Shown here: piece after piece, positions 1 through 42,415 of the stretch
Layout: each line of letters starts with the position of its first letter
Numbering within the stretch: the stretch's first letter is position 1
DNA from: Bacteroidales bacterium
GTDB lineage: Bacteria > Bacteroidota > Bacteroidia > Bacteroidales > P3
Length of the DNA stretch: 42,415 bases
Direction of reading: 5' to 3'
NCBI GenBank assembly: GCA_017613375.1
Contig: JAGADZ010000077.1
Location: 1 to 42,415 of the forward strand
Notes under the pieces: model-generated
Databases searched by the model: none
Seen by the model: the letters and a program-made list of their open reading frames with translations, nothing else
What the model was told of the DNA's origin: nothing
Program-made: the position numbers and the translations under genes

Positions 1-78
1 CCATTCCGAACAGAGAAGTTAAGCCCGCCCTCGCTGATGATACTGCACTTGTTTGTGGAAAAGTAAGTCGCCGCCCAT
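1..78 (+). rRNA. rrf: 5S ribosomal RNA, 3' part (5' end outside window)
   Basis: The first bases read CCATTCCGAACAGAGAAGTT followed by AAGCCC, the conserved loop B/helix III core of bacterial 5S rRNA, and the segment ends with the usual AAGTAAGTCGCCGCC-type 3' strand. The 5' half lies before the window. A rho-independent terminator follows at once, so this is the last gene of an rRNA operon. The exact 3' end (about 76-78) is estimated from the terminator position. Confidence 0.93.
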
Positions 79-87
79 TTTTTATAA

Positions 88-114
88 GGGAACCGATTTC
101 GGTTCCCTTTTTTT
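88..114 (+). terminator. Rho-independent terminator of the rRNA operon
   Basis: A perfect GGGAACCG/CGGTTCCC stem with a 4-base ATTT-type loop is followed by a run of seven T. It starts about ten bases after the 5S rRNA end. The stretch from here to the next terminator at 277 holds no gene I can support. Confidence 0.9.
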
Positions 115-276
115 ATTGAAAAATGTAGCACTTTTGCAACAATTTTTATAAGGAGTTTAAGAGATGAGACTCCATTTTTTTGTTTTTGGTGGCTATGGAG
201 TTCGGTTGCCTCATCAAGCTCGGCAGGCATACCACGCTCCACTTCGGTCGCGGGCCAAAGCACACCTCTTCCGTAT

Positions 277-312
277 AAAAAAAAGCTGTGAAACAAGTTC
301 ACAGCCTTTTTT
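277..312 (-). terminator. Terminator of the large surface-protein gene
   Basis: GCTGTGAA at 285-292 pairs perfectly with TTCACAGC at 298-305. The stem has an A run on its left (277-284) and T on its right, so it can act in both directions. On the minus strand it ends in eight T and lies 18 bp after the stop codon of the 1043-residue surface protein. Confidence 0.85.
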
Positions 313-329
313 ATCTATTTTGATTGTCG

Positions 330-3300
330 TTATTTCAGCACCTCTACGACACCGTTACGTTGTATGTCGCCGAGGTATCCTTTGCCAACAAATCTCCAGA
401 AATAGGTGCCTGAAGGGATGTTGTCGGCAGCAGGATCCCAGAAATCTTCTTCGCTTGCAATGTTTTCCTTGTAGTACACTCTCTTGCCCCAACGGTCGTA
501 GATGGCGAGTGAGTTGTTCGGGTAGCCAAGACCGTCGATGAGGTTCTTGATTTCGAACTTGTCGTTAATGCCGTCACCATTAGGAGTGATTACGTTCGGG
601 AACTGTAGGAAGTCGTTAACCAGCAGGATGTTGTTCTCTATGGTGTCACGGCATTCCACAATATTACCGCTTGGGCCAATATTCTGTGTCATTGCAATCA
701 GACGAGCGATATAACTGCCGGAGATATCTTCACCCTCAGTCGTCCATTCGAATGATGGGTTCACATCTGTGAGAGTGTGGTATGAAATAGGATTGTCACG
801 GTCATACTGAATCTCCCAGTAATATTTGTTATTGCTCGACTGCGGTATAGTCATGTTCTGGAATGTCACCTGAGGATGCAGTACAGTTGGGTTCACAGGA
901 TCCCACGAGAATCGTGCCACGGGACTTGAATAGACTGTGATAAGGTCTTCGTAAATCAGTGAGTCTTGGCAACCATGTTCACTTGTGACATAGTATTTGA
1001 ATCCATATTGGCCTGTGGCGTATGTATGGGTCGGGCTTTCAGCTGTCGAACTATCGCCGTCGCCGAATATCCATCTGTAAGAGTATCCTCCGTCGGTAGT
1101 GTTCTGGAAATGAATTGTGAATGGCTCACAACCTTCCAATGGGTATATACCTGGGTCGAAGTTCGGTGCAGGCTGCTTGTTGATATTGATCCTTATTGAA
1201 TCTCGTGCCGAGCAAGAAGTTCCATAAATACTGTCCCTATTCGTTACTTCTACTGTATACAACGTGGATTGTCCAACATAGGCTCTTGACATGATTGTAT
1301 CGCTGATCTGTCCGAAAGGCTCCCACATATATGAGTAGTTGTTTGTTGCTGTATGGCGGTCTTTTGCATCAATTGGTATCTGCTCAACGTCACAAATCAG
1401 TACATCCTCACCGAGGTTAGGACTGGGTGTCCATGTCGTGGTGATACTTGTTAGCGAATCCCATACACATCCGAATTCGTCGTATATTGTCACAAATATG
1501 GGGAATGTTCCTGCTGTATCGGGTGAAGAGATATATGTCATCACGCTGTCACGTTTCGACATATGCAGACCACGGAAGTAGCCGAGATCCCAGTCTCCGT
1601 AGGATGAGTCGGCAACCCATACCACAGAGTCAAGACCTACCTGATACTCGCATCCAACACCGGAACTGATACCGCAGATATCCATAGACCAGTTGAATAT
1701 CCAGCCGTTATCTGCTGCCCATGTATCGCATATCTCTATTTCCCACGCTCCATTAAGAGGACATCCTACAAGAGCCTCAAAGTCTTCAGCAGGCAAGTAA
1801 TAGTCTAACTTGTCTTCATGGTTACTTGGATGTTTGGAATTGAATGTGCTTGTACCGCATGTTTGTCCTGCTTTGGTAAATGGGGAAGGAATCACATCAA
1901 AAGTATAGGTGATATTATCGGCGAAGCCACCGCCTGCAATGTATTCGGCAGCAGAGGGGGCCATGGTGTTTGCAAACTCACCGTCGATAAGCATGTAGGC
2001 GGAGTTACGCGTGAAGCAGTAGTCTTTACCGACTCCGTACATATTGTCGTTGGGTTGGCATCCGCTGTCCCAGGTACCGTCGCTTGCACCGCCGTAGGGG
2101 TATCCTGTATACATACCGCCACCGCCGTATGTTCCTTCATCCGCATTTCCGTTGGGAGCATCTGATTTATTCTTATATTTCAGGTATGTTTTCTTCCCTG
2201 TAGGACATTTCAGAGCCAATGTGTAGTCTCCCATGAAGGAGTGTTCATAGTTGATACATACTGAGCAGATATCCTCTTTTGAATTGACTTTTCTTCCTGA
2301 GGGGAAGTCATCAAATACAACGGTAGCAGTAAAACAGGGGCTTCCGTATACGGCAGTACAGGGAGGACCGTCAGGGATAAATGTCTGACATTCTCTTGTC
2401 TTGGTCTTTAATTTTTCAAAAGTGATATGTTTTAATGTCACTGTGCCGTTCTCTCCTTCGTATCCGACATTCACCAACAGTGAATCCGTGCTGCATATCG
2501 GGTTGAGGTTAAACAATGTCTTGATAGGATTCTGAGCGATTCTGACACGTACGGTGGCGGATATCATACTCGGACAGTTCATCTCATCGTACATGGAAAG
2601 AACCACGTCGTAACAGTCTAAGTCTGTATAGTGAGCTATGCATGAATTCTTTGCTCCGATTTCATACAAGGTATCGCGGCCGTTACCCATATCCCATTTA
2701 AACAAGGTCGTCATGTCGTTCGGGTAGTAGTAGCCGTAATTGTGGGTGTATGTTCCACCCCCCTTTAACATCAGGTCTTCACCGACACACAATGTCACAC
2801 CTGTGAATAATTCCTCAGAAACAGTTATGATTGTATCGCCGCTTGTATTGACATGTATGGAGGTGTCTATGACAGTATAGGGCTTCATGAAGGCAGAGTC
2901 GACAATCACTCCGTTCACCAGTTTGTAGTACATTGTGTCAATATGAGGTGTCGGTATTTCGCACGGCACCATACAACTGATGGCAATATTGAATCCGTGG
3001 TTGGAATTATCTGGTCTTCCTGGACCTGAATGGGAGACAAATTTCAGTGTAAGATAGTTGGATGTGTTTAAAGAAGTCGGTGTAATCTGATGGAACTCAA
3101 GATTGTTGTGAGTGTTGTTTGCTGCAATGATCAGGGGAGCATTAACGCTTCCGCCGTCATATATGTACAGCGTGTCCCTTTCATTTATGTCAAATACTTG
3201 AAACATAAGTGAAAGCACAAACGGTGCGACACAGTTAGGATTATAAATGGACAATGTATATGAAGAGTCCAGTGAATAGGCATCGCCGTCATATCCATTG

Positions 3301-3461
3301 TCGTCAGTCAGGAATGCACCGTCTGTAGGTATTACCAATGTGTCACCGTTTATTGACGCGTCAAGATGATAAACTATTGCACCACCTTGTCCCGATGCTG
3401 ACATTGCATATGTGAGCAGTAATGCTATGACTAAAAAATGTTTTATTGTTTTCATTGTCAT
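330..3461 (-). CDS. Large secreted surface protein with CUB-like, P-domain-like, PKD and T9SS type B sorting (CHU_C) domains
   Basis: This 1043-residue protein starts with a signal peptide (MKTIKHFLVIALLLTYAM, cleavage near SASGQ). Residues about 25-165 resemble a CUB domain (YIYDGGSVNAPLI, then a GFNIAISC end). Residues about 360-595 resemble a subtilisin-associated P-domain (DYTLALKCPTG; NGAWEIEICDTWAADNGW). A PKD domain is at about 778-860 (WIFGDGDSSTAESPTHTY). The C-terminus, about 954-1043, is the gliding-motility/CHU_C domain (VITPNGDGINDKFEI, IYDRWGKRVY, SGTYFWRF), which directs export and surface anchoring by the type IX secretion system. No protease catalytic domain is visible, so it is probably an adhesin or structural surface protein. 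An in-frame ATG two codons later (3455) has better spacing from the AGGA upstream and could be the true start. A small exported protein lies 27 bp upstream and is probably in the same operon. Confidence 0.85.
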   Translation of the reverse strand: MTMKTIKHFLVIALLLTYAMSASGQGGAIVYHLDASINGDTLVIPTDGAFLTDDNGYDGDAYSLDSSYTLSIYNPNCVAPFVLSLMFQVFDINERDTLYIYDGGSVNAPLIIAANNTHNNLEFHQITPTSLNTSNYLTLKFVSHSGPGRPDNSNHGFNIAISCMVPCEIPTPHIDTMYYKLVNGVIVDSAFMKPYTVIDTSIHVNTSGDTIITVSEELFTGVTLCVGEDLMLKGGGTYTHNYGYYYPNDMTTLFKWDMGNGRDTLYEIGAKNSCIAHYTDLDCYDVVLSMYDEMNCPSMISATVRVRIAQNPIKTLFNLNPICSTDSLLVNVGYEGENGTVTLKHITFEKLKTKTRECQTFIPDGPPCTAVYGSPCFTATVVFDDFPSGRKVNSKEDICSVCINYEHSFMGDYTLALKCPTGKKTYLKYKNKSDAPNGNADEGTYGGGGMYTGYPYGGASDGTWDSGCQPNDNMYGVGKDYCFTRNSAYMLIDGEFANTMAPSAAEYIAGGGFADNITYTFDVIPSPFTKAGQTCGTSTFNSKHPSNHEDKLDYYLPAEDFEALVGCPLNGAWEIEICDTWAADNGWIFNWSMDICGISSGVGCEYQVGLDSVVWVADSSYGDWDLGYFRGLHMSKRDSVMTYISSPDTAGTFPIFVTIYDEFGCVWDSLTSITTTWTPSPNLGEDVLICDVEQIPIDAKDRHTATNNYSYMWEPFGQISDTIMSRAYVGQSTLYTVEVTNRDSIYGTSCSARDSIRININKQPAPNFDPGIYPLEGCEPFTIHFQNTTDGGYSYRWIFGDGDSSTAESPTHTYATGQYGFKYYVTSEHGCQDSLIYEDLITVYSSPVARFSWDPVNPTVLHPQVTFQNMTIPQSSNNKYYWEIQYDRDNPISYHTLTDVNPSFEWTTEGEDISGSYIARLIAMTQNIGPSGNIVECRDTIENNILLVNDFLQFPNVITPNGDGINDKFEIKNLIDGLGYPNNSLAIYDRWGKRVYYKENIASEEDFWDPAADNIPSGTYFWRFVGKGYLGDIQRNGVVEVLK

Positions 3462-3488
3462 TTCCTTTCTTGCATTTCTGATTGATTG

Positions 3489-3941
3489 TTATCTTTGATT
3501 CCTTCCACTGTTTTCCATCTCACTGGTCATTCTGTGGGCATCTTCAAACGAGCGTATGCCAAGATAGTTGTATTGTGAACCTGGGGTCCTGACGTATACA
3601 GTCTCATCTTTTCTCGCTTTTTGAAGCTGGTTGAAAGAATATCTGTACAAGCTTAATGTGGTTAAATCGACAACAAAATTGTCGGTCAGATTCTGGCCGG
3701 TACTGTATTCAAACACATCGCTCAGGTTATACACCACAGCGTCGTTTGGTACAGTGTTTGTCACAAAGAAGGTGTTGTGCGAAAAATTGCAATACCAAGA
3801 CAACTTCTCCGGTGCCATTCTCTCAATAACAGAAGAGTCATAGTTGTAACGTGGCAGTACAATGGACGCACAGTCCTGTGCTTTTGCTTTTCCACCGATT
3901 ACAAGGAGTGTTAGTACTCCTATAAAAATTATTTTTTTCAT
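3489..3941 (-). CDS. Small exported protein of unknown function, paired with the T9SS surface protein
   Basis: I do not recognise this family. The 150-residue product begins with a clean signal peptide (MKKIIFIGVLTLLVIGGKAKAQ), giving a mature chain of about 128 residues with two Cys and no membrane segment. A longer reading from 3983 adds 14 basic residues (MVIRIIRIRKKTYN) before the signal peptide; I chose the inner ATG because it directly starts the signal sequence. The gene ends 27 bp before the large surface protein and shares its strand, so the two are likely cotranscribed. A partner or export cofactor of that protein is possible but not shown by the sequence. Confidence 0.7.
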   Translation of the reverse strand: MKKIIFIGVLTLLVIGGKAKAQDCASIVLPRYNYDSSVIERMAPEKLSWYCNFSHNTFFVTNTVPNDAVVYNLSDVFEYSTGQNLTDNFVVDLTTLSLYRYSFNQLQKARKDETVYVRTPGSQYNYLGIRSFEDAHRMTSEMENSGRNQR

Positions 3942-4207
3942 ATTATATGTTTTTTTTCTTATTCTTATTATTCTTATGACCAATCATTTGCTTGATTGTT
4001 GATGCCTATGATTTTGACTTTTTTCAAGCGGTTTTTTCCCTCGTTTTCGTCTATATAGTGTATGTGAAGTCCTGAAAAAGTTTAAAATATATTCTTAAAA
4101 AAAGTTAAAATAATTTTAGTTATGATTAAAAATTAGTTTGCTCATTTAGTTCGCGGTCCAAAGCAGTAACAATTGTTGTTTTTAATAGTTTGATTGAGAG
4201 TAAAAAT

Positions 4208-4249
4208 CTTCAACCTTTAACTTATAAACTTTAACCTTTATCAGTTACT
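4208..4249. repeat. Degenerate 7-bp tandem array downstream of rnfE
   Basis: Six consecutive 7-bp units, among them CTTCAAC, CTTTAAC (twice) and CTTTATC, lie directly after the rnfE stop codon. The rest of the 310-bp gap (3942-4207) is AT-rich; I see no gene, no clear promoter and no rnfA remnant in it. Confidence 0.65.
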
Positions 4250-4251
4250 TG

Positions 4252-4836
4252 TCATGCTTTTCTAAGGTGGTTAATCAGTGCCATGAGCAGGCCTAAGCAT
4301 ATGAATCCGCCAGGTGCAAGTATGAAGAGCAGCATACCGTCGGCATCGCCGATAAAACTGTTGCCGAAAAATGTTCCGGCACCGAGTGCTTCACGAACAA
4401 TGCCTAATAGTGTCAGTGCCCAGGTGAAGCCCAGACCCATGAATAATCCGTCAAGCAGTGAATGCCATACGTTATTCTTTGAGGCAAAGGCCTCGGCACG
4501 ACCCAGAACGATACAGTTCACCACGATAAGAGGTATGAACAATCCCAAAGATTCAAATAATGAGGGCAGAAAGCCTTGCATGACCATTTGAACAATGGTG
4601 ACAAAAGTGGCAATCACCACGATAAAGCAGGGTATACGCACCTTGTCAGGGACTACACTCTTCAAAAGCGATATTACGATGTTTGACATCATAAGCACAA
4701 ACGTTGTGGCCAAACCCATGCAAAGACCGTTGATGGCCGATGTTGTGGTGGCAAGGGTGGGGCACATTCCTAACACAAGTACCCATGTGGGGTTCTCTTT
4801 GATAAGGCCGTTTTTTATTATTTCTGATGCTTTCAT
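4252..4836 (-). CDS. rnfE: Rnf electron transport complex subunit E
   Basis: RnfE is one of the two homologous six-helix membrane subunits (A and E) of the Rnf complex, which moves electrons from reduced ferredoxin to NAD+ and pumps Na+ or H+ across the inner membrane. The 194 residues have six hydrophobic segments. The N-terminal signature IKENPTWVLVLGMCPTLA identifies the E rather than the A subunit, and its Cys belongs to the proposed intramembrane Fe-S site. It starts 14 bp after rnfG. In other Bacteroidales rnfA normally follows rnfE; here only 310 bp of noncoding DNA follows before an unrelated gene. Confidence 0.95.
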   Translation of the reverse strand: MKASEIIKNGLIKENPTWVLVLGMCPTLATTTSAINGLCMGLATTFVLMMSNIVISLLKSVVPDKVRIPCFIVVIATFVTIVQMVMQGFLPSLFESLGLFIPLIVVNCIVLGRAEAFASKNNVWHSLLDGLFMGLGFTWALTLLGIVREALGAGTFFGNSFIGDADGMLLFILAPGGFICLGLLMALINHLRKA

Positions 4837-4850
4837 TGTTGCTTTCCTTT

Positions 4851-5429
4851 CTATTTGTTATATGCTTCAAATGCGGTGTTCACCAATCTGCAGAATGCTC
4901 TTGATGTAATGGTTGATCCGGTTATGGCATCAACATCACCTCCGTCTTTTTTGACTTTGAGTCCGTTGGCTCCGGGATTCATGGTAATTACGTTACCTTT
5001 GCCTTCTTTCTGGAACCATTTGTCTGCTTTGGCGCCGAGACCGGGAGTCTCGCTCGAAGCAAGTATTTCGTATCCACTGATATTCCCTTCGGCATCAAAT
5101 CCAACCATTGCCGAAAGTTTTCCTCCGAACCCGTTCGGGTCGAAAGACTCTATGGCTTTCCCTACAATGTTGCCGTTGGCGTCGACAGCGGTGTAGCGTG
5201 CCATCTTGACATCGCCTTTCTCAGTGGTGACAATTACAGTGTCTATTGTGTATTTATCGTGCTGTGGAAGAACCTTGGCCACTGCTTTGGCCACCTTTTC
5301 TTTATTCACATTCTCTATGGGACCTTTTGTCACATTGTTTACTAATGCCAAAGCCAGACCTGCTGCAAGAGCTATGAATGTAAGCGCTAACAGCATGTTT
5401 TTCAGTGAGGATTCTGCTTTCTTTGCCAT
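4851..5429 (-). CDS. rnfG: Rnf electron transport complex subunit G (covalent FMN)
   Basis: RnfG is a membrane-anchored flavoprotein that passes electrons between the other Rnf subunits. The 192 residues contain one N-terminal membrane anchor (about 10-31) and an FMN-binding domain. The flavinylation motif D-A-I-T170-G-S-T173 is present near the C-terminus; Thr173 should carry the FMN through a phosphoester bond. The ETPGLGAKADKWF segment typical of the family is intact. The gene sits 51 bp downstream of rnfD and 14 bp upstream of rnfE. Confidence 0.95.
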   Translation of the reverse strand: MAKKAESSLKNMLLALTFIALAAGLALALVNNVTKGPIENVNKEKVAKAVAKVLPQHDKYTIDTVIVTTEKGDVKMARYTAVDANGNIVGKAIESFDPNGFGGKLSAMVGFDAEGNISGYEILASSETPGLGAKADKWFQKEGKGNVITMNPGANGLKVKKDGGDVDAITGSTITSRAFCRLVNTAFEAYNK

Positions 5430-5480
5430 GATGATATTTTATTGATATGTTGTTGTGATGAAATGTTGATAAGAAAAAGG

Positions 5481-6479
5481 TTAGTTTGCAAAACGTTTTG
5501 GTTTGCACCATCTGTTTATCAGAGGTGTTACCGAGTTCATCAGTAGTATGGCGAAACTGACACCTTCAGGATAGTTGCCCCAGTTACGGATGATGATGGT
5601 CAAGAGACCGCATCCAACGCCGAAAATGAGCTGACCGCTCTTTGCCATCGGAGACGTGACCATATCTGTCGCCATAAAGCAGGCTCCAAGCATGATGCCG
5701 CCAGTGAGAATGGTCGTCAACGGGTCAATGAATTGATCTGGATTACAGAGCCAGAGAATACCGCTGAAAACAAATGCTGTCCCGATAAATGCGACAGGAA
5801 TATGCCAACTGATGATTTTCTTGCACAAAAGATAGATGGCTCCTATAAGAATTGCTATCGCCGATACTTCACCGAGGGAGCCTCCCATGTGTCCCAAGAA
5901 AATGTCACACAGTGACGGCAGCCCCAATGTCGGGTCTGACATGATGTCGGTAAGTGAACGTCCCGTCGAGAGCTGTTCTTTTATTAGACCCAGCGGAGTG
6001 GCGCCGGTTACAGTATCAATCGACATTGGGAACCAGCTTCCTGTTTTTGGCCATGTGGTCATCTGAACAGGGAAGGAGATAAGCATGAACACACGTCCTA
6101 CAAGTGCAGGGTTGAAGGGGTTCTTGCCTAATCCTCCGAAACTCATCTTGCCTATGCCTATGGCTACAAGTGCACCAATGGCTACCAACCAAATCATTTC
6201 CTGTGTGGCGGGGACATTGAAGGCAAGTAACAGACCTGTAACTATTGCTGAACCATCACAGATGGTGCTCGGGACCTTCATCACGAATTTCTCTATCAGC
6301 CATTGGAACAGAATGCAGCAACCTACCGAGATTATGCTGATCAGCAGTGCGTTGAGGCCAAAGAAAGCCACGGCAACTATCAGCGAAGGTACCAATGCCA
6401 AGTTCACGCGCCACATGATTTTCTTCGTTGATTCATCGCTGTGTACATGCGGCGATCCTGATACGTTTAGCAGTTTCAT
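5481..6479 (-). CDS. rnfD: Rnf electron transport complex subunit D (covalent FMN)
   Basis: RnfD is a polytopic inner-membrane subunit of the Rnf complex with a covalently bound FMN. The 332 residues begin SPHVHSDESTKKIMW, typical of RnfD/NqrB, followed by about nine or ten hydrophobic helices. The flavinylation motif S-I-D-T-V-T158-G-A-T161 is intact, with Thr161 as the attachment residue. GKNPFNPALVGRVF is a further family motif. The start at 6479 is supported by similarity to the family N-terminus. It is 69 bp downstream of rnfC. Confidence 0.95.
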   Translation of the reverse strand: MKLLNVSGSPHVHSDESTKKIMWRVNLALVPSLIVAVAFFGLNALLISIISVGCCILFQWLIEKFVMKVPSTICDGSAIVTGLLLAFNVPATQEMIWLVAIGALVAIGIGKMSFGGLGKNPFNPALVGRVFMLISFPVQMTTWPKTGSWFPMSIDTVTGATPLGLIKEQLSTGRSLTDIMSDPTLGLPSLCDIFLGHMGGSLGEVSAIAILIGAIYLLCKKIISWHIPVAFIGTAFVFSGILWLCNPDQFIDPLTTILTGGIMLGACFMATDMVTSPMAKSGQLIFGVGCGLLTIIIRNWGNYPEGVSFAILLMNSVTPLINRWCKPKRFAN

Positions 6480-6548
6480 ATTGTTTTTTTATTTTTATAT
6501 ATTCATTAATTTTATTAAAGGCAATTAAATAGCGTTGTCAGTTCTCCG

Positions 6549-7880
6549 TTATTTTTTCTTTGCCATCAAAATACCCCTGTACAGGTTCTTGCCAAGCCTG
6601 ATTTCGTCAAGCAGAGGCTTGTTTGCGGGACAGGAGAAGAAACAGCATCCGCATTCTATGCAGTCTAAGATGTTTGCAGCTCCGGCCTCTTCAATACGTC
6701 TGTTCTTGACTAATGATGAGAAGAGATATGGCTCCAACCCCATAGGGCATGCGTTCATACACTTGCCGCAACGGATGCAGTTGCTCTCTTTTGCACGTTC
6801 AGCCTCGCCTTCGTCGATAACAAGCACGCTTGATGCCCCTTTTGTTGTCGGACCGTCAAGATTGCTTATAGCCTTGCCCATCATGGGGCCTCCGCTGATA
6901 ACTTTGCCTGTTGTGGCGGGAAGTTCATTGATGGCATGGGCTATCAAGTCGTTGTATGTGGTTCCGACTCTTACCTGGTAGTTGTGCTGTGACGGCAGCT
7001 TCTTGCCGGTGACGGTGAGGATGTTTTCAATCAACGGCTTGTTCTTCTGGATGGCTTCGTATACGGCAAATGCCGTTCCGACATTACTTACCACACAGCC
7101 CACATCGATAGGAAGTTTGCCCGACGGCACGCGACGGCCTGTGATGGCATTTATCAGCTGTTTTTCGGCACCTTGCGGATATTTGACCTTCAAGGGCTCG
7201 ACGATAATGCCTTCAAACTCTTTGGCCGTCTTAGTCATTACAGCAATAGGCTCTGGTTTGTTGTTTTCAATGCCAATGTATGCGTTGGGGACACCGAGGG
7301 CTTTCCTCAAAATGCTTACACCTATGCAAATCTCTTCGGCGTGTTCCATCATTGCACGGTGGTCGGAAGTCAGGTATGGCTCACATTCCACGGCGTTGAT
7401 GATAAGATATTCCGCCTTTTTATCGGGAGCTATCGAATATTTGATATGCGTGGGGAATGTGGCGCCACCAAGACCTACGATGCCCATGGCTTTCAGTTTG
7501 TCAACAATCTCCTTGGGTTCTAAGGTGCATTCGCGTTTTATGTCGGGTGTACGGTCAATGCTCTCGTCCCATTCGTCACCTTCCACATTGATGTAGATTG
7601 CCGGTTTAGTCAATCCGAAAGCATCCTTGCAAGTGTCAATCTTTGCCACTGTACCGCTGAAGGGCGAATGGATGTTGGCACACATGAATGTTTCAGCCTT
7701 GCCAATAAGCTGCCCTACTTTTACTTTGTCGCCTTTCTCAACACAGGGTGTTGCAGGGGCTCCAAGATGTTGTGTCATAAGTATTGCGGCACTTTTAGGC
7801 AGCGGAAACTGCTCTATGGCAGCAGTGGTCGATATTTTGTTTTCTTCGGGGTGGACACCACCCATGGCGAATGTTTTCAT
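6549..7880 (-). CDS. rnfC: Rnf electron transport complex subunit C (NADH-binding, 2x[4Fe-4S])
   Basis: RnfC is the peripheral cytoplasmic subunit that exchanges electrons with NAD(H). The 443 residues start with the biotinyl/barrel-like N-terminal domain (GGVHPEENK; APATPCVEKGDKVKVGQLIG), continue with the NAD/FMN-binding domain (GLGGATFPTHIKYS, INAVECEPYLTSDHRAM) and an SLBB domain, and end with two ferredoxin motifs, CIRCGKCMNACP (about residue 367) and CIECGCCFFSCP (about residue 406). The C-terminal extension found in some proteobacterial RnfC proteins is absent. It lies 23 bp downstream of rnfB. Confidence 0.95.
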   Translation of the reverse strand: MKTFAMGGVHPEENKISTTAAIEQFPLPKSAAILMTQHLGAPATPCVEKGDKVKVGQLIGKAETFMCANIHSPFSGTVAKIDTCKDAFGLTKPAIYINVEGDEWDESIDRTPDIKRECTLEPKEIVDKLKAMGIVGLGGATFPTHIKYSIAPDKKAEYLIINAVECEPYLTSDHRAMMEHAEEICIGVSILRKALGVPNAYIGIENNKPEPIAVMTKTAKEFEGIIVEPLKVKYPQGAEKQLINAITGRRVPSGKLPIDVGCVVSNVGTAFAVYEAIQKNKPLIENILTVTGKKLPSQHNYQVRVGTTYNDLIAHAINELPATTGKVISGGPMMGKAISNLDGPTTKGASSVLVIDEGEAERAKESNCIRCGKCMNACPMGLEPYLFSSLVKNRRIEEAGAANILDCIECGCCFFSCPANKPLLDEIRLGKNLYRGILMAKKK

Positions 7881-7903
7881 ATATCCTCGTCTTGCTTTTT
7901 TCG

Positions 7904-8815
7904 TTATGCTTTTGTTTCGGTTTTGACTTCTTCGGCAGCGTTTTGTGCTGTGGCGGCTTCAGCGGCAGGCTTCTCTGTTGCAGCGGGTCTTTCCACTTTG
8001 GGAGGGAAGTTCACTGCGTGGATGGCACCTGTAGGACACTCGGCGACGCATTTGCGGCACAGCTTACACTTGGTGAAATCTATGTATGCTAAATTGTTCT
8101 CTACGGTGATGGCACCGAAAGGACAAGTCTTCTCGCATTTGCCGCATCCTATACAGGCTGCCGTACATGATTTACGTGCCTCACCTCCTTTTTCTTTGTT
8201 ACGGCAGGCAACAAAAACTCGCCTGTTCTTAAGACCTTTGTTGCGCAGCTCGATGATTCCGCGTGGACAAGCCTTCACACAAGCTCCACAAGCCACGCAT
8301 TTGTCTTCATCCACTATTGGCAGACCGGTATCGGGATCCATGCTCAAGGCGTCAAACTGACAGGCCTTTGTGCAGTTGCCCAAGCCAAGGCATCCAAACA
8401 CACATCCACTCTCACCAGTATACAGCGAATTGGCAAAGGCGCAGTCTTGCAAGCCATCGTAGTGGGTCTTCGCTTTTGCATTGGCACAACTTCCGTTGCA
8501 GCGCACCACGGCTACTTGAGGCTCTGTCTCTTCAGGTGTGCAGCCAAGCAATTCGGCGACTTTCTTTGCCACATCTTCTCCACCGGCGGGACATTTCAGA
8601 CCATCCATGTTGCCTTGTTTTACAAAGGCTTCTGCCATGGCACGGCAGCCTGCACGTCCGCATCCACCGCAGTTTGCTCCTGGCAACACTTCGGCTATTT
8701 CGTCTATCAGCGGGTCTTCTACCACTTTAAACTTTTGTGCTACAAACCATAACACCACTGCAAAGATGGCTCCTGTTATGCTTAGCACTAATACTGCTGA
8801 CCAAATTCCTGTCAT
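7904..8815 (-). CDS. rnfB: Rnf electron transport complex subunit B (polyferredoxin)
   Basis: RnfB is the ferredoxin-docking iron-sulfur subunit of the Rnf complex. The 303 residues contain an N-terminal membrane anchor (about 5-26), the RnfB four-cysteine domain (C49-x2-C52-x4-C57-x17-C75) and several ferredoxin-type [4Fe-4S] motifs (for example CVACGACVKACP, CIGCGKCEKTCP, CKLCRKCVAECP). The last 35 residues are an Ala/Glu/Lys-rich tail with no known role. It is the first gene of the rnfBCDGE run. A TAnnTTTG element lies 48-55 bp upstream. Confidence 0.95.
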   Translation of the reverse strand: MTGIWSAVLVLSITGAIFAVVLWFVAQKFKVVEDPLIDEIAEVLPGANCGGCGRAGCRAMAEAFVKQGNMDGLKCPAGGEDVAKKVAELLGCTPEETEPQVAVVRCNGSCANAKAKTHYDGLQDCAFANSLYTGESGCVFGCLGLGNCTKACQFDALSMDPDTGLPIVDEDKCVACGACVKACPRGIIELRNKGLKNRRVFVACRNKEKGGEARKSCTAACIGCGKCEKTCPFGAITVENNLAYIDFTKCKLCRKCVAECPTGAIHAVNFPPKVERPAATEKPAAEAATAQNAAEEVKTETKA

Positions 8816-8862
8816 ATTACTTGTTATTTGTTTTTATGGATTAATTCTCTATTTATAAGTTG

Positions 8863-8870
8863 CAAATTTA
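8863..8870 (-). promoter_or_regulatory. Probable -7 promoter element of the rnf operon
   Basis: On the minus strand this reads TAAATTTG, a match to the Bacteroidetes -7 consensus TAnnTTTG, 48 bp before the rnfB start. No good TTTG -33 box is seen at the expected distance, so this rests on one element and its position. Confidence 0.5.
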
Positions 8871-9039
8871 CACTTTTTTTTTCACTCTGCCATGACTTTT
8901 TTTTTACTTTAGTAACACTTTGGGCTTAACTTTCTATCTCACAGTGTGTAAGATGTGAAAATCTTTCTTTTTTTTCTCACGGTTTCATATTGTTTCCGCT
9001 TCTATTTTATTATAAAAAAATGCATATTTTTCTTTTTTT

Positions 9040-9070
9040 TTTGTCGGTATAAAAAAACTTCGTATCTTTG
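9040..9070 (+). promoter_or_regulatory. Promoter of the universal stress protein gene
   Basis: TTTG at 9040-9043 and TATCTTTG at 9063-9070 are separated by 19 bp, matching the Bacteroidetes housekeeping promoter. The elements lie just before the ATG at 9104. This placement rules out the longer reading frame that begins inside the -7 box. Confidence 0.8.
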
Positions 9071-9103
9071 TACCCGAATAATCCATTAAATCCTTTACCG
9101 AAT

Positions 9104-9919
9104 ATGAATAATATTATTGTAGGTTTCGATTTTTCCACTGGCTCGGCAAATGCTGTGGATCTTACCATTGATATTGCGAACCGTTGGCATTCGGACATCC
9201 GCCTCGTTTACGTGAAAAACGAAGACGAAGACGAGGAGCCGATACGTGCTGAAATCGAACGCCGTAACGATGGTGTCGCTCATTTGTTAAAAGGAATCAA
9301 GCTTGAATACGTAATCAGACAGGGAAAAGTGGCGGAACAACTTGCGGAACAAGCAGTTGAGGATCAGGCTCTCATGATTGTCGTCGGTACTCACGGCATG
9401 TCTGGCTTCGAGACAAATTGGATAGGTAAAAATACGTATAAAACCATTACCCTTTCACCGGTACCGGTGCTCTCTGTTCGTGAGGACTTCAATTTCAAAA
9501 AGAGTCTCGAACGTATCGTGGTGCCGCTCGACAGCACAACAGAGACACGTCAGAAAGTTCCTTTTGCGGCCCGTATGGCAAAGACTTTCGGATCTGAGAT
9601 TCATCTCCTCGGCCTGCATACTGCCGACACCGCCGATGTACGCAATCTTGTCACAGGCTACGTCGAACAGGTTGAGAAATTCCTTGCAAAGAACGATATT
9701 AAATATGTCACAACATATCTTGAGGCACACAAGAACCTTACTGTCAGCACCCTCGAGTATGCTGACAGCATAAATGCCGACCTTATCGTCATTATGACTG
9801 AGCAGGAGAAACATTTTACAAGTTGGCTTATTGGCAACTATGCTCAACAGATGCTCCACCTGTCCAAGCACCCGATTCTGTCTATCCGTCCTGAACAGAT
9901 AGGCTCTCAGTCTCGATAA
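9104..9919 (+). CDS. Universal stress protein with two UspA domains
   Basis: The 271-residue protein is a tandem UspA fusion. Domain 1 (about 1-130) starts NNIIVGFDFSTGSANAV and ends with the nucleotide-binding loop GTHGMSGFETNWIGKN and PVPVLSVRE. Domain 2 (about 135-271) starts ERIVVPLDSTTETRQK and ends HPILSIRPEQ. The first domain keeps a GX2GX9G loop, although the following residue is Lys rather than Ser/Thr; the second lacks the loop, so at most one domain should bind ATP. Usp proteins support survival under stress by poorly defined means. The start at 9104 is chosen because the upstream in-frame TTG lies inside the promoter. Confidence 0.88.
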   Translation: MNNIIVGFDFSTGSANAVDLTIDIANRWHSDIRLVYVKNEDEDEEPIRAEIERRNDGVAHLLKGIKLEYVIRQGKVAEQLAEQAVEDQALMIVVGTHGMSGFETNWIGKNTYKTITLSPVPVLSVREDFNFKKSLERIVVPLDSTTETRQKVPFAARMAKTFGSEIHLLGLHTADTADVRNLVTGYVEQVEKFLAKNDIKYVTTYLEAHKNLTVSTLEYADSINADLIVIMTEQEKHFTSWLIGNYAQQMLHLSKHPILSIRPEQIGSQSR

Positions 9920-9940
9920 GTGTTAATCTGTCATTGCTTT

Positions 9941-10390
9941 ATGAGATATTCGCTTTTTTTCGTTTTTCTCATTTCTTCGGCTTTTCTTTCTCTTTCGGCA
10001 CAGGGTAGGAAGGGCACAATAGAAATTACTGGCGACATCAATGTCAGTGAACTTGTAAAGAAACATATTGAGTTTAACGAGAATATGCGCACTGTGCCGG
10101 GATTCCGCATCCAGATAGCAGCACTTTCCGGACCTAATTCACGTAATCAGGCATTTGAACTGAAAAACCAGTTCAAGGCGGCTTTTCCGGAGGTTGAGGT
10201 TTACATCGCTTTCATTGAACCGTATTTCCGTGTCAAGGTCGGCGATTTTACAACAAAACTCGATGCCTATGTCTTTATGAAAAAAATCAAGGAAAAATAT
10301 CCGGGTACCATTATTAAGGACAACGTTTATCCTATTCATTTGGATTGGTCGGATATTGTCCCCGAGACGGACAATGATGCGGGAAACTGA
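9941..10390 (+). CDS. Exported SPOR-domain protein
   Basis: The 149-residue product has a signal peptide (MRYSLFFVFLISSAFLSLSAQG) and a C-terminal SPOR domain at about 60-140 (GFRIQIAALSGPNSRNQAFELKNQF; PYFRVKVGDFTTKLDAYVFMKKIK). SPOR domains bind glycan strands of peptidoglycan stripped of stem peptides, usually at the division site, so a periplasmic cell-wall role is likely. A GTG seven codons earlier (9920) is in frame, but the ATG at 9941 directly starts the signal peptide. The gene follows the stress-protein gene by 21 bp and ends just before a strong bidirectional terminator. Confidence 0.82.
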   Translation: MRYSLFFVFLISSAFLSLSAQGRKGTIEITGDINVSELVKKHIEFNENMRTVPGFRIQIAALSGPNSRNQAFELKNQFKAAFPEVEVYIAFIEPYFRVKVGDFTTKLDAYVFMKKIKEKYPGTIIKDNVYPIHLDWSDIVPETDNDAGN

Positions 10391-10410
10391 TATCCGTTCT
10401 GACATGAAAC

Positions 10411-10452
10411 AATAATAACAGGCCTGTCCGTCGGACAGACCTGTTATTATTT
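10411..10452. terminator. Bidirectional terminator between convergent genes
   Basis: A 20-bp stem (AATAATAACAGGCCTGTCCG with its near-perfect complement, one G-U pair) separates the SPOR gene on the plus strand from the sigma factor gene on the minus strand. The A/T-rich base of the stem supplies a T tract in both directions. Confidence 0.9.
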
Positions 10453-10476
10453 ATTGTGAAATCTCGTCTGTTACTG

Positions 10477-11337
10477 TTAGAGATATGCTATCAGGTGTTT
10501 GCTCTTGGAACTTGATTTCAGTCTTTTCAGTCCTTTCTCCTTTATCTGGCGAACTCTCTCTCTCGTAAGGTCGAATTTCTTGGCAATCTCATCAAGGCTC
10601 ATGGCATGGGGTATGCCAATCCCGAAATACATCTTTATCACGTCGCGTTCATATTCTGTCAATGATGCGAGAGAACGTTCTATTTCAAGCGAGAGGGACT
10701 CTTTCATCAGGGCATCGTCGGTTGCAGGAGTGTCCTCGTTCGGGAGCACATCGACAAAGTTTACATCTTCGTCGGCAACAAGGGGTGCATCAATAGAGAT
10801 ATGACGTCCTGAAATGTTCAGTATGCTTTTTATCTTGTCCTCGGGCATGTCCAACATTTCGGCCAATTCCTCTTCCGAAGGAGGACGTTCCAGTTTCTGT
10901 TCCAGCTTGGAAATCTCTTTCTTGAGTTTGTTAAGGGCACCGAGTTGGTTGGACGGGAGACGTACTATGCGGGAATTCTCGGCAATGGCCTGCAATATTG
11001 ATTGGCGGATCCACCACACGGCATATGAGATGAATTTGAAACCTCTGGTCTCGTCAAATCTCTTGGCGGCCTTAATCAGACCCACATTACCCTCGTTTAT
11101 CAGGTCGGGTAGGCTTAAGCCTTGATTCTGATATTGTTTTGCAACCGATACGACAAACCTCAGATTGGCCTTGGTAAGTCTGTCCAAAGCAGCTTGGTCA
11201 CCAGCTTTAATGCGCTGAGCCAATTGGACTTCCTCTTCAGGAGTCAGCAATTCCTCACTGCAAATATCTTGAAGGTATTTGTCAAGAGATTTGATGTCTC
11301 GGTTGGTGATGGAATGAGTAATTTTTAATTGTCTCAT
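10477..11337 (-). CDS. rpoD: RNA polymerase primary sigma factor (RpoD/SigA type)
   Basis: This 286-residue protein is the compact housekeeping sigma factor of Bacteroidetes, which lacks the long region 1.1 and the non-conserved insert of E. coli RpoD. Region 1.2/2 runs from about 18 to 125 ([52 protein letters not shown]), region 3 follows, and region 4 with the -35/-33-binding helix-turn-helix is at about 225-280 ([34 protein letters not shown]). It should read the TTTG/TAnnTTTG promoters seen in this window. It is transcribed alone, away from ffh and towards the shared terminator. Confidence 0.96.
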
Positions 11338-11442
11338 ATATGAAAAATAACTTTATACTCTTTTTGACTTTCTCAGTAACGTTGAAAACAAAAAAAAGTT
11401 TCACACTTTTGAAAAAAAATCTCAATTACACTATTTTTTTCT

Positions 11443-11450
11443 TATCTTTG
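11443..11450 (+). promoter_or_regulatory. Probable -7 promoter element upstream of ffh
   Basis: TATCTTTG matches TAnnTTTG. No well-spaced -33 box is visible. It would give an untranslated leader of about 145 bp before the ffh start, unusually long for this window. Confidence 0.6.
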
Positions 11451-11465
11451 CAGTCGGTTAAAACC

Positions 11466-11552
11466 ATGCATTTCCGACAGGATTGGGGATTGGCATGGGA
11501 TGTAACTTTTTGCCGCTCAATAAGCTTATGGGATGTTTTGCGTTTCCTGTAG
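11466..11552 (+). CDS. Possible 28-residue leader ORF in the ffh 5' region
   Basis: A short ATG-to-TAG frame begins 16 bp after the TATCTTTG box, so it would sit at the very 5' end of the ffh transcript. The peptide is rich in Trp and aromatic residues (it contains QDWGLAWDV and ISLWDVL). It could be a translated leader, or only a chance frame within the leader RNA. No ribosome site is evident. I do not recognise it. Confidence 0.25.
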   Translation: MHFRQDWGLAWDVTFCRSISLWDVLRFL

Positions 11553-11600
11553 GCGTTTTGGGGTGTATGTATTTTATAGAAAAACAAAAAATAAATATAT

Positions 11601-12926
11601 ATGTTCGAAAGTATCAGCAGTAAGATTGAAAAAGCTTTGCACACTTTACGTGGCAAAGGCTCAATCACCGATATCAATGTCGCTGAGACAGTCAAGGAGG
11701 TCCGCAAGGCACTTCTCGACGCTGACGTCAGCTATCCGATAGCCAAGGAATTCACCGACCGTGTAAAACAGGAGGCTATGGGTCGCAACGTCATACAGTC
11801 TATCGAACCAGGTCAATTGATGGTAAAGATTGTCCATGAGGAATTGACTAAACTGATGGGTTCATCGGCTGTGGATATCAATATCAAAGGAAATCCTGCA
11901 GTTGTCCTTATCGCTGGTCTGCAAGGTTCAGGAAAGACTACATTCTCGGCAAAATTGGCTTATCACCTGAAAAACAAACGCGCCAAGAATGTCATGCTTG
12001 TCGCTGGTGACGTGTACCGCCCCGCTGCTATTAACCAACTTCAGGTTTTAGGCGAACAGATAGGTGTTCCGGTATTTTCTCAGATGGGGGTCAGCGACCC
12101 GGTGAGGATTGCAAAAGACGCTCTGCAAGAGGCTAAGCTTAAAGGTGTAAACGTCGTGATTGTTGATACGGCTGGTCGTCTCGCGGTGGATGAACAGATG
12201 ATGGACGAGATTTCCAATCTGAAGAAAACCCTTCAGCCGCAGGAGACGCTCTTTGTCGTCGACTCAATGACAGGTCAGGATGCCGTCAATACAGCCAAAG
12301 CTTTCAATGAACGCATAGACTACGATGGCGTTGTGCTTACCAAACTGGATGGCGATACCCGTGGCGGTGCAGCCTTGACAATCCGCTATGCTGTACAGAA
12401 ACCTATCAAGTTCGTCGGTATCGGAGAAAAAATGGATGCCCTCGACGTTTTCCATCCCGACCGTATGGCAAACCGTATCTTGGGCATGGGAGATGTCGTT
12501 TCTCTTGTTGAACGTGCTCAGGAACAGTATGATGAGACAGAAGCTCGCAAGATACAGAAACGTCTTGTGAAGAATGAATATAACTTCGAGGACTTTCTTT
12601 CCCAAATTGCTCAAATCAAGAAAATGGGTAATATGAAGGACCTTCTCGGCATGATTCCCGGTCTTGGAAAACTTACGAAGGATGTCGAGATAGGTGATGA
12701 CGCTTTTGTGCCCATAGAGTCTATTATCGGTTCAATGACCCCTTACGAACGTCGCAATCCTTCATGTCTCAACGGTAGCCGCAAACAACGTATAGCAGTA
12801 GGAAGCGGTCGTACCATTCAGGAGGTCAACCGTCTCGTCAAACAGTTTGAGGATACCCGCAAGATGATGAAAGCCGTCTCTACCAAGGGCGTCGGAAAGA
12901 TGGGCTTGCCTAAACGTAGAAGATAA
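11601..12926 (+). CDS. ffh: Signal recognition particle protein Ffh (SRP54)
   Basis: Ffh binds the SRP RNA and hydrophobic signal sequences and, as a GTPase, docks with FtsY to deliver ribosomes to the membrane. The 441 residues show the N domain (about 1-90), the G domain with P-loop GLQGSGKTT (about 107-115), DTAGR and TKLDGD motifs, and the methionine-rich M domain with the RNA-binding helix-turn-helix (NPSCLNGSRKQRIAVGSG). The C-terminus is short and lacks a long Met-rich tail. The next gene, folD, starts 73 bp later. Confidence 0.97.
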   Translation: MFESISSKIEKALHTLRGKGSITDINVAETVKEVRKALLDADVSYPIAKEFTDRVKQEAMGRNVIQSIEPGQLMVKIVHEELTKLMGSSAVDINIKGNPAVVLIAGLQGSGKTTFSAKLAYHLKNKRAKNVMLVAGDVYRPAAINQLQVLGEQIGVPVFSQMGVSDPVRIAKDALQEAKLKGVNVVIVDTAGRLAVDEQMMDEISNLKKTLQPQETLFVVDSMTGQDAVNTAKAFNERIDYDGVVLTKLDGDTRGGAALTIRYAVQKPIKFVGIGEKMDALDVFHPDRMANRILGMGDVVSLVERAQEQYDETEARKIQKRLVKNEYNFEDFLSQIAQIKKMGNMKDLLGMIPGLGKLTKDVEIGDDAFVPIESIIGSMTPYERRNPSCLNGSRKQRIAVGSGRTIQEVNRLVKQFEDTRKMMKAVSTKGVGKMGLPKRRR

Positions 12927-12999
12927 CAGTACTTTGCTCTGAGGAATAAAGTTCCTGAAGCAGTTACGTAAAAATATAAAAACTTTAATTAACACACTT

Positions 13000-13887
13000 A
13001 TGTATCAATTACTTGACGGAAAACAAACTTCCATAGCAATTAAAGACCAAATAGCCAATGAGGTTCGCCAGTACACTGCAAAAGGTATGCGCCCACCTCA
13101 CTTGGCAGCAATTCTTGTGGGTGACGACGGTGCAAGCCAGACATATGTTGCCAACAAAGAAAAATCATCTCATGAGGTCGGTTTTACTTCGTCGGTATAC
13201 CGTTATTCCTCAAATACATCCGAAGAGGAGCTCCTTAGGGCAATAGAATTTCTGAACGACGACGACGAGGTTGATGGATTTATCGTGCAACTTCCTTTGC
13301 CGAAGCACATCAATGAGCAGAACGTCATTAATGCTATTTCTCCGGACAAGGACGTCGACGGCTTCACACCAATCAATATCGGACGTATGGTACTTGGTGA
13401 GGATGCTTTCCTGCCCGCCACTCCGATGGGAGTTTGTTCTATCCTTGAACACTACAATATTGAGACTGAAGGTAAGCACTGTGTTGTCATAGGACGTAGC
13501 AATATTGTCGGAACACCTGTTGCCAATTTGTTATCACGCAATAAGAAAGGTGCTAATTGTACTGTCACTCTGTGTCATAGCCGTACTCGTAATTTGCCGG
13601 AGATAACCCGTCAGGCCGATATTCTTGTTGTCGCCATCGGGAAGCAGGAATTTGTAACCGCAGACATGGTTAAACCTGGTGCAGTTGTGATAGATGTAGG
13701 CATACATCGCGTTCCCGATGAGACCAAGAAGAATGGTTACCATCTTGCTGGCGATGTCAAGCATAGTGAGGTTGACAGTCTCTGCAGTTGGGTTACACCT
13801 GTGCCTGGTGGTGTCGGACCGCTTACAATAGTCTCGCTGCTGCAAAACACCATGAAGGCATATAGAAAGCATATGTCACTTAATTGA
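13000..13887 (+). CDS. folD: Bifunctional methylenetetrahydrofolate dehydrogenase / methenyltetrahydrofolate cyclohydrolase
   Basis: FolD interconverts 5,10-methylene-, 5,10-methenyl- and 10-formyl-tetrahydrofolate using NADP(+), supplying one-carbon units for purine and formyl-methionine synthesis. The 295 residues contain the family signatures DGASQTYVANKEKSSHEVG (with catalytic Tyr and Lys), VQLPLPKHIN, DKDVDGF, and the Rossmann segment VVIGRSNIVGTPVANLL, and end with TPVPGGVGPLTIVSLLQNT. Length is typical. It follows ffh by 73 bp and precedes a glycosyltransferase gene by 44 bp. Confidence 0.97.
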   Translation: MYQLLDGKQTSIAIKDQIANEVRQYTAKGMRPPHLAAILVGDDGASQTYVANKEKSSHEVGFTSSVYRYSSNTSEEELLRAIEFLNDDDEVDGFIVQLPLPKHINEQNVINAISPDKDVDGFTPINIGRMVLGEDAFLPATPMGVCSILEHYNIETEGKHCVVIGRSNIVGTPVANLLSRNKKGANCTVTLCHSRTRNLPEITRQADILVVAIGKQEFVTADMVKPGAVVIDVGIHRVPDETKKNGYHLAGDVKHSEVDSLCSWVTPVPGGVGPLTIVSLLQNTMKAYRKHMSLN

Positions 13888-13931
13888 TGTACACCTGCAT
13901 TTATATAGTGTAAAAACGTAATTCAGGATTC

Positions 13932-14654
13932 ATGAAAACCATAATAGTAGTCCCTTGCTATAACGAGTCACAACGTCTACATAAAGACGAGTTCCTTGAT
14001 TATGTAAACAAGCATGAAGACACGGCTTTTCTTTTTGCCAATGACGGGAGTCGAGACAATACTCTTGAGGTGTTAAAGGAACTCGCAGCCAAGCATGAAA
14101 GACTGCTTTATCTTGACATTCAACCTAATGGAGGCAAGGCTGAGGCTGTCCGCAAAGGTATGCTACATGCAGTGAAGAACTACCATCCTGATTTTGTTGC
14201 TTTTTGGGACGCCGACCTCGCCACACCGCTCGATGAGATTGAGCCTATGATATCATGGATGACAAAAGGATATGATATCGTCATGGGCCTACGGCTGATG
14301 CGTCTTGGCGCAGAGGTCCGTCGTAAGAGTATGCGTCACTATCTGGGACGTTGTTTCGCCACTGTGGCTTCTATGATGCTGAAATTGCCGGTCTACGATA
14401 CCCAGTGCGGTTCAAAAATGTTCCGAGCCTCTGTCGTGGAAGAGCTTTTTGAGGAGAGGTTCATAACACGCTGGCTCTTCGATGTCGAACTCTTGGCACG
14501 TTATAAAAAATATTTCGGCGTCGATAATGCAACCCGAAAAATATATGAATACCCGTTGTTTAAATGGGAGGATGTCGATGGGTCGCAGCTCAAAAGCCGT
14601 GATTTTTTCAAGGCTCCCATTGAACTAATGAAAATAAGAAGGAAATACAAATAG
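13932..14654 (+). CDS. Family 2 glycosyltransferase of the dolichyl-phosphate glucosyltransferase (ALG5/DPM) type
   Basis: The 240-residue GT-A enzyme begins TIIVVPCYNESQRL, has the nucleotide-sugar motif FANDGSRDNT and the metal-binding WDADLATP, and then RRKSMRHYLGRCFATVAS and DTQCGSKMFR as in polyprenyl-phosphate glycosyltransferases. There is no C-terminal membrane segment, so it is a soluble or peripheral enzyme likely to load a sugar onto undecaprenyl phosphate. The next gene encodes a membrane protein of GT-C type, which would be the natural user of a lipid-linked sugar. The sugar and acceptor cannot be told from sequence. Confidence 0.85.
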   Translation: MKTIIVVPCYNESQRLHKDEFLDYVNKHEDTAFLFANDGSRDNTLEVLKELAAKHERLLYLDIQPNGGKAEAVRKGMLHAVKNYHPDFVAFWDADLATPLDEIEPMISWMTKGYDIVMGLRLMRLGAEVRRKSMRHYLGRCFATVASMMLKLPVYDTQCGSKMFRASVVEELFEERFITRWLFDVELLARYKKYFGVDNATRKIYEYPLFKWEDVDGSQLKSRDFFKAPIELMKIRRKYK

Positions 14655-14701
14655 AATTATTCTCACGCATTTTATATTTCATCACATAAAAACTACCGCC
14701 G

Positions 14702-16918
14702 ATGAAAAAACTCTTTAGTGAAAACAGGAAAAACATTTGGTTCTGGCTTTTTGTTGGAATAGCTGTGTTGCTGTTCTTTGTCATGCCTCTTATGAGCCGC
14801 GGTGCGGGCAATAGTGGCGACGAGGATAAATTCCAGATTCCTCAGGGCCGTTTTGTGATGGATTATTTCAAATCCGACGGACAGGACACTACATGTATGA
14901 AGAATGTAGTCAACCTCAATGGCATAGACCAGAATTGGAACTTGAAATATTATGGATGTTCTTTCGATGTTGTCACCGAATGGATTAACCAGACTTTCGG
15001 CATCGAAGACATTGCACGTACACGTCATATGTGCAACGCTTTTATGGGGTGGCTCATAGTGTTGTTCGGAGGTCTTATAGCTTATCGTATGGGAGGCTGG
15101 CGTGCCGGCGTTTATGCCATGCTGCTGCTCTTTTTCTCGCCACGGTTGTTAGGCCACTCTTTCAATAACCCAAAGGACATTCCTTTTGCTGCAGGTGTCG
15201 TCATGACAATTTATTACATGATGATGTTTATTCGGCAGGTGACTCCTAAGGGTCTTGATGAAAAGGGGACCAAGGGAAAGAAGACAGTCCAGAAGGTCGC
15301 TTTTCCAGAACAGGTGTTTGGAGAGAAAGTACATCGCATAATGTCATATGTACTGCTTGTCATCAGTGCCGTGGTTGTTTTTGCCACTGCAGGGTTCGGC
15401 ATCGGTTTGATTGTAGTCATTCTCGAACTTGCCGTAATATTCCTCTTCAAGGATGCACCGAAGTTCAATCCTCTGACACTGTTTATGCTTGCTATTTCGT
15501 TCGCCTTGGCTATAAGCAATCGTATTGGCGCACTCATCTTATTGGGCTACTTTGGGTTGTGGGGGCTTTTATGGCTTGTTCGTTATCGCAAACAACTCAA
15601 TGGAGCCATTGTCGCCAAAACCATATGTGTGGCCTTGTCGGTAAGCATAGTGGGTTTCTTTGCAGGAATGTTGTTATGGCCTTTCGCAATGCAGAATCCT
15701 GTACACAATGCAATGGAGAGTTTCAAACTGATGTCACAGTTTGATGTCTCGCTGAGCCAGCTTTTCGAAGGAGAGTTGATGTCGTCGAGTGACTTGCCGT
15801 GGTACTATACGCCGAAGTTTATGCTCATGACAATACCTATCGCTGTTATGATTGGATGGCTGCTATATCCGTTCTTCGGTGCATTCAAGAAAGAACGCCG
15901 CTTAGAAAGTATAATGATTTATTTCTGTTTCCTCTTCCCTGTATTCTGGATTGTATATACGGGTGCCAATGTCTATGGCGGATGGCGTCATTCACTTTTT
16001 GCTTATCCCCCTATGGCTATAGCAGCTGGTTTGGGATTCGATGCCTTTGCCGCATGGGCAGGAACAAAAAGCAAAAAACGTATTGTTGAGGCTGTGGTCG
16101 CTGCAGTTCCATTCTTATTGATGGTCTCTCCGGCACTCCACACTGTACGAAACCATCCTTATGAATATGTTTATTTCAACGAGTTAAGCGGTGGAGTCAA
16201 GAAGGCTTTCGGAAACTATGAGCTTGATTATTATTACCACTCCATGCGAGAGGCTACAGAATGGGTTATGGCCAATGCCGAGCCTAAGACCGATGGTGAG
16301 AAGACACTCATAGGTTCGTGGCATGTGGAGTCAACCCGCTATTTTATGCGTAACGACACTGCCCATTTCGCCACACGCTATGCCAAGTGGGGCAACCGTT
16401 ACGATTATGACTGGGATTATATGGTGTACCCTCTTACGGGTCGTCTTACGAGGGAATATTTGCTTGGCCCCGATTTCCCGCCAAAGGATTGTGTCCATAC
16501 AATAGATGTAGACGGTGTTCCGATTGCGGTGATTCTGAAACGTAAAACTCATAATGACTTCCTTGGTGTCCAGCAACTTAAGGCTGGTAATACCGACAGT
16601 GCATACGTGTTGTTCCAGAAAGCATTGCAGGAAGACCCCGATAATCAGACGGCTCTTCTGAATGCCGGTTCTATTTCTGCCATGAGGCTTCTTCAGCAGG
16701 GCAATATTGACGAGGCTATAGCTCAGGTCAATACTCTTCTCGACAAAGGCCTTATGGACCAGAATATGCTCAATGTATACGTTACGGTATGTATGCAGAA
16801 AGGCATGGACCAGAATACAGCCATCGGAAACTTCTACAAGGCTTATGCCGATGGCCTTGACAAGAACGGTGACAAATCTACAGCATCCCAAATACGCCAA
16901 CAGCTGGGAATTAGGTAA
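14702..16918 (+). CDS. Polytopic membrane protein, probable GT-C glycosyltransferase with C-terminal TPR region
   Basis: The 738-residue protein has about 10-12 hydrophobic helices spread over residues 12-480. An acidic GDEDKF motif follows the first helix, the position where PMT/ArnT-type GT-C enzymes carry their catalytic Asp/Glu. LLLFFSPRLLGHSFNNPKDIPFA lies in an early loop and resembles conserved GT-C loops. The C-terminal portion, about 600-738, is soluble and helical with TPR-like pairs (AYVLFQKALQEDPDNQTAL, DEAIAQVNTLLDKG). It probably uses the lipid-linked sugar made by the upstream GT2 enzyme. The GT-C assignment is by topology and motif placement, not by clear family recognition. 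Confidence 0.7.
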   Translation: MKKLFSENRKNIWFWLFVGIAVLLFFVMPLMSRGAGNSGDEDKFQIPQGRFVMDYFKSDGQDTTCMKNVVNLNGIDQNWNLKYYGCSFDVVTEWINQTFGIEDIARTRHMCNAFMGWLIVLFGGLIAYRMGGWRAGVYAMLLLFFSPRLLGHSFNNPKDIPFAAGVVMTIYYMMMFIRQVTPKGLDEKGTKGKKTVQKVAFPEQVFGEKVHRIMSYVLLVISAVVVFATAGFGIGLIVVILELAVIFLFKDAPKFNPLTLFMLAISFALAISNRIGALILLGYFGLWGLLWLVRYRKQLNGAIVAKTICVALSVSIVGFFAGMLLWPFAMQNPVHNAMESFKLMSQFDVSLSQLFEGELMSSSDLPWYYTPKFMLMTIPIAVMIGWLLYPFFGAFKKERRLESIMIYFCFLFPVFWIVYTGANVYGGWRHSLFAYPPMAIAAGLGFDAFAAWAGTKSKKRIVEAVVAAVPFLLMVSPALHTVRNHPYEYVYFNELSGGVKKAFGNYELDYYYHSMREATEWVMANAEPKTDGEKTLIGSWHVESTRYFMRNDTAHFATRYAKWGNRYDYDWDYMVYPLTGRLTREYLLGPDFPPKDCVHTIDVDGVPIAVILKRKTHNDFLGVQQLKAGNTDSAYVLFQKALQEDPDNQTALLNAGSISAMRLLQQGNIDEAIAQVNTLLDKGLMDQNMLNVYVTVCMQKGMDQNTAIGNFYKAYADGLDKNGDKSTASQIRQQLGIR

Positions 16919-16932
16919 TCAAAACAAAGAAA

Positions 16933-17523
16933 ATGAAGAAGCTTTGGATATCGATAGCACGTCTTTTCGGGTGGAGATTTATCTATCCCGACGAGAATAC
17001 AGTTCAGAGGCTGCGTCATTGTGTTCTTGTAGAGGCTCCGCATACAAGTATTTATGACTTTCTATTGGGAGCCGCATCTGTATGGGAGATGGACCTTAAC
17101 GGACGCTTTTTCATAAAGAAAGAGTTTTTTGTATTCCCATTGCGTCGTTTTTTGCGTCGATGCGGAGCTATGCCTATTGACCGTGGCAATCGTTCAAACC
17201 ACATGGTTGAAAAGGCCATTGAAACTTTAAACAAAGAGAATGATATAACTCTGATAATTACTCCAGAAGGGACACGAAAGAAGGTCAAGCGATGGAAACG
17301 AGGATTCTACGAGATTGCATTGCAGGCTAATGTGCCTATTGCGGTGACATATATAAATTACAGAACCAAAGTGATGGGTGTGGGGCCTCTGATTGAACCA
17401 TCAGGCGATTTCAATGCCGATATGCTTAAAATTCTTGATTTTTACGACGATGTGTCTCCTCGTAACGCAGAGGGTTGGGACTTGGAACTGTTGAAGTCAA
17501 CATATAGAAAGAATAAAGAATAG
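16933..17523 (+). CDS. 1-acylglycerol-3-phosphate acyltransferase family protein (PlsC-like)
   Basis: This 196-residue protein carries the acyltransferase motif H37-T-S-I-Y-D42 (HX4D catalytic pair), a second block around PIDRGNR, and the substrate-binding ITPEGTRKKVKRWKRGFY (about 112-129). It is shorter than classic PlsC and has no strong N-terminal membrane helix, as in the small Bacteroidetes members that acylate lysophosphatidate or related lipids. It starts 14 bp after the GT-C gene and ends 15 bp before purL, so it is in the same transcription unit. The true acceptor is uncertain. Confidence 0.85.
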   Translation: MKKLWISIARLFGWRFIYPDENTVQRLRHCVLVEAPHTSIYDFLLGAASVWEMDLNGRFFIKKEFFVFPLRRFLRRCGAMPIDRGNRSNHMVEKAIETLNKENDITLIITPEGTRKKVKRWKRGFYEIALQANVPIAVTYINYRTKVMGVGPLIEPSGDFNADMLKILDFYDDVSPRNAEGWDLELLKSTYRKNKE

Positions 17524-17538
17524 AAAAACAAATAATAT

Positions 17539-20500
17539 ATGACAAAAGTTAGACGAATTTATGTCGAGAAAAAGCCCGAATACAGTGTCAGGGCTAAGGA
17601 ATTGCACAGCGAGATGCTGAATTATCTCAATATCGCAGCCGATAAGGTACGCGTATTGATACGCTACGACATTGAGAACCTCACCGAAGACACTTATCGC
17701 AAAGCTCTTGTTACGGTCTTCTCTGAACCTCCGGTTGACGATGTCTATGAGGAAAAATTTCCGCATAATGACAGCGATTTCTGCTTCTCTGTGGAATATC
17801 TGCCTGGACAGTTCGATCAGCGTGCTGACAGTGCAGTGCAATGTGTATGCCTGCTCAACGATAATGAACAGCCTATCATTAAATCTGCCACAACATATGT
17901 CATCTCTGGCTCTCTCACTGAAGACCAGAAAGCTGCGGTGCAAAAACATTGTATCAATCCCGTCGACAGTCGTCTCACTGACGAGGTAAAACCGGAAACA
18001 CTTGTTGATCATTTCGATGACCCTGCGGATGTTATCGTATTTGATAGTTTCAAGGATATGGCTGATATTCAGTTGAAAGAACTTTATGATAGCCTTGGCC
18101 TCGCCATGACTTTTGCTGATTTCAAGCATATCCAGAAGTATTTCCATGATGAAGAACGACGTGACCCTACAATGACTGAAATTCGTGTGCTTGATACTTA
18201 CTGGTCTGATCACTGTCGTCATACAACTTTCGCAACAGAACTGAAGGATGTGAAGTTCGACGACGGTTACTATCGTCCTTTGATTGAAGGTGCTTTCAAA
18301 CAGTATCTTGCTGACCATAAAGAACAGTATACGGGACGTTCAGACAAGTTCGTATGCCTTATGGATATCGGAACACTTGCGGCCAAGCGTATCAAAAAAA
18401 TGGGCTTGCTTGATGATCAGGAGCCTTCCGATGAAATTAATGCCTGCTCCATAGTGGTACCTGTCGTTATCGATGGAGTAGAGGAAGAGTGGCTTATTAA
18501 TTTCAAAAACGAGACACACAACCACCCGACGGAGATAGAACCGTTCGGAGGTGCCGCAACATGTCTCGGAGGCTGTATACGTGACCCGCTTTCTGGTCGT
18601 ACTTATGTTTATCAGGCTATGCGTGTTACAGGTGCTGCAGATCCTACAAGGCCTCTCAACGAGACAATCCCGGGCAAATTACCACAGCGTAAGATTGTCA
18701 CCACTGCTGCACGCGGCTATTCCAGCTATGGCAATCAAATTGGTCTTGCCACAGGACTTGTGAATGAGATATATCATCCGAACTATGTGGCTAAACGTAT
18801 GGAGATAGGCGCTGTTATCGCTGCCGCTCCGCGTCGTGCAGTAAAACGTCTCAATTCCGACCCGGGCGATGTGATTATCCTGCTCGGAGGTCGCACAGGA
18901 CGTGACGGTATTGGAGGCGCCACAGGAGCATCAAAGAGCCATACAACCAAAAGTTTGACTACATGCGGTGCTGAGGTGCAGAAAGGTAACGCTCCTACAG
19001 AACGTAAGATACAGCGTCTCTTCCGTCGTGAGGAGGTCTCTTCGTTGATAAAGAAATGTAATGACTTTGGTGCTGGTGGTGTCAGTGTCGCCATTGGCGA
19101 ATTGGCCGACGGATTGCATATTAATCTTGACAAGGTTCCTAAAAAATATGCTGGCCTTGACGGTACAGAGTTGGCAATCAGTGAAAGTCAGGAGCGTATG
19201 GCTGTCGTGGTGGATCCTAAGGATGTAGACGCCATGATGCGTTATGCCGATGAGGAGAATCTCGAAGCTACAGTCGTGGCTACTGTTACTGAGGAACCTC
19301 GTATGGTCATCAAGTGGCGTGGAAAAGAGATCGTCAACCTCAGCCGCCGTTTCATAGATACCAACGGAGCCCATCAGGAGACGACGGTATCTGTGGCTAT
19401 GCCTAAAAGAACGGATGGTGAAGAACGAGGTCTGGAGAATGTCAAAGATTTGTGGATAAAGACTTTGAGCGATTTAAATATCTGCTCTCAAAAGGGACTG
19501 GTCGAAATGTTCGACAGCAGTATCGGCGCCGGTAGCGTTGTGATGCCTTTTGGTGGCAAATACCAGTTGACGCCTACGCAGAGTATGATAGGCAAGTTGC
19601 CTCTACTCGACGGCAAGTGCGACACTGTCACAATAATGAGTTATGGTATGGATCCTTATCAGATGAGTTGGAGTCCATTCCACGGTGCAGTGTACGCAGT
19701 CTTGAGTTCTGTCGCCAAGATTGCTGCGGCAGGTGGAGATGCCAGCAAGATACGTCTTACATTCCAAGAGTATTTCAAAAAACTCGGTAACGACCCATAT
19801 CGTTGGGGTGAACCGTTTACAGCTCTCCTTGGAGCATACCATGCTCAGATGGGTCTCAAATTGCCTGCCATAGGAGGCAAGGACTCGATGTCGGGCACTT
19901 TCAATGATATTGATGTGCCGCCGACATTGTGTAGCTTCGCAGTGGGTATAAGTGATTTACAACATGTTGTTACACCGGAATTCAAACAGTCAGGCAGCAA
20001 ACTTGTTCTTCTTGATATTAAAGGAAAAGAGTTTGATATGCCCGACTATGAGGATGCACTTGCTCAATATGCGGCTTTACGCAAAGCTATTGAAAAAGGT
20101 CAGGTGCGTAGTGCCTATGCCGTGGGCTTCGGCGGAATTGTCGAGGCTGTCAGCAAAATGGCTTTCGGTAACAAACTCGGCGTGAAATTGAATAGGGAGC
20201 TGAGAACAGAGAATGGGGGACTTACAGCTAAACAATACGGTTGCATTGTGGTTGAAGTGGATTCGGCAGAAGGGCTGCCTTTCCGTCATACTGTCATTGG
20301 TGAGGTGACGGCAGAGCCATTCTTTGAAGTTGAAGGCGAGAAGATATCTCTTGAAGAAGCTCTCAATGCATGGCAGAAGCCCCTCGAAGGTGTTTTCCCG
20401 ACACGAACTTCAGAGAATGTGGAGTCAACGGTTCAGACAAAACTATACAAGGCTTCCAATTCTGTTCATCACTCTTCTTTCTCCATTCTTGGTTCCACAT

Positions 20501-21303
20501 CGTCAAAGCCGAGAGTTTTCATCCCTGCTTTCCCGGGGACAAACTGCGAGTATGACAGTGCACGTGCGTTCAACCGTGCTGGAGCAGAGAGTGAGATTAT
20601 TGTCTTCCGTAACCAAAATGGACAGCAGATTCGCGAAAGTGTTGATGCCTATGTCCGTGCTATCAACAACAGTCAGATAATCATGATTCCTGGCGGTTTC
20701 AGTGCTGGTGACGAACCGGAAGGAAGCGCTAAGTTCATCACAAGCGTTTTCCGCAATCCTCGTATTGCCGACGCTGTCATGGACCTTCTCAACAAACGCG
20801 ACGGCTTGATGCTCGGTATCTGCAATGGTTTTCAGGCTTTGGTAAAACTTGGTCTGGTACCTTATGGAGAGATTAGACCGCAGGCTTCAGATGCACCGAC
20901 TCTGACTTTCAACACTATCGGTCGTCACCAGAGCAAGATGGCATACACTCGTGTCACTTCAAATCTCAGCCCATGGCTGCAGCGTGCCGAATTGGGTGCA
21001 ACCTATGTAATCCCAATTTCACATGGTGAGGGCCGTTTTGTGGCTCCGAAGGAATGGATTGACCGTCTCTTTGTAAATGGTCAGGTCGCTACACAATATG
21101 TTGATTTGGATGGCAACCCTACAATGGATGAAGAGTATAATATGAATGGCTCGTACTTCGCTATCGAAGGTATTACCAGTCCCGACGGCCGTGTCTTCGG
21201 CAAGATGGGTCACTCGGAACGTCGAAGCAAAGGCAGTGCCATGAATATCCCTGGCAACGATGACCAGCAACTCTTTGAGTCTGGTGTTCAGTATTTCAAA
21301 TAA
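17539..21303 (+). CDS. purL: Phosphoribosylformylglycinamidine synthase, large single-chain form
   Basis: PurL converts FGAR, glutamine and ATP to FGAM in step four of purine synthesis. The 1254 residues contain the N-terminal PurS-like part, two AIRS-type synthase halves (NETHNHPTEIEPFGGAATC; GGKDSMSGTF) and the C-terminal class I glutaminase (FIPAFPGTNCEYDSARAF at about 997; nucleophile Cys in MLGICNGFQALVKLG at about 1095; HGEGRF). Two segments look inserted relative to the fold: about 885-893 (ELRTENGGL) and about 975-986 (SVHHSSFSILGS). Both coincide with 7-bp periodic DNA and lie between domains, so the enzyme is probably active. Confidence 0.96.
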   Translation: MTKVRRIYVEKKPEYSVRAKELHSEMLNYLNIAADKVRVLIRYDIENLTEDTYRKALVTVFSEPPVDDVYEEKFPHNDSDFCFSVEYLPGQFDQRADSAVQCVCLLNDNEQPIIKSATTYVISGSLTEDQKAAVQKHCINPVDSRLTDEVKPETLVDHFDDPADVIVFDSFKDMADIQLKELYDSLGLAMTFADFKHIQKYFHDEERRDPTMTEIRVLDTYWSDHCRHTTFATELKDVKFDDGYYRPLIEGAFKQYLADHKEQYTGRSDKFVCLMDIGTLAAKRIKKMGLLDDQEPSDEINACSIVVPVVIDGVEEEWLINFKNETHNHPTEIEPFGGAATCLGGCIRDPLSGRTYVYQAMRVTGAADPTRPLNETIPGKLPQRKIVTTAARGYSSYGNQIGLATGLVNEIYHPNYVAKRMEIGAVIAAAPRRAVKRLNSDPGDVIILLGGRTGRDGIGGATGASKSHTTKSLTTCGAEVQKGNAPTERKIQRLFRREEVSSLIKKCNDFGAGGVSVAIGELADGLHINLDKVPKKYAGLDGTELAISESQERMAVVVDPKDVDAMMRYADEENLEATVVATVTEEPRMVIKWRGKEIVNLSRRFIDTNGAHQETTVSVAMPKRTDGEERGLENVKDLWIKTLSDLNICSQKGLVEMFDSSIGAGSVVMPFGGKYQLTPTQSMIGKLPLLDGKCDTVTIMSYGMDPYQMSWSPFHGAVYAVLSSVAKIAAAGGDASKIRLTFQEYFKKLGNDPYRWGEPFTALLGAYHAQMGLKLPAIGGKDSMSGTFNDIDVPPTLCSFAVGISDLQHVVTPEFKQSGSKLVLLDIKGKEFDMPDYEDALAQYAALRKAIEKGQVRSAYAVGFGGIVEAVSKMAFGNKLGVKLNRELRTENGGLTAKQYGCIVVEVDSAEGLPFRHTVIGEVTAEPFFEVEGEKISLEEALNAWQKPLEGVFPTRTSENVESTVQTKLYKASNSVHHSSFSILGSTSSKPRVFIPAFPGTNCEYDSARAFNRAGAESEIIVFRNQNGQQIRESVDAYVRAINNSQIIMIPGGFSAGDEPEGSAKFITSVFRNPRIADAVMDLLNKRDGLMLGICNGFQALVKLGLVPYGEIRPQASDAPTLTFNTIGRHQSKMAYTRVTSNLSPWLQRAELGATYVIPISHGEGRFVAPKEWIDRLFVNGQVATQYVDLDGNPTMDEEYNMNGSYFAIEGITSPDGRVFGKMGHSERRSKGSAMNIPGNDDQQLFESGVQYFK
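20190..20217. repeat. 7-bp periodic array inside purL (site 1)
   Basis: Four 7-bp units, each beginning GA (such as GAGCTGA and GAACAGA), run without a break in the coding sequence and encode part of a non-conserved ELRTENGG stretch. The length, 28 bp, is not a multiple of three, so flanking changes must have kept the frame. Confidence 0.5.
20461..20495. repeat. 7-bp periodic array inside purL (site 2)
   Basis: Five 7-bp units each ending in TTC or CTC (for example TCTGTTC, TTCTTTC, TCCATTC) form the linker just before the glutaminase domain, encoding SVHHSSFSILG. Confidence 0.5.
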
Positions 21304-21417
21304 TGGCGCGAGGATATTTCGTTTGAGACAATTAAGTATGGCACCCTGTGGTGGCTTCGCCATAAGCATCCTCTAATGGTAAAAATAAGATATTGAAATG
21401 TAAAAAAAATGTATGAT

Positions 21418-21921
21418 ATGAAGAGATTTGTGTTATTATGTGGGGTGTCACTGGTGCTGACAGTTATGACCGCCTGCAAGAGCAGAACGGCAATGTATAC
21501 TTATATTGATACAGATGTTGTCATTGCATCGGATTATTACGATACATGGGACAGTGACGAATGGGAAAGGTTGTCAGTTAAAATTCAGAACGGAGATTTG
21601 TTGGTTCCTGATGAGTGGTACTTCATCTTCGAAAATATTGACAGGTCGGATGGATATTTATCAGAGGGTATGGGTAATTCGCTGTTTAAGAGTCTGAAAG
21701 GGAACTTATGGTACAATGAACAATTGGCGTCAAATCTTAATACATTGGCATATGAGGAGCGAGAAAAAGTGCTTTATGAAATGATGATACTGATGAGTAT
21801 TGACATAGCCGCAGAAGAAAAGAGATACACTTGGCTTGAATTTGTAGAGCAATTTCCCTCTTTTATTGGCTCACCCGCAGCTAAAGAAGCCTTGGATGAG
21901 ATATATGACAATCGAGATTGA
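21418..21921 (+). CDS. Small lipoprotein of unknown function
   Basis: I do not recognise this family. The 167-residue product has a lipoprotein signal peptide (MKRFVLLCGVSLVLTVMTAC, lipobox VMTAC). The mature part is acidic and helical, with no repeats or catalytic motif visible. An ATG three codons earlier (21409) is also in frame; I prefer 21418 because MKR directly starts the signal peptide. The 105-bp gap after purL contains an imperfect hairpin (TATGGC/GCCATA, 21334-21363), so it may be transcribed separately from purL. It ends 74 bp before a convergent gene. Confidence 0.7.
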   Translation: MKRFVLLCGVSLVLTVMTACKSRTAMYTYIDTDVVIASDYYDTWDSDEWERLSVKIQNGDLLVPDEWYFIFENIDRSDGYLSEGMGNSLFKSLKGNLWYNEQLASNLNTLAYEEREKVLYEMMILMSIDIAAEEKRYTWLEFVEQFPSFIGSPAAKEALDEIYDNRD

Positions 21922-21995
21922 TAGAATTATTTCACATGGTTTAGGCGTTACCAATGTGATCCCCGTATCTTAGAAGAGTATTGTCGCGAAAGCCA

Positions 21996-22826
21996 TCAAA
22001 GTTTAATAACCATCTCTATGGGGTAGTGGTCTGAGATGTAGGGGACGCCATAGTCTCCGTTAAGGGTTCGGAAACGTTTCACCTTTACTCTGCTCACGAA
22101 GAAGTGGTCAATCAGTGACGACTTCTCTTTGCCATAAGCATTATATGTGTCAACAAAGCTGGTGCGGCGTGTCAGATTGCGGGCAGGCTTTAGGTCGACG
22201 TTATAGAAAGCATTGAAAATAGTGTCTTCGATAGTGGAGTTCATATCACCGCCAACGATTACAGGAATATCGTAGCATCCTCCTTTTATGACGGATGCAA
22301 TAAATTTTGCACCTTCCGCACGTGCTGTTTTGCCCACGTGGTCAAGGTGGGTGTTGAAGTATACAAATGTCTTGCCGCTCCTACGGTCGCGGAAACAAGC
22401 TTCTGTGACGGTGCGGTAGCAGGCCGCGTCCCACCCCTTCGATGGCACTTCCGGAGTCTCGCTGAGCCACCACAGGTCACCGCCGGTAAGTTCCAGACGT
22501 GTGGTGTCGTAATAGATAGCCATAAACTCGCCCTCTTCCTTTCCGTCGTCACGTCCCACACCGATGCGGCGGTAGCCGGGCAGGCAACTGTCGAGGTATT
22601 GCAGTTGGTCGATAAGAGCCTCCTGCAAGCCGATGGCCGCAGGCTTCTCCTTTTTAATCATCTTGACAACGGCAGCGCGGCGATAGGGCCAGCCGTTCTC
22701 GCCATCAATGTTGTTCCACGAATTGTAGCGGATGTTGAACGAGATTATCTTTAATTCCTGTGCCTCTATGCTATGTGTGATGGCAAGCAAGACAACAAAA
22801 AACAGTATTCTGCACAGCTGTTTCAT
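21996..22826 (-). CDS. Exported endonuclease/exonuclease/phosphatase (EEP) family hydrolase
   Basis: The 276-residue protein has a signal peptide (MKQLCRILFFVVLLAITHSIEAQ) and an EEP fold: SFNIRYNSW (catalytic Asn), IGLQEAL (metal-binding Glu), FNTHLDHVGKTAR, VGGDMNSTIEDT (Asp/Asn) and a final SDHYPIEM (Asp-His). The family contains DNases, sphingomyelinases and inositol-phosphate phosphatases; export argues for an extracytoplasmic phosphoester substrate, but which one is unknown. The gene is alone on the minus strand, 89 bp after rsmI. Confidence 0.88.
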   Translation of the reverse strand: MKQLCRILFFVVLLAITHSIEAQELKIISFNIRYNSWNNIDGENGWPYRRAAVVKMIKKEKPAAIGLQEALIDQLQYLDSCLPGYRRIGVGRDDGKEEGEFMAIYYDTTRLELTGGDLWWLSETPEVPSKGWDAACYRTVTEACFRDRRSGKTFVYFNTHLDHVGKTARAEGAKFIASVIKGGCYDIPVIVGGDMNSTIEDTIFNAFYNVDLKPARNLTRRTSFVDTYNAYGKEKSSLIDHFFVSRVKVKRFRTLNGDYGVPYISDHYPIEMVIKL

Positions 22827-22915
22827 GAGATAGTGTTATTGTATAATTTGGATGTGTTTTTACAAAGAAATGCAATACGGAGAAAAAAAATTGTTAATGA
22901 ACAATAGTGGCTTGT

Positions 22916-23611
22916 TTAATCTCCTGCCAAAACAACTACTATCTCGCCTTTTACCTCTTTGTTGCAGAAGTGGGCGTGAACCTCGCTTAGAGAACCACGC
23001 ACTGTTTCAGCATGGAACTTGCTTATTTCACGCGATACGCTGACTTGTCGTTCTTCTCCCAAGGCTTCTTTCAGTTGCTCCAGCAACTTCACCAGCCTGA
23101 AAGGAGACTCGTAAATAATCATCGTCCTTTTTTCTTCAGCCAATCGCTGTATGGCTGTCTGGCGTCCTTTTTTGTGAGGCAGGAACCCTTCGAAAACGAA
23201 ACGGTCGCAGGGCAGTCCGGAATCTATTAGTGCAGGGACAAACGCAGTGGCTCCTGGCAGACATTCCACTTCAATGCCTTCTTTTACAGCTTCGCGAACG
23301 AGAAGGAAGCCAGGATCGCTGATTCCTGGTGTGCCGGCGTCGGTGACAATGGCTATAGACATGCCGCTTTGCAGCTTTTCTACAATATTTCCGACAATTT
23401 GGTGCTCATTGAAGATATGGTACGACTGCAACGGTGTCTGTATATCGTAATGCTGCAGGAGCACACGGCTGGTACGTGTATCTTCTGCCAAGATGAGGTC
23501 GACAGATTTTAAAACCTCGACGGCACGAAAAGTTATGTCGCCGAGGTTTCCTACCGGTGTCGGAACCAGATATAGTTTTGAGTTCTGAATTTTGAATTCT
23601 GAATCAGACAT
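22916..23611 (-). CDS. rsmI: 16S rRNA (cytidine1402-2'-O)-methyltransferase RsmI
   Basis: RsmI methylates the ribose of C1402 in 16S rRNA using SAM. The 231 residues show LYLVPTPVGNLGDITFRAVEVL, LILAEDTRTSRVLL, IVTDAGTPGISDPG, and the tetrapyrrole-methylase-type fold to the end. The family normally begins within a few residues of LYLVPTP; here ten residues (SDSEFKIQNS) precede it and are encoded by 7-bp repeat DNA, which appears to have extended the N-terminus. It follows yebC by 59 bp. Confidence 0.95.
   Translation of the reverse strand: MSDSEFKIQNSKLYLVPTPVGNLGDITFRAVEVLKSVDLILAEDTRTSRVLLQHYDIQTPLQSYHIFNEHQIVGNIVEKLQSGMSIAIVTDAGTPGISDPGFLLVREAVKEGIEVECLPGATAFVPALIDSGLPCDRFVFEGFLPHKKGRQTAIQRLAEEKRTMIIYESPFRLVKLLEQLKEALGEERQVSVSREISKFHAETVRGSLSEVHAHFCNKEVKGEIVVVLAGD
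23578..23605. repeat. 7-bp periodic array in the 5' coding end of rsmI
   Basis: Four 7-bp units (TTGAGTT, CTGAATT, TTGAATT, CTGAATC in plus-strand orientation) lie inside the first dozen codons of rsmI. They are nearly the reverse complement of the array at 23643-23665, with the rsmI start codon in the loop between them. Confidence 0.65.
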
Positions 23612-23642
23612 ATACGTATATTAGTATTATTCGAAATACCAC

Positions 23643-23665
23643 ATTCAAAATTCAACATTCGAATT
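23643..23665. repeat. 7-bp periodic array between yebC and rsmI
   Basis: Three units (ATTCAAA, ATTCAAC, ATTCGAA) and the start of a fourth lie 5 bp after the yebC stop. They form the other arm of an imperfect inverted repeat with 23578-23605, about 17 of 22 positions pairing. Confidence 0.6.
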
Positions 23666-23670
23666 ATTTA

Positions 23671-24411
23671 TCATTCTTCTTCGAAGTCATCAGGTATCTC
23701 CATGTCGTGGAATACGTTGGTGACATCGTCGTCCTCTTCAAGGATATTGATGACCTTGAGTACTTTACGGATGGATTCCTCATCAATGGAACGCGTTGTG
23801 TTGGGGATGCGCTGCAGTTCGGCACTCTCACATTCAATACCCATATTTTCAAGCATCTTAACCATGTTTCCAAAGTCTTCGTATGCTGTATAGAGGGTCA
23901 GGTATTCGTCGTCGACTTCCATCTCTTCAAGGCCGCCGTCGATAAGTTCCATCTCGAGTTCATCAACATTCATGTCGGGTTTGCGAGGAATTACGAAAAC
24001 ACCTTTACGGTCGAACAGGAAGCTAAGACTGCCGTTGGTTTCGAGGGTGCCGCCAAATTTGTTCATGATGGATTTTACGTTGGCGACGGTGCGGTTATTG
24101 TTGTCCGAAAGAGCCTCGATAAAGAGGGCGATACCGTGGTTGACGTGGCATTCGAAAGTAAGTTCCTGCATTGCGGCAGCGTCTTTGTCATTGGCTTTGT
24201 TGATAGCACGTTGCAGGGTGTCTTTAGGCATGTTGCAGCCACGGGCATTCTGGACTAAAAGACGCAGACGGGGGTTGCTGTCGGGGTCGGGACCGCCTTC
24301 ACGTACGGCAATAGAGACTTGTTTCAAGATGTTGGAATACTGTTTGGAGCGTTTGGCATCAGCAGCGCCTTTAGCTCTCTTGATTTTTGACCATTTATTA
24401 TGTCCTGACAT
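23671..24411 (-). CDS. yebC: YebC/PmpR (TACO1) family protein
   Basis: The 246-residue protein begins with the family signature SGHNKWSKIKRAKGAADAKRSK and continues GGPDPDSNPRLRLLVQNARGCNMPKDTLQRAI. Members are described as DNA-binding regulators and, more recently, as factors helping ribosomes through difficult sequences. The C-terminus is strongly acidic (NILEEDDDVTNVFHDMEIPDDFEEE). It lies between trmB (45 bp upstream) and rsmI on the minus strand, a group of translation-related genes. Confidence 0.95.
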   Translation of the reverse strand: MSGHNKWSKIKRAKGAADAKRSKQYSNILKQVSIAVREGGPDPDSNPRLRLLVQNARGCNMPKDTLQRAINKANDKDAAAMQELTFECHVNHGIALFIEALSDNNNRTVANVKSIMNKFGGTLETNGSLSFLFDRKGVFVIPRKPDMNVDELEMELIDGGLEEMEVDDEYLTLYTAYEDFGNMVKMLENMGIECESAELQRIPNTTRSIDEESIRKVLKVINILEEDDDVTNVFHDMEIPDDFEEE

Positions 24412-24456
24412 GATAAAAAGTATTTAGTTGTTTATTAATTTATTGTTTTTCTGTTT

Positions 24457-25116
24457 CTATATCGAAAACTTAATGTATGTTATCGCTTTACCTTCCTTAA
24501 GGAACATATTCTCGTAGAATGTTTGGACTGCGACGGCCATCCCGTTGTATCCGGAATTGTAGAGGTCGGCTGTGGAAAACTCCACTTTGTAGCCGGCAGG
24601 GGCAATAACCTCGTCCATCGTATAGTCGTACAGCTCTCTTGAGTCGGTTTTCAGATGAATGGGGCTGCCAGGTTGAAGCATCTGTCGGTAGTATCCGAGG
24701 AATCGTTCACTTGTAAGACGCTTCATGGGTTTCTTGGGTTGTGGGTCAGGGAAGGTTATCCATATCTCTGAGACTTCGTCTTTGCCGAAGAAACGGTTTA
24801 TCATCTCTATGCGTGTGCGAAGGAATGCAACATTCTTCATCTGTTCTTCGTTGCTGGTCTTGGCACCGCGCCACATACGAGCCCCTTTTATGTCGACACC
24901 GATATAGTTGCGGTCGCTGTTCTCGCGTGCCAAAGCAATGGTGTACTCTCCTTTGCCGCAACCCAGTTCAAGCACAATAGGGTTGTCGTTGCCGAAAAAT
25001 TCTTTCCAACGACCTCGCCATTCAAAGTCCTGCTGCTCCAGGTATTCGTAGGATACTTGAAACAGATTTGGGAATGTCAGATTCTCTGCAAATCGTGCTA
25101 ACTTATGCTTCCCCAT
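24457..25116 (-). CDS. trmB: tRNA (guanine-N7-)-methyltransferase
   Basis: TrmB makes m7G46 in the variable loop of tRNAs using SAM. The 219 residues contain the SAM-binding motif VLELGCGKGEYTIALA (about 49-64), YIGVDIKGARMWRGA, and the family-specific FPDPQPKKPMKRLTSERFL block. The N-terminal GKHKLARFAENLTFPNLFQ matches the Bacteroidetes form. It is followed by yebC and rsmI on the same strand. Confidence 0.95.
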   Translation of the reverse strand: MGKHKLARFAENLTFPNLFQVSYEYLEQQDFEWRGRWKEFFGNDNPIVLELGCGKGEYTIALARENSDRNYIGVDIKGARMWRGAKTSNEEQMKNVAFLRTRIEMINRFFGKDEVSEIWITFPDPQPKKPMKRLTSERFLGYYRQMLQPGSPIHLKTDSRELYDYTMDEVIAPAGYKVEFSTADLYNSGYNGMAVAVQTFYENMFLKEGKAITYIKFSI

Positions 25117-25156
25117 TGATCTATCGGATATGTCAGTCTGTATTTCTTCTTAAGGA

Positions 25157-27034
25157 TTAAATCTTCTTGATACTGATGTCTTCTTTGTACCATTGGCGTA
25201 TACGATTGAAAAGATCCTGTGCTTCGGTATGGCTTGAAGCACTGCCCATACTGACATAGTATCCTCCGTTTTTCTCAATGATATAGGCACCGCACCCCTT
25301 GCTCTTCAAAAGTCTGCACATGACGTCGGCACTGTTAATGTTAGTGTAATACCCAGCCACGATATCGTATCCGCTCTTGGACGCAGTGAGTATCTGAGAC
25401 TTGACAGGCTCTTGCTTTTTGACAGGGGGCTTGTTTGTAGTGGGTTTATTTACAACGGGCTCTTCTGTCAAAGAGGCATCGGGAACGGCACTTCTCAGAA
25501 GTTCATTGATGACATCTTCGCTAAAAAGTTCTGATTGTATTGCAGCACTCAAACGTTTCAACTTAAGACTCTTGAGGAACGGCATGGCTTCAGTACGCCT
25601 GTAGTCCTCGTAATTGAACAGCGACTGTACGTGGAACTCGTCGTCTTTAAGTTCTTCGTCCAGTTTGCGGTCTATGAATCCACCGACTGTCTGTATGAAG
25701 GCGTCTTTGTTCTTGAGTTGGTTCCTCTTCTTAAGATAGTTTGTCAGATAGCCGTCCATGGTATTAAGTATGTTGTTACGGCATTCTGCAAGTTCGGCAT
25801 CGTTGAATTCCAGACCGTCCAAGCTGTAAAGGAAGTCTGTCATTGTAAGACCAATGGTATTGCTGTCGCTCTCAAAAGAAGGAATGACGACATTCTCTTT
25901 GTTTTCACCTATGAACGGAATGTACTGTGACACATAGTCGCGGCCTTTGCTTTCGAAGAAATAATGGTCTATCACTGCCGCACAGGCTAGGAGAAGAATG
26001 AGTATGGCAAAAATCCATAGCAAGGCTTTGCCAAATCTGCATTTTTTCTTCTTTGGCTCTTTTGTCTCAGACTCAATGCTACTGTCAGAATGGTCGATGG
26101 CATCTAGCTGTTTGAGAGTATTAAGTGCGTCGTTTGTGTCCTGTTCTTGAGGCTCGGCAATCTCAGCTGGAGTTTCTTCAGCAACAGATTCCGGCTCGGG
26201 TTCCGGTTCTTTTACGGGCTCGGGTTCGGGCTCAGGTTCGGGCTCAACCATTCTTATTGGTTCGGGTTCAGGTTCAGGCTCTGGCTCAGGTTCAGGCTCA
26301 GGCTCTACAAGTCTGATAGGTTCCGGTTCTTGTACAGTCTCGGGTTCTGGCTCTGGTTCAACCAGCCTTACGGGTTCCGGTTCTGGCTCGGCTTCTGGCT
26401 CAGGCTCAACCAATCTTATAGGCTCAGGTTCCGGCTCAGGTTCCGGCTCAATAAGTCTTACAGGTTCCGGTTCTGGAACAGATTCAGGTTCGGGTTCGAC
26501 CAGTCTTACAGGTTCAGGCTCAGGCATGGGCTCAGGCTCAACCATTCTCGCAGCCTCAGGTTCTTGAATAGGCTGAATAGGCTGTTCGTATTTCAAGAAT
26601 GGATCGTCGTTGTCATTGGAGCTATAGTTTTTTATTCCTGTGACAGGCTGTAGTTGTTGTACATCTCCTCCTAAATCTGCTTCTTCCGACATCTCGAATC
26701 TGTATCCGTTGTCGTCCTTATAGATAGTACCAATCCCTTTCAGATAGCAGGAACCGTCTGTGCTGAATCTGGAATCCAGTGCGTCGCAATAGTTTTTCCA
26801 CATTTTCTCAGCTGTGGAGACAGAGATGCACTCCTTTGCAGCCAAATGCTCGATAATATTGCTGTCGCTATTCCCGCAGGGCAGCATCTCTATGGCTTTG
26901 CGTGTGGGATAAAAAGTAGAGGTGTTTTCATCATAGTGGGCTTCTGCCTCTTTTACGACGAGTTGTCCAACTTGTGGTATTTCCACGCTTTGTCCTTTTC
27001 TAAGAAAGTCTGCCAATAATTCAGTTATATTCAT
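25157..27034 (-). CDS. HU-CCDC81 / EPEP-repeat / transmembrane / SPOR protein
   Basis: The 625-residue protein has four parts. Residues 1-120 match the bacterial HU-CCDC81 domains ([38 protein letters not shown]), cytoplasmic HU-like folds. Residues about 155-290 are a Pro-Glu repeat in which R-(L/M)-(V/I)-EPEP recurs seven times. A basic segment (KKKKCRFGK) and one membrane helix (about 336-356) follow. A periplasmic region then leads to a SPOR domain at about 550-625 ([42 protein letters not shown]). SPOR domains bind denuded peptidoglycan, so the protein would bridge from a cytoplasmic HU-type domain to the septal wall, probably in division. Partners are not known. Length varies in this family, mostly through the repeat. 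Confidence 0.85.
26180..26560. repeat. Coding repeat for the EPEP/RLVEPEP region
   Basis: Six-base GGTTCN/GGCTCN-type units (plus-strand view) encode alternating Pro-Glu, with seven copies of an R(L/M)(V/I)EPEP spacer about every 20 residues. Such a tract is prone to length change by slippage. Apparent open frames on the plus strand here (rich in RFRF) are only its complement. Confidence 0.85.
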
Positions 27035-27057
27035 TGTTTTTGTTTTTTCAGTTCAAT

Positions 27058-27813
27058 CTATTTTTGCCCTTTTGGGGATTGTAATTTCAATAAATCTTCG
27101 GGGGTGTCAATGGCGATATTCTCGACATCGGTCTCCCTGACACTTATACGGAAACCATTCTCCAGCCATCGCAGCTGTTCCAGCGATTCGCTAAGTTCCA
27201 GTGGCGTCTGTGCCAGTTTTGTGACTGACTCCAATATGTCAAGCCGGAATGCATAAATGCCAATATGTTTGTAATATTTTTGTTTTTCAAGCCATAAGTC
27301 CTTTTCAGTGTTTCGTAGATAGGGTATGGGTTGACGGCTAAAATAAAGTGCGTCGCCGCTTGGATTACACACCACCTTGACGACATTTGGCGAAAACAAC
27401 TCTTCTGGCGATGCGATGCTTTTCTTTAATGTCGCTATTTCTGTCTTTGGGTCGTCGAAGATGGCTGCGACGGTACGCAACTGTGATGCAGCCACACGTG
27501 GCTCGTCACCTTGAATGTTTATCACTACGTCGTAACAGTCGGCTGAATGCACAAGTTTCTTCACGACTTCGCCACAGCGGTCGGTGCCGCTCCGATGATG
27601 CTCTCCGGTCATCATAACCTCACCACCGAAGGCTCGCACCGCTTCGGCGATACGGCTGTCGTCAGTGGCGACAATGGCGCGTGACACTGCCGACGACTCC
27701 GTTACGCCACGCCAGACATGCTCTATCATGGGCTTGCCGTCAATCAATGCTAACGGTTTCCCGGGGAAGCGTGTCGACGCATATCGTGCAGGTATGATTC
27801 CCAATATTTTCAT
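27058..27813 (-). CDS. kdsB: 3-deoxy-manno-octulosonate cytidylyltransferase
   Basis: KdsB activates Kdo as CMP-Kdo for lipid A-core synthesis. The 251 residues show LGIIPARYASTRFPGKPLALIDGKPMIEHV, IVATDDSRIAEAV, VINIQGDEPRV, FSRQPIPYLR and the end motif IAIDTPEDLLKL, all typical. It is 9 bp downstream of the deoxynucleoside kinase gene and 23 bp upstream of the HU/SPOR gene in the same run. Confidence 0.96.
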   Translation of the reverse strand: MKILGIIPARYASTRFPGKPLALIDGKPMIEHVWRGVTESSAVSRAIVATDDSRIAEAVRAFGGEVMMTGEHHRSGTDRCGEVVKKLVHSADCYDVVINIQGDEPRVAASQLRTVAAIFDDPKTEIATLKKSIASPEELFSPNVVKVVCNPSGDALYFSRQPIPYLRNTEKDLWLEKQKYYKHIGIYAFRLDILESVTKLAQTPLELSESLEQLRWLENGFRISVRETDVENIAIDTPEDLLKLQSPKGQK

Positions 27814-27822
27814 TTTTGTGCC

Positions 27823-28437
27823 TTAGAACAGTCCGTTGAATTCGGCGTCGATTCTGTTGATTACGGTGCCGAGGTCCTCTCGGTTGTCGGCAAAGTTGAG
27901 TTCTTCGATGTCTATGACGAGTTTCTTGCCGCGGTCGTAGTCCTCAAACCACCGGTCGTAACGGTCGTTGAGATTGGTGAGATAGTCCAGACGGATAGAA
28001 CTCTCATAGCTTCTGCCTCGTTTCTGTATCTGTTTTATAAGCGAGGTGACCTCTCCATGGAGGTAAATCAGCAGGTCGGGCGGCTGAATGAAAGACTCAA
28101 GGAGTTCAAACACGGCAATGTAGTTCTCATAGTCGCGTGTATTCATCAGTCCCATGGCTTGCAGGTTGGGGGCGAAGATGTAGGCATCCTCATACAGTGT
28201 TCTGTCCTGCACGAAGTCACAGCCTGTCTGTTTCTTCTCCAAAAGCTGTTTATAGCGAGTGTGAAGATAGTAGATTTGAAGGTTGAAACTCCATCTGCGC
28301 ATGTCTTCATAGAAACTGTTGATGTAGGGGTTGTCGTCCATCTTCTCCAACAGGACGTCATATCCGTAGTGCTTCGCCAGCTTGTCGGTCAGCGTTGTCT
28401 TGCCTGAGCCTATGTTGCCTGCTATTGCTATATGCAT
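27823..28437 (-). CDS. Deoxynucleoside kinase
   Basis: The 204-residue enzyme phosphorylates deoxynucleosides in salvage. It has the P-loop AIAGNIGSGKTTL (about 4-16), the substrate motif DRTLYEDAYIFA (the usual DRS/ER-type region), and the lid HGEVTSLIKQIQKRGRSYE. It is the deoxyadenosine/deoxyguanosine kinase type common in Bacteroidetes and Firmicutes; the exact base preference cannot be read from sequence. It is the first gene of a minus-strand run with its own promoter at 28565-28593. Confidence 0.9.
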   Translation of the reverse strand: MHIAIAGNIGSGKTTLTDKLAKHYGYDVLLEKMDDNPYINSFYEDMRRWSFNLQIYYLHTRYKQLLEKKQTGCDFVQDRTLYEDAYIFAPNLQAMGLMNTRDYENYIAVFELLESFIQPPDLLIYLHGEVTSLIKQIQKRGRSYESSIRLDYLTNLNDRYDRWFEDYDRGKKLVIDIEELNFADNREDLGTVINRIDAEFNGLF

Positions 28438-28564
28438 ATTATATTATTTTTCTCTATTATATATCATGCACATCGGTTTTTATACCATCATATCATCTGT
28501 TCAAAATAAGTTGTATTTTGATACATAGATAGATAGCAAATAAACGATGTCTCTTTTAAAAAAG

Positions 28565-28593
28565 CAAATATACATATTTTTTGTAAATAACAA
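28565..28593 (-). promoter_or_regulatory. Promoter of the deoxynucleoside kinase run
   Basis: On the minus strand TTG (28593-28591) and TATATTTG (28572-28565) are spaced by 18 bp. The element is back to back with the plus-strand promoter at 28602-28633, so the two starts share about 70 bp. Confidence 0.65.
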
Positions 28594-28601
28594 CTCCTAA
28601 A

Positions 28602-28633
28602 TTTTGCAGGTCTGTATTATTTTCGTACCTTTG
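28602..28633 (+). promoter_or_regulatory. Promoter of the phosphoglucosamine mutase gene
   Basis: TTTTG (28602-28606), a 19-bp spacer and TACCTTTG (28626-28633) match the Bacteroidetes consensus, 47 bp before the start codon. Confidence 0.8.
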
Positions 28634-28680
28634 CACTTTAATTTTCAAAAATAACAATAATCATAAAATACAGAGGAATA

Positions 28681-30069
28681 ATGTCTTTAATAAAATCTAT
28701 TTCCGGTATTCGTGGCACTATAGGCGGCCAGCCCGGTGAGGGCCTCAGTCCTATTGATGTGGTTAAATTTACAGCTGCTTTCGCAACTTTCCTGCAACGT
28801 CAGCAGCCTGACAAGCGTCTCACTCTCGTGGTGGGCCGCGATGCCCGTCTGTCGGGCGCTATGGTGGATCGTCTCGTGGTGGCTACCCTTATGGGTATGG
28901 GCATCGATGTTATTGAGACGGGCCTCTCAACGACGCCGACGACAGAAATGACTGTTATCGACAAGCATGCCGACGGTGGTGTTATCATCACTGCTTCACA
29001 CAATCCCAAGCATTGGAACGCCCTCAAGCTGCTCAACGCAAAAGGCGAATTCATCGATGCTGCTGAAGGTAACGAGGTGCTTCGCCTTGCCGAGAGCGAC
29101 GAGATAATCTTCGCCGAAGTAGATAACTTGGGTCATGTCACAGAGGATTTGAACACTATTGACGCTCATATTCAGCGTGTACTGGCTCTGCCCTTGGTTG
29201 ACAAGGATGCCATTGCCAAGGCGGGTTTTCGCATCGCCGTCGATGCAGTCAACTCCACAGGCGGTATTGCCATTCCGCGTTTGCTACGAGCCCTTGGCGT
29301 GAAAGAAGTTGTAGAGCTCAACTGTGAGCCGACAGGCCATTTCGCCCACAATCCCGAGCCGTTGCCGCAGAATCTCACAGAGATAGCTTCTGTCGTTCCA
29401 CAGCAACACTGCGACCTTGGTATCGTGGTAGACCCTGATGTGGACCGTCTGGCTCTTGTCTGCGAGACTGGCGATATGTTCGGCGAGGAGTATACTCTGG
29501 TCTCCGTGGCTGAATATGTGCTGCAGCACACTCCAGGCAACACCGTGAGCAATATGTCCTCTACACGTGCCTTGCGCGACGTGACTGAAAAAATGGGCTA
29601 CAGCTATGCAGCCTCTGCCGTGGGCGAGGTCAACGTGACGACCAAAATGAAAGAGGTCAACGCCGTCATCGGTGGCGAAGGCAACGGTGGTGTCATCTAT
29701 CCTGAATTGCACTACGGACGCGATGCACTTGTCGGTGTGGCTCTCTTCCTCACCAATATGGCTAAACGCGGTATGAAGGCTTCCGAACTTCGTGCCACTT
29801 ATCCCGAATATGTGATATCGAAGAACCGCAAGGACCTGACCCCGGATATGGATGTTGACAATATCCTCCGTCAAATGGCGGACAAATACAAAAACGAGAA
29901 GGTCTCTACTATCGATGGCGTGAAGATTGATTTCGCCGACAGCTGGGCTCATCTCCGCAAGTCAAACACTGAGCCTATTATACGCATATACTGCGAGGCT
30001 CATACCGAGGAACAGGCCGACGCTCTGGCTCGGAAAATTATCGCCGACATAGAGTCTCTTATTGGTTGA
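28681..30069 (+). CDS. glmM: Phosphoglucosamine mutase (phosphohexomutase family)
   Basis: The 462-residue alpha-D-phosphohexomutase has the phosphoserine loop ITASHNPKHWNALKLLN (about 101-117), the metal-binding DPDVDRLALV (about 250), the sugar-binding GEGNGGVIYPELHYGRDA and the phosphate-binding RKSNTEPIIRIYCEA. GlmM turns glucosamine-6-phosphate into glucosamine-1-phosphate for UDP-GlcNAc and the cell wall. The family also has phosphomannomutases and glucomutases; the overall type and length favour GlmM. It is followed 18 bp later by a lipoprotein gene. Confidence 0.9.
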   Translation: MSLIKSISGIRGTIGGQPGEGLSPIDVVKFTAAFATFLQRQQPDKRLTLVVGRDARLSGAMVDRLVVATLMGMGIDVIETGLSTTPTTEMTVIDKHADGGVIITASHNPKHWNALKLLNAKGEFIDAAEGNEVLRLAESDEIIFAEVDNLGHVTEDLNTIDAHIQRVLALPLVDKDAIAKAGFRIAVDAVNSTGGIAIPRLLRALGVKEVVELNCEPTGHFAHNPEPLPQNLTEIASVVPQQHCDLGIVVDPDVDRLALVCETGDMFGEEYTLVSVAEYVLQHTPGNTVSNMSSTRALRDVTEKMGYSYAASAVGEVNVTTKMKEVNAVIGGEGNGGVIYPELHYGRDALVGVALFLTNMAKRGMKASELRATYPEYVISKNRKDLTPDMDVDNILRQMADKYKNEKVSTIDGVKIDFADSWAHLRKSNTEPIIRIYCEAHTEEQADALARKIIADIESLIG

Positions 30070-30087
30070 AGCCAAGGGATTTCCGAT

Positions 30088-30996
30088 ATGGAAAAACTTG
30101 AATTATCACTGAACAAGGGACTTGGATATCTGTTTGCTGGATTGCTCGCCTTGGCGTGCGTCAGTCTCGTGTCATGCGAGAGGGAAGAACCGACATCTAA
30201 TAATGTAGATACCACAATTTATCATCCTGGTGAACAGCACACACTCCACGTACCGGCACACGATACTGTGTTTGAAGCTGCAGGTATTCGCTTCAATATG
30301 ATTTATGTCCCTGCTGGAACCTTTACCATGGGTGCCACAACAGCAGTGGGAGCACCGGGTTATGACCCTGATGCCGATGCCTTGGAATCCCCAACACACC
30401 TTGTTCATGTCGACGCTTTCCTTATTGCTGATGTTGAAGTGTCTCAGTTCCTCTTCCTGGCTGTTACGGGTTTCAATCCGTCGCAACAGTCCGACTTGAC
30501 ATTGCCGGTGCATAATGTCTCCTTCGACAACGCCCTCCGTTTTATTGATTCCCTCAATAAGATTACAGGCTATAGTTTCCGTCTGCCTACCGAGGCGGAA
30601 TGGGAATATGCGGCTAAGGGCGGAGGATTGGCCGATTCCAACTACTATTTTTCTGGAAGCAACAACCCTGATAGGGTAGGGTGGTCCGTTAACAATGCAG
30701 GAGGTACTGTCCATGGTTCTCAAATGTTGCAGCCCAACGTTCTTGGACTTTACGACATGTCGGGCAACCTCAAGGAATGGTGCTCTGACTGGTACGGACT
30801 CTATACATCGGGGTCGCAGAGCAATCCTCAGGGACCTGAACGTCCAGCAAATGCCAACCTCAGGAAACGTGTTATCCGTGGCGGCTCATATCTGCAGTCG
30901 CCATACTATCAGCGTAATACTGCAAGGGATTTTCTTTTCGGCTCATCTGAGACCAAAGACATCGGATTTCGTTTTGTTATCCCTGTATCGAAATAG
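30088..30996 (+). CDS. Lipoprotein with SUMF1/FGE-sulfatase fold, probably non-catalytic
   Basis: The 302-residue protein has a lipoprotein signal (lipobox VSLVSC, Cys30) and a SUMF1-type C-lectin fold from about 53 to 300: MIYVPAGTFTMGA, RLPTEAEWEYAAKGG, GLYDMSGNLKEWCSDWY, RVIRGGSY and DIGFRFV. True formylglycine-generating enzymes carry two Cys just after the GGSY block; here the residues are GGSYLQSPYYQRNTAR with no Cys, so sulfatase activation is unlikely. Related lipoproteins in this phylum (GldJ/GldK type) are structural, but this one is shorter and not near T9SS genes. A terminator follows at once. Confidence 0.85.
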   Translation: MEKLELSLNKGLGYLFAGLLALACVSLVSCEREEPTSNNVDTTIYHPGEQHTLHVPAHDTVFEAAGIRFNMIYVPAGTFTMGATTAVGAPGYDPDADALESPTHLVHVDAFLIADVEVSQFLFLAVTGFNPSQQSDLTLPVHNVSFDNALRFIDSLNKITGYSFRLPTEAEWEYAAKGGGLADSNYYFSGSNNPDRVGWSVNNAGGTVHGSQMLQPNVLGLYDMSGNLKEWCSDWYGLYTSGSQSNPQGPERPANANLRKRVIRGGSYLQSPYYQRNTARDFLFGSSETKDIGFRFVIPVSK

Positions 30997-31007
30997 ATTG
31001 CAATACA

Positions 31008-31039
31008 AAAACAGCCTCCATTATGGAGGCTGTTTCTTT
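31008..31039 (+). terminator. Terminator after the SUMF1-fold gene
   Basis: ACAGCCTCCA at 31011-31020 pairs perfectly with TGGAGGCTGT at 31024-31033, with A before and TTTCTTT after. The following 300 bp (31040-31349) contain no gene, promoter or repeat I can support. Confidence 0.9.
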
Positions 31040-31349
31040 GTACCCCTAACCGAACTATTCTCGAACAACTTTATGGAAGACCTGGAGAAGATATGGGAAT
31101 TGAGAACCTTTATTCCAAACCCCTCATCACCACCCTTGCTATACCGTTCTACTGATACCAAGGATGTGGATTGATGCCATGAATGTCACCCCCTTTTTTT
31201 GACTTGATGCTTTATATTATAAGAAAGTAAAAAAAAGTGGGTAAATGTATAAAAGAAAGTAAGTTAAGTAGAGTGATGCATCTAAAGGTTATGATGAGAC
31301 AAAACCTCTTCACGAGTCGCAGCGCCACTACAGTGGAGATAATTAATAG

Positions 31350-31532
31350 AAGTTGCGTAAGCAGTACCCAATGTTTGAAGATGGTGCATTCTTCTCCATC
31401 GATTGTGTTGAAAACTATGAGCTCATTCGGGAGCTTATTACCTTTGGTGCTGACCTTGTAGTACTTTCCCCCGATGAGATCCGTTCCCAAATTATCGAGC
31501 GAATTCAGGCAATGAGCCGGCGTTATCAGTAA
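31350..31532 (+). pseudogene. C-terminal remnant of a WYL-domain transcription regulator
   Basis: The frame ending TAA at 31530-31532 reads KLRKQYPMFEDGAFFSID, then YELIRELITFGADLVVLSP and DEIRSQIIERI. This is the characteristic C-terminal end of WYL-domain regulators (a 'front/back' helix, then LITFG.D..VLSP..LR). Upstream in the same frame are two stop codons (TAA TAG at 31344-31349), and no helix-turn-helix or WYL core remains. An ATG at 31371 could still express 53 residues. It marks a deletion or rearrangement next to the accessory ATPase gene. Confidence 0.65.
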
Positions 31533-31571
31533 TTATTTATGCAATCCAAATTATGTAATTTTCATAATTAA

Positions 31572-31602
31572 TTTTGCATAATTAGAAAAAGTTGTATCTT
31601 TG
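31572..31602 (+). promoter_or_regulatory. Promoter of the AAA ATPase gene
   Basis: TTTTG (31572-31576), an 18-bp spacer and TATCTTTG (31595-31602) match the consensus, 24 bp before the start codon. Confidence 0.8.
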
Positions 31603-31625
31603 CAGTCGAAAATAAAGTAAAAAAA

Positions 31626-32771
31626 ATGCAAAAAGACGACAATCCTTTCATTGTAAGCGGACATATCCAACCTCAGTATTTCTGCGACCGTCAGGTGGAA
31701 TCGGAGCGACTCACGAAGTTGCTTCTCAACGGCAATAATGTGGTGCTGAAATCAGACCGCCGTATGGGTAAAACAGGATTGATACAATACTGTTTCGATA
31801 AACCAGAACTTAGCAAGAGATACTATACCTTTTTTGTAGACATCCTTCACACCTCCTGCTTACAGGAGTTGGTTCACGAGTTGGGGCGGGCTGTGTACGA
31901 CCAGACGGTGCCGCACGGCAAAAAGATGACCCAGCGATTCCTCAAAGCCATCAAAAGTCTCAGTGGCAAGATGGGCTTCGATGCCAACACCGGTATGCCC
32001 ACTTTCAGTCTTGGGTTAGGAGATATCGAACAGCCAGAGTACACCTTAGAGGAAATCTTCCGCTATCTGCAGCAAGCCGACCACCCCTGCATTGTAGCTA
32101 TCGACGAGTTCCAACAGATTGGCCACTATCCCGAGAAGAATATCGAGGCGTTGCTGAGGGGATATATCCAGAAGATAGACAACTGCCGTTTCATTTTTGC
32201 TGGTAGCGAGAAGCATATGCTCGGGCGAATGTTTGACAGCGGCAACCGACCATTTTACAAGAGTGCCGACAGCATTGGACTGGAAGCTATTGCCCGTGAG
32301 GTATATGTGAAGTTCATTTGTCGTATGTTTGCCGAGCGGGGAAGAACGATTGACACTGCGTTGGCCGAGAAGGTGTATGACCTGTTTGAGGGTCACACCT
32401 ACTATGTGCAGAAGACTATGAACGAGGTTTTCTCCAACATGCCACGAGGTGAGCGGTGCACCGACGAGACTGTCCAGATGTCGTTGCAAGCGATACTCGA
32501 TGGGAACGATATGTTCTATCGTGATACTTTGTCGCGTATGCCTTTAAGACAGAAATCCTTGCTTTACGCTATTGCCACTGACAGGAAAGCTTCGCAGATT
32601 ACCTCTGCCGCGTTCATCAAACGGCATAAGTTGACATCTGCCAGTTCGGTGCAGACGGCCATCAAGAAACTATTGGAGGATGACTATATTGTGGAGGATG
32701 CCAAGCAATATCGGGTAAGCGACCGCTTCTTCGCACTGTGGATTCTTCGTCTCCTAGCATTGGGTATTTAA
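31626..32771 (+). CDS. AAA ATPase of the archaeal-type (ATPase_2) family
   Basis: The 381-residue protein begins with the family entry NPFIVSGHIQPQYFCDRQVE, a P-loop of the R-R-x-G-K-T form (SDRRMGKTGL, about 44-53) and Walker B CIVAIDEFQQI (about 156-166), then a sensor FIFAGSEKHML. The C-terminal part, about 290-381, is a winged helix (QITSAAFIKRHKLTSASSVQTAIKKLLEDDYI). The DUF234 nuclease domain found in some relatives is absent. These ATPases are abundant, variable accessory genes in Bacteroidales with no settled function; some are STAND-like and suspected in defence. It stands alone with its own promoter. Confidence 0.85.
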   Translation: MQKDDNPFIVSGHIQPQYFCDRQVESERLTKLLLNGNNVVLKSDRRMGKTGLIQYCFDKPELSKRYYTFFVDILHTSCLQELVHELGRAVYDQTVPHGKKMTQRFLKAIKSLSGKMGFDANTGMPTFSLGLGDIEQPEYTLEEIFRYLQQADHPCIVAIDEFQQIGHYPEKNIEALLRGYIQKIDNCRFIFAGSEKHMLGRMFDSGNRPFYKSADSIGLEAIAREVYVKFICRMFAERGRTIDTALAEKVYDLFEGHTYYVQKTMNEVFSNMPRGERCTDETVQMSLQAILDGNDMFYRDTLSRMPLRQKSLLYAIATDRKASQITSAAFIKRHKLTSASSVQTAIKKLLEDDYIVEDAKQYRVSDRFFALWILRLLALGI

Positions 32772-32848
32772 TTACCCGCGCAAATAAGTTGCGCACGGTG
32801 TTTGTACTTTTGTAAACGAAAAAACCGCACTGATTCAAGAAAACAACG

Positions 32849-32856
32849 TATCTTTG
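32849..32856 (+). promoter_or_regulatory. TATCTTTG element before a 27-codon ORF
   Basis: A perfect TAnnTTTG match 12 bp before an ATG. No good -33 box is seen. It may be the surviving promoter of a gene otherwise lost. Confidence 0.4.
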
Positions 32857-32867
32857 CAAATTAAAAA

Positions 32868-32951
32868 ATGAGAGAAATCCGGCACGGCACTCTAATTAAA
32901 AAAAAGCCAATGCCAAAGAGACCTTTGAAACGATTGTCATTCCTGTTCTGA
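32868..32951 (+). CDS. Tiny ORF, possibly a frameshifted gene remnant
   Basis: The ATG is 12 bp after a TATCTTTG box. The frame gives 27 residues (MREIRHGTLIKKKPMPKR...). After a run of eight A the other frame reads ANAKETFETIVIPVLN and then stop, which looks more protein-like, so a frameshift at the A run is possible. I do not recognise either reading. Confidence 0.25.
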   Translation: MREIRHGTLIKKKPMPKRPLKRLSFLF

Positions 32952-33173
32952 ATTAGAACCGTTAGGCTGTTAGCAGTCTGGTTTGCCTGCTGCCTCGCTT
33001 CGGTGAGTGCAAATAGAGATGTTTGTAATTCGGCAGGTCCGTGCCTTTGGTGCATGGCTTAGAAAGTTAGCCATAACATCCTATAGTATTATCGGTATTT
33101 ATAGCTATATGAATATTGAGATATTATTTATAGTTATATTCAGTTATGGAGATTTGATCTGAAGTAATATGTA

Positions 33174-33257
33174 ATGGGAATGGCAATTGTCAAGAAGGAT
33201 AATAGTAATTCAGTAAAAGGTGATAGCATTACAGACCAGAGAGTTACGAGGGGATAA
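33174..33257 (+). CDS. Tiny ORF of unknown meaning
   Basis: A 27-residue frame (MGMAIVKKDNSNSV..., ending TDQRVTRG) stops at the edge of the tRNA terminator. It has no visible promoter or ribosome site. The rest of 32952-33173 is AT-rich noncoding DNA with a loose direct repeat around ATTTATAG (33097 and 33127); I see no gene there. It may be the head of a lost gene or chance. Confidence 0.2.
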   Translation: MGMAIVKKDNSNSVKGDSITDQRVTRG

Positions 33258-33296
33258 AAAAAAGAAAGCGACAAAATCTGATGATTTTATCGCTTT
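33256..33296 (-). terminator. Terminator of tRNA-Glu, first copy
   Basis: AAAGCGACAAAATC (33265-33278) pairs with GATTTTATCGCTTT (33283-33296) with one G-U. On the minus strand it follows the tRNA 3' end and runs into T residues. The same hairpin follows the second tRNA copy. Confidence 0.85.
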
Positions 33297-33298
33297 AG

Positions 33299-33372
33299 TA
33301 CCGCATGCCGGAGTCGAACCGGCGATCTACTGCGTGAGAGGCAGTTGTCCTGGACCACTAGACGAATGCGGC
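33299..33372 (-). tRNA. tRNA-Glu (anticodon CUC), first copy
   Basis: The minus strand folds as a complete 74-base tRNA: acceptor GCCGCAT/ATGCGGT, D arm, anticodon stem ACTGC/GCAGT with loop CTCTCAC (anticodon CUC, reading GAG), and T arm GCCGG-TTCGACT-CCGGC. CCA is not encoded. It is identical to the copy at 42278-42351. In this copy a 7-bp repeat array separates the gene from its promoter. Confidence 0.95.
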
Positions 33373-33386
33373 AGTTTCTTTAATTT

Positions 33387-33421
33387 CAAATGATGAATTA
33401 TGAATTTCGAAATTCGAATTT
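33387..33421. repeat. 7-bp periodic array in the leader of tRNA-Glu copy 1
   Basis: Five 7-bp units, with GAA at period seven (TGAATTA, TGAATTT, CGAAATT, CGAATTT), lie between the tRNA and its TACTTTTG promoter element. The second tRNA copy lacks them and has a leader about 46 bp shorter. Confidence 0.6.
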
Positions 33422-33452
33422 ATACTTTCATAAGTCTCTTTGAAATCGGCTG

Positions 33453-33460
33453 CAAAAGTA
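33453..33460 (-). promoter_or_regulatory. Probable -7 element of tRNA-Glu copy 1
   Basis: The minus strand reads TACTTTTG (TAnnTTTG). The flanking sequence (GAAATCGG.TGCAAAAGTAC on the plus strand) is shared with the second copy at 42386-42393, which supports a conserved promoter. Confidence 0.6.
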
Positions 33461-33480
33461 CTGCTTTTTTTTATTGAAAT

Positions 33481-34008
33481 TCATGGATTTCTAGACTTGC
33501 TGATGTTTCGGAAATGGGTAGGAGTGATACCCATTATCTTCTTGAAGGCAGAATGGAAAACCTGACGATTGCTGTAGCCACACATCTCGCCGATGACCTC
33601 TATTTTATAGTTGTAATAATTGCTGTCGCTCAACAGGTGTACGGCTTCATCGACCCTGTAATGGTTAAGCAAAGAGGCAAAATTGTGGTTCAGATAGTTG
33701 TTGATTACAAACGAGAGTTTGGTCTTATTGGTGCCAACAGCTTTAGACAGGTCCTGCAGAGTAAGATTGGGATTTCTATATAGTTTATCCCTTTCCATCA
33801 ATTGTTGAAGGACATTGATTATGGCACGGCTCTGTTCATCCGAATTGTCAGGAATAACATACGACACTTTTTCAACCAGTATTTTCTTCGTTTTTTCCTC
33901 TTCGAGGTTTTTTTTCATTATCCTGTGATACACTCTCCGAATGTGGATGAACATAAAAAAAAGGACAAAATTAAAGATGAGCGATAATATCAGCACTATT
34001 GTTTTCAT
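33481..34008 (-). CDS. Membrane-anchored AraC-family transcription regulator without sensor domain
   Basis: The 175-residue protein has one N-terminal membrane helix (about 4-22, IVLILSLIFNFVLFFMF), a charged linker, and a C-terminal AraC double helix-turn-helix at about 78-170 (LTLQDLSKAVGTNKTKLSFVINNYL; VIGEMCGYSNRQVFHSAFKKIMGITPTHFR). Bacteroidetes have long TPR-membrane-AraC regulators; here the whole periplasmic/TPR sensor part is missing and the protein starts at the helix. It is divergent from the porin-pst-cys run, 200 bp away, and is the obvious candidate to control it. A TAnnTTTG match (34013-34020, minus strand) sits only 5 bp before the ATG, which would give a leaderless transcript. 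Confidence 0.82.
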   Translation of the reverse strand: MKTIVLILSLIFNFVLFFMFIHIRRVYHRIMKKNLEEEKTKKILVEKVSYVIPDNSDEQSRAIINVLQQLMERDKLYRNPNLTLQDLSKAVGTNKTKLSFVINNYLNHNFASLLNHYRVDEAVHLLSDSNYYNYKIEVIGEMCGYSNRQVFHSAFKKIMGITPTHFRNISKSRNP

Positions 34009-34168
34009 GCTGCAAAATTACAAATAAAATATCAACAACAACTGTGTTTCAATGATAAATATGTAAAAAATGCCGAATTATTACAATGTAACATTACACA
34101 ATGACAAATAATTTACGAATTACGACACTATTGTATTTTTAATGACATTCCCAGTTACGAATTGAATG

Positions 34169-34176
34169 TATTTTTG
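34169..34176 (+). promoter_or_regulatory. Probable -7 element of the porin-pst-cys operon
   Basis: TATTTTTG matches TAnnTTTG, 33 bp before the porin ATG. The -33 region is weak, which would fit activation by the divergent AraC-type protein. Confidence 0.55.
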
Positions 34177-34208
34177 CAATGAAGATTTGACTGATATTGC
34201 ATAATGAA

Positions 34209-35327
34209 ATGAAATACTTTACTGTTTTTTTGCGTGTTGCCATCACTGTTAATCTATTATTATGTATTACAAGTGTTTGTGCTCAAAATAATACAGACAG
34301 CAGTAATTATGTTAGAAATGTGAAACTCGGAGGATGGGTAGATGCCCAGTATAGATATGAGAAAGGTGCAGATAATGAGAGTAGTGTGTTTCAAATCAGA
34401 CGTGTACGACTTGATTTCAAAGGCAGTTTGTCCCGATGGTTGGATTTTAGGTTACAGACAGATTTCGCCCCAAATCCGAGACTTATCGACGCCTTTGCCA
34501 AGATAAAAATCAACAAGTATGTCCAATTACAAGTAGGACAGTTTAAAATCCCTTTTTCGTTAGAAAACAAATTATCACCATTGGATTTGGAACTGATAGA
34601 CAATGCACAGGTGATAAACACACTATCGGGCTATAATGACATTACTGGCATAAGCAGTTATGCCAATGGGCGAGATATTGGGGCAATGCTTTCCGGCAAA
34701 TTGATAAATGCAATGGTTCAAGGTGAGAAAACTGCAATTATTTCGTATAGTGTTGGACTGTTCGGAGGCAACGGAATCAATGTAAAAACCGACAATATGG
34801 CTAAGGACATCGCGGCTCGTATTGAATTATGTCCTTTTTTACGTAATCTAACCCTTTCCGTTGCTGGTTATTGGGGAAAGTACGACATGCTGTATAACGG
34901 AATATCCACAAATCTTGACGGAGCCAGAAAACGATATGCTGGAGGTGTACAGTATACTGACAAACACTGGGTAGTGAGAACAGAATATTTGCTTGGCAAA
35001 ACTGAATTTGTGAATTATAATAATGAAACAGACAACTATAATCCCTACACTATAGAAACAAGAGGTTGCTATCTCACTTTGGGCTATTGGTTTACATACG
35101 AGATTAATAACAGGAACAATATATGTGGCCGTATTGCGCCAATGGCACGAATAGAATACTATGAGAAAAATGTGGCTTTAAATGTACAATCAATGTATTA
35201 TTCGGCAGGCTTCGACTGGTGGCCCGAGGAACACTTGCGTGTCCAGTTGGCATACAATATGCAGCAAAAAAAGACAGCAAGCCAATTAAATCATAAACTG
35301 ACAACAATGATAAGCGTGAAATTTTAA
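34209..35327 (+). CDS. Phosphate/anion-selective porin of the OprP/OprO family
   Basis: The 372-residue protein has a signal peptide (MKYFTVFLRVAITVNLLLCITSVCAQ) and a porin_O_P barrel: KLGGWVDAQYRYEKG, FQIRRVRLDFKGSLSRWLDFRLQTDFA, LQVGQFKIPFSLENKLSP, and a final beta-strand TTMISVKF ending in Phe, as outer-membrane barrels do. The family includes phosphate-, pyrophosphate- and other anion-selective channels, so it would pass an oxyanion across the outer membrane. I start at the ATG at 34209; a TTG at 34197 is in frame but has no support. The PstS-like gene follows after 15 bp. Confidence 0.88.
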   Translation: MKYFTVFLRVAITVNLLLCITSVCAQNNTDSSNYVRNVKLGGWVDAQYRYEKGADNESSVFQIRRVRLDFKGSLSRWLDFRLQTDFAPNPRLIDAFAKIKINKYVQLQVGQFKIPFSLENKLSPLDLELIDNAQVINTLSGYNDITGISSYANGRDIGAMLSGKLINAMVQGEKTAIISYSVGLFGGNGINVKTDNMAKDIAARIELCPFLRNLTLSVAGYWGKYDMLYNGISTNLDGARKRYAGGVQYTDKHWVVRTEYLLGKTEFVNYNNETDNYNPYTIETRGCYLTLGYWFTYEINNRNNICGRIAPMARIEYYEKNVALNVQSMYYSAGFDWWPEEHLRVQLAYNMQQKKTASQLNHKLTTMISVKF

Positions 35328-35342
35328 ATACCAACAAATCAC

Positions 35343-36350
35343 ATGAATAATTTTAAGAAAATAACTTCTCTTTTCATGATGTCCATAGCCCTGCTTTTGT
35401 GTGGCGGACTCTTTTTATCAATGGTCTCCTGCGGTGGTGCCAACCAACAGAGAGATAGTGGCTCCGACGACCATCTGTCTGGAAGTATCTCTATTTCAGG
35501 TGCCTTTGCTCTGTATCCCTTAGCTGTGAAATGGACCGAGGAATTCCAAAAAATACATCCAAATGTCAAGATTGACCTGTCGGCAGGCGGTGCCGGAAAA
35601 GGTATGACAGATGTCCTGGCCGATGTGGTTGACTTGGGAATGGTGTCGCGCGAGGTTTATTCACCAGAGTTGGAAAGAGGTGCGCTTCCTTTTGCAACAG
35701 CTAAAGATGCCGTTGTCATCACCATCAACGCAAGCAACCCTTTGGCGGGAGAGCTTAAGAAGCATGGCATTTCCAAAGATGTGGCAACAAAAATATGGAT
35801 TACAGGTGAGTACACCACTTGGGGACAAGTTTTGGGTAATGGCGACAGAACACCAATCCATGTCTATACACGCTCAGATGCCTGTGGGGCAGCCGAGACT
35901 TTCGCCATGTGGATGGGCAAAAAACAGGAGGATTTGCTTGGAACCGCAGTGTTTGGCGACCCTGGGTTGGCTTCTGCCATTCAGGCAGACAAATTGGGTA
36001 TCGGACTGAACAATATAGGATATGCTTACGATGAAAAGAGCCGTAAACCCAATGCAGGTCTTATGATATGCCCGATAGATGCGAACAATGATGGGATGAT
36101 AGATGAGGATGAATATTTTTATGACACCAAGGATGACTTTATTGCAGCTGTGGCCGAAGACAAATACCCATCGCCTCCGGCTCGCGACCTGTATTTGGTC
36201 AGTCATGGGATACCGACAAATCCTGTCGTGGTGGCATTCCTGCAATTTGTGCTTGGCGAAGGACAGAAATACAATGTACCTGCCGGATATATAAACTTGC
36301 CCGAGGATAAGTTGCAGAAAGAGTTAGAACAGCTGAAAGCCAATAAGTAA
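35343..36350 (+). CDS. pstS: PstS-family oxyanion-binding lipoprotein of an ABC importer (substrate possibly sulfate)
   Basis: The 335-residue protein has a lipoprotein signal (LSMVSC, Cys30) and a PBP_like_2 fold typical of PstS: SGAFALYPLAVKWTEEFQK, SAGGAGKGMTDVLADVVDLGMVSRE, and R177-SDACGAAETFAMW. In usual PstS proteins the corresponding blocks read GSTxxxP, GGGSGxG and RxxGSGTRxxF; here the Ser/Thr residues that hold phosphate are largely replaced (GAFAL, GGAGKG, CGA). An EF-hand-like loop D-A-N-N-D-G-M-I-D-E-D-E is at about 246-257. It lies between the porin and the two permease genes, in an operon with cysDNH, so sulfate or another oxyanion is as likely as phosphate. Automatic pipelines would call it a phosphate-binding protein. 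Confidence 0.82.
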   Translation: MNNFKKITSLFMMSIALLLCGGLFLSMVSCGGANQQRDSGSDDHLSGSISISGAFALYPLAVKWTEEFQKIHPNVKIDLSAGGAGKGMTDVLADVVDLGMVSREVYSPELERGALPFATAKDAVVITINASNPLAGELKKHGISKDVATKIWITGEYTTWGQVLGNGDRTPIHVYTRSDACGAAETFAMWMGKKQEDLLGTAVFGDPGLASAIQADKLGIGLNNIGYAYDEKSRKPNAGLMICPIDANNDGMIDEDEYFYDTKDDFIAAVAEDKYPSPPARDLYLVSHGIPTNPVVVAFLQFVLGEGQKYNVPAGYINLPEDKLQKELEQLKANK

Positions 36351-36380
36351 CAGAATGTTATCCTATCTTACAACAATTGA

Positions 36381-37274
36381 ATGCATAAAACTCGAATAAT
36401 CAAAGACAAGGCGGCACAAACGATAATGTTTGCGCTTACCGTGCTTGCCATTCTGCTTGTTGTGGCAATAGCCATAGGATTGTACCTCAAGTCAATGCCT
36501 GTGTTACAGGACAAATCACTGTGGTCGTTGTTGTTTTCTTCAGAATGGCGACCCATGAAAGGCAATTTTGGTTTCTTTCCGTTCATAATGGGAACTATCT
36601 GGGTGACGTTTATGGCCATTTTGCTGGCTTTCCCCATTTCCGTGTTGACAGCCATCTATTTGACCGAGTATTCCAAACCTGTTGTGCGGAAGATTGTTTT
36701 TCCGGCATTGGACATTCTGGCCGCACTTCCTTCGGTCATTTACGGTGTTTGGGGTGTACTGGTCATAGTTCCATGGATATCGCAGCATGTGGCACCTCAC
36801 TTTGTTGAGTTCTCTACAGGTTACACGGTCTTGGCAGCGGGAATTGTGCTTGGAGTCATGGTGATACCGCTGTTGATTAGCTTGTTTATCGAAATCTTCT
36901 CCGGGGTGCCTGTCGAGTTGCGTGAAGCCTCTCTTGCTCTGGGCGCTACACGTTGGCAAACCACCAAGAAAGTTGTATTACGCAAAACGATTCCTGGCAT
37001 TCTGGCATCTACAGTACTGGCCGTATCGCGTGCCATGGGTGAAACCATAGCGGTATTGATGGTATGTGGCTGCGTGATAGGCATTCCCAAAGGGATGATG
37101 GATGCCTGCTATCCTATTCCCGCCCTAATCGCCAACAACTATGGGGAGATGCTTTCCATGCCGCTATATGAGTCGGCATTGATGTTTGCTGCACTCATTC
37201 TATTTGCCGTAGTATTGATTTTCAACTTAATATCAAGAATCGTACTCTATCGTTTGGGAAAAACCGAAAAATAA
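36381..37274 (+). CDS. pstC: PstC-like permease of the oxyanion ABC importer
   Basis: The 297-residue permease has six membrane helices and the EAA loop ELREASLALGATRWQTTKKVVLRKTIPGI (about 177-205) that docks on the ATPase. The SRAMGETIAV block, whose Arg and Glu are needed for phosphate transport in E. coli PstC, is kept. LAALPSVIYGVWGVLV is typical of PstC/PstA. It is 30 bp after the binding-protein gene and 12 bp before pstA. Confidence 0.88.
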   Translation: MHKTRIIKDKAAQTIMFALTVLAILLVVAIAIGLYLKSMPVLQDKSLWSLLFSSEWRPMKGNFGFFPFIMGTIWVTFMAILLAFPISVLTAIYLTEYSKPVVRKIVFPALDILAALPSVIYGVWGVLVIVPWISQHVAPHFVEFSTGYTVLAAGIVLGVMVIPLLISLFIEIFSGVPVELREASLALGATRWQTTKKVVLRKTIPGILASTVLAVSRAMGETIAVLMVCGCVIGIPKGMMDACYPIPALIANNYGEMLSMPLYESALMFAALILFAVVLIFNLISRIVLYRLGKTEK

Positions 37275-37286
37275 AAGTATCGTAAT

Positions 37287-38141
37287 ATGAAAATTGCTCG
37301 AAAGAAAAAACTTAGAGAAAGTGTTGCCAAGCTCTTCATGTGGTGTGCTATGCTCGTTGTGTTTGGTTTGGTAATCAGTGTCATCTGGACAATTTTTTCC
37401 AAAGGCTGCAAAGCAATGAGTTGGGACATGGTGAGCAAGTTGCCGGGAGGAGGATTCTATATCGGCAAGGAAGGCGGTTTTCTTAATGCCATTGTCGGTT
37501 CACTCTACATAGTTGGTGCATCAACAGTATTAGGATTAATCGTCTCTATACCTGTGGTCTTTTTCCTTAATATATATTTGAAAAAAAACTCTAAATTGGC
37601 ATATGTGGCGAGACTGGCGTTTGATGTGCTGTTCGGCGTTCCCTCCATTGTTTACGGTGCTTTTGGATTTACAATTATGATTTACTTTGGGTTGCGTACA
37701 TCGCTATTGGGCGGAATAATAGTTATTACCCTGTTGATAATACCTATCTTTATCCGTACAATGGATGAGGCGACACGCAACTTTCCACGTGACATATTGG
37801 ATGCCAGTTTTTCATTGGGAGCCACACGGTGGGAGACCCTCAAGGTTGTTTTGCGTCAAATCGCGCCTGGCATTGCGACAGCCACACTGTTGTCGGTAGG
37901 CCGTGCCATTGGCGACGCTGCCAGCGTGATGTTCACAGCTGGATATACCGATAGCATTCCCACTTCGTTGTCGCAACCGGCAGCGACATTGCCTTTGGCG
38001 GTTTTCTTCCAATTGAGCAGTCCGATTCCAGAGGTTGTCGACCGCGCGTATGCAGCCGCACTTGTGCTGACCATCATCGTTCTGCTGCTCAGCATATCAG
38101 GTCGTTTTATTACCAACAGATTCTCCAAAAACAAAGTATAA
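37287..38141 (+). CDS. pstA: PstA-like permease of the oxyanion ABC importer
   Basis: The 284-residue second permease has six helices, GVPSIVYGAFGF, and the EAA loop RDILDASFSLGATRWETLKVVLRQIAPGI (about 171-199). The usual ARAIGEAAP block reads GRAIGDAASV, with Asp replacing Glu. The gene ends 2 bp before the ATPase gene. Confidence 0.88.
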   Translation: MKIARKKKLRESVAKLFMWCAMLVVFGLVISVIWTIFSKGCKAMSWDMVSKLPGGGFYIGKEGGFLNAIVGSLYIVGASTVLGLIVSIPVVFFLNIYLKKNSKLAYVARLAFDVLFGVPSIVYGAFGFTIMIYFGLRTSLLGGIIVITLLIIPIFIRTMDEATRNFPRDILDASFSLGATRWETLKVVLRQIAPGIATATLLSVGRAIGDAASVMFTAGYTDSIPTSLSQPAATLPLAVFFQLSSPIPEVVDRAYAAALVLTIIVLLLSISGRFITNRFSKNKV

Positions 38142-38143
38142 CC

Positions 38144-38896
38144 ATGTCGATAGAAATACAAAAACTCAATGTTCATATAAAAGACAATCATATTCTTAAG
38201 GATGTGAATATCGTCCTGCCCGAAAAGCAGATCACCTGCATCATAGGCCCTTCAGGATGTGGAAAGTCCACCTTATTGAAAACCATAAACCGTTTGATTG
38301 ACGGCGTTGAAGGTGTGAAACTTGAAGGCAATGTTTTTGTTGACGGTCAAGATATTATCAATTCGGGGACTGAGATAACCGAGTTGCGGCGAAAGATTGG
38401 ATTGGTAAGTCAGCGTCCGTGTCCGCTCCCGATGTCTATATTTGACAATGTAGCATACGGATGCAGGATTAACAAGATGTTCAAGAAACGCCGACAGCTG
38501 ATATATCATGTGCAGAAGAACTTGAAGTCGGTGGGGTTGTTGGAAGAGGTAAAGGGTCGGATACGGACACCCGCGGCACGACTCTCCATAGGGCAGCAGC
38601 AGCGACTGTGTCTTGCCCGTTCATTGGCAGTACAGCCGGAATATATCCTTGCCGACGAGGCCACCAGCGCGCTGGATCCCATATCAGCCAAGACAGTGGA
38701 GGACCTCTTTGTCAAACTGAAGGAAAAATATTCCATCATTATGGTTACACACACACTGCATCAGGCACTCCGCATCGCCGATAACGTGGTATTCATGTAT
38801 TTAGGCGATGTAATCGAGAGCGGTCCGGCCGAGCAAGTGTTCCATCATCCCCAGCACGAGCTCACTCAAAAATATCTTGCAGGTGCATTTTCTTAA
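38144..38896 (+). CDS. pstB: PstB-like ATPase of the oxyanion ABC importer
   Basis: The 250-residue ABC ATPase has Walker A GPSGCGKST (35-43), Q-loop Q90 in VSQRPCPLPMSIFDNVAYG, signature LSIGQQQRLCLARSLA (from 147) and Walker B YILADEATSALDP. It is clearly PstB-derived (compare the canonical VFQ.PNPFPMSIYDNVAYG), yet the signature is LSIGQ instead of LSGGQ and Walker B has DEA instead of DEP. No phoU follows, unlike most pst operons; cysD starts 34 bp later. The ATPase should still work, since the second Gly and the Gln of the signature and the catalytic Glu are present. Confidence 0.88.
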   Translation: MSIEIQKLNVHIKDNHILKDVNIVLPEKQITCIIGPSGCGKSTLLKTINRLIDGVEGVKLEGNVFVDGQDIINSGTEITELRRKIGLVSQRPCPLPMSIFDNVAYGCRINKMFKKRRQLIYHVQKNLKSVGLLEEVKGRIRTPAARLSIGQQQRLCLARSLAVQPEYILADEATSALDPISAKTVEDLFVKLKEKYSIIMVTHTLHQALRIADNVVFMYLGDVIESGPAEQVFHHPQHELTQKYLAGAFS

Positions 38897-38930
38897 ACAA
38901 ATTAATAGTTAAATAATAAACAATACAGCA

Positions 38931-39830
38931 ATGTATAAACTTACTCATCTGAAAGAGTTGGAATCCGAGTCCATCTACGTGCTGCGTGAGGTAGCGGCAC
39001 AGTTCGAGCGTCCCGCAATCCTGTTTTCAGGCGGCAAGGATTCCATTGTAGTCACTTATCTGGCTTACAAAGCTTTTTATCCAGCTAAAATACCATTCCC
39101 TTTGGTTCATATTGATACAGGTCACAATTTCCAAGAGACCTTGGATTATCGTGACGCTTTGGTCAAAAAACTTGGGGTACAGCTGATTGTTGGTTCCGTG
39201 CAGGAAAGTATAGATACAGGGCGCGTAAAAGAGGAAAAAGGCTACAATGCCAGTCGCAATCGTCTTCAAACCACAACGTTACTGGATACAATAGAGAAAT
39301 ACAAGTTCGATGCATGCATAGGAGGAGCACGACGTGACGAAGAGAAAGCACGTGCCAAGGAGCGTTTTTTCTCCCACCGTGACGAATTTGGACAGTGGAA
39401 CCCCAAAAACCAGCGTCCTGAGTTATGGAACAACTTCAATGGCAAAAAGAACATGGGCGAGCATTTCCGCGTCTTCCCCATCAGCAATTGGACGGAAATG
39501 GATGTCTGGCAATACATTTATGCAGAGAAAATTGAGTTGCCATCGCTCTATTTTACGCACGAGCGTCGCTGTTTTTATCGTGATGGGCAATGGCTGGCAG
39601 CAGAGCCATGTATGACACTGAAGCCAACCGAGGAGGTGGTTACACGGCGTGTGCGCTGCCGCACTATCGGTGACATCACCTGCACAGGGCTTACCATTTC
39701 TGAAGCCAATAATCTTGAAGACATCATCAACGAAATTGCCGCCACCCGTGTTACTGAGCGCGGCGGTCGCGCCGACGACAAACGCAGCGAGACGGCAATG
39801 GAAGACAGAAAAAAGGAGGGATATTTCTAA
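38931..39830 (+). CDS. cysD: Sulfate adenylyltransferase subunit 2
   Basis: CysD is the ATP-pyrophosphatase-fold subunit of ATP sulfurylase, which makes adenosine 5'-phosphosulfate (APS) from sulfate and ATP. The 299 residues contain the PP-loop SGGKDS (33-38), VHIDTGHNFQETLDYRD, GGARRDEEKARAKERFFSHRDEFGQW and FPISNWTEMDVWQYI, with RVRCRTIGDITCTG near the end. It is separated from pstB by 34 bp and from cysN by a single base. Confidence 0.96.
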   Translation: MYKLTHLKELESESIYVLREVAAQFERPAILFSGGKDSIVVTYLAYKAFYPAKIPFPLVHIDTGHNFQETLDYRDALVKKLGVQLIVGSVQESIDTGRVKEEKGYNASRNRLQTTTLLDTIEKYKFDACIGGARRDEEKARAKERFFSHRDEFGQWNPKNQRPELWNNFNGKKNMGEHFRVFPISNWTEMDVWQYIYAEKIELPSLYFTHERRCFYRDGQWLAAEPCMTLKPTEEVVTRRVRCRTIGDITCTGLTISEANNLEDIINEIAATRVTERGGRADDKRSETAMEDRKKEGYF

Positions 39831-39831
39831 T

Positions 39832-41121
39832 ATGAACACCAACGGATACTTAGACATGGAGCTGCTGCGCTTTACGACAGCCGGCAGTGTTGATGACGGC
39901 AAAAGCACTCTCATCGGAAGACTTTTGTACGACAGTAAGTCGATTTTTGAAGATCAGCTTGAGGCTGTGAAACAGGCGTCGGAGAGTCGCGGTAATGAGG
40001 AGATGAACCTTGCGTTGCTTACCGACGGGTTACGCGCCGAACGCGAACAGGGAATAACAATCGACGTGGCATACCGCTATTTTGCCACTCCCAAGCGCAA
40101 GTTCATCATCGCCGACACCCCAGGCCACATACAGTACACTCGCAACATGGTGACGGGCGCTTCAACCGCCGATCTGGCCATCATCCTAATAGACGCACGC
40201 AATGGAGTGGTCGAGCAGACCGTTCGCCACTCTTACATATCATCATTGTTGGGAATCCCTTATATCACTGTGTGCATCAACAAAATGGATTTGGTTGATT
40301 TCGACGAGAAAAGGTTTGATGAGATACGTGGACGTTATCTGGAAATGGCGGAAAAACTTTGCATTCAAGCAGAGATACTCTTTATTCCGATTTCAGCCAA
40401 GTATGGAGACAATGTGGTTGAAAAATCCGGAAATATGTTGTGGTATAAAGGTGGTTCGCTCATGAATCTGCTGGAGACGGTCTCTATCAACCATAAATCC
40501 GGTAACGAAGACGAGCCCATGCGGCTACCTGTGCAATACGTCATACGTCCAATCTCCAACAAATTTCCCGACTATCGTGGATATGCCGGACGAATGGCCG
40601 GTGGAATCCTCCGTGTAGGCGACACAGTGATAATTCACCCCTCAGGCATAACTTCAAAAGTGAAAGCTATCATGCAGGCAGAAAAACCGTTGGACATGGC
40701 GCATACGCCAGAATCGGTGGCTGTTCTTCTGGAAGACGACATCGACATCAGCCGCGGTGACTTAATAGTTGGAATGGGAGGAAGACAACCGGAAGTGACC
40801 CAAACCATTTCTATGATGTGCTGTTGGTTCAATCCTGAGGCCATGCAACTGGGCAAACGCTACATAGTAAAAAGCTCAGTGGCGGAAACCGTTGGAATGG
40901 TAAAAAAGATTGATTATAAAATAGATGTTAGTACATTAGGACACATTAGCAATGTCGAAAACCTACAAATGAACGACATTGCAAGGATCACTTTGCGTAC
41001 AGCCAACCCTATGGTTCTCGACAACTATGCCGACAACCGCACCACCGGCTCACTTATACTTATCGACCCCGATAGCTTCGAAACTGTCGGTGCAGGTATG
41101 GTGACATCCACTAGTCACTAA
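39832..41121 (+). CDS. cysN: Sulfate adenylyltransferase subunit 1 (GTPase)
   Basis: CysN is the EF-Tu-like GTPase that drives APS formation by CysD. The 429 residues show G1 AGSVDDGKST (17-26), G3 DTPGHIQYTRNM (about 92-103), G4 NKMD and G5 SAKYGD, followed by two beta-barrel domains. There is no fused APS kinase (CysC) domain. The start at 39832 has a strong AAGGAGG sequence 11 bp upstream, inside the cysD end, and fits the family N-terminus; a longer reading from 39649 is only the cysD region in another frame. The stop codon lies inside a 7-bp repeat array. Confidence 0.96.
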   Translation: MNTNGYLDMELLRFTTAGSVDDGKSTLIGRLLYDSKSIFEDQLEAVKQASESRGNEEMNLALLTDGLRAEREQGITIDVAYRYFATPKRKFIIADTPGHIQYTRNMVTGASTADLAIILIDARNGVVEQTVRHSYISSLLGIPYITVCINKMDLVDFDEKRFDEIRGRYLEMAEKLCIQAEILFIPISAKYGDNVVEKSGNMLWYKGGSLMNLLETVSINHKSGNEDEPMRLPVQYVIRPISNKFPDYRGYAGRMAGGILRVGDTVIIHPSGITSKVKAIMQAEKPLDMAHTPESVAVLLEDDIDISRGDLIVGMGGRQPEVTQTISMMCCWFNPEAMQLGKRYIVKSSVAETVGMVKKIDYKIDVSTLGHISNVENLQMNDIARITLRTANPMVLDNYADNRTTGSLILIDPDSFETVGAGMVTSTSH

Positions 41122-41150
41122 TCACCAATCCCCAATCACTAATCACCAAT
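41109..41150. repeat. Perfect-period 7-bp array across the cysN stop and cysH start
   Basis: Six uninterrupted 7-bp units (CACTAGT, CACTAAT, CACCAAT, CCCCAAT, CACTAAT, CACCAAT) begin inside the last codons of cysN, include its TAA, and end exactly one base before the cysH ATG. There is no purine-rich ribosome site in the array, so cysH start must depend on coupling or on an unstructured AU/CA-rich leader. Confidence 0.8.
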
Positions 41151-41861
41151 ATGAAATACATACAGAAAGACATTGATTTTTTGAATCAAAAGTTTGAGAA
41201 TGCAGCTCCCGAGGAGGTGTTGCGGCATTTTATGGCGGAATATGGAAATAGAATTGCACTGTCATCCAGCTTGAGCATCGAGGACCAAACCCTTACAGAC
41301 ATGATGCTGAAGATTGACCCTGATGCACGAATCTTCACATTGGACACGGGACGCCTGTTCCCTGAAACATACCAGTTGATTGACAAAACCAATTATCGCT
41401 ACAACATCAAGCTGGAGGTTTTCTGTCCACAGGCAGAAGCTCTACAACGTTTTGTTCATGAGCAGGGTATCAATCCATTTTACGAAAGTGTCGAAAAAAG
41501 ACATGCCTGCTGTCAAGTACGGAAACTGGAGCCTTTACAGCGTGCATTCAAGACCCTTGACGCATGGATTTGCGGTTTACGCCAGTCGCAGTCAATAACC
41601 CGCAGCAACATGAGGATGGTGGAGTGGGATGAAAAACATGGTCTACTTAAGATCAACCCATTGATTTTTTGGTCTGAACAGCAGGTATGGGATTATGTCA
41701 AGGCTAAACACGTACCTTACAACAAATTGCATGACAAAGGTTTTCCGAGCATTGGCTGCGAGCCGTGTACAAGGGCGGTAAAGCTCGGCGATGATATTCG
41801 CTCAGGTCGATGGTGGTGGGAGTCGCCCGACCATCGCGAATGTGGTCTTCACCGCAGATAA
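41151..41861 (+). CDS. cysH: Assimilatory adenylylsulfate (APS) reductase, [4Fe-4S] type
   Basis: The 236-residue enzyme reduces activated sulfate to sulfite. It has both cysteine pairs that bind a [4Fe-4S] cluster, C120-C121 in HACCQVRKLEPL and C203-x2-C206 in IGCEPCTRA, and the catalytic Cys231 in the C-terminal ECGLH. Presence of the cluster cysteines marks an APS reductase rather than the cluster-free PAPS reductase, which explains why no cysC (APS kinase) is in the operon. The sulfite reductase for the next step is not in the window. The 41862-42277 gap after it holds two minus-strand gene fragments and one plus-strand fragment. Confidence 0.94.
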   Translation: MKYIQKDIDFLNQKFENAAPEEVLRHFMAEYGNRIALSSSLSIEDQTLTDMMLKIDPDARIFTLDTGRLFPETYQLIDKTNYRYNIKLEVFCPQAEALQRFVHEQGINPFYESVEKRHACCQVRKLEPLQRAFKTLDAWICGLRQSQSITRSNMRMVEWDEKHGLLKINPLIFWSEQQVWDYVKAKHVPYNKLHDKGFPSIGCEPCTRAVKLGDDIRSGRWWWESPDHRECGLHRR

Positions 41862-41968
41862 TTGTTGATTTCCATCTCAAAAGCCCACCACAATTCTTCA
41901 TTTCTTTCCACAGCCTCCACGTTGAAGTAAGTCCAAAACGTCTGGTCGCTTCCTGAGAAATGGAATAT
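41849..41968 (-). pseudogene. Gene fragment overlapping the cysH end
   Basis: On the minus strand this frame reads IFHFSGSDQTFWTYFNVEA, then VERNEELWWAFEMEINNYLR and stop. The aromatic and charged composition looks like a real protein end, but the frame has a stop just upstream (TGA) and no start. It overlaps the last codons of cysH by 13 bp. I do not recognise the family. It suggests that the module inserted next to, or cut into, an older gene. Confidence 0.35.
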
Positions 41969-41971
41969 TCA

Positions 41972-42124
41972 TTATTTCCTGATTCTTGCTGCTTTTTTAA
42001 GGGCTTTGAGGTATTGGTTCTTGACGCCGTTGTCGTCCTCACAGTCGCAGACGGCGACGATATGGCCGAAAAGGTTGCATAGCGGTAGAGGATGACGATA
42101 CGCGACAGAGCGTAGGCGGCTCAT
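41972..42124 (-). pseudogene. Short ORF or remnant of unknown family
   Basis: A 50-residue minus-strand frame (MSRLRSVAYRHPLPLCNLF..., then GHIVAVCDCEDDNGVKNQY and a basic KALKKAARIRK end) precedes the fragment at 41849-41968 on the same strand, in a different frame. It has no visible promoter. Together they may be parts of one decayed gene or two. Confidence 0.3.
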
Positions 42125-42131
42125 ACGTTCA

Positions 42132-42263
42132 ATGTTCCCTGAAAAATTAGCTTATGACGGAAATTTTCATCGAACTGGAAAAATCAACAGTGTCCTTGAA
42201 GTGATAGCGCAACAGACCAAAGAGTTGAAATGTGGGAAAAAAGAAAGCGATAAAATCTGTTGA
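42132..42263 (+). pseudogene. Possible FecR (DUF4974-like) C-terminal fragment
   Basis: The plus-strand frame reads MFPEKLAYDGNFHRTGKIN then SVLEVIAQQTKELK before running into the tRNA terminator. The pattern F-x-R-T-G-x-I-x-x-V-L-x-x-I resembles the C-terminal domain of FecR-type anti-sigma factors. It is too short to be sure, and the last dozen residues are encoded by the terminator hairpin. Confidence 0.25.
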
Positions 42264-42275
42264 TTTTATCGCTTT
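42237..42275 (-). terminator. Terminator of tRNA-Glu, second copy
   Basis: AAAGCGATAAAATC (42244-42257) pairs perfectly with GATTTTATCGCTTT (42262-42275). It has the same form as the terminator of the first tRNA copy. Confidence 0.85.
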
Positions 42276-42277
42276 GG

Positions 42278-42351
42278 TACCGCATGCCGGAGTCGAACCG
42301 GCGATCTACTGCGTGAGAGGCAGTTGTCCTGGACCACTAGACGAATGCGGC
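42278..42351 (-). tRNA. tRNA-Glu (anticodon CUC), second copy
   Basis: Identical over its full length to the tRNA at 33299-33372, in the same orientation, with the same terminator type and promoter element. The two copies bracket the AraC-porin-pst-cys module. Confidence 0.95.
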
Positions 42352-42385
42352 AGTTGAGAGTGTTTCTTCTGTGAGAAATCGGGTG

Positions 42386-42393
42386 CAAAAGTA
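42386..42393 (-). promoter_or_regulatory. Probable -7 element of tRNA-Glu copy 2
   Basis: The minus strand reads TACTTTTG, 35 bp before the tRNA 5' end. The context is shared with the copy-1 promoter. Confidence 0.6.
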
Positions 42394-42415
42394 CAACTTT
42401 TTTTTGATTGGAACG

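Follow-up and report, generated by a model that had tools for sequence, protein, structure and literature searches.

We report an eight-gene operon from a rumen-type Bacteroidales bacterium that very probably constitutes a unit for assimilating sulfate to sulfite, including a dedicated ABC sulfate importer descended from the Pst phosphate systems. The operon lies in a window of 42,415 nucleotides, the whole stretch of DNA that was analysed (Bacteroidales bacterium, GTDB P3; GCA_017613375.1, contig JAGADZ010000077.1, positions 1 to 42,415, forward strand). On sequence evidence, the most likely function of the transporter is an import of sulfate that has gone unrecognised, because its relatives accompany sulfate genes and have lost most of the residues that grip phosphate. 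The arrangement of the operon is not due to chance, as it recurs across Bacteroidota. The relatives are likely to make up an additional class of sulfate importers in bacteria, which would be the second ABC-type class: a subfamily of Pst origin across Bacteroidota with a remodelled pocket (GAFALxP, GGAGKG and RSDA[CA]GAAE), a Glu-to-Asp exchange in PstA, often a dedicated outer-membrane channel, adjoining AraC or Rrf2 regulators, and a PstC that a curated model would name a phosphate permease. In the literature searched, which covered few subscription journals, we found no description of a sulfate importer of Pst type.

Organization of the operon

The eight genes, all open and on the + strand, follow the order porin-pstS-pstC-pstA-pstB-cysD-cysN-cysH, with gaps of 15, 30, 12, 2, 34, 1 and 29 bp between successive genes (Table 1), exactly the run and spacing described in an earlier note on this DNA. 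That note had also found neither phoU nor a known sulfate transporter in the run, which agrees with our results: a Pfam search covering the eight operon genes plus the divergent AraC gene returned no phoU and no SulP, DASS, CysZ or CysP-PiT gene. From pstB through to the contig end, no phoU is present. Two direct copies of tRNA-Glu(CTC) flank the operon module, one on either side.

Table 1 Features of the operon and its flanks, with positions in the window
Feature	Position	Strand	Evidence or remark
tRNA-Glu(CTC), first copy	33298..33372	-	
AraC-family regulator, divergent from operon	33481..34008	-	Pfam HTH_18
Outer-membrane porin, OprP/OprO type	34209..35327	+	Porin_O_P PF07396, 72.6 bits, cut-off 20.9
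PstS-like substrate-binding lipoprotein	35343..36350	+	PBP_like_2 PF12849, 101 bits
PstS-like residues 53-59, GAFALYP	35499..35519	+	At E. coli Thr10/Phe11 loop
PstS-like residues 82-87, GGAGKG	35586..35603	+	Ala84 at E. coli Ser38 position
PstS-like residues 177-185, RSDACGAAE	35871..35897	+	
PstC-like permease	36381..37274	+	TIGR02138, 260 bits, above cut-off 196.45; PstC tree
PstC RAMGE motif (Arg/Glu pair)	37029..37043	+	Pair shared with PstC, CysU and CysW of E. coli
PstA-like permease	37287..38141	+	TIGR00974, 195.3 bits, just above cut-off 193.45
PstA RAIGD motif	37902..37916	+	Asp in place of canonical Glu
PstB-like ATPase	38144..38896	+	TIGR00972, 310 bits, under cut-off 343
cysD, sulfate adenylyltransferase small subunit	38931..39830	+	TIGR02039, 419 bits
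cysN, sulfate adenylyltransferase GTPase subunit	39832..41121	+	TIGR02034, 543 bits
cysH, probably APS-reductase type	41151..41861	+	TIGR02055, 259 bits; cysteine motifs
tRNA-Glu(CTC), second copy	42275..42351	-	

The PstS-like lipoprotein scores 104 bits against the TIGR02136 PstS model, under its cut-off of 206.6, and the PstB-like ATPase contains Walker A, signature and Walker B motifs. CysH carries CCxxRKxxPL and SxGCxxCT, two cysteine motifs that we take to mark the APS-reductase type, and it also exceeds the thresholds of two PAPS-reductase models, NF002537 and TIGR00434. Here CysD and CysN occur with a probable APS-type CysH (one that passes the PAPS models too) but without CysC, as in the APS branch of assimilation, and cysC had no match in 80 related loci.

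These components suggest a continuous route. Sulfate would cross the outer membrane through the operon porin, be captured by the lipoprotein in its putatively remodelled PstS pocket, and be driven inwards with ATP by PstC, PstA and PstB, as their homology and the ATPase motifs suggest; by family membership, CysD and CysN would then make APS, which CysH would reduce to sulfite. The importer is probably served by its own outer-membrane channel. A porin match is present in 55 of the 80 related loci, and some distant carriers have an Alginate_exp, TonB-dependent or DUF2490 protein in its place.

Association of the importer with sulfate genes

To characterize the neighbourhood of the importer, we fetched 80 of 515 confirmed related loci, 42 of them with wide flanks. 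The earlier note had raised the question of whether orthologues neighbour cys genes; cysD, cysN or cysH is found in 40 of the 42 well-flanked loci and all three in 35, and the importer tracks CysD even when the two are non-adjacent. At locus L213, in a distant genome, the order is cysH-cysD-cysN-cysG-cysJ-cysI-porin-pstSCAB, and cysI-like matches adjoin the operon there and in L218, L220, L129, L136 and L148. In 21 of the 80 related loci, pstS has an AraC match no more than 4 kb away, and Rrf2 regulators are located upstream in half of the ten distant loci. At five loci (L090, L133, L146, L104 and L110), pstS is an orphan with no pstCAB alongside.

In a family sample of 190 genomes, an importer orthologue is present in 18 of 18 genomes with CysD vs 2 of 172 without it (Fisher p 2.7e-23, a value that ignores the relatedness of the genomes, which are not independent where related). 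The importer adjoins cysD in 13 of these 18 genomes and forms a separate operon in the other five, all of one genus. Thirteen genomes have only weak, canonical-type PstS matches, and CysD exceeds the cut-off in none of them. Profile scores across a phylum sample of 392 genomes are bimodal, with 11 genomes at 340 bits or more and the next best at 95; CysD is over the cut-off in eight of the 10 others among the high scorers. The importer occurs with no CysD match in G155 (97% complete), G315 (100% complete) and G001 (61% complete), and in a further carrier, G190, the CysD match falls under the cut-off. The two near-complete genomes among these, together with pocket motifs unlike those of canonical PstS, would fit an importer whose substrate is a different anion that cells use alongside sulfate (for example thiosulfate, sulfite, a sulfonate, selenate or molybdate). 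We consider this very unlikely: thiosulfate, sulfite and sulfonates would need no CysD/CysN, yet every CysD genome of the family sample has the importer.

SulP does not track CysD: it occurs in 17 of the 18 genomes with CysD (in one, G056, as a match under the cut-off) and in 152 of the 172 without (p 0.70), and these counts do not support it as the dedicated sulfate route. The source genome has a SulP elsewhere (C4:44654-45811) that could carry sulfate, which counts against our preferred reading. Searches with E. coli dauA, cysZ and pitA by tblastn, weak for distant members, found nothing in the 80 related loci.

Binding pocket, permeases and phosphate transport

We assume that the hydroxyl ligands of phosphate in PstS are those of T10, S38, S139 and T141. 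At these positions, the PstS-like protein of the window shows F (or A), A, C and A; canonical PstS rows retain S38, S139 and T141, and the subfamily changes are S38A, S139C or A, and T141A. GAFALxP is found in 109 of 111 subfamily proteins and in none of 10 canonical rows (E. coli among them). GGAGKG is found in 108 of the 111, with Ser at the Ala84 position in canonical rows. In the alignment, RSDACGAAE retains Arg135 and Asp137 but replaces Ser139 with Cys and Thr141 with Ala. One locus set was found with the search pattern YTRSDACG, so the RSDACG motif in that set is not independent proof; distant rows found by profile read R[SA]DA[CAS]GAAE. Exceptions are L214, which retains Ser139, and L066, which retains Ser38 (GGSGKG). 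Cys30 of the PstS-like protein is invariant in ten aligned rows. Asp56 of PstS is presumably the phosphate/sulfate discriminator, and its loss was considered as a sole sulfate signature and rejected; on its own it says little because one kind of canonical Bacteroidota PstS, the phoU-linked SSR type, also lacks it.

The earlier note had counted the kept Arg/Glu pair of PstC against sulfate. This objection does not hold, since E. coli CysU (RSLGE) and CysW (RAIGE) have the pair too and it therefore does not discriminate; two subfamily PstC proteins (L216 and L217) carry Asn at both positions. We accordingly set the pair aside as evidence of phosphate transport. In an alignment-based count, all 83 distinct rows of the subfamily have Asp at the corresponding PstA site, whereas all 24 canonical rows have Glu. 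In the PstC tree, a branch with 100/100 support separates the subfamily from canonical Pst systems; the tree excludes E. coli CysU, CysW and PstA, which gave long-branch joins when included, and L131, which is identical to L060. Against the CysT/CysW models, the permeases score 29-42 bits (cut-offs 246 for TIGR02139 and 329 for TIGR02140).

Retention of Arg135, Asp137 and the PstC pair, alongside SulP in nearly all CysD genomes, might indicate a dual phosphate/sulfate importer, with sulfate entering mainly through SulP. We regard this as extremely improbable, given that genomes lacking CysD have SulP about as often as those with it and that the ligand substitutions are nearly fixed across the subfamily.

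An ordinary high-affinity phosphate importer, located by chance in a cys operon, would account for several observations: both permeases pass curated phosphate models, PstA barely; 28 of 30 solved-structure matches at E < 0.001 are named phosphate proteins; the Porin_O_P family is named phosphate-selective; and no other PstA or PstC was seen in the source genome (1.78 Mb, 78% complete), whose sole PhoU match falls in an NptA-like protein. This explanation is nonetheless highly unlikely. The importer tracks CysD, most phosphate hydroxyl ligands are altered, and phoU is present in none of 72 subfamily loci (those with a distinct pstB and 1.5 kb beyond) vs 21 of 23 canonical loci. As to the canonical pst-phoU locus whose existence elsewhere the earlier note had queried, the source genome shows none, but a second Pst is encoded in 10 of 30 carrier genomes and is linked to phoU in nine of the ten (the regions looked at leave out G315:C15, a weak PstC match). 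Furthermore, a second Pst, Na_Pi_cotrans or PHO4 match is found in 29 of the 30 carriers, PHO4 being a family that also covers the sulfate permease CysP; the sole carrier with none is G062, which is 76% complete. The source genome itself carries an NptA-type Na/Pi transporter. The cys linkage, CysD tracking, lack of phoU and pocket changes together favour the earlier proposal of a sulfate route through a recruited Pst-type importer.

Comparison with known transport systems

If this reading is correct, Bacteroidales sulfate uptake gains a candidate gene set. In all of the 30 carriers we examined, the importer passes the curated PstC model and is thereby classed as a phosphate permease, so the phosphate and sulfur metabolism deduced from annotation would need revision in many genomes from gut and rumen. 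The importer would also represent a natural phosphate-to-sulfate conversion of specificity in the PstS fold, a classic anion-discrimination problem in which the substitutions are individually testable.

The importer shares with Pst (PstSCAB-PhoU) a binding protein, two permeases and an ATPase, the order pstS-C-A-B and scores that pass the NCBIfam PstC and PstA models. In contrast to Pst, however, it lacks phoU, falls under the PstS and PstB cut-offs, has altered phosphate hydroxyl ligands, carries RxxGD rather than RxxGE in PstA, forms a separate tree group and is linked to cys genes. The available part of a comparative-genomics survey names SulT, SulP, CysP, DASS and CysZ as sulfate transporter families, none of them Pst-type (PMC5840216). 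SulT/CysPUWA is likewise an ABC system for the ion proposed here, and E. coli CysU and CysW have R-x-x-G-E as does the importer's PstC, whereas the low CysT/CysW scores place the importer in another ABC family. The operon porin belongs to the Porin_O_P family together with the OprP/OprO phosphate porins, although distant carriers sometimes have other outer-membrane proteins. A precedent for a phosphate family turned to sulfate is CysP of Bacillus subtilis, a PiT-family protein that is reported to have lost phosphate-critical residues (PMC5840216) and to complement E. coli cysA (PMC11535334); CysP, however, is a non-ABC permease of another family.

The operon and its source genome

All eight genes of the run, from the porin through pstS, pstC, pstA and pstB to cysD, cysN and cysH, are open reading frames in one direction, and re-reading the sequence returned the same intergenic gaps as the earlier note, whose observation of the gene run is confirmed. 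Pfam and NCBIfam models recognize a Porin_O_P barrel, a PBP_like_2 lipoprotein, two BPD permeases, an ABC ATPase, CysD, CysN and CysH. CysH scores 259 bits against the APS-reductase model TIGR02055 (cut-off 235) and contains both cysteine motifs; it also exceeds the cut-offs of the PAPS-reductase models NF002537 and TIGR00434. Against the curated phosphate models, PstC scores above the cut-off (260 versus 196) and PstA barely so (195.3 versus 193.45), whereas PstB (310 versus 343) and PstS (104 versus 206.6) fall below.

The window is an entire contig (42415 bases) of a 1.78-Mb assembly that is 78% complete, and among the matches listed its closest named records are mostly rumen or other ruminant-gut Bacteroidales assemblies. 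This genome has no PstA or PstC match other than the operon's own two genes, its sole PhoU match is part of a 587-residue NptA-like Na/Pi transporter, and SulP is present in one copy. Because the assembly is incomplete, absences from it are weak evidence.

Two tRNA-Glu(CTC) copies enclose the AraC-type regulator gene and the operon, about 8.9 kb in all. An equivalent pair encloses the module in genome G062 (locus L049); none was found at the other 28 scanned loci, some of which have short flanks. The bracketed module may have moved or inserted as one block.

Features flanking the operon in the window
Feature	Position	Strand	Remarks
Open reading frame, 381 aa	31626-32771		Walker-A-like stretch; upstream of the first tRNA-Glu
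tRNA-Glu(CTC), first copy	33298-33372	-	Upstream and terminator sequences similar to those of the second copy
AraC-type regulator	33481-34008	divergent	Upstream of the operon
tRNA-Glu(CTC), second copy	42275-42351	-	Direct copy of the first

Binding pocket and permeases

We compared the lipoprotein with the phosphate-ligand positions of E. coli PstS (Thr10, Ser38, Asp56, Arg135, Asp137, Ser139 and Thr141 among them), of which Asp56 discriminates phosphate from sulfate. In the window protein, Ala replaces Ser38 and Thr141, Cys replaces Ser139, Phe-Ala occupies the Thr10-Phe11 positions, and the Asp56 site holds Ser with Arg next after it; Arg135, Asp137 and Gly140 are retained. Ala38 and Ala141 occur in all 17 aligned rows of the subfamily (Pst-type importers related to the window's), and at position 139 nine rows have Cys, seven have Ala and one (L214) has Ser. 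Among 111 subfamily proteins, 109 carry GAFALxP and 108 GGAGKG, the exceptions being L118 (truncated by the contig end), L125 (an artefact of the motif count) and L066 of G188, which lies outside the 17-row comparison, retains Ser38 and reads GGSGKG. Five PstS rows from second Pst systems retain every ligand, one with Ser for Thr10; in the four SSR-type canonical rows Ser38, Arg135, Ser139 and Thr141 are retained, whereas Thr10, Asp56 and Asp137 are not.

The Arg/Glu pair of PstC, present in the window, had been counted against sulfate. That objection fails, since the aligned site reads RSLGE in CysU and RAIGE in CysW and the pair is thus not phosphate-specific. Of 86 distinct subfamily rows, 84 preserve it, with Arg or Lys in the first place and Glu in the second; L216 (G297) and L217 (G471) have Asn at both sites. 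At the matching PstA site, all 83 distinct subfamily rows have Asp, versus Glu in all 24 canonical rows, E. coli included. In a PstC tree of 51 rows, one 100/100 branch splits 34 subfamily from 17 canonical sequences. Among solved structures there is no close relative (best match 93 bits); of 30 matches at E <0.001, 28 are phosphate-named and two neutral-named.

Association with sulfate assimilation genes

Of 190 genomes in the family, 20 encode an orthologue of the lipoprotein (49-100% identity). CysD exceeds its cut-off in 18, all among these 20 (Fisher p 2.7e-23 across 190 genomes, uncorrected for relatedness); the remaining carriers are G155 and G001, which is 61% complete and whose importer contig stops within pstB. 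Thirteen further genomes have only weak lipoprotein matches (at most 36.2 bits), none with CysD over the cut-off. The importer adjoins cysD in 13 of the 18 CysD genomes; the other five, all from a single genus, carry it as an operon of its own, with cysD and cysN elsewhere. SulP occurs in 169 of the 190 genomes (167 over cut-off), that is, in 17 of 18 with CysD, counting a below-cut-off match in G056, versus 152 of 172 without (p 0.70).

Scanning genome contigs with a profile of subfamily lipoproteins confirmed at least 515 loci, of which the best 80 were used; some contigs are shared with the genome set. The expectation that orthologues neighbour cys genes is borne out: cysD, cysN or cysH lies at 40 of the 42 loci with at least 5 kb left and 7 kb right of pstS, and all three at 35. 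Irrespective of flank size, at least one of the three lies at 59 of the 80, and 12 of the other 21 have less than 3 kb of contig beyond pstS. Within 4 kb of pstS, 21 of the 80 loci have an AraC match and five an Rrf2 match, so most have neither by these queries. At L050, on a 3.7-kb contig of G062 (C40), cysN-cysH-porin-pstS forms a second copy (PstS 63% identical), which may represent a further operon or sit on a misassigned contig. Orphan subfamily pstS-like genes without adjoining pstCAB occur at L090, L133, L146, L104 and L110, with a porin at L133, L104 and L110.

Among 392 genomes sampled across the phylum, each 90% complete or more except the source genome, profile scores are sharply bimodal: 11 genomes, source included, reach at least 340 bits and the next scores 95. 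CysD exceeds its cut-off in eight of the other ten; the match in G190 is 192 bits, and G315 has none. In G315, pstCAB is flanked by two subfamily pstS genes (L219). The importer adjoins a cys cluster in three of the ten (L213, L218 and L220), one of which runs cysH-cysD-cysN-cysG-cysJ-cysI-porin-pstSCAB. An Rrf2-family regulator lies upstream in five; this family includes CymR, the cysteine regulator of Firmicutes. In some distant carriers the neighbouring outer-membrane protein belongs instead to Alginate_exp (a barrel), to the TonB-dependent receptors or to DUF2490.

Comparison with phosphate and sulfate transporters

Among loci with at least 1.5 kb past pstB and distinct pstB sequences, phoU occurs at 0 of 72 subfamily loci versus 21 of 23 canonical ones, and none of the 23 canonical loci has cys genes. 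The second, canonical pst-phoU locus sought by the earlier note was not seen in the 78%-complete source genome; a further Pst locus whose PstC exceeds the cut-off is present in 10 of 30 carrier genomes, nine of them with a phoU match and all ten with a PstS matching that of E. coli or canonical Bacteroidota. Na_Pi_cotrans occurs in 15 carriers and PHO4 in 15 (14 over cut-off), although PHO4 is not proof of phosphate uptake because it also covers the sulfate permease CysP. Another possible phosphate route of these three kinds is present in 29 of 30 carriers, the exception being G062 (76% complete).

Gene context and sequence support well the proposal that this is a putative sulfate importer, which on this reading would act as a Pst importer does, on another ion. 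No description of a Pst-type sulfate importer turned up in our searches of the openly accessible literature. A comparative-genomics paper names five surveyed sulfate transporter families and describes CysP as a PiT member with phosphate-critical residues replaced (PMC5840216); CysP is the closest precedent for the window importer. According to another study, both CysP and a TauE-family protein restored growth of E. coli lacking cysA (PMC11535334). Compared with the Pst phosphate system, the window importer fails two tested features, the PstS ligands and phoU, and is therefore not to be filed as a phosphate importer.
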